From Fragilariopsis cylindrus CCMP1102 (taxonomy: Eukaryota > Bacillariophyta > Bacillariophyceae > Bacillariales > Bacillariaceae): a stretch of DNA of 40,284 nt. Below, piece after piece: positions 1-40,284 of the stretch (the stretch's first letter is position 1; every line of letters starts with the position of its first letter). Under the pieces are notes generated by a model. That model had not been told where the DNA came from. It was given only the letters and a program-made list of their open reading frames with translations, and did no database searches. A program made the position numbers and the translations under genes. The DNA lies in the NCBI GenBank assembly GCA_900095095.1, contig FMBT01000593.1, positions 1 to 40,284 on the forward strand, given 5' to 3'.

Positions 1-1287
1 TCTACCGGGACAAACGGTTTCGGTGAAGAAATTCTTGTGCTAGGAACAATTTCCGAAGCGTGCAAAAGTATCTTCGCTGATAAAAACAAAACCTCGTCAG
101 CACAATGCTTCCAGAACGCTATGCACTCCGAAGCAGTAGCCATGACGGATGAAGGGGGAAACATCGCAGCGGACAACTTGATCTTCAACGAACGCCAATT
201 CAACGCGGTCTTTGTTGTCAAATTGAAAAGTATGCAATTTATGAGAACAGCCCTTGCACACAACCGTTTGGACTTCGACGCTCAGATCACCATTTTAAAT
301 TTTCTTCCTGCCGACGAGGACAATCTAGCATTCCAGAAGATGTTACAATCTGACCGAACGGCCCAAGAGGAGGATCAGATGGAATGCGATATTACGAAAC
401 ATACTAAGCGGACCACCAATCTCTTCATCGACGGTTATCAGGTCGATCGTTTCCATCTTTACACCTGTATCGCAACATTCATGTGTTTTATCCGTGTTAT
501 GTTCGAGAATGGAAAAGAATCGCTAATCTACAAGGGATTTGAGAACCTACTCACATACGTCAAGAGTTCCGAAGGGGCCGGTTGGTTAACTTTGAATACT
601 CGTACCTATTCGAACACTATCCATCACTTGGTCTGCGAGTTACAAATACTGTTGGTAGGTGTCCAGAAATTTACATCCAACAACGATGCCCTTGTCCGAA
701 TGGTCAAGAACGATGCTGAAATTCCTGGTGCACATGCCAACCGCATCAAGTCAGTATGCGAAAAAATGCACTTTGTTTGGACACAACGATGCGTCGAACC
801 TGTCAGCACTTTCATCAACGCCCCAGAGACGTTTTCCTGGTTTCCTCTAATATCAGGAAGGAAGTTTACTATCAAACAACAGGACTATTCTGGCACACCG
901 ACACACCAGAAAGATGCGAAAAAGGGCGACGCACCTGCTTCGGGAAAGCCCAAAGGTGTCGCAAAGCACGATAAGCCTGTAAAGGACAATCCTAATCGTG
1001 CCGTCAAGACCAACGAGGTAATAGAGAAAGAGAAAAAGGGATGGCTCATGTACACTGGAACCAGCAAGAAATTACCTTCTTGCGGGGAATTCCATGAGGG
1101 AAAACGCCTATGCAATGGCTGGATCTATGTGGGACGTCACTGCGGTGCAGATGCATGCAATCGCATCCATGCCAACAGTTTCGACAAACTTACCCCGGAA
1201 TTCCAAGGAAGAGTCAGAACTTGGGTAAACGATAAGAAAAACAAAGTCCGATGGGCACCTGGAAGAGAACCCAAGAATAGTGAGTAA
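1..1287 (+). CDS. Gag-like protein of the YR retrotransposon (5' partial)
   Basis: The frame is open from base 1, so the true start lies upstream; the first in-window ATG is not decisive. At least 428 codons end with TAA at 1285-1287. The body (about 280 residues) is alpha-helical-looking with no domain I can name. It is followed by a Lys/Pro/Asp-rich linker (about 880-1040) and a cysteine/histidine cluster at 1111-1170 with spacing C-x9-C-x4-C-x3-H, that is CCCH zinc-finger spacing; one more Cys lies at 1081. Position in the element and a basic C-terminus with a zinc motif suggest a nucleocapsid-like role in packaging RNA; this is inference. The stop codon sits inside a strong 5' splice site (GTGAGTAA at 1280-1287), so an unspliced transcript would end Gag here and a spliced one could continue into Pol. 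Confidence 0.75.
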   Translation, partial: STGTNGFGEEILVLGTISEACKSIFADKNKTSSAQCFQNAMHSEAVAMTDEGGNIAADNLIFNERQFNAVFVVKLKSMQFMRTALAHNRLDFDAQITILNFLPADEDNLAFQKMLQSDRTAQEEDQMECDITKHTKRTTNLFIDGYQVDRFHLYTCIATFMCFIRVMFENGKESLIYKGFENLLTYVKSSEGAGWLTLNTRTYSNTIHHLVCELQILLVGVQKFTSNNDALVRMVKNDAEIPGAHANRIKSVCEKMHFVWTQRCVEPVSTFINAPETFSWFPLISGRKFTIKQQDYSGTPTHQKDAKKGDAPASGKPKGVAKHDKPVKDNPNRAVKTNEVIEKEKKGWLMYTGTSKKLPSCGEFHEGKRLCNGWIYVGRHCGADACNRIHANSFDKLTPEFQGRVRTWVNDKKNKVRWAPGREPKNSE

Positions 1288-1408
1288 ACAAAACCACGTT
1301 TCTTATGTCTACTATCCACGCCCACGAATCGAACAAATACACATTACATATAAGATTAACTAATTTTCGTTTAATTTACATACTCTTATTCTACATTCCC
1401 TTCACTAG
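1280..1408 (+). other. Predicted GT-AG intron joining Gag to Pol frame
   Basis: The donor GTGAGTAA begins at 1280. An acceptor TTCACTAG ends at 1408 after a pyrimidine-rich stretch, with a branch-like TTAACTAA near 1355-1363. Removing these 129 nt joins codon position 1 (base 1279) to positions 2-3 (1409-1410) and leaves one open frame from Gag through 2540 in Pol, skipping the stops at 1285, 1351, 1357 and 1372. A second acceptor, CTGCAG ending at 1430, would give a short out-of-frame Gag tail ending near 1502. Splicing is predicted from consensus and phase only. Confidence 0.5.
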
Positions 1409-4400
1409 CACTTATTTCACCTATCTGCAGAGAGCCAAACACCAGCACGCTCGATGCCTGTTTTCTTGGTGCTTTCTCAAGCAACAAGGTACTCCAACCA
1501 ATAATCCCTATTGATCCAGTGGTACCACTCGAGTGCGATCCTAGTAGTCCTCTATTTAAAATAGCGAGCAAAACAATCAATGAACGATCGCCTGCCTTTA
1601 CCGAAGAATTCCTTCCAAAAGCAAACGTTGAGTCTCATCGTCATCCCAACCAAAGTCCGTTCGTGAACGCTGGACCTCCTGCCTCGTTCTCAACCAACGA
1701 ACTACATAATTGGGCCAAAAGCCTGCCGGAGGGAGTCAAACAACCCTTATTCGACATAAATGGTAAGAATACAAAGAGTATGCGACATAAAAATATTTCG
1801 TTTACTAGTGAATATCGTTTTCGCCATATTATCCCTTTCTTGTATTTAGGCGAATTCCTTGACAAGGAAAGCCAGAAGAACCTCGAAGAAGTTTCGTTCC
1901 TAGCGAAACAGTTTTCAGAACTACAATCCGAGTACGGTTCGGTCGATACGGAACCTATTCGCGGATTTGAAAACTACAAAGATTTCCGAGACGAAACAGA
2001 ACTCAACAAGCATCGCATCCGTCTCCATTCGGCAGCTCTGCTACAACATAGCTGCGATGTTGAGAAATTGGTATATTACCTCGGTGGCCCACACGTTGGG
2101 GCAAACCGGAATGTACCAAAAATCCTCCAAGATTTAAAGAAAGGGGTACAACCAGAAATCCTAGCCGAAATCAAGCGTGTCTTCGAGCACGGTTCGCCAA
2201 GGCATATTAATGCCACCAATACTGAACAGAACTTGAAAGATTACTACCAATACGGCAACCACGAATCCGTTAACGATAATGAAGACGAAGTTGAGAAAGT
2301 ACTTCTAAAGGATCACCGAAGAGGTAACACTTTACTCGTCGATCCAAGACTATTCGCGTACATCCCGAACAGTCATCTTTCTCCACAAGGACTTGCAGAC
2401 CTTTTTAATCTATGGAAAGAGGCCCGCCACATATCCGATTGCTCACATCGCGTACACCCGGAATCGATGTCAATCAATGATTGGACCAACAAAAAGAACG
2501 AACCTCCAGTCTACTTTGCTGGAAGTTTCGTTCGATTTCTGCCAGTGGATATACAACCTAAGGATTTCATATCCAAAGCGACGTATCCTCCTTGGCGACG
2601 ACGATATGACGAATGCTTTCAGATTCATCAAAAACAATCCGTCTTACAGTTGCCATGAATGGCTTCATGGCGAATGGCATCTCGGGTTCTCTACAGGACA
2701 ATGCTTCGGCGCCTGTTTTTCTCCACCGAATTTGACCAAGGAGCAAAAGGACGGCAGCAACAAGCAAGCTATCTCTGGGAGAAAGAACCAGAACGTACTT
2801 TAGCTAGAGCAGTGGACCATACAAGCCGAATGGTCTTTGAAGAATGCACCTCGACGGAATCATTCACACAAGCATCAAAGGACGCCTCAACACGGGCGTG
2901 TTTCGGAATAACGGATCGCGGAAACCACCGGAATTTCCTATGCAAGTAGATGATTGCATGTATGCTGACGTCGAAGAATATTTCAAACTGACTGCAGCAT
3001 CTAGCATCATGTCTCTTGAGGACGTTTTTGGAGTAGACCATCCGTGCCAGGAGAAGGCCCTATCACAAAAGAAGTTCAATCCATTGTACAACGAAGAACG
3101 ACTCACCGTCGGACACGAAGTGCAATCGCGTAGAATGGTAGTCGTCGTTTCAGTACGACGACGTGCTAAGGTCATAGCATATCTGACCGATGAAGGGTGG
3201 ACAGTAGTAGGTTCACTTAAATCAATCAGAGAAGCATGCACCGTCTTGGGTTTAATTGGCTCAGCAGCAGAATATAATCCTTGGGCTCGAAGCCCAATTA
3301 TTCATACTGCAGAACCTCGTAAGAGAGGAACTGGCAATACGATACAAAAAAGCGAAAATCGATCAACGACTTAAAAAGCTAATCGATAATAAAGTACGTC
3401 GATTGCCCACCACCATGAGGCATCGGATGGAAAGCATCGTTGCAACAGAATATGCTGCCTACATGTACCGTAACGGAATCTATTTTGCACTCAGTGAACC
3501 AATAACTAAGTGTGTCATGATTATCATACGCAGTCTAGCAGATAAGCGATGGGAATGTCCCATAGGACATATTATTCCTAGAATGCCGACTTGGACAACA
3601 TCGGGCGATGCATCTGATTTAGCCCTATCCGTATACATCAAGCAAGCCAAAGTTTTTGTTTGGTACCATTCGGCAAAGACCTTTTCTCACGAATCAAAGG
3701 CCTAGGAAAAGACAAAGAAGTCTTCATTAATAGCCTCGAGTACATCGCGCTCCAGCTGGCTCATATCATCATCAACGAAATCTACGACGAAAATCCGTCG
3801 GCGTTTCCTCCTTCACCAACGCACTTGGCGTTAGGCGACAATACGCCATCGGTTTCGTGGCTCAACCACCACAGTACAGCTTCTACAATGGGACAAAACC
3901 AAATCCGATTGACTGCAGAGTATTCCATCGATGCCAATGTCAAATCGTATGCGGAACATTTGCAAGGAATCAAGAACGAAATGGGAGATACAATTTCGCG
4001 TCCTCACGAACTCTTTACTCCAAAACTAACAACAATTTATGATGTCCCTTTCTCTACACTCGTTAAACAGGTCTGTCAGAAACTTCCAATTCTGCGATCC
4101 TATCGGGTTTTCCTCTTGAGTCCAGAGCTCTTCTCAGTCCTGAGCTCATCATTGTTAAAAAATGTGAGATGGGAGCGTCCACAAAAGCCACAGAGAAACG
4201 GACAGCTTGTACCCGTCGATGCCATTTTATCTACTGGTGCACAATCCGAGGTGTCTACGACTCAATATTTCCTCTAATCACACTCACCGATACGTCTCTG
4301 GTCTACCTCCTAGCCTGTTACACAGCTTTCCTGGCACAGGACATGCGATCGGCTTGAAAAGTATCAAATCGGGAACAGTCGATGCATATCTTCTTACTAT

Positions 4401-5315
4401 CAAGAAGTTTTTAAAAACTTCGACGAAATAAGTGATCGGGACGCTCGTATGTTTACCGGGACCGCTGTTATTGCACCCCCGATCAAAAAGGTCATTGATG
4501 AAATGAAGCGGTTTGAAAAACAACCGAACCGAAGAGAGCCTTGGACATTACAACTTCAAGCCAGATTATACAAAGAATCGCAGGATGAACCTGCTGATAG
4601 CCTAACTAAAGTAGGATTCCAGTGGTTTAGCTGCGTTCTCCCAGCAGGTTGCCGACGCATCGAATGGTGCCAACCGTATGCTAGCCGGGATCCCACCAAA
4701 GAACCAGAACTCAACATTCGAAACGAAACGTATGCATTCTGTGTTGATGATGTCCAGTTCCTTGGAATAGGACAGAGACGCTTTACAACGCCATATGCAA
4801 TACAAAATCGTGATGAGGTGTACTTCGTGGAACTCACTTTCAGAGTGCAGAAAAACGGAAAGAACGGAGAAGTAAAGCGCTTTGCACGTAACTATAGATC
4901 ACCGTTCATGGATCAAATCACCCATTGGATAACCATTCTCGAACGCTTCTCCCGTTTGGTTGGATTAGAAGATAAGACACGCCCTCTTGCAATTTATTAT
5001 GACTATGCCAAGGGGAAAGTGTTGAACATCTGTTCCGACGATTCAAAAAGTATTTTACAGAACATCGTCCGCCTTGAATACGGCATAACCGATCCCAAGG
5101 AACTTAGCAAATGGACGAATCATTCTATTCGAGTAGGAATGGCATGTATTCTCCAATCGCAAGGGAAATCGGGGGACTATATCCAGCGAGCACTAAGATG
5201 GTGCAGCGAATCATGGAAATTATACACTCGAAACCTTTGGAGCGAATCGATTGATCTGTCAAATACAATGTCAAATGAATTGGAAACTGTTACACAACTA
5301 TTGGATGCATATTAA
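1409..5315 (+). CDS. Pol: reverse transcriptase, RNase H and tyrosine recombinase (frame-broken)
   Basis: No ATG opens this region; it probably follows Gag by splicing. The RT has motif A with DDMTNAFR (about 2596-2621), motif B with FGACFSPPN (about 2705-2731) and motif C with QVDDCMYAD (2943-2969). RNase H follows with GDASDLAL (about 3604), LGDNTPSVSWLN (about 3831-3866) and GDTISR (ending about 4001). The YR N-terminal helical domain lies at about 4280-4440 (SGTVDAYL), and its catalytic domain has Arg in AGCRRIEW (4644-4667), Lys in RVQKNGKNGE, HSIR (5121-5132), Trp in RWCSES and the Tyr nucleophile at 5223-5225. So the R-K-H-R-W-Y set is complete. The frame changes eight times, near 2540, 2733, 2843, 3290, 3657, 4270, 4352 and 4405, each at or beside a short homopolymer and each equivalent to a one-base indel. 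From 4449 on it is intact. As sequenced it would not give one polyprotein. Confidence 0.85.
1763..1849 (+). other. Predicted 87-nt in-frame intron in Pol
   Basis: GTAAGA begins at 1763 and TATTTAG ends at 1849. The segment is a multiple of three with no stop, so it also reads through as 29 residues, but those residues are AT-rich and atypical, and the flanking text joins smoothly (FDIN to GEFLDKESQ). Either a true small intron or a retained insert. Confidence 0.45.
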
Positions 5316-5829
5316 TCAATCGTTCCAATACATACCGTACCAATTGCATATTACGAACGCTCTCTAAAAATAAATAATACTAATATATACGCCTCTCAAA
5401 TTTACCAACTGTCGGATCGCCAAATGCGAAAGCCGTTGATCCGACCGTTTTTTTCTAGTCGTAAAAATTTGAATATTGCGCGCATAACCGCGCATCCAGA
5501 ATCGCGATGTCAACAACTGACACACATTTTACATTTGACCACAACTGACAATTTTCAGCATAACATCATATACTCCTATCGATGCAATTCGAAACGGAAT
5601 CATCACGTTAGCTAAAAAGCGTTTCTCTTTCGTCGTTTCTATTATTCGTAACCAACATACAGAACCATGCTATAGTAACCAGCATACATCGGCAACGATG
5701 TACAAAACTTTCAATATTTCACTTTTCCACACAAACGTTCTGTCCATAACGTACACATAAATTCAAAAACTCGACAAATCAATCCCCGAGTTCAAATACA
5801 CACTAACGATTACAACAAATATTCACACA
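5316..5829. other. Non-coding spacer between YR and the third ORF
   Basis: About 510 bases, AT-rich, with no credible ORF (one 63-codon frame at 5424-5615 looks random). It probably holds the 3' end of the Gag-Pol transcript and the 5' leader or promoter of the downstream ORF. I see no clear TATA box or repeat. Confidence 0.4.
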
Positions 5830-6942
5830 ATGGCTTCTGATTCACCACCATCGTACGCGACGATGCTTTCGGGACTACCCAAACCAGTACGCGTTCAATT
5901 AACGGAAGATTATCATCTCCGAATCCAAATAGCATGGATCGACCATATCAACACTAGAAACGTTGCTGGTCATGCAGTGGGCGCAACGCCAAGTGATGTG
6001 ACCAATACCACTGTACCAGATGCAGCAGCGGCAACAGTGGCAACGCCATCAGCACTTACTGTGATTATTCCCGAATCCGCATCTACGACAATCGTTGGAG
6101 AATCGCCGATTAACAAACGTAAGGGACTTGAACAAACGGAACTGTTCACTGATGAAATGGAAACTGAAGAATCTCCTACCGGACTAGGAAAAACTACAGA
6201 AGAAGCCATCAACGTCGACTCACTGATCGTAAAGTCACCAACTCGTCCAAAGAAAGACCATGGAATTACGATTATCACCGGCCATGAAGAGATTAATTAT
6301 CACTTCACCAAAGCGTCACGATCTCTAAATGCCGTTATTAAAGTCGTTGTGTACAAGGATGAAGCCGAAACGGCTCCTACGAAGTACCTCAACGGATTAC
6401 AGCTTTTAACTACGGTTCTCCTCATGACAAATGCTTCGCAAGAAGTTATGGATAAAATTGGAGTCGATAGAATCAATAAGGAGATTCCCAACATCGGAAG
6501 CCGTAAAGACATGATTACACACGACGTCATAGGTTTCCTCACCAAGAACGGCACCCAACTTACTGAATTTCCGGAGACGGAAACGTACGAATCCATCTTG
6601 ACAATGGAGCACGATAGCCCGATCATCATCGAGTATGCAGTAACCAAACACGAACATGATAGCGCATTCCTACCAGTTAAAGGCTGGCTCCAGTTTTGCC
6701 TATACTTCAGGAATCAACAACTAATTATTCCTTTCAACTCATCTGCTAATGGACTGGTCCTTGGAGGCCATTTCATGAAAAAGAAATGGGAACCGAAGTT
6801 TACATTCGAACATTATTGTACAAACAACCTGCACAATAAGATCAGCCCTGTCTATAGAACCGATGGAAACACTGGCAAACTGATCCGTAAATTACTGTTC
6901 TCCAGCGCATGGTCTATCACCATGCCTGCAAAACAAAAATAG
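5830..6942 (+). CDS. Element-borne ORF of unknown function (370 aa)
   Basis: Starts with ATG at 5830 and is intact to 6942. Residues 1-45 are Pro/Ser-rich then amphipathic; about 50-150 is a low-complexity Ala/Thr/Val/Glu region with a possible basic patch (NKRKG). From about 150 to the end it looks like one folded alpha/beta domain: alternating beta segments such as GITIITGHEEINYHF and VIKVVVYK, then helices and a basic C-terminus ending in PAKQK. There is no signal peptide, membrane segment, zinc motif or known catalytic motif. It lies between YR and the terminal repeats, in the same orientation and inside the element. Some Ngaro elements carry an extra ORF here, described as hydrolase-like, but I see no GDSL or GxSxG motif, so I do not assign that function. 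It could be a second structural or RNA-binding protein. Being intact while Pol is broken is notable. Confidence 0.8.
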   Translation: MASDSPPSYATMLSGLPKPVRVQLTEDYHLRIQIAWIDHINTRNVAGHAVGATPSDVTNTTVPDAAAATVATPSALTVIIPESASTTIVGESPINKRKGLEQTELFTDEMETEESPTGLGKTTEEAINVDSLIVKSPTRPKKDHGITIITGHEEINYHFTKASRSLNAVIKVVVYKDEAETAPTKYLNGLQLLTTVLLMTNASQEVMDKIGVDRINKEIPNIGSRKDMITHDVIGFLTKNGTQLTEFPETETYESILTMEHDSPIIIEYAVTKHEHDSAFLPVKGWLQFCLYFRNQQLIIPFNSSANGLVLGGHFMKKKWEPKFTFEHYCTNNLHNKISPVYRTDGNTGKLIRKLLFSSAWSITMPAKQK

Positions 6943-7291
6943 GAGATAAAATCCTTCGATACATTTACACCCATTTGTGAGCGCGGATCCTCCGACAGAC
7001 TCACTATACAATAATAATACATACAATCCGTGAGAGTATACATATATACATCCCACTATACTACAAATGGCATCATCTATACCCGATTATGCCGACTAAC
7101 ATACAACAAAGTATAATACTAACTATATAATAATTTCAAAAAAAAAACAAAAAAAAACTTTCTTTTCTTTTCTTTTTTATCCGGCTGGCCTGCCACTATA
7201 TTTACATGGCGGCTACGAACTCACCGATTACTGGTACAAACACCATCAACCGACTCATTATAGTCGCAGCCCATTAGTGGCGGTGTTAGGA
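6943..7291. other. 3' non-coding region of the element
   Basis: About 350 bases with no ORF. It contains an A-rich run followed by a pyrimidine run at about 7138-7180 and no other structure I can name. Likely the 3' untranslated region of the third ORF. Confidence 0.4.
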
Positions 7292-7544
7292 GCATCGCGC
7301 TTCCTGCAACGATCGCAATTTCGGGATCCCCAAACCCGAATACCGAAATGCAATCTCTACAGTAATCACTCACTATCTCTCTAGCAGCTTAGTTAACCTG
7401 CCAATCACTCCTATGTACTAAACATAGTATTCATAGGACCATAGGTAGATCACATAGCTAGAAATAGTGCCTCCAGCACATGCCATGCATTCTGTAGGAG
7501 CAGACCAGCCGAGACGGCGCACGTGAATTGGGCGAAGTAGATTC
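7292..7544 (+). repeat. Split direct repeat, copy B1
   Basis: 253 bases identical to 7896-8148 except for one base (G at 7311, A at 7915), with constant offset 604 and no gaps. It contains short inverted repeats: CTATG/CATAG at 7411-7415 and 7423-7427, and CCTATG/CATAGG at 7410-7415 and 7432-7437, which could be recombinase-related. In PAT/Ngaro elements B1 is the internal copy that abuts A2. Confidence 0.9.
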
Positions 7545-7895
7545 TCCAGTGCAAGACTCCAGGCAACAGGCAACGGAAGGACAATCACAGTCCGTCCGTT
7601 TACCCCGAACCACGCTTGAAGATTCGCGCCGTTACCAACGAAGCATACTAGTAGGATACGTAGATAAGATTCGTAGGTAGAGTAAGGCAGTACCCTTAAG
7701 GTACAGGATATGACGATCCGGCAAAGCAGAATCGCCAAGAGAGGAAGGATAGGGAAATCAGACGACGGAACGTAAACTCACTCGTTCCATTGTTTCTTCT
7801 GATGTCTGTTTCCATGGGTTGCGATTCCTATCAAGCTAATCTAGCTAACAGGATCTCACCATGGGATTTTTCTTTTTCCCACCCACCCACACCTC
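7545..7895 (+). repeat. Putative A2 repeat between the two B copies
   Basis: 351 bases enclosed by B1 and B2. In a split-direct-repeat element this block should equal the A1 repeat at the 5' end, which lies left of the window, so identity as A2 is inferred from position. It has no credible gene: the reading frame on the other strand that spans the B1/A2 border lacks support. The B1/A2 junction would be the sequence formed when the element circularises. Confidence 0.6.
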
Positions 7896-8148
7896 GCATC
7901 GCGCTTCCTGCAACAATCGCAATTTCGGGATCCCCAAACCCGAATACCGAAATGCAATCTCTACAGTAATCACTCACTATCTCTCTAGCAGCTTAGTTAA
8001 CCTGCCAATCACTCCTATGTACTAAACATAGTATTCATAGGACCATAGGTAGATCACATAGCTAGAAATAGTGCCTCCAGCACATGCCATGCATTCTGTA
8101 GGAGCAGACCAGCCGAGACGGCGCACGTGAATTGGGCGAAGTAGATTC
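7896..8148 (+). repeat. Split direct repeat, copy B2 (right end of element)
   Basis: Second copy of the 253-base repeat, 252 of 253 bases identical to B1. After 8148 the two copies diverge completely, which sets the right boundary of the retrotransposon. The bases just outside form an imperfect CTATCATCATC repeat. Confidence 0.88.
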
Positions 8149-8463
8149 CTATCATCTATCATCATCTATCATCATCTGACTTGCTACGATCGCAATTATT
8201 TATTTGTATCCATCTTTCAATCTTCAATTTATTTTAATTCAGGGTCATAAATTATTACCCCTGTTTTAATTTTAGTGATTATGAGTCCCGTTATAAAAAT
8301 TAATCACGAAGGGCAATATACGGTACAGTGTATTGAAAAAAACAACGATCTTGAGATTTCGATAATTCAACCGCGAAAAAAAATCTTGCTGCGAAAAGCA
8401 CTACTACGAAGCGAAGGGTAGCATTGTGATAGTGTGTGTGCAAGCCGAACAATTGCAACAAAA
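8149..8463. other. Spacer between retrotransposon and chalcone-isomerase-like gene
   Basis: AT-rich, beginning with ATC-type simple repeats (8149-8180). No ORF. It probably holds the promoter or leader of the next gene; the retrotransposon insertion ends only about 315 bases before the first ATG, so it may lie in the promoter. Confidence 0.4.
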
Positions 8464-9801
8464 ATGAGTATCAAGCCTACTACGTATATTATTACATTAC
8501 CGTATTCATCTTGTTCGATGAATCTTCGATTCGACTCGACTCGACACGACTCACTGATACATCTGACTCATCGCACACACTCTGCCATGATGAGAGACTC
8601 TTGCCTTTTTCCTTTCATCGCAGTGTGGTCGTCGATCTGTTTGATGCAAGTATTACTAAAAGTGTCGAAACAACGACAACGACGTTCACAACAACAAAAA
8701 CAACGACGTTCACAACAACAACAACAACAATATCATTTTTACTATAGTCCCAAGTATATGATTATTACAAGAATTCTACTACTATACGTACTGAAAAACA
8801 ATATGCTTGCCGTTGAAGGTACAAGTAATGCTGTTAATGTTAATAATGTTGCAGCAGAAGAATGCGCTGCTACAGGAGGAATGTCGTCATCTTCGTCGTG
8901 TTCGTCTTCGTCGGCAACAACAACAACAACAATAGCAGCTACGCGCGCAACAACAACGACAACGACAACCACGATCGATTCTTCCTCTTCTTTACCAGAA
9001 CTATCTGTACAGCAGCAAGGACAGCAAGAATCAACATCAACATCAACATCGAAAATAATATCAGTGGAAGGTGTTGACCTGCCGGGTATGAGAATACTGG
9101 ATGGGGTATCTTTATATAGAAATGGACACGGGATGCGATTTATACCATTTTTTGGTCTGAGTATAAAAATTTATGTTGCAAGTTTATATAGTTCAATACC
9201 TATATTGACCGTAGAACAAATTATGGGGAAAGAAAACGAAAACGAAAACGACAAAGTAGATGGCAATGGTGATGGAAACGGAGATAATAATAATATTAAT
9301 AATAATATTAATAATAATGTCGATAATCATCATCATCATCATCATCATCATCATGGTCCTATCCAACTTGATTTTACATTTTTACGATATGTAGGAAAAT
9401 CAAGAGTAGTGTCGGCATGGAAACAACAATTGGATCATAGTGTTACATATACAGATTATGATGAATATGAAACTGAAAAAGCAAAATTTATACAATTATT
9501 ATCAAGTCAACCAATTGAAAATTTGGGAACACAATCTATACAATTAATTGATGGTGAAACACGTATCATCGATCAGGGTAAATTAATGGGTATAATACGT
9601 GGAAAAAAATTTCAACGTTCCTTTTTAAGTATGTGGTTTGGTCCCATGGCTGTTTCAGATGACTTGAAATTAAATTTTCTACGTGGTGATGCACATCCAA
9701 CAACGACATTAACAGCAACAACAACAACAACAACAATTCTACAGCAACAGCAACAGCAGGAAACACTGCAACGATCGACTCAAATACCGGTTGAGGCATG
9801 A
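8464..9801 (+). CDS. Chalcone-isomerase-like domain protein
   Basis: First in-frame ATG at 8464 (445 aa); a later ATG at 8758 opens MIITRILLLYVL, a signal-peptide-like start, and may be the true one, since the intervening part is a Gln/Arg repeat tract. The conserved domain starts around 9070: a GMRFIPFFGLSIKIYVASLY segment matches the GxGxR...KIYVAxLY core, followed by PIQLDFTFLRYV, a helical segment, and a C-terminal GIIRGKKF...MWFGPMAVSDDLKLNFL segment typical of the Chalcone_3 group. That fold includes non-enzymatic fatty-acid-binding members; plant-type catalytic residues cannot be confirmed here, so a lipid-binding or unknown role is as likely as isomerase. Ser/Thr-rich tracts precede the domain, and an Asn/Asp/Glu-rich insert ending in nine His (9327-9353) splits it. 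Single exon, frame intact. Confidence 0.72.
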   Translation: MSIKPTTYIITLPYSSCSMNLRFDSTRHDSLIHLTHRTHSAMMRDSCLFPFIAVWSSICLMQVLLKVSKQRQRRSQQQKQRRSQQQQQQYHFYYSPKYMIITRILLLYVLKNNMLAVEGTSNAVNVNNVAAEECAATGGMSSSSSCSSSSATTTTTIAATRATTTTTTTTIDSSSSLPELSVQQQGQQESTSTSTSKIISVEGVDLPGMRILDGVSLYRNGHGMRFIPFFGLSIKIYVASLYSSIPILTVEQIMGKENENENDKVDGNGDGNGDNNNINNNINNNVDNHHHHHHHHHGPIQLDFTFLRYVGKSRVVSAWKQQLDHSVTYTDYDEYETEKAKFIQLLSSQPIENLGTQSIQLIDGETRIIDQGKLMGIIRGKKFQRSFLSMWFGPMAVSDDLKLNFLRGDAHPTTTLTATTTTTTILQQQQQQETLQRSTQIPVEA

Positions 9802-10320
9802 ATATTTTAAGGTCGCTACGCTACTTCTTGTGTAGTTACTGCACGATGTATGGTGCGATTGATGCGATTTAGATTCCAATTTGTATATAGGTAAAATAAA
9901 TGGTAGCTGCAATGATAGTACTGCACTACAGTAGGTAGATCATGTGTCGGAGGTTTATCTCTTTTCATTAAAATAGAGGTTAACTTGTATCTCCCTTTAA
10001 TCAGATTCCACTCCACACATTCCCTCCCTCCCCTAGAAAAAGGAAAGTAAGAAAAATAATAGTGTTAAAAAATATGCATACATTCCGACAAATCTATGAA
10101 TACAATGTACATACAATTGCAATGTAATTAAAGCTGGATTTTAATCTTAATCTAAAACAATTCTCTTAGAAAATTATGGCGCTATTTCTATGTTCATTCT
10201 CTTTATTGTTATGAGTGCGTGCGTGTGTTGTTAAGTGTGTGTTTTTTGTATTCTACTGTACAGTACTTCTAGCTGGTCAATGTGTGTGTGTGTGTGAAGC
10301 CGGGATGAATTATTTCTTCA
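9802..10320. other. Spacer between two convergent genes
   Basis: 519 bases holding the 3' ends of the chalcone-isomerase-like gene (+) and the transporter gene (-). It contains a short TG dinucleotide run near 10280-10297. No ORF with protein character. Confidence 0.4.
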
Positions 10321-12309
10321 TTATGAGCTGGGATTGATTGATTGACCCTTTTCTTTTATCGAATCAATACCCTGTTTCAACATGCTCTGTAACCCGTCGA
10401 TGCCTAAGTTACTATATAGACATGCTGCTAATATCAACGAACCACCTACAGCAGCATTCATTCCTACTTGTTCTCCCATTAATGCAACAGCGACGGCTGT
10501 TCCCCATAATGGTTCTGTTGAAAAAATCAACGTCGTTTCTGATGCCGATAAAGTTTCGAGAGCTAAAGTTTCCATATATATCGTCAATGCTGTTGTGATA
10601 CATCCTGTCCAAAATAATGAGAACAATATAGATGGATCCGTAAACCATTCTTTCCATGGAAAGGACGTTTCAATCGTTGCTAATGATGACTGTAAACCAG
10701 CAAGGCTAGTACTATCAAAAACATCCAATGTATATAGTCCATACATTAACGAAGAAATAAATACAGCCATTAATTGCGCAGCTGTCATCCGAGGAGCCTC
10801 TTCGGGGTATAGATTCATAGCTTTTTCCATCCTCCAAAACCCTAGTCCGAATGCGAATGGTTGTACCATTGATAATAAGTCACCAGGTGTGATATCACTA
10901 GTAAGTGACGAAAAACCACTGACGGCAACTCCTGTATCACTAACACCAGCACCAGCCCCACCCAATTCAAGAAAGGCAACTCCCACCAAAGCCACCATCG
11001 CTCCGATCCATTGACGAGGTATTAACTTTTTTCCAGTCATCCAATCTAATAATGGAACAATAACAACAGCCATACTACAAAGAAATGCAGATTTAGAAGC
11101 CAACGTGGTTTCTAACCCAACAGCTTGAGCGACATACCCAAATGAATTCCACATACCAACCTCTAATCCCCATAATGTTGCCATAACACGAGAATTGTCA
11201 AAAACAGCATTATGCTTGATATTGTTTAGGATTGTGCCGGTGTTAGTCTTGTTGATATCTTCAAGTTGTTGACTATTGCTATTGCTATTGTTGATGTTAT
11301 TATTGTCCTTATTGGTTTTGTTGTTGTTTTTACCGGGAAATATTGGTAAAAAACCATCCAGTAACCATGGTAATGTAGCGAAGGTTGCTAAACCAAATCG
11401 TAATGAGGAAGAGATACTCACAGGCATTTCATCACCTAATAGTTTAACCACACTAAAATTTGTTCCATACAATGCAGCAGCAGCAACTAATAACCATCGT
11501 GCACGCCATATTGCTGCTATTTTTTCATCTTCTACTTGATGATCCACAACGTCGACATTAACCACAACAACAACACCATCATTATCGTCACTGATGCTGT
11601 TGCTGCTGCTGCTGCTGCTGAGGCTTATATCTAGTTGATCCTCGTTATCACGGATTATGCTAATAATAGACGTAGCAGAAGAAGGACTATTGTTGTTACT
11701 ATTATTGACAATTTGTTGTTGTTTTTGTTGCGGTATTTTACTTTCAGGAAATAACAATGATACCTCGTCGAGAGACGTGGTAGAGGAAGATGCTGTAGTA
11801 GTTGCAGTTGCTTGGAATGATTCAAGTTCTGATAAAGCTTCATCCATAAATCGTTGTAATCTTATTTGATCATCATCTTCATCTTCACTCCTTCCCTGGT
11901 AAATGTTCACAGTGTTATCAGTAGTGTCGGTGGAATTAGTAGTAGTAGTAGTAGTAGCTGCTGTAGGAGCATAAGAGGATGTAGATGTAGAATTAACGTT
12001 ATTGTTATTGTTATTGTTCTTTTGGGCTAAAAGAGGTGATGATAGTCGTGGTAATAATTGCATAGTAGTACCACTCGTCGATTTGTGTTGGTGTACTGAT
12101 TGAATTCTCCTTCCCATTTCTCCTCCTCCTCTTCGTTGTTGTTGTTGTTGTTGTGGAACGAACGACGATGATAAATCAAAGGACGCTAAAAAGCAGAGTA
12201 AGAAAGGAAAAAGTATTATCATGGAACTATTATTATTAATAATTGATGTTCGTGATGATACTTGTACTTGTACTGATAGTTTTCGTTGGCTATGTATCGT
12301 CATCGTCAT
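10321..12309 (-). CDS. DMT/EamA-family transporter, probably plastid-targeted
   Basis: 662 aa in one exon, ATG at 12309. Residues 28-50 are a hydrophobic signal peptide (IILFPFLLCFLASFDLSSS) followed by Phe-Val-Pro at residue 50, resembling the diatom ASAFAP site; this suggests plastid or plastid-envelope delivery. Residues 52-265 are low complexity (Gln, Asn, Ser, Thr, Asp/Glu). From about 270 there are two EamA repeats with about ten membrane helices: first WLLVAAAALYGTNFSVVK through a helix ending at VALVGVAFLELG, then GDLLSMVQPFAFGLGF to the conserved STEPLWGTAVAVALMGE and a final GSLILAACLYS helix. EamA proteins export or exchange small metabolites, including nucleotide sugars and triose phosphates; the substrate cannot be told. 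The long low-complexity N-terminal region is unusually large for the family. Confidence 0.85.
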   Translation of the reverse strand: MTMTIHSQRKLSVQVQVSSRTSIINNNSSMIILFPFLLCFLASFDLSSSFVPQQQQQQRRGGGEMGRRIQSVHQHKSTSGTTMQLLPRLSSPLLAQKNNNNNNNVNSTSTSSYAPTAATTTTTTNSTDTTDNTVNIYQGRSEDEDDDQIRLQRFMDEALSELESFQATATTTASSSTTSLDEVSLLFPESKIPQQKQQQIVNNSNNNSPSSATSIISIIRDNEDQLDISLSSSSSSNSISDDNDGVVVVVNVDVVDHQVEDEKIAAIWRARWLLVAAAALYGTNFSVVKLLGDEMPVSISSSLRFGLATFATLPWLLDGFLPIFPGKNNNKTNKDNNNINNSNSNSQQLEDINKTNTGTILNNIKHNAVFDNSRVMATLWGLEVGMWNSFGYVAQAVGLETTLASKSAFLCSMAVVIVPLLDWMTGKKLIPRQWIGAMVALVGVAFLELGGAGAGVSDTGVAVSGFSSLTSDITPGDLLSMVQPFAFGLGFWRMEKAMNLYPEEAPRMTAAQLMAVFISSLMYGLYTLDVFDSTSLAGLQSSLATIETSFPWKEWFTDPSILFSLFWTGCITTALTIYMETLALETLSASETTLIFSTEPLWGTAVAVALMGEQVGMNAAVGGSLILAACLYSNLGIDGLQSMLKQGIDSIKEKGQSINPSS

Positions 12310-14430
12310 CGTTGTTATTGTTTCCTGTTGCTTGTTTTGCTCCCTTGTTAGTTAGTTCCCTTGTTTGTTAGTTTTGTAAACGAAATAAAGATGTTCCAGA
12401 TAAAATTCCAACTCGATAACACAATTGTAATGAATTATAATATTATAAACGCTTCGGTACGGTAAGTTACTCGTTTCTGAGCTCTTCTCGTTTCTAAGTG
12501 TGTACCAGTGTATCGATAATAAAGAAGGAGGATTGATGTTCTACGCCTAGAACGGTGGTGTTTTACTGTCTGGTGTGTCTTTCCTTGAGTTAATAAAGAA
12601 AAAAGGATTTATATAATTATTATGTTCTACGCGCATAGAACGGTCGTGTTTTACTGTCTGGTGTGTCTTTCTTAGACACCACGGAAGCTTTTCCTGAGAT
12701 TACAACACGGAGTTGTGCTTGACAAGCAGATTGTGGGTGACGAACAATCGTTAAAAATCTTGCTGACGACGCGGTTTAATGAAGCGGATTTTATGTAGAA
12801 AGCTGGTCCCCATCAAAATAAATGACGGTGTTTTTGATTAAAATGTTTGTGATTGGTGGATAGGCGTAGAAGAGAACCCTTGTTCTACCATTCTACTGTA
12901 CGTTGCAGTTGCACGTGTACTATCTTTTGTTGATGCGATCGTACAACACTGCCTACCGGTAGTGAAGTATTTGGCGGGAAAGCATCGCATAGCAGCTGGT
13001 TTTGGAAAAAAAATCGAAACATTATCCGAAACCTCCTCGCATCCCCCAACACCAACATCTGTCTCATAATATATTATGATGAGTGGAAAACAAAATCACA
13101 ACTCCAAGAAACCAGAGTTGGTAGTCCTTCTTTTTGTAAAGCTGTAAGTAACAAGCATCTCCCTATGCAAAGAAGGCGATTCATTCTGCTTGTAGAGCTG
13201 CCTGCAGAAGTATGATGTGAGCTCTTATTACATTCAAGTCCCAATTGATCCATTATCCAGGATCAAACCAAATATTTCCTAGAAAGAACATTATTATGCC
13301 ACTACAAATACAATTAATAAGAGGACCATATATCACACATCTCATTATCATATCATCATCATCATTCTCCAAAGTTTCTTCCTGTTATTTTTTCTCCTTT
13401 ATAGTGCTGACTTGATCCAAATCCTCCTCCTCTCTCTGTCTGCTAAGAGCTGTGCTAACAAAAAAGTTGATCATTTGTGTGTTATGTATGGTCAATATTT
13501 ACTGTTCCTCTTCTTCTTCTTCTTCAATCTTCTGTCTTCTTCTTCTTTCTTAGATGCAAGAAACTGGATGAGCCTTTTTTCTCTTTTCAGTAGCAGTATT
13601 AGTAATAGTATTAGTAGTACAGTCCCCATCATAATAAAATAAATGCAAGAACACTCAGATGATGCTTTCACGTACTCTTGAGTAATAGACTCTGAAACAA
13701 CCAGCCAGATAGCCTGCAAAGTGTAGTCAACTAGAGGGGGGGGGGGGGGGATTCACACATAACCGTATATAACAGAATCAAACCACATACTTATTAAGAA
13801 ATGGGGATTAACAATTACTGAACATGCATCACTAATGTAAACAACACAGCAATCTTGTGCTGAGATAGTTTCATCTGTGGAAAATTACTCAAAAAGGCTA
13901 TCATTGGTGGTACATTGAGAAACACACCAAGATACTAGTATATTGGAAATCTAGTGGTAGTGCCCATCCAAGAAAACAAAATACTATTTTATAACTGATG
14001 ATATAATATATTATGCTATTATTATACTATAATAATAGTGTAATATATTGTATGCATGATATTCTTCGTATAAACCAATTGCCAATTTTTTTGATTGGTC
14101 TGTATTATTAACTGCACCATTGTATTGTATTTGTTGTCCTCCCTCCTATATCATACACACATATATAAACTACTACATTTGCATTATTGCACCTCAACAA
14201 CAGAACCGGTCTTGCATCTTCATCAGTCCGCCTATTCCCTCCCTCCTTGTATTCAAGGCAATTTGGTTTCTCCCGTGCATCATACTCAAGACTTCTGCAC
14301 ATCACTTTCAATTCCTCACAGATTTCCTTATGTTTTGCATAAAATCATTCTTTTGACACTCTCTACTGCAAATTTTCTTGTAGGAATAGATGAGTGTTGT
14401 GGTGAAAAATTGCGGTATGGCTTTCACAAA

Positions 14431-14466
<36 letters not shown>

Positions 14467-15415
14467 TACTTCGCATCTCCTGATAACTCATGCTTTGAGT
14501 TTTGATATGTAATACTTCATATCACAGCTGTAAGTTCCACATGACTAGACTCTGTCTCCTAGATAGAACAAGGGAAAACAATGTATTTTTACACAAAGCA
14601 AATTGTTCTCTGGGTCAAATGAAATATCACAAGGTAAAACATTTACATTCTGTCAACTTGTAAACAAAAACTAAATGGCATTGACGGTCATTTTTTAAAG
14701 CTTACCAGGGTGTTTACTGTCTGTTTTTGCTGGATATATATATATATATATATATATATTTCTTCTGATCATTCAAATAGAAAAGGTCAACTCATTTAAT
14801 ATAGTTTGTTACACACAGGGCATTTTCCCTTTAGTTTTTTTGAAGATAGAAAATTGAGAATGTAGATCTATGTTAATGATGATGTGCATTATCTATCTGT
14901 AGGAGAAATTTAGCAATTTGTTTAGTGAAGGTTTGCAGTTTGTATGTTTTTTGTGCCCAAGTAGTGTATGCATACTATTCTTTGATCTTTGTGGAAGTGT
15001 TTATGAATCAAAGTACATAGTGCACTGCGTACTCTGCACTGGGTGTTGACTTTTGTACCATTTTCTACAGGGATTTCATAGTGATAACAGTGTGCTAAAA
15101 AATCCCTATATAGTAGGTTAAATTCAACGATTTTCTTTCATCCTATCCCGAAGTTAATAATATTATTATGCACCAATGATTCTGAGAATAGGTTGGGTAG
15201 ACTATAATTGTGTTGTTTATCAGTATCTAACATCATTCACACTAGGAATAAAGAATAGATGCAAAAATGACTGTTGATCATGATGCTATTCTACTTGAAA
15301 AATGGTAGAATTAGAAATATTATTCTATGATTTCTCTATCTTTTAGTCATAACCATTCTAAAACCTCTATAAAGTAGTATGGATTGTATTGTCAAGTGTG
15401 ACCCCATTAGATTGT
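12310..15415. other. 3.1-kb gene-poor spacer with microsatellites
   Basis: No ORF here has protein character on either strand. It holds a tandem duplication (12517-12674), a run of 15 G (13736-13750), a CA dinucleotide array of about 16 units (14434-14465) and a TA array (14734-14759). The left part should include the promoter of the transporter gene. I see no tRNA or rRNA pattern. Confidence 0.5.
12517..12674. repeat. Imperfect tandem duplication with internal hairpin
   Basis: Unit 1 (12517-12590) and unit 2 (12591-12674) both start with TAATAAAGAA, contain GTTCTA...TAGAAC and end with a nearly identical stretch of about 33 bases (GTGTTTTACTGTCTGG and onward). The hairpin arms are identical in both (12538-12553 and 12624-12641) while the loop differs (4 versus 6 nt). 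Unit 2 has extra AT bases. It lies 200-370 bases upstream of the transporter start codon. Confidence 0.75.
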
Positions 15416-18400
15416 TTATACTGTTACAATTGCATTATCACTGATGCTGCTACTACTTGTAGCCACATTGACGAGAATACCTTGATTGCTTCCTTCATGC
15501 GACAATTTTTCTCCGTTTCCATCAACTTTCTCATCTGTTAATGCATCCGTAGTTGTTGTGCCTTGCCTGAATTTCTGTTTATACATAATCAAAGCAACGA
15601 AAACAGTAATCAAGAGGCATGCAGTGGACAATAAAGCCTTGCCTGCAGTACTTATTGTTGATCCTAAATTCTTGCTAATATTCATGATTTCTGAGCTACT
15701 CGAAGAATCGTTATTTCGAAGGCTTGATGGTCCAGAGTTCGACAAGGCTGTAGTAGGAGCTGTTGGTGGAGGACTTATTTCTTCTACCAAAGGCTCGAAA
15801 GGTTCGATAGGTTCGGTCATAGGTGGTATTTTTATTGGTACTACGCATGCGCCATCAGCGTTGCATTCTCCAATACAGCAGGATATAGATCCCATAAGAC
15901 AATTACCACCATTCTCCACGCAAAAGATTGCTTCAAATATTGGTTCGCTATAGTTCATCCTCGCAACGCGTTCTGGATCTCTAACACCATCTGACCAAGA
16001 ATCAAAAACATATGGTGGGTAATTCTCTACTTTCAAATGAATATCTTGTTCTTTCCATGACCAGACTTGCTCAGGTGTTGTTATAGGTTCATCTTCGATG
16101 AGGATTTTCGTACCCGGGGCGTTACTTCTGACATCAACCATAACAAGTGTTGGTTGAATTTGACGACTAGTTTGTGATACAAGACCATTCTCGTCTGTAG
16201 CATACAGAATAACCTCTAGGTAGCTGTTCAATGAAGCATAAAAGTCCTCAGGTTCAGGAGCTGGATAAATATCAAAGTTATTACCAAGTGTTAGAGCAAG
16301 AAAAGGATGATAATGATCATCATGATGTTTGCGAACCTCCCATTCTAACTTAAAATCATTGAAAGCTGTTCCATTGGCATAGAACGCTTCTCCCCTTAGA
16401 CGCAAGATTTGGCCGACATAGAATTGATCTCCTTCGATAGGAGAAAGAATTTTAACACTAGGTGGAGTACCTATCTGAATTGTTTTTGATTTTTCTTGAA
16501 TTTGACTGAACGAATCAGTGACAATTAAAGTAACAGTGTATGCCCCTAGCTCTCTATACGTATGCCCGGGATTGATATCAGTAGATTTCCCCCCATCGCC
16601 AAAGAACCATTTAAAGTTAAGCTCGTCACCTTCAGGATCCTCCGTCAAACTTCCATCGAATAGGACTTCCTCGTCGACATCATAGAATTTATCTACGAAA
16701 TCAAAGTTGACCGAAGGTGGCTCATTATGAATACCGGTATATCGAATGCGTATCACTGTATCGTGATTGCCAAATTTGACGATATATAGAGCTTGTGTAT
16801 CCTGAATAAAAAAAAATCGAAAAAGAACAATTGAGAATAATACTAATACTGATAACAGTACAACACCATCGCCACTATGACATAACTACTGAACTTGGTC
16901 ACGCACCTTATAGGGACCGAAGAACATGTCGACCATCTTAGCTTCGTTCTTACCATCTCCTGGATATGTAATTGAGTGGTAAAACTATAATACGCATGGC
17001 AAGAGATGTGAGATTAGAAAGAAATACAGCTCGATTGTGTTGCTACTAGACAAAAATAGAAGTATAATCTAAATGCAGGTGGTATTCTCACTGTAGAAAT
17101 TGAATAAAAAGTACTACTGGAACTTACAGTTTCATTTTTGTATTTTGGAATAGGGGGAATGCATGTTCTACATGCATTCTCGTTATCTTCGATTAAAGTG
17201 TAAATATCGTAAAATACAAACTGTAGTATAAGTCCGAATGAAGAGGACAAGACAAGATATCACTCGGTTAGATCCATATTCGAATTCAAACACGGTCAAA
17301 ACGAAGTGGTAGCTGTACACAATATAGATTAATAAAGTCGAGCATACTGAACTTACATCGATAAAGAGAAATTTAAATTCTTCTGGCCAAAGTCCTTCCG
17401 GTACAAATGCCGATCCTGCAACACATCCATCTTTATTCTCTCTGTGTTGGTACCAGTAAAATGGTTCCTCGAATTCATCAGAAACAGGGCACTCGTCTGC
17501 AGAATGTCGAAGACATGGACCTTCGTAGGGTTTATGACCATAATTCGCACCTACATTACAAATACAGAAGCAGTTCCACGAGCAGCAATAGCACAAACAC
17601 GATGAAGCATAAGTACGAGCGAAAGTAGCAGCAGTTCAATGCGAATAGACACAATAGCAGGAATCCAATAAGCAGAAGAACTAATGTAATATTCGTACCT
17701 TTATAGTCTGTTCCAGCATAATTAATTTCTTCCCACGTTCTTCCCCCGACATCGGATATGGCTAATCTAGTCTTTTCCTTCTCGTTTGGATCCATACTTA
17801 GACGAAAGGGATTACGAAGACCAGTAGCGAAGATTTCGCTGCAGATAGCGTTATCCGATGCATCCAATGGGACTTTCCCCTCTGTATTACGACAGTGATA
17901 AGATTCATACCCACTAGCTGTTGTGTATGGATTGTCATCCGGTGAACTTCCATCATCATTTAATCGGATCAAACTACCAAGAGCACTTTTACTATCTTGA
18001 GCATTTTCCGGCGTACCGCCATCGCCAGTCGCTACGTAAAGTTTATCGTCGTTTCCAAAAGTCATCGCGCCACCATTATGAACGCTATCATGGAGTGGAG
18101 CTCCTCTCCAAATTTCCTCTCTTTCATCGTAGTCAAGCATCAATGTCTCTGGGTTCATTACAAATCGAGAGATAACATTCCACGGTCCATCTTCTGAGTT
18201 ATCTGCCAAACAGTCATCCTTATGTTTGGTGTAATATAAATATACATAACGATTATCTTCAAAGTTTGGATGGATCGCTATACTTTGAAGCCCTCTTTCA
18301 ACGTTTGTACATATGTTATCATCCATATCAAGAATTTCGGTAGTATCAGATGACTCGTCAGGATCTTCAACAGCACTGACTTTCCCACCCTGGTTAACAA

Positions 18401-18698
18401 GCAACATCATCGGCTTCCAATCATTTCTTGGGTTTTTTGCAAATGTTCCAGAAATAGCATTCTTCGAAGTCACAGTCTCTGCAATAAAACCTGATGGGAG
18501 AGCGTGTGCCTCTTTCACAATATAAGTTGCTAGAAGCAACAGAAAGCCTACTGAAACGGCGTGAAAGAACATGTTCGGTAATTGATGCAAGGAAACAACA
18601 ATAGCACCTACTGTAATATATACTATTGAATTGATACCGTAAGTTACTGAATCGTATGGAATAATTGGTAAAGGTATGTACGGTTGTTTGGTTTCCAT
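15416..18698 (-). CDS. Glucose/sorbosone dehydrogenase-like beta-propeller with PKD domain and membrane anchor
   Basis: Five exons: 18698-17699, 17550-17357, 17220-17128, 16984-16907, 16801-15416; all four introns (148, 136, 143 and 105 nt) are GT-AG and keep phase, giving 916 aa. The N-terminus has two hydrophobic segments; an alternative ATG at 18572 would give a classic signal peptide (MFFHAVSVGFLLLLATYIV). The propeller shows GLQSIAIHPNF, HNGGAMTFGNDDKLYVATGDGG and SDVGGRTWEEINYAG then NYG, all hallmarks of the GSDH/HHIP-like family (PQQ-type sugar dehydrogenases and relatives). A PKD fold (FDGSLTEDPEGDELNFKWFFGDG...GAYTVTLIVTD) lies at about residues 482-555, then beta-rich sequence, a Cys-rich stretch (CVENGGNC...CCIGEC), a Pro/Ser linker, a TM helix at about 838-862 and a cytoplasmic tail. 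Likely a cell-surface or secretory-pathway protein acting on or binding sugars. Whether PQQ is used is unknown. Confidence 0.88.
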
Positions 18699-19011
18699 GG
18701 AATCTTTTTCACTATTACATTTTAGTCACATGAAGATATTTATTTTTGAAATTTAAATTTGAGAAAATTTGTTAATTACAAACGTGAAGTCAATTTACAA
18801 TTTAAGCTCGGTAACGGTCGAATAATCAAAAATGAGGTAAACGCGACCGTACAAATTCGAGTCGAGTGAGTCGAGGGTCTCGACAGTCTGTACAGCGTAG
18901 CAATCAATCTGATATATTTATCTATGAATTCTGAAATATCATACTTCACTATTATCAAATTTGAAGACATACAACATATTCAATATGCGCAAATTCTTCA
19001 CAACAACTCAT
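18699..19011. other. Short spacer between two minus-strand genes
   Basis: 313 AT-rich bases with the promoter of the dehydrogenase-like gene and the 3' end of the large gene. No ORF of note; no clear promoter motif. Confidence 0.4.
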
Positions 19012-22000
19012 TTAACACTTCTCAGCATTATTTTTCTCATCCCGCAATTTTTTGCCTTTACGCCGACTTCCTCTTCGTTTCTTGCTTTTGACCCCTTCTC
19101 CTTCTAAAGATTCTCCTCCCTTTACCATACTGCATTGCAAGTATTGTAAAATAGAGCCGAAACGATCAGCTGCGAAGACGATATCAAATCTATACTTATG
19201 AAGAAACTCACGTGCCACATATTCCCATGTAACCCATTGCTGGGCTTGTCTCGTATCAAATTGGTTCTCGGAGATTGATAATCCCTTGTACATGTATTCG
19301 ATTTCTCCACGAAAAGCCTCGCATACGTATTCTCCCAATTTTGGAGGCAGATTGTACCGAACAAAATATTCCACGAGGAAAAAGAACACCGTCGTGCCTA
19401 CCGCCACGCAAAATGCACCAAGAGCAATCCAAATGGGTATAGACTCACCGTACCATTTTTTTTCGGGAAAGGCATTCTGGACAACGGACCAAGGCAAAGC
19501 TACCGTAGACCCCAAAACTGCACAAAGCCGAGCCATTGTTAACAAAATTTGAATGAAGGTGACGTTTCTGATTCTTCTGAGTGCATCATGTGTGCTCGTA
19601 TCCAGCGTGCCAACTTTGACCTTTTTGACGAGCGCGATCCAGAGACCAAGCAAGATAAAGAGCCTACGTACAAAATGAAAGGTAGCCAAAATGGCACCAA
19701 TCACAGAAGCTAGTTGCGACCAGAATGCAATATCTGCTACAACTGAAGGTCCACCAGCCCATGTAATTATTCTTGCCATTATAAAGATCCAGGATACGAC
19801 GAAAACAAGGAAAGCAGAGACAAAAAGCATCGAACCAACATCCCTTTCTCGTGTAGCCCAATATAGATATTCCATGTCGCGAATTTCGCGCCTGAGGATC
19901 GCACCTTTATATGCTTTGCTCACAATTCGAGTCTCCTTGATTATACCGTAAGTCTCGTTTTCGATCGAAGATAGGGGAATTTTCTTATCTGAAGAAGAAC
20001 AGCAGATGAGACTCAAAAAGTATCTGAAAACAACACAGACGTTCCAATCGAAATATTTCCGGTGTTGTAAAAATCCCCAATATATATGACCCCGTTGAAG
20101 GGACTTTTCTAAACGAGGACCAAATTCGACGATGCGCTCGAATAGATGTGGAAGCTTTTCATTTCCTTTCCGATTGCTCTTGATATCATCTTGAGTCAAC
20201 AGCGAGTGTATTGCCCCACAAATTTTGTAAAGTTCAACAAGACTCTCTTGGACGTATGAATTGATATGGTAAACGTCAGAGATGTAATAAGTGACCAGTA
20301 GCTTCTGGAAATGTTTGAAGGCAGCTGGCTGATCGTTTTGTTCCATAAGCCTCCTATAGTCATATATAAATTCATCTGGATTTTCTAGGCCATAATACAC
20401 GACATCTTCTACGACTTGCTGTTTTCTATTCTCTAGATCTTCAAAGAACGGATTATGGTCCTCAGAGATATTCTCTCTATCGTCCTTGTCTATCGCACTG
20501 AAGATGGCCTTCCTCACAGTCAAGAACCGTTTGTCAAAAAATATTGTACGGGCTTCTTCGTTTCGAATCTTGTACCGTGCACTATTCGTCATAGTCTCAA
20601 ACGACAGGACAATATTAAGGATAGAAATAATCGCACCCCATATTGTTCCCATATTGGTTAGGTCATCCTGTCTTACGTCGTATAGAACGAAGGCTACTGC
20701 TGCTGCTGAAAATACAGCAGAAAGGGCAAGTGAATTGGCAAAATCCTGGGCCTCGACAGCAAAATTGTCGATAATAGAATCCACAGGTTTGGGTTGGTTC
20801 CATAGCTCTTGACTGAATCTTTGATCATACAAATATGACTCTTTCGCAAGATCAATAACTTCACTAACAACTTGCTCCATTCGCTTAGCGATCTCACAAT
20901 GGAAGTCTTGTAGTCGCTTCTGACTCGCGTCATCAAGTAATGTTTTCAAGCCAGCTAAATATTCTTTCCAATAGTCTGCATGTTTTGTTTTACTGCGAAT
21001 CTTTGAGATTTTCTTTCTTTGTGCTAACAGAATATCTTCAATTCCTGTATAAGTTATATCCTTGTCGTTCATTACTTCCACAAGAAACAAGTGGAAAATA
21101 ATTGAATCTATGTCTTCCTTCAATGTTTTTAGGAATTTATCATTTAGCTCCATTCCGCGTGGGACCATCGACGCAGCAAATTTTATCTTCCAATCTCGTG
21201 ATAGAATATTATCAAGATTCTGCTTTGTTTCAATCAACTCAATCACCTTGGATTGCAGGTATTTCATACCATGCTTATATGAAAAACCTGGGCGCAAAAA
21301 TCCATCTTGACCGAAACATGTCATTGTCCCACGTTGAATGACTTCTCCGTTTGACCAATTTGTTTCGTGCGAATAAAGTCGGAGCCTATCAATAAATGGG
21401 ACTCCATCAACTGCAGATCTAACGAAGTTATGGAATTGCATAGCATTGATGCACCCACCCGAAAGTTTACTATAACGCATGAAGTGAGGCGTAGATTGTC
21501 CATCTCCAAGAACAGCAACGACGTATCCTTTAGATTCGTTATTTAGACGAATGGAACGATGATTTACATAGTGCGAGACAGGAAATGTTGCAATGGCGAC
21601 CTTTGATTCCGTGTTACCGTCAGGTGACCTAGTAAGATTACCTTCGCGGAAGACTTTTGTGGCTGTCTCGAATGTTGTTAATAAACCCTCAACATTTCTA
21701 GCCAATATGTCTGTTTTTTTCTTAACAAGAATTTCGAATTTTTCTTTCATATTATCCTTGAGTCTAAAACTATCACCAGCTGATAAATTTTCCAAGTCTT
21801 CCTCGATGTAGGAATTAATCAAATGCAACCTTGGGGCTCGACGCCATGCACCTGGATTGTAGACATGACCTAGGCGTATTACTTCAAGGCATGCTTCATA
21901 CCAGAGTCGATCAATGTTATGCCTCAGGATCCCTTTTAGTTTCTCGATATTTCTTTTTTCTTTTAACTTAATTCTCTTTTTTTGTTTGAGAGGGGAAACC

Positions 22001-25000
22001 AGCTTGTCGACTGTTTCATTTTTCCATTTTTCGTACTCACGGGTGAATTCCATGCCTAAGTAGAAATTATCACAAGTTTCATATAACTGAGTCTGAAGAG
22101 TCTGACGACGAAATTCCCCTGCATGATTAGCATGCACACTACAGCTTCGACTAGTTTTGGAACAATAGGTTCTTTGTCATTCAATGAGCTGAAATTTGAT
22201 TCCTCCACTAATGCTTCAAAATGTAGCTGCCAGTTCTCGGTGTGAATTAATTCAACCATCCCCTCTGCAATTCTTGGTTGACGAACCATTTTGGTAAAGT
22301 CGCCAATGATTCTAGTATTCTTGTCATCAATGGTCCGGAAATCATCGAGTAGACCCTGCCCCAGCGTTTCTCCCCAAAATTGTGCATTTCCATTGATATT
22401 TTGAGGCCGGAACAGCAACAAATTCCGTACGGCTCAGCAGTCGTAGTCTGAAAATGATTAGAAGAAGGAGCATTTGGTTTTCTAATTTAATAGCAGTAGA
22501 AGGAGCGTGTTAGAATAAAATCACTATGTTCGTCATCAAATATATATTCTGTTTGATGTTTTAATCACTCACCCGGTACAATCCACAACATGGGCATAAC
22601 CAATATCAATCACAAATTGCTGCCCTTTAGCTCATCGATCGGAAAGTGTTCACAGTAGAAACTTTCCTCATCTCCTTTCGCCAAACATGTGGTAACGACC
22701 ATATCGGCATCGGCATGACTAGTCCCCTTTGGATAGATCGACGGTAGATCATGAGCTGTAGCTGCAAGATTCTCTATTTTCTTTCTGTGGGACTTGAAAT
22801 TATAAATTCTTGTTTGAAGATCAACTCCTGTCAACGTGAATTGAAATATTGCGTTTTCTTGCCTTACATAAACGCCGTACTCCTCCCCCACACGAAGATC
22901 CTCGATACCCAACGCTTCAGCGTAGAGTATCTCGGATATCTTCCAACGATGAAACTCTTTGGAAGGATTTCCGTTTGCATCCACTCGGCGAAGAATTTTG
23001 TCTCCTAATTTAAGATGTTCTCCAAATTTCGTCAAGGAATTCGATGCGACGTCATACTGGGCCTTTGACTCGGTAAAAACTCCAATAACTCCCTTAGACC
23101 AGAGTTTCGATACCTCTGTATGTAACATGCACTCTAAATCTTTAATAAATTTCAACATATCCTTGTGCTGGTAGATTATTACCCAGTTTAGCATTTGTCT
23201 CACCTGATGCAGGAATAAATGCATCCTCAAAACCGGTCCCTAAATAATACCGAAGCATGGCGATCCATCGTGCATCGAGGCGTACAATTTGAGCCCGCTC
23301 AAAGGTCGACCCTCCATTGCAGATTCAACTCGAGAATTGTATAATTTCATTTCCCCACCACTAACAAGAACATTTTCAGTGCAGTGGATAACAGTAATTA
23401 ATCCTGTTGGTCCACCACCTACGACAGCAACATTTTGTGGAGTAGTTGAAACTATTTCTACCTGTTCCAATTTTTTCCATTCGGGATCTGACGGTAGATA
23501 TTTCTTTTTGCACATGAATGGAGCATATACATCGTAAAAGCTGTCGTGGGAAATACATTTTTCCTGGTTCCAAATCCTCAGTTTTCACTTTGACTTGATT
23601 GAAAGCTTTTATTTCTCGCAAAACATTGAGACGAGCGGCATCGAGCTCTTCGCAAAATATCTGGGAAACTACAGCCAGTCGACGGGAGGGCCGTACGAAG
23701 AAAGGAAAACTCCATGAAAGCATTGTATTTGAATTTATGACCGTGGTCCCAATTCAAGATTCATATAACATCTCTGAGCACGAACAATAGACTCGGCAAC
23801 AGGAATGTACCTCCGACACTTCAAACCTTCGGGGATCATCGAAAGTTACAAACCTATCAACACTAGAGTCAACATGGACAAAACGATAAATCGAAGTTCC
23901 ATCTTTTCTCTTATCATTCTCCCTATATATATGGACAGATTTTTTATTTTCTCCTCCAACCAGTACCAATCGTCTATTTCTAGATTATTCCCAAGTACTA
24001 CTTCTCCCATAGACAATTCCCGAATAGATTCATTCAAATATTGACGCCGGATATTCCGCTTCAACAACTTTGCAACGCGTCCAAGTAAGAGTTTGATTGG
24101 TCTGCTTTTTTGTTGACCACTGGACACCAATCGACCACGGGAGCCAATTCAATCAATGTCCGTTTGTCTCGAGGAGTTATTGAAAGCAAAGCACTACGAA
24201 TACTACGTTCACCGACAACTTCTCCAGGATATTTCCCTTCCAGTTGAAGCAGTATGGCTTTTTTTAGCTCTAAGTCTGATGGGATCTTCCAACTCACTTG
24301 CGTGATTAAATCATGGCCAAATCGAAGCCCGATTTCCACACCTGTAATTTTTTCATAGACTTCTTTGGCCTCTATTTCCACGGCAAGCCATGCTTCTTGG
24401 ATGGCCTCTATCCAACTCATTAGTGGCTCTTCAACAAATGCTACACCGGCACACAAATCGGGGACGATCTTTGACAGCATTTCCTTCGTCAGGTTTAGAC
24501 ATTCATTGGTCGTGAACGACGTTGTCAACCTCTGACATTTATTCAAAAATGGTCCTAAAATGCGTGCATCCCACGTGTTACGTCCACGTAAGGATGATAA
24601 GACAATACAGACGACGGGTATGTGGGAACGCATCGTCTCAAACGGATCGAGTTGTTCCATACGTTGGTGAGCAAAGTCACCAAAAGGCTGCGCTAATATA
24701 TTTTTGCCAATGCTTCGCAAGTTGTCGCAACACATGAACGACTCCGTTATCTATCATGGTCGACATCGGGGAATCAACAAATGTTCGCACAATCGATTCA
24801 TCTACCGGTAGTCGATTCATAATACGGAACTCATTCGTTTTCAAACGACCAACGTGTGTTCCGAATTGATTCCGGTTTGTGACTACGATAACAAATGCAT
24901 TGAAGTAAATAATAGTAACAACGAAATGTAAGTAATGCTATGAATATATACATATATATATATGGCAATTGCCGATAAAAAGAACAAAAAAACCGAATCT

Positions 25001-25368
25001 AAAAACCACAAGTTGTATTATTCTTGAATACTCTCACAAATATTGTTGGAGGAATCGAGGAAGAATGATCTTACACGTACCTTCAAACCCATTACTCTCG
25101 GCAGCTAGATTTTGTGCAATGTTCTTATTGGGATCATCAGTAATCAGTCCCTGCCTATTTTGCGTCAAAACTCGAGTGAACCAATTATCAGATCCAAAAA
25201 AGGTACGAAAGTTAGACGCCAATACGTGATTACGGGTTGCTGGAAAATTTTCCGTGACAGGAAATCTTGTTAATCCTATTATCGGGATTTGTCCCCAAGC
25301 ATCGTACCAGCGACTCCTGCAAATTTGGTTGAACCAATGCCAAAGAAAATCCCATCTAGAACCAACAT
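19012..25368 (-). CDS. Giant FAD-binding/multi-pass membrane protein of unknown function (frame-broken)
   Basis: Probable ATG at 25368 (MLVLDGIFFGIG). Predicted GT-AG introns at 25080-24883 (GTACGT donor, phase kept) and 22572-22448 (GTGAGT donor). Total about 2000 aa. An N-terminal region of roughly 500 residues is unrecognised. A Rossmann FAD site, VAVVGGGPTGL, lies near 23420, followed by ARWIAMLRYYLG, then EVSKLWSKGVIGVF and VIDIGYAHVVDCTG before intron 2, as in flavin monooxygenase-like folds. The last 1041 codons (22137-19012) are one intact frame with about six membrane helices in pairs near 20.7, 20.6, 19.8, 19.7, 19.5 and 19.4 kb and a Lys/Arg-rich C-terminus. The 22.1-25.3 kb part changes frame about a dozen times, mostly at homopolymers, so I treat it as one gene damaged by assembly indels or decay. 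Flavin chemistry at a membrane is inferred; the substrate is unknown. Confidence 0.6.
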
Positions 25369-25377
25369 TCTGAACAA

Positions 25378-26645
25378 TTATACGAGATACGTTGCGATTT
25401 TGAAGGCAATCTTTAGAATGTAATTCGTCTCATCTTTGTTTTTCCTTCTTCTTTGACGCTTCCTTTTTCTTGATGACACATCCTCCGTTGACGACGACGA
25501 CGGTGCCATCCCATCCAGTACCTCAATGATTTGTCCAACTAAATATGCCTCATATCCAGTCAAAAAAGGTATCGATAATTGCATCTGTCTCCCTAAACTA
25601 AGCGCATTTACGTCATCGATGGACCACATCATACGCCATCGCAAAAATCCTCGCCATGCACCGCCTACTATACCACATTCTGTACTTGCTGCTTCAAAAT
25701 CTCGAACATCACCTGAGGCGATTTTTTTACTGAGTGAAGGACCATTTCTTGTAATTGTTGTTACCTCAGCGGGAGTTATGGGTGCTGACGTTGCCGTAGC
25801 TGCAGCTACAATCATAGTACTACTGGAAGTTCCTGGTCCGTTTTTTGTTGTACTTGTTGTTGTTGTGTTGCTATTTATTGCTGCAGTTACTAGTATGGCC
25901 CGTCCACTTTCAATTTCCAATAAACGACGAGGTGATGCAAAAGTAATAGTATCTTTGTCTGGCTGTATATCATGAAGGGTGCCTTTCCTTTGAGCGTCTG
26001 ATAATCTTTTTTTGTGATCGTTACGATTACGATTACGATTACGATTACTGTTGCGTGTCGTCGTCGTTGTAGGCAAAGGCAACGGCAACACACTCAACTC
26101 AACCAACTTCCGTCCTTGTATGACACTCATAAGCCGCTGATTCGATCGATCAATGTGACCGGTGCTATTTTTGGATGTTAATCCTTCGTTATCATCATCA
26201 TCGTCGTCAAAATCGTCCATACTTAATTCGTCATCATCAACGTCATCATCATTATTATTATCATCATCATCGCTGTCGTCGTCGTCCTTTTTTTCGTAGT
26301 ACGAAGGAAATAATCTCGGATCGACAACCGCGTGTTTATTTTTACTTTTTTGTAATTTTTCACGTTTCTTTTGTTTCTTTCGATTCAATTTCATTTGTTC
26401 TTCAACGTCGATCACTTCGGCTAATTCATCATCATTATAATCAATGTCGTTGCTGTTGCTGTTGTCGTCGTCATCATCTTTTGTTTCTCTTTCTTCTTCT
26501 TCTTCTTCGACGAGGAAGTACTAGATACGATATTACTACTTGTAACGAGTGACGTTTCGATCCGATCTAAGAAGGTACCACTACCTGACACGGTCGTAGA
26601 CGGTACAGAAAGCGCCGAAGATTTTCTACCCTTTGTTCTGCTCAT
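25378..26645 (-). CDS. Acidic, low-complexity protein of unknown function (one frame break)
   Basis: ATG at 26645 opens MSRTKGRKSSALS; the frame changes inside a GAA repeat near 26505-26520 and continues as a Glu/Asp-rich stretch, then a Lys-rich segment (MKLNRKKQKKREKLQ), two Asp runs, an Asn/Arg repeat and Thr/Ala-rich sequence. A compact region follows (DFEAASTECGIVGGAWRGFLRWRMMW and FLTGYEAYLVGQIIEVLDG) that looks like the conserved core, and then a basic KRKRQRRRKNK tail. The basic clusters suggest nuclear localisation. No family recognised. Its stop (25380-25378) is only 9 nt from the ATG of the giant gene and in the same frame, so a single fused gene cannot be excluded. About 420 aa. 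Confidence 0.55.
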
Positions 26646-27467
26646 TGTTTTTGACGACAGCGATGGTTTCGTCTTGGTTGTTTTTGTTGTCTACCGGTAT
26701 CACCTGCTGCTCGTCGTCGTCGTCACCATCCTTTTTGGCGTTCTAAAAGCTTCGTTAGGACTAGCTATAAACTACAGTCTGCCATATCATGCTTGATCGA
26801 GTTAAACTCTACAGATACATGTAGTTTATTATCTAAATGCACGCTACTGTATGTAATAATATTCAATATACTGTAGCTATGGTACTAAGTACATACTGAT
26901 GTAGTACAGTACAATTGTAGATTAAAGAAAGGTAGGTGATGTTTTTTCTACGCACATTTTTTACCACCGGCCTTATTTTACTGATCGTAACATTTAACGA
27001 ATTTAACCAGATCTTTGACTAGATCGATTAAATTTCGAAATCGTGAAAAAATAGTATGTTGAGGATCACGAATTCTTTTTAATTGATAATATTCATGCGA
27101 TCTACTTTTTTGACTTAATGGTATACTAGTACGTGATGTGATTGATTCTTCTGATTGATTCGGCAAACAAACATACACACTACCGTAGTACTGTACCACT
27201 TTTAGTGTTTGGTAGCGTGAAACAAACATTCTTCGCTTAGCTACATCATCGTCCGAGGCAAACGTGAAGCAAACCTGTCAGATTTTGCCGATTGCCGATA
27301 CGTGATGTTAAATTAAAATGATACGTGATGTTAAGTTATAACATTAAAAAACTTGAAGTAGCCAATGGTACATTGTAGTTATATTATCACTCGACGATCG
27401 AAGATTTACAAGAAAGGAGAGCATTGTAAATTGTGGTGAGTAACCAAAGAAAAAGAGTAGTAGGATA
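26646..27467. other. Divergent intergenic region
   Basis: 822 bases between two genes transcribed outward, so it should hold both promoters. An 83-codon ATG frame lies on the minus strand (27229-26978), without recognisable character; I do not call it. The sequence 27300-27340 has a small direct repeat of GATACGTGATGTTAA. Confidence 0.4.
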
Positions 27468-28429
27468 ATGAGCGACAACAAGAAAGTAGCAGCAGATTCA
27501 GCATTGCCTCCTTCTACTTCTGCTAGAGAAGGAAAAGGCAATTCTACTATCAATACCGCCCATCAATACAGAACGACGCAATATTTATGGATTCTAAGGA
27601 CGGCTGACGCTGTACTCTCAGCGGCGGGTGCTGCAGGTAGTTTAATTCTACTTCAATGGATACAAGATTATCTTATTTTGACTAACTATAATATGACAAC
27701 AAATATCGTTGGTGGATTCCTTGGTGGTAGTGCAATCAAAATTCTTTTTAAATCAAAATCCACCAACACTAGAGGCATTCTTTAAAAGTACCGCCGCTTC
27801 AATCGTTATTGGAAGTTCGGTTCATTCATTTCTATGGTCGTACGATGACGAAACAAAGACCAGTACAACGATCATACCCAATGAGTACAGTACTCATTTG
27901 ATTCTGTTCCTAATGATATTATTTTGGAAGTTAGATGTTGGATCTATCTGGGGTGCAGGGAAATTCACTTGCAATGTACATCGCATGTGGATCCGGATTT
28001 TGGGGGAGACATTAATAACAATAATCTCCAATCATTGATGAAAGACTCTCCGATCGTATACATTCTACGACCGTATCTGTTAGGACATTTGTATTTATAC
28101 CTAATGGCATTAGGAATGGCACGGATCCGTCGAATTGTTAGGATTACTATATTACGAAGAGAACATCATATTCAGAAAGTTGATAACGATGTTATTAAGT
28201 TGATTAGTGATCGAAAAAAACTTCGTATGCTATTTGATCGGATGGATACAGGTGGTGACGGACGATTAGATGAACATGAATTGAAACTTACCTTACGCTG
28301 CACTGTGGGTGAAGATATTACATTAGAAGCTTGTCGATACATCATCAGGTCTGTAGACACAGATGGGGATGGGCAATTGACTTCGATGAATTCTGTGCAT
28401 CGGCTGAAGAGATAACACTTCTACAGTAA
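27468..28429 (+). CDS. Multi-pass membrane protein with two EF-hands, possibly HPP-like (frame-broken)
   Basis: ATG at 27468. After a hydrophilic N-terminus come hydrophobic segments (AVLSAAGAAGSLILLQWI, NIVGGFLGGSAIKIL), then PPTLEAFFKSTAASIVIGSSVHSFLW and LILFLMILFWKL, and after a break LRPYLLGHLYLYLMALG. The PP...EAFF...GT-like helix pattern recalls the HPP membrane family, but the match is tentative. The C-terminus has EF-hand 1 (loop DTGGDGRLDEHE, about 28245-28280) and EF-hand 2 (loop beginning DTDGDGQL, about 28357). The frame breaks near 27750, between 27960 and 28000, and at 28380; the last would extend the protein to TAA at 28427-28429 and complete the second loop with an acidic residue 12. 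Calcium-regulated membrane transport is a reasonable inference. Roughly 320 aa. Confidence 0.6.
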
Positions 28430-29155
28430 CTATTTTCTACGTATATGAAAGAAAAGCAAAATATGAGAAAGGAAAAAGAAAAATACAGATACGAATAACA
28501 TGTTCCATCGTTTCTGGAACCAACGTGAAGCAAGCAGATTTCTTCTCCTTATTTCCCCTCGCAATGTCTTGCACTCTTTCAATGAAGGACTAACTTTGCG
28601 GTACATGTGTGTACCAACAATATTTATGCATAGCAATGTTACTGATAACGATCCAAGTCATTCAGCTGACGCTGATTTAATATTTAATGTTATCAGCCGT
28701 TCGTGTTTATCTATAGAACAAAATAAGGAATAGTGTGTGTGTAAATAATATATAAATATATATGTATGCAAATCTTGTCCTAATGCTATGCTATATAAAA
28801 GTATACAGGAAGAGCTGCAAGTTCTTGTATATATTTGTTTAGGTCGAAGAGAGAGAAGTTTAGGTTTGGGTTTAGATTTTAGATTTTTTGTTCCTGAAAC
28901 ACGACTGACTTCAAGACTAACTTAAGCTCTTTCTCAGCTCATAACCCAATCGCTGACAGATGATCGATTTTTGATGTTTTTCTTCGATATTATTTATTTC
29001 TATTTTTTTCTGTCAATTTTAATTTAAATTCTAACACACTCTCGACCTTTTAAGACATGATCAAGCTAGGTATATAGTTCGACAAGACAGTAGTAGAGAT
29101 TGACTATAGGATATCATCGTTTTTAAATCTGGAAATCTCTTACTTGTGATATATT
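28430..29155. other. Intergenic region
   Basis: About 725 AT-rich bases with the 3' end of the EF-hand gene and the promoter of the GTPase gene. A 77-codon ATG frame (28500-28733) has no recognisable features. TA-rich segments occur at 28745-28765. Confidence 0.4.
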
Positions 29156-31173
29156 ATGCAAAATTATACTCAACTCAGTTATAAGAGGTCAACACGACGT
29201 GGAGGACGTTCAATGTTAGTAAATTTTCTTTTTTTATCGGTAATATTAACGACGACAACGACGATAATGCGGTTTCCATTCCCAAGAGCTGCTGCATTTG
29301 TTTCTCAATTTCCGAAAGTGACGACAAAAATGCAAAGGTCCAGAATAAGTATACGGACGACATCACCGATATCACGAGAATATTCTTATCTCCAACAAAA
29401 GAATAGTAGACTGAATAATAATAGCAATTTCAACAATATGAGTGAGGATATCGTAGCAGAATTTTCCTCAAAAGCAGGTGGCGGATACAACCGTCCTGGT
29501 GTTCAGTGGTATCCTGGTCATATTGCTAAGGCTGAGCGGCAATTATCCGAAACATTAAAGGCTGTTGACGTGGTAGTAGAAGTACGGGACGCTAGAGCAT
29601 GTAAAGCCACATCTCATCCACGGGTAGGTGAATGGTGCGCTGGACGGCCTCGGATTGTCGTATTGACACATCTTGATATGATTCCCAAGGCGGCAGCGAA
29701 CTCATGGAGAAAAGCTTACGAAAAATTTGGAGCGGAAGATATGGATGATGCACCAATTAATCGACAAGTAGCAAATCAAGCAAAACAAGCAAGAGATATT
29801 CGTTATCAGTTTGATGATAATAAAGAATCTAATGCCGAGAAGAAGAAGAACAAGAAGTTGTTGTCGACGACGAAATCACCATCAGCTACTGGAAACATAA
29901 CTCCCGTGGAACAGGTCCTATTCGTTAACGCTAAACAAGGACAAGGCATCCATGCTTTACATCGAGCTATATTCAAGGCGGGTAGTCATGTTCAAGAACG
30001 TCGAGAACGGAGAGGTTTAAACCCACGTGCTTTACGGGTAGGCATTATTGGTTATCCTAATGTTGGAAAGGTAAGTTGCATTTGAAAGATTGTAGCTCTG
30101 CATGCATTTCAATTTTTCTAATCATACAGCAAGTACCATATTCAGTATCAGTGCAAAAATAATATTCATCTCACTATTTACATATATTTTCTTTCTTTCT
30201 TTTTAAAAATGTATTTACAAAACAAACCAACAAACAAAAAAACCATTTATGCTGGGAATTGATTAAAAACCCTGATTATTGAAATGGAATACATTATCTG
30301 ATCATTATATGACAATTTTTTATTTAGTCGGCATTGATCAACAAAATTTTGGGACGAAAACGAGCAAAGACAGCAAATACACCCGGTGTGACACGATCTT
30401 TGCAATGGATTAGGGTCCGTGCAGAGGGAAAGGCATATGCAAGTGGAAAATCATCAGCCTCAGTATTGACATCATCATCGTCTAAATCTTCGAATACTAT
30501 GAAAAAGGAATTTGAATTATTGGATAGTCCTGGAATTATTCCAGCTAAAATGGTAGATCAATCGGATGCCCTATTATTAGCAGCCTGTAATTGTATTGGA
30601 CAGGCAGCATACGACAATCAGGCTGTGGCTGCCTATCTTTATGAGTGGCTTAAAGCCGTTTATCTGATGGACAAACAAGCTTTAACAGCACCCAATTGGC
30701 GGGACAAGTGTATTGACCGTTACGGATTCGATCCGTTGGAGAAGGTCCAACGAGACGAAGATGACATCGTCCAAGACGAATATCTTACTGGAGAAGATAT
30801 GCTGTTCAAAGTTGCCGACGATCTCTGTCGTGGTGATGCTGAAGATGCGGCCAGAAAGATGCTTCAAGACTTTCGACAAGGACGGATGGGCCCTATATCA
30901 TTACAAATGGCTCCAGAATCTGAAGAGGACGGTGGAATGCTTTCCGTATCAGTGGGTGATGGTACCATTTTGGGAAGACAATCGATGCGTGGTAGTGAGA
31001 ATGGTGGATTTGATGCAGAATATCAACAACAAATCCAAGACGAACGAGCACGAATTGCACTAGAAACTGCCAAGGAACGTGGATTGGAGCTACCGCCTAT
31101 CGTTGACGATCCAGAAAGAGCAAAAGAGGAGGCAGAGGCCGATGTCGGGAAGGGTATGTTTGATGGTTGGTAA
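29156..31173 (+). CDS. RbgA/YlqF-type circularly permuted GTPase, probably plastid
   Basis: Two exons, 29156-30070 and 30328-31173, with a 257-nt GT-AG intron (GTAAGT...TATTTAG) inside the P-loop, between Lys and Ser of GYPNVGK/S. Product 586 aa. The N-terminus has a hydrophobic segment (MLVNFLFLSVIL, alternative ATG 29213) and AAAFVSQ, an ASAFAP-like plastid targeting site. VQWYPGHIAKAERQL and DVVVEVRDAR are the RbgA/YlqF/MTG1 signature. The G motifs come in permuted order: G4 position LTHLDM (instead of NKxD), then G1 GYPNVGKS, G2 TPGVT, G3 DSPG. The C-terminal extension is acidic and longer than in bacterial RbgA. RbgA assists late assembly of the large ribosomal subunit, so this one likely serves plastid ribosomes. 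A basic Lys/Ser insert separates G4 from G1. Confidence 0.88.
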
Positions 31174-31715
31174 AAAAAATGTAGTGATAAACATCCGAAT
31201 AATGCAACATCTTATCTTTTATAGAATATAACTGCTAACATTCAACATAGGATGGATATATACTATCGATATAGGTAAATTTTCTTCAATCATTATTTCT
31301 ATGTTGTCTTGTTCTTCGTTCTCTTTGACGTAGTAAGCCCATCAACCTCAGCCTCTGCAAGGCAAGATGCAGTGATGTTTGCAATTGACTTGTTAATTTT
31401 ATAACTTCACACCCAGATTATGTATTACTGATAACGAATGTATCTTTGCAGAAGATTATGGGTTGTCGCTACAGTATTTGATATATTAGTAAATTGTGTA
31501 GATTATGCCTAGGACAGACATAACTTAGTCCCTTAATATCATAATTTCTACAGTATACACTAATCCTCGCAGCAAATTTGGAAAATCAATCATAAACGAC
31601 CAATTAATAAAATTGTGTTTAGAATAAATTGTGTTGATTCTAGTTGACTACAATTACAACTTTAATTATCATACTCACGAATACAACTAGTAATAGGTGG
31701 TAACTGGGAAGAAAA
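31174..31715. other. Intergenic region between co-oriented genes
   Basis: 542 AT-rich bases; 3' end of the GTPase gene and leader of the methyltransferase gene. No ORF or structured repeat seen. Confidence 0.4.
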
Positions 31716-33451
31716 ATGGCGAGAAAACATAAAGTTAAGGATCGACGGAAGAATGGCGACAATGAAGATGTCGTGGTCGACAAAGATGTAGAAGGGGAGC
31801 AGCAGCAGCAGCTAGTAGTGCCATCACTGCCACCAACACGAGAACAGACCAATTATACGCCTCGTACGAAACTTTCGCATGTGCCATGGATCAGGGATGC
31901 ATCCCCTGCGCCTATAAAGTTGGCTGTTTGTGAGTTGGAATATTTTTTGATTTTCTTCCTGCATCGATCTTATTTTTTTGAGCTTTCTCTCATCATCGTC
32001 GTCTTCGTCTCTCATGGAAAAAAATATGCAATTACTTGTGCTTCCTACAATGCAATTATTCTCCATCCAGCGATGTTGCACTCGATAAGGAGTTTAGTAA
32101 ATCTGTTCCCAATCAGCGACCCGAACAGTGTCCTCGAAACAACAACACTGGCAGCAATGATAATGGTATATTGGGTTTTCGTCGTGGAATGTCAATTTTG
32201 ACAGTTGGTAAGCATTAACCGTCTATAGGGAAAGAAAAAAGACTGCACAAAAAACCCTCTTCCATCTCAACCTTTATCTTTCTGATCCATCCCATCCTCA
32301 GGCGATGGCGATTTTACTTTCTCCCTGGGCCTTGCTCGACGACTGCTACTACTTAAAGAACCATCTGATAGCAATAACGACGACAATACGAAAAAGAAAA
32401 ATCTTAACGAAAATGACGACAACGAAACATTCATAGTTGCGACAAGTTACGAATCGGAAGCCACGCTTCGTAAGGTATATCCAAACTCGATCAGACTCTT
32501 CAAGAGTTGGACGATCTAGGAGTTGCTGTTGCGTACAACGTAGATGCTACTCAGATACCCGAAACATATAAGAACACCACCAACAACAACAAAAAATTTC
32601 ATAGGATATGTTGGAACTTTCCATGTACAAATATCACTAAGGGGCAAGATGGACAAAATAAGGATATGGAACAAAATAAGGATTTAGTACGCAACTTTGT
32701 AAAAAGTGCACAATCGATCTTAACAAATCATGGAGATGGGGAACTTTACATTTGTCACAAAACAAAACCACCGTTCAATCAATGGAATTTGGAAGAGGTG
32801 GCACTTGAAAATATGGTTCAAAATGAAGCAGAAGGGAAATGTACGTTCTCGTCGCCTCGATCACTGTTCTATACCGGACGTATCGTTTTAGATAAATTTC
32901 TACTCCCACCATACGTACCACGTAAAGCTTTGGACCAAAAATCTTTTCCTTGTCACGATGCTTGTTTCTACATCTTTGCACACAAAAACAATCACAGAGA
33001 GAAGACGATGATCTAAGCATGAAATTATTCCCACCCACAATTATCCAACACAATGATGGTGACAATATTCACAATGGACGAAGTGACGAACGAGGAGATG
33101 TAACAGCAGCAGCAGTAGCAGCCGAACAAAATTTAGGTCAGATGTGTAATTCTACGACACTAATTAAAATATATCCGGATCTTATACAACTTATTCGACG
33201 ACGGCACATTCACGCAACTACTACAAGAAAAAGAGGAAACAGTACGTCGTATGGAGCTACCAAGAGTAAACGAAGTACAAAACGAATCAAAAGAAGCTAC
33301 TGATTATTTTGAATGTTCAATGATACGAAGTGTTGTGCTGCGATTGGATTTCAACGCCAGCATGAAAATATTAAATTTATTGATTATCTATATACTGTAC
33401 TACGCGTTCGAAAAATCCGATTCTCAAAGAGACTTTCCAAGCGCGAGATGA
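31716..33451 (+). CDS. BMT5-like (DUF2431) rRNA uridine-N3 methyltransferase (frame-broken)
   Basis: ATG at 31716 (MARKHKVKDRRK, basic, nucleolar-like). Predicted introns: 31930-32070 (GTGAGT...CATCCAG) and 32208-32301 (GTAAGC...CCTCAG). Exon 3 opens with the SAM-binding signature VGDGDFTFSLGLAR, then FIVATSYESEATL, LGVAVAYNVDAT, FHRICWNFP, and GDGELYICHKTKPPFNQWNLEE; this order matches the BMT5/DUF2431 Rossmann methyltransferases, which methylate a uridine in large-subunit rRNA in yeast. Exon 1 to exon 2 phase is off by one, and frames also break near 32486, 33010 and 33195, so the C-terminal end (here 33451) is uncertain. A hydrophilic C-terminal extension follows the domain (about 33010-33300). 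Same strand as the ribosome-assembly GTPase upstream, but separate transcription is expected. Confidence 0.72.
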
Positions 33452-33605
33452 ACTTTAGGTTCGACAAGTAAACATTAGCAAAAATATTCCCAAATAATTT
33501 TTGATATTAGACGTCAGAGTAGCTAGATACTATCTACTCTTTACTGTACTCTTTTCACGAGCTTACTCGCAATGATGCTTTCGATTTTGTACTAGATGTC
33601 AATTC

Positions 33606-34948
33606 TTAGACAGGCAAGCGTGAGGATTGAGGATGCACTTGAGAGATTGAGTTCAATTTTAACTCCTTTTGTCTCGCGATTGACGACCATAATACTTGTA
33701 TTACCGATCGATTCGATTCTCCAACAATCGCATCGTATCTTTTTTCTAGTACAGTCTGATATATTTTTATTTTCGCCGTCGTCGAACAACCAGCATCATC
33801 GCCCAAATATTTTTTAGTTGGAATTATCTTCATTATATTGTTGCTTCCTCCAGCTGTTATCACATTTTGATAATACAGAAGACCAAAGATTAATCCACCA
33901 AGATGAGCTAAGTGAGCGATGGGAGATGATGGAAGGAATAAAGACCCAGCAAGACTAAAAACCAACAAGAATTGTACAAGGGTTCCTGCCTTAATTGATA
34001 CGGGAATAATCCCACCCAACATAATTCGTAACATTCGATCAGGAGCATCACTTGCATACACTCCCAACATTGCCATCGTTACACCACTAAGTCCCAAGCA
34101 TGAACCCGCAGGTCGGAACAGGAGGAAAAGTAAATTTCCAAATGTACCACCTCCCAAAAGTAATGGCCACATGGCTGGTGATGAAAGACGAGTCCTCCTT
34201 GATGATAACGACGACGACGAAACCAACAATGCCGATATTGCAGGAGATAAATTTAGAAATACAAACATGTTAACTAATAAATGTCGAAAGGATGTGTGCG
34301 AGATTGTTGATAACACCAACGATAGGCCATAACTTCTAACAACGGTCTGCCGACTCGCAAGGAAGAATTGTAACAGCATAGGACGGGCGAATGATGGTAA
34401 TACTTGCCAAAAATAGAAATATAATGAGTGAACTTGACGTCGTCCAAAATGCAGTAGGACAGTCGTGATACAACCGTTCACAATAAATCCGTGCCGTACC
34501 AAAAATTGAGTGAGATGCCGTCGTTAGACTTTTCGTCGAAACGAATGATGGCAGGATACCATTGTCATTCCATCTCCTCCTTTTTCGACCATTCTTCGTC
34601 TGTGGTGTGGTGGTGGTTGTGGATTGGAATTGCTGATACTGATTTGATGGACTTAACTGCTGCTGTTGATATTGTTGTTGAAGCCATTCGTTGTGTTCAT
34701 TGTGATTATTTTCTCCTCCTCGATATAATCCAATGACAGGAGAAGATTTAATTTGAATATTTCGAGATGTTTGTTGTTGTTGTTGTTGTTGTTGTTTTGT
34801 TTTTGTTTGAGACGAACATTATTGTTGTGATCGTCAGCTTGTACACCGACCAAGAAGAAGACGCTGCCGCTGCCGCAATTAAAATTATCGCCTCCAATGA
34901 AACATTGACATAGAAGCAAACACATACAGGACAGCAACTAATGAGCAA
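33606..34948 (-). CDS. PARL: PARL-type rhomboid protease
   Basis: The core (34502-33606) reads LVLSTISHTSFRHLLVNMF (His and Asn of the oxyanion region), GLSGVTMAMLGVYA (catalytic Ser in GxSG) and AHLAHLGGLIFGLLYY (catalytic His), with about six to seven membrane helices. STISH and the Phe-Trp segment before it match the mitochondrial PARL/Pcp1 subgroup, which cleaves mitochondrial inner-membrane proteins. No ATG opens the core frame: it joins, by one-base shift at a run of five T at 34501-34505 (A on the plus strand), to an upstream Gln/Asn-rich frame ending in a basic GRKRRR, which in turn meets a frame with an ATG and hydrophobic stretch starting near 34948 at the CAA repeat (about 34770-34797). 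The N-terminus and start are therefore uncertain. Converges with the methyltransferase gene, 154 nt away. Confidence 0.75.
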
Positions 34949-35202
34949 TAGCGGATCATTTCCTGTTTGTTTCCTATTTAGTTTTTTAGGCCTTCAAAAT
35001 GAGAGCACCACCGTCGATACATGCGATACTGTAAATACATAAAATAATGTAGATGTTGTTGTCATTCTTTTTTGATCCAATATTAAATAAAATAAAATAA
35101 AAAGCAAAAAGTGTGCGACGGACGGACGTCATAAAATCAAAATTGTTTGTTTGTTTGTTTTTGTTGGTTCTTTTTGTTAAATTCAATTCAATTCAAGCTA
35201 AA

Positions 35203-35697
35203 AGTGAAAGTAGAAATAATAGTAAAATTTGCTTACATGTCAGAAAAGATGATAGGCTCAACTGATCTAATGAGAGAAATGGTGGCATTTTGGACTAGAA
35301 TAGATGAGAGAACTGATGAATAAGCCCATTTTGTTTCTAAACATTCAAAAAACCATTGCCGCTTTTTTCAATTAGTCTTTTTAGCATGGTGATATTTTCT
35401 CATTTTCGATTTTTTGCTTATCAAATAAATCACAACAATACACCTTCCGTTCCCAACAATACTATCTGCAACATGACAGCAATAATGCCAAAACTTGATG
35501 ACATCACAACAATATATATCACCATAATAAGCAAGGCGTTCAGCAATTTACGAAAAATGATCACAAGAGCTGATAGAGCAAAGTCGTATTTTGTGAGTAC
35601 TGTAAGTCAAGTATAACATATCTCAATTTTTAGTGGGGGTTGAGTATATTTCAAAAATGTCACCCTCAAACACGTTTCCCTTTCCCCACCCATTTTA
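35203..35697 (+). repeat. Left terminal inverted repeat
   Basis: About 495 bases, matching the reverse complement of 38115-38651 nearly end to end. Carries no credible gene (an 86-codon frame at 35356-35616 begins without ATG). Confidence 0.75.
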
Positions 35698-36435
35698 CTG
35701 TTTTTTAGATTTTATTGACGAACCTCTAAAAACCAACTTGATGCGAAAGATACCATATTCAATAGATTAAATCGAAACACACTAACATCATGCGATTGTG
35801 AACGAGAAAGACGCCATGAACTTGCTGCGAATCGTATCGAATCGCATCGAATCGCATCAACATTTTGAAATCGAAACTCGAAACTCGAAGCGGAACGTGA
35901 GAAACGCACAAAACGGTATTGCGTGTGTGTGTGTGTGTGTGTGTGTTGAAGTTTGGGCCATTCATTTTTTGAGAAACTGCCATCGTCATATCATCACATG
36001 AGTATGGAGGTGTGTTAGATAGGAAAGCACAAACAAAAACAAAACATCAATAACAACCTACACATTGGCACTAGACCAGCCATACTTATAGCTAGTCACA
36101 GATAATAAATAGAACCAAATACAAACTACTTCGAAGTATTAACAAATAAAGCTACTTCTCACAGTATAGTTCACATACTTTCAAATTAGGGGTAATAAAA
36201 TATAAAGTATTGATCATTATTTCGAGACTTATGGTACATGCATTATTTGATCCCCTCGTCATCATGTCCACACTTCTGAATAGAAAAAAGGGCTCTCGTT
36301 TGATGGATACAAAATAGCTTGCCGTGGACATACTAAAGATGGTTGCGATAATTATCAATTCTGAAGGGAATGAACCAATCTGCTGGATGAAGGTTGGCTA
36401 CCCCTGCAATCTTTCCCGCATCACCCCATAAAATA

Positions 36436-37914
36436 TTAGTAAGGAGAGGACCGGGGATACCTGTCTACTTCGTCATTATTATTTCCGAAAATTCCTCCAC
36501 TGTGTCCGTTGTCTCCATCCTCAAATAGCATGAGTACATCTTCATCCTCCACGACGTTTTCTCTAAGGAGACCAAAGTTTTGGTCGTTCTTAAACTTGAA
36601 AAGATTCATTCGCTTCGTATTCGTCATCAGCTTCGGCCATACTAATGATGTTGTGAAGGGCCATCTCCTCGCCAGTGCAATTAGGAGAAGGATGAAGCCC
36701 CTTGGATAGCCTCACAGCAATTCTCATGTGACACTCCACGAATGCCTTCCGCCACATGGGTGATTTTTTGTAGAATGGTATCGCAATCTTTGGGAGTTTG
36801 CCTGTATACCAAGGCTCGTCAATCGTATCTAAGTGAAGATGTGCCATAAAACGAGCTTGGCAGTGGAGATGCTTTGCCATCTGGGGAGTCAGCCACGAGC
36901 CGTCAAATCTATCTTCATCGTTGTCGTCATAGTACCCTTCTGGGGCAGCGGAGAAGTGGCGAGCCCAATGATTATGTTCACCACTACGATTTATTACGCG
37001 GAAGCATCTAGGCCAATGAGGCACGAGCGATACCGACTCGTCGTAGTATTGCTGTGGTGGTTCTTGGTTAGCATCTGTAGTAGTATCGTTGGCGATTTTC
37101 GAGTTTGCTCGCAACATGAGTGAATTTGACCAACTATCAAATCGAAGGCAAAAACAATGAATTATAAACATTGCATTTTGTGCTGCACGGGGCAAGGTGT
37201 GCTTAGCCAAATAACCGTCTCGAGCCACGTCAGCGCCGCCTGTATATTGTAAAAATCCTTTGTCTCAAAGGATCCGAACTGCAGTACCTGCAGTTTACCC
37301 ATTGCCCTGAAAACGCCACGCTTAAAACGATCGTTATCCCAGTTGTCATCAATTTTGGCCATATTGGCGCACACGGTGTTGACATAGTCATTGCAGATAG
37401 AGGACAAGAACGGATGGATTTTGCACAGCATCTACTAAGGTAATAGTTGTGTTGATTGCATCACCGTCATCTTCGACTTCACCGTCACTGTAGTTGTGTG
37501 GCCTATTTTCGTGCCCGTCGTTATCGGAGTCATCCATAAGCGCGATTATCTCTCCAAGCGACCATCCGCTCCAGGCCTTTGCGACCGTTTCAGAGGCGTT
37601 TTCAGATATATCGGGGGCGATATTGAACGTGTCGGCATCCGCAAATTGACGTACTATCGCTTGAAGGTCCAATATACCACAGTATTCCATCATCATGACA
37701 CGGGCGTAATTTCTAGATCGAGAGCTCACAGCCACATGACGGTCGTGGTCGAAAGGGAGAGAAGATTGTCTGCCCCCCAGAAGGAAGGACCGGACATGCC
37801 AGACAACTTCATCCGGAAAATTTCCCAGACCTGTCGCCAATGCTGTCCCGGGTCGATCTTGGTTGACAGTAGTCGCATCCGCCGGAGGAGCTCCCGTCTG
37901 GCTTTGAATTTCAT
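36436..37914 (-). CDS. Cargo protein of the TIR element, unknown function (frame-broken)
   Basis: Reads on the minus strand through about 490 residues with frame changes near 37420, between 37230 and 37165, and near 36600. The upstream end is unclear: the frame is open back to about 38035 without ATG, and an ATG in another frame lies at 37906-37914, so I take a nominal start at 37914. Near the N-terminus, LGNFPDEVVWHVRSFLLGG weakly resembles an F-box. The middle has an acidic stretch (MDDSDNDGHENR). The best-preserved part (37228-36590) includes WPRCFRVINRSGEHNHWARHFS, a FDGSWLTPQMAKHLHCQARF segment and IAIPFYKKSPMWRKAFVECHMR, which looks like a real folded domain, and an acidic C-terminus with Asn runs. 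No transposase catalytic pattern seen. Function unknown; a truncated diatom-specific family or captured host gene are both possible. Confidence 0.5.
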
Positions 37915-38114
37915 TGTTCTGTGTTGGTATTGATTGTGATGCTAATTGAAGAGTTACTGAAGAAGAGATAGCATCATAGTTCTTTTGTTGCTTTTCATGG
38001 TTTACTACGCAATTTTTGAAAAAAGTTAGTTCTCGTTTTTATTATGATCAGCAATGATGATTGTTGTCGAGACGCGTAATCACAATGATTTCGATCACAA
38101 TCGAAAGTTGATCT

Positions 38115-38651
38115 TAAAATGGGTGGGGGAAGGGAAACGTGTTTGAGGGTGATATTTTTGAAAATAAACTCAACCCCCACTAAAAATTGAGATATGTTAT
38201 ACTTGACTTACAGTACTCACAAAATACGACTTTGGTCTATCAGCTCCTGTGATCATTTTCGTAAATTGCTGAACGCCTTGCTTACTATGGTGATAGTATA
38301 CTTGTTGTGATGTCATCAAGTTTTGGCATTATTGCTGTCATGTTGCAGATAGTATTGTTGGGGACGGAAGGTGTATTGTTGTGATTAATTTGATGAGCAA
38401 AAAATTAAAATGAATGAATATCACCACGCTACTAATAAAGACTAATTGAAAAAAGCCGCAATGGTTTCTTATGTTAGAAACAAAAACAAATGGGACAAGC
38501 TGAATTGCTTATTCATCAGTTCTCTCATCTATTCTAGTCCAAAATGCCACCGTTTTCATTCTTCTTATTGTCATATCTCTCATTAGATCGGTTGAGCCTA
38601 TCATCTTTTCTGACAGGATGTAAACAAATTTTACTATTATTTCTTTCACTC
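38115..38651 (-). repeat. Right terminal inverted repeat
   Basis: About 537 bases, inverted copy of 35203-35697 with a few insertions. The first 61-codon frame here (37995-38180, minus) spans the inner border and is not credible. Confidence 0.75.
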
Positions 38652-38865
38652 AAAAAGTTTTTGCCTATAATTTACTTGTTCAAACGGGAAGAAGTCTGTT
38701 CTCGTCAAGTTGAACCACATAACGACGACTCAATGATTTGGTTTCTTATTTTCGATTATTCATTAAAAAAAATTCCATTGATAATAATACCGAATATAGA
38801 TAGACTGGTTAGACAATAAGGTAGCTACGATACTGTGCTACTGGAAATAATATATGTATGGATAG

Positions 38866-40284
38866 ATGACTATAGTCTTTGAACAGAGAGCGAGAAAAAA
38901 AAGACGCACAGAAACAATGGGCCGAACCAAGACGAACGGCAAACAAAAATCGAACGTACCAATTCCCTTTCCACACGACGGTCCGGTCTTTCGTCATTAT
39001 AATAATAGTCGTCATCATCAAGACAAGCAACATACATTGTCCTTGCTCGAACGACAAGATAGCTCACTCGAATTGGCTGTATGGGTTCTTGATATTAGCA
39101 GTGATAATACTGTCGACGATGATGACACCTGTGACAGTTACCGTAGTAGTGACAATGCTCTATTAATTATTAATTTAATTCGAAGTCTTCAAAAAACCAA
39201 CACAACCACGAAAGAGCAACTACAGGCATTACAATTATATAAATGCAGCTCCCTCAATTTATCGAAACAACAACAATTAGCGAAGAAAGGCGTCGAGGAG
39301 TTGTTGTCCCGTGCAGATCTAAATCTTGCTATTGGATTGTATCGGCTACTATTGGAATGGTCTTTATCAAAAATTACGCCACTTCCATTTCAACGTGCTA
39401 TTCAATCGAATCTAAAAACTCTCGGATCTTCTATAATCTCTATCGAAGACGAGACAATCTGTCAGGAGGTTCTGGAATCGATATGGAAAACACCAGAGAA
39501 ATGGGAGGATCCATTGCATTCGTTGGACGTTTCTGTGAATCACGTACAACTGCGAGAGAAAAATACTGTCGAACAATCATTATCTACTGGCAGACTGTTT
39601 GTCATTTCTTGGTCAATGTCGACCAGTATCCAATATTTTATTAGAAGTAGATATACAAAAGGAAAAAAAGTCATTATCGTTATCGACATCATCTTCTTTG
39701 TCGTCACAAGTAGTCGATGATGCGCTGTATATTGTTACCATGCTGAAGGTTTTACTAGGGAGTTTGGACACGAACGCCTTTTCGATAGAAACAGAAACAG
39801 AAAACGATTCACGTCTATTGTTGGAAAGGTTTGAAGCCTTCGTCTTTGCACTGTTGACCTGCTCAAATTTACCAAGTGATGGATTTAACGCACTTGGTAT
39901 ATTATACGGTAAACTTCTTATCTTGAGCATCGGTTCCGGTTCCGGTACAGAGCCAAGAGAGAAAACACAAACGACGACGACGATGAAAATGATCGAGTTA
40001 TGCAATAATACGGTAGCTGCATTGGTTCGAATCAGCAGGAGTACGAAAGCTTGTCACCTCTAGCCCGTCTTTCTATGGTACAAGGAATTGCGGCAACCTT
40101 AGATGCTGATATTTTGTTGATGTCGACACCCGTAGACGAGGCAAACTTGTCGTCATCGTCGTCATTATCATCATCATCATCGTCGTCATCATCGATATCA
40201 TCCCCTCTTGAAGTTTGTTGGACTTACTCTCTCCAAGTAGGTCAAACATCGACTGATCCACATCGTCGTCACTCAGTTCGCATG
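38866..40284 (+). CDS. N-terminal part of a large protein, possibly THADA/Trm732-like (3' partial, frame-broken)
   Basis: ATG at 38866; a second one at 38917 (MGRTKTNGKQK) has a better context. The first 284 codons form an uninterrupted frame to 39720, then the best reading moves to another frame at about 39600-39640 (EVDIQKEKKSLSL onward) and back at about 40035 (SPLARLSMVQGIAATLDADILL), continuing to the right edge. The protein is all alpha-helical in character, with Ser/Thr/Asp-rich insertions and a Ser run near 40150-40200. The short segment LARLSMVQGI resembles the repeat-helix pattern found in THADA/Trm732, the partner needed for tRNA ribose methylation at position 32, but the match is weak and a generic HEAT/ARM protein is as likely. 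No signal peptide; basic N-terminus. Confidence 0.5.

Follow-up and report, generated by a model that had tools for sequence, protein, structure and literature searches.

A Fragilariopsis cylindrus retroelement with Ngaro-type split direct repeats, a tyrosine recombinase and a mosaic fourth gene

The element at the start of the window (the whole 40,284 nt stretch of DNA that was analysed) is very probably a copy of a tyrosine recombinase (YR) retrotransposon with Ngaro-type anatomy, as judged from repeat order and domains. Window and sibling copies together give a full element of approximately 10.7 kb with the order A1-ORF1-ORF2-ORF3-ORF4-B1-A2-B2. The divergence of its enzymes is such that they largely escape standard domain libraries. 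Beyond the preliminary description of this DNA, the analysis adds a mosaic ORF4, an ORF2/ORF3 overlap containing a slippery heptamer and the disrupted reading frames of the window copy.

Repeat architecture and genomic copies

Positions 1–8148 of the window hold the 3′ three quarters of the element; about 2.5 kb is absent at the contig start. B1 (7292–7544) and B2 (7896–8148), both on the forward strand as are all features below, form a 253 nt direct repeat with one mismatch. A2 (7545–7875) adjoins B1 at a junction reading GATTC|TCCAG, and is separated from B2 by a pyrimidine-rich spacer of 20 nt (7876–7895) that is the same in the 6 copies having B2. B2 is the 3′ end of the element, with flanking DNA starting at 8149. 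These coordinates bear out the B1-A2-B2 terminal arrangement described previously. A1 is lacking in the window because the contig begins within the element; sought further left, as had been proposed, it begins the sibling copies at their 5′ ends as a perfect 331 nt match to A2; in contig C773 it lies 2,511 nt upstream of the base that corresponds to window position 1. LTRs further left, which had been named as a finding that would speak against a YR element, were sought in the sibling copies and not found: in C641 and C743 the left end carries A and the right end B1-A2-B2, in place of one long repeat shared by the two ends. Both repeat pairs are in direct orientation, and an inverted-repeat scan of window positions 1–12000 did not find the inverted terminal repeats and internal complementary region that are the hallmark of DIRS-1. 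ORF1 to ORF4 follow one another on the same strand, and the ‘one transcription unit’ described earlier is a putative one, read from this order. The split-repeat architecture with RT, RNase H and YR stands, as A1-[ORFs]-B1-A2-B2.

The preliminary description had also suggested a search for other copies in the same genome, and 11 near-identical YR copies (window included) were found together with a distant second family. B is matched at 17 genome places (99.6–100 %) and A at 20 places over 329–331 nt (printed identity 100 %), in each case with the window included and far beyond chance. Every relative that bears an organism name is a diatom, which fits the earlier ‘diatom-like’ label of the genome.

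Ngaro-like elements are expected to insert without target-site duplication. Contig C678 offers a probable empty site, the one such site, with no exact duplication of more than 2 nt. On its right side the filled site exceeds the empty one by about 10 nt, within a CTATCATC-type tract, and an imperfect duplication of 7–11 nt would be an equally good fit. A search for the empty site of the C773 copy gave short matches only, and seven distinct left flanks gave no firm consensus motif. In C669 the first two A1 bases differ. In C773, C342, C265, C84 and C99, B-A is followed by a second unit in tandem, an arrangement that would fit circle integration. As evidence for it the tandem units were rejected: beyond about 8.5 kb of the alignment C773, C342, C265 and C84 do not differ by a single base, as far as the compared stretches reach, the same holds from about 7 kb for C342, C265 and C84 compared with one another, and each of the four contigs stops 5,498 nt past the tandem B. 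Base identity and shared contig ends make a common assembly path likelier than real tandems.

Coding regions and the mosaic copy

ORF1 is Gag-like and is represented in the window by its last 428 codons (1–1287, open at the 5′ end); it is open over 793 codons in C773 and C641. The CCCH-type Gag noted earlier is confirmed by a C-x9-C-x4-C-x3-H finger at 1108–1170, and N. inconspicua relatives show a similar finger region as judged by eye.

ORF2 (1375–4277) is assigned to RT and RNase H from its fold model, PDB matches and catalytic residues. Structure prediction gives a reverse transcriptase with an RNase H domain (pTM 0.82). Residue checks place RT motifs A, B and C at 2588–2620, 2681–2731 and 2940–2969, and the RNase H acidic residues at 3595–3624, 3726–3752, 3825–3860 and 3975–4001; the catalytic residues are conserved. 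The RT and RNase H of the preliminary description are thus present, with motifs at the expected places and a predicted fold that agrees. One of the 51 relatives (P0003–P0053), P0003, is 919 aa long and starts at the codon equivalent to 1519. By sequence, no RT was recognized through Pfam, NCBIfam or PDB with single proteins or with 13- and 36-sequence profiles; none of the 36 alignment members matches a Pfam RT family, and a scan of IMG/VR with the 36-member alignment confirmed none of 20 candidate stretches. Among solved structures the nearest RT fold is that of Ty3, a gypsy RT; this match cannot tell DIRS-order RTs from gypsy ones.

ORF3 (4157–5315) is identified as a tyrosine recombinase by its catalytic residues and a fold match of the predicted structure that is weak but coherent. 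R lies within 4647–4673, K within 4842–4868, HxxR within 5118–5141, and W and Y within 5190–5231. The residues R, K, HxxR, W/H and Y are kept in five to six sequences, with R replacing H in P0015. The complete R-K-H-R-W-Y recombinase reported earlier therefore holds, with residues where expected and support from the predicted fold. PF00589 matches two of five YR sequences, marginally (best E 0.0054), and a YR profile found only weak, unrelated matches in the PDB.

In the window ORF2 is split into several frames by private indels; the ORF3 frame is unbroken from 4314, with one shift upstream of that position. Both ORFs are open in sibling copies, and the private indels may in part be assembly error.

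The methyltransferase family PF05869 is absent from the families matched by the 36 ORF2 members. Since Pfam misses the RT too, the length of ORF2 is the stronger argument: the RNase H match spans residues 691–843, and about 76 residues remain in the 919 aa protein. Both lines agree with the earlier claim that a methyltransferase is missing. Likewise, no DDE integrase or aspartic protease family was found in the scanned ORFs, and the integrase, which if found further left would have counted against the earlier reading, was also sought in siblings without result; this is a weak test because the same domain libraries fail on the RT.

The extra ORF of the preliminary description is ORF4 (5830–6942), which lies downstream of the YR and encodes 370 aa. 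The window ORF4 is about 38 % identical to sibling ORF4, within a backbone of ~99 % identity: to its left identity to siblings is about 98–99 %, and to its right B1-A2 is identical or has one mismatch. A diverged ORF4 inside a near-identical backbone makes the window copy a mosaic, with the ORF4 junctions placed near 5815 and 6950–7070. A contig chimeric for two elements would look similar, and switches from one copy to another within the element do occur in the assembly: a left flank is common to C641, C743 and C21, and the right flanks of C641 and C743 differ. The window ORF4 DNA, however, occurs once in the genome between near-identical sides, so that no second parent carrying it exists in the assembly, and a chimera is improbable. 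For the mosaic copy, ORF4 would be an accessory gene exchangeable by recombination, most simply through template switching between two packaged RNAs.

Expression of the recombinase and proposed life cycle

ORF2 and ORF3 overlap, with ORF3 in the -1 frame, at the heptamer A_AAA_AAT (4157–4163, in the ORF2 frame), a candidate -1 ribosomal frameshift site from which the -1 frame leads into ORF3 (KKCEMGAS..). In the second family A_AAA_AAT stands at the matching codon of its overlap. The YR follows and overlaps RT-RNase H in both families, which are 21–25 % identical to each other. An overlap and heptamer common to two families make a frameshifted RT-RNase H-YR fusion likely, and the YR is probably made mainly as such an extension. 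It is possible, with clearly lower probability, that translation of the YR begins at a start of its own or by re-initiation, and that the heptamer only reflects a conserved L-K-N peptide. The ORF3 frame has an ATG at 4169, 6 bases past the heptamer, and the second family has a YR-frame ATG near the overlap start, upstream of its heptamer. Additionally, as a slippery site A_AAA_AAT is weaker than A_AAA_AAC, and a search for RNA structure downstream of the heptamer gave nothing special. Against this, the second-family heptamer occupies the matching codon with no ATG directly after it. As for the peptide, inspection by eye finds K-N in P0003, P0004, P0006, P0007, P0041 and P0042 and not in P0005, P0012, P0013, P0017–P0020 and P0022; the peptide itself is thus not strictly required. 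Frameshifting, the preferred reading, would yield few recombinase molecules per RT.

The element would copy itself via RNA, with insertion probably by the tyrosine recombinase. The RNA would be packaged by the ORF1 protein and reverse-transcribed by ORF2. As proposed for split-direct-repeat elements, the B1A2 segment could serve as the template that closes a circle with a B.A junction (GATTC|TCCAG), which the YR would then recombine with the target site, so that the inserted copy begins with A1 and ends with B2.

Relationship to known elements and implications

Ngaro-like elements of fungi, Cafeteria burkhardae and Ectocarpus share the A1-[ORFs]-B1-A2-B2 order without methyltransferase, a Gag-like ORF1, an RT-RNase H ORF2 and a YR ORF3. 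The diatom element differs in its length (about 10.7 kb as against about 6 kb in Cafeteria), in a fourth ORF after the YR, in the A_AAA_AAT of the overlap and in the near-invisibility of its RT and YR to Pfam. DIRS-1-like elements likewise have a YR and overlapping ORFs, but carry inverted terminal repeats and an internal complementary region in place of direct split repeats, and a methyltransferase was not detected here. Cryptons are not known to carry an RT. The CryptonS elements of Phaeodactylum and oomycetes, also YR mobile elements of a diatom, are described in passages of PMC3212892 and differ by terminal direct repeats of 5–6 bp. Passages of PMC8547959 and PMC3783388 state that the YR frame of Ngaro-like elements may differ from that of RT-RNase H, and a section of PMC12477816 lists 15 Ngaro families in Ectocarpus.

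Split direct repeats also occur in PAT-like elements (Pat1, Toc3, Kangaroo), where Pat1 has a Gag zinc finger as in the diatom element (passages of PMC4157794), and in VIPER, which with TATE of kinetoplastids shares RT-RNase H and YR (sections of PMC6681497). Since Pfam profiles that are reported in portions of PMC3783388 and PMC8547959 to detect Ngaro and DIRS domains largely fail on this strongly diverged RT and YR, a PAT-like or VIPER-like RT/YR lineage could lie behind the same repeats. This is unlikely: the methyltransferase expected of PAT was not detected and little room is left for it after the RNase H match, and VIPER belongs to a different host group, being known only from kinetoplastids according to passages of PMC3783388. 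The nematode-form Pat1 and Kangaroo also differ in having their internal repeats between methyltransferase and YR. It is far less probable still that a gypsy-like LTR lineage captured a neighbouring recombinase gene and has repeats that only resemble split direct repeats. The sibling copies show the A1...B1-A2-B2 order, the scanned ORFs lack integrase and protease families (in libraries that miss the RT as well), and the YR follows and overlaps RT-RNase H in two families of low mutual identity. Only tentatively, the element could represent a separate undescribed YR superfamily of diatoms and other plankton, on a par with DIRS, PAT, Ngaro and VIPER, with profile-invisible RT and YR, a -1 frameshift RT-RNase H-YR fusion and a fourth gene that the lineages of one genome exchange as a module.

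Passages of the diatom transposon literature describe LTR retrotransposons as dominant. If annotation by profiles fails to see this RT and YR, part of diatom and plankton genomes may consist of YR retrotransposons that have gone unrecorded. Together, the two families in one genome, their common heptamer and the mosaic ORF4 offer a testable system for the setting of recombinase dosage and for gene swapping among retroelements.

Element anatomy and insertion site

Window 1–8148, which forms the left end of contig C684 in the 67.9 Mb genome, contains the 3′ part of a tyrosine recombinase (YR) retrotransposon. A 253 nt repeat, B1 (7292–7544), recurs as B2 (7896–8148), and the 331 nt directly after B1 (7545–7875) are named A2 because sibling copies, which are other near-identical copies in the genome, begin on their left with the identical 331 nt. 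A1 and A2 agree without mismatch over 331 nt at the left ends of siblings in contigs C773, C342, C265, C641 and C743; in C773, A1 begins 2,511 nt to the left of the counterpart of window position 1. Thus the left end, which the preliminary description had proposed to search for, is present in the siblings and is A1, not an LTR. C641 and C743, two copies with both ends, are ~10.7 kb long as measured from A1 through B2, with the reserve that the assembly has evidently passed from one copy to another within the element. The feature is real, and its interpretation as an Ngaro/PAT-type element is borne out in the anatomy; it is Ngaro-type by structure, its place by phylogeny being unsettled. Degenerate repeats of ~52–57 nt lie between ORF4 and B1 (window 6959–7103) and are also present in sibling copies.

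Pfam-annotated genes fall within window 8434–40284, right of the element, and include a chalcone-isomerase-like gene (8434–9798), an EamA transporter (10324–12309, minus strand), a PKD domain (15419–16756, minus), a glucose/sorbosone dehydrogenase (17559–18698, minus) and a GTPase (30334–31170).

The window flank right of B2 matches C678:203434–203749 at 82 %, and the left flank of A1 common to C641, C743 and C21 matches C678:203151–203443 at 93 %. Since both flanks match there, C678 looks like a site without the element. In its sequence, ..CTATCGATCT-CTATCATC.., the left flank runs directly into the beginning of the right flank, with an exact target duplication of at most 2 nt. Within a short-repeat tract, the right flank at the filled site exceeds its empty counterpart by ~10 nt, and its fit to the empty site improves when 7 to 11 nt are removed from it (edit distance 8–9 vs 14). 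The extra ~10 nt may represent either an imperfect 7–11 nt duplication or a change in repeat length.

ORF4 and the mosaic copy

Judged by alignment, the window copy is a mosaic whose break points lie close to the two ends of ORF4, the fourth ORF, downstream of the YR gene, because ORF4 differs between near-identical left and right sides. On the left, window 1–5815 (or the part present) is 98.4–99.5 % identical in most aligned copies, C53 being lower (97.4 % in one piece, 87 % over 5651–5815). On the right, 7068–7291 is 95.6–97.8 % identical between the window and its siblings, and B1-A2 shows at most one mismatch. The equivalents of window 5651–7291 in ten other copies are 96–100 % identical mutually, yet only 65–67 % identical to the window, and the ORF4 proteins are ~38 % identical. 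Besides itself, window ORF4 DNA has only two partial matches in the genome, at 66–68 %; a genome search with this DNA found no donor in the assembly. We infer that ORF4 was exchanged by recombination between element RNAs or DNAs.

Two further ORF4 lineages are found (C571/C260 and C86), and the core common to all four lineages contains W, FC, F, FN and LG. No ORF4 match above the curated cut-off was found in Pfam or NCBIfam. Segments L043 (C571:20000–28500) and L044 (C260:24000–31500) are ~95 % identical over >4 kb, and both carry an ORF4 relative and leader. No RT or YR match was found in these two contigs, and the segments may represent a non-autonomous derivative or else a remnant that was duplicated. 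In C86, an open ORF4 relative of 388 codons (L045:27–1193; C86:29026–30192) has a degraded element copy no more than ~3 kb away, and three 153 nt tandem units (L038:4840–5298) adjoin the left side of an element-like stretch.

The ORF2/ORF3 overlap and a second family

ORF3, encoding the YR, is a 416-codon frame in C329, C265, C641, C53 and C99. In C329 it overlaps ORF2 (RT and RNase H) by 207 nt in the −1 frame, and A_AAA_AAT (window 4157–4163) is the single heptamer of the X_XXY_YYZ type that this overlap contains in the ORF2 frame. Among 11 copies, the string following the heptamer was located at 10 places and not in C773; 9 of these 10 retain an unbroken heptamer, the exception being C743, which has one A fewer. 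In C342, ORF2 and ORF3 read as a single frame.

A second YR-retrotransposon family is present in the same genome at C90 (L042, C90:248500–256500), with relatives at C32, C184 and C573. In L042 an RT-RNase H open frame of 1066 codons is overlapped by a 427-codon YR frame; in single comparisons with the window family, the YRs are 25 % identical (E 1e-17) and the RT-RNase H regions 21 % (E 2e-22). No long terminal repeats were found around it within the 8 kb read. This overlap likewise contains one X_XXY_YYZ heptamer, A_AAA_AAT at L042:4857, in the same frame, the spots having been matched by eye (..ALLLKN.. vs ..SSSLLKN.. in the window family). L042 also has a 36 nt inverted pair (1660–1695 and 4902–4937), whereby part of the overlap region is repeated backwards upstream of ORF2.

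Programmed −1 frameshifting at A_AAA_AAT is the best reading of the overlap and a probable one, and is favoured because the second family has the same heptamer in the same frame at a matching spot. Counting against it, no RNA structure was detected downstream of the heptamer (z −0.17), and ATGs occur in the YR frame, 3′ of the heptamer in the window family and 5′ of it in the second. Peptide conservation may explain part of the heptamer conservation; however, in a comparison of proteins only, many relatives have other residues at the heptamer-encoded peptide.

Searches with the ORF2 protein returned 13 and 37 relatives, the latter from a search in which scoring was limited to the 7990 candidates with the most words in common. 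All that carry an organism name belong to the diatoms Nitzschia inconspicua and Fragilaria crotonensis, and the remainder are mostly from environmental collections. The second-family protein search gave 13 relatives. In the open-access literature searched, nothing was found that describes a Ngaro-type element from a diatom, and earlier records may exist in subscription journals or Repbase. Published work does report DIRS/Ngaro-like elements from a brown alga (PMC3145265, PMC12477816) and Ngaro from Cafeteria (PMC8547959). A ‘Gypsy/DIRS1’ class amounts to 1.11 % in Chaetoceros tenuissimus (PMC8613185), a diatom LTR study used DIRS as reference sequences (PMC2806351), and CryptonS is recorded from Phaeodactylum (PMC3212892).

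Assembly and state of the family

One left flank is common to C641, C743 and C21, yet the right flanks of C641 and C743 are different ones. Evidently, the assembly jumped between copies within the element, and the same reserve applies to apparent tandem units. C773, C342, C265 and C84 each end 5,498 nt after a B to which A and a further unit are joined, and their sequences agree base for base in this part; these ends are likely a collapsed assembly path, which may hide tandem or circular copies.

Private indels are present in window ORF2 and ORF3. In blocks 1–5300, the alignment of the window with C329, the most extreme copy, has 16 substitutions but 65 gap columns. Such an indel excess points, at least partly, to consensus errors of long reads, and therefore the family is not concluded to be dead. 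Window included, A occurs at 20 places in the genome, B at 17 (99.6–100 %) and the YR gene at 11 (99–100 %). The high identity of the copies, together with their identical A and B repeats, suggests recent amplification of the family.
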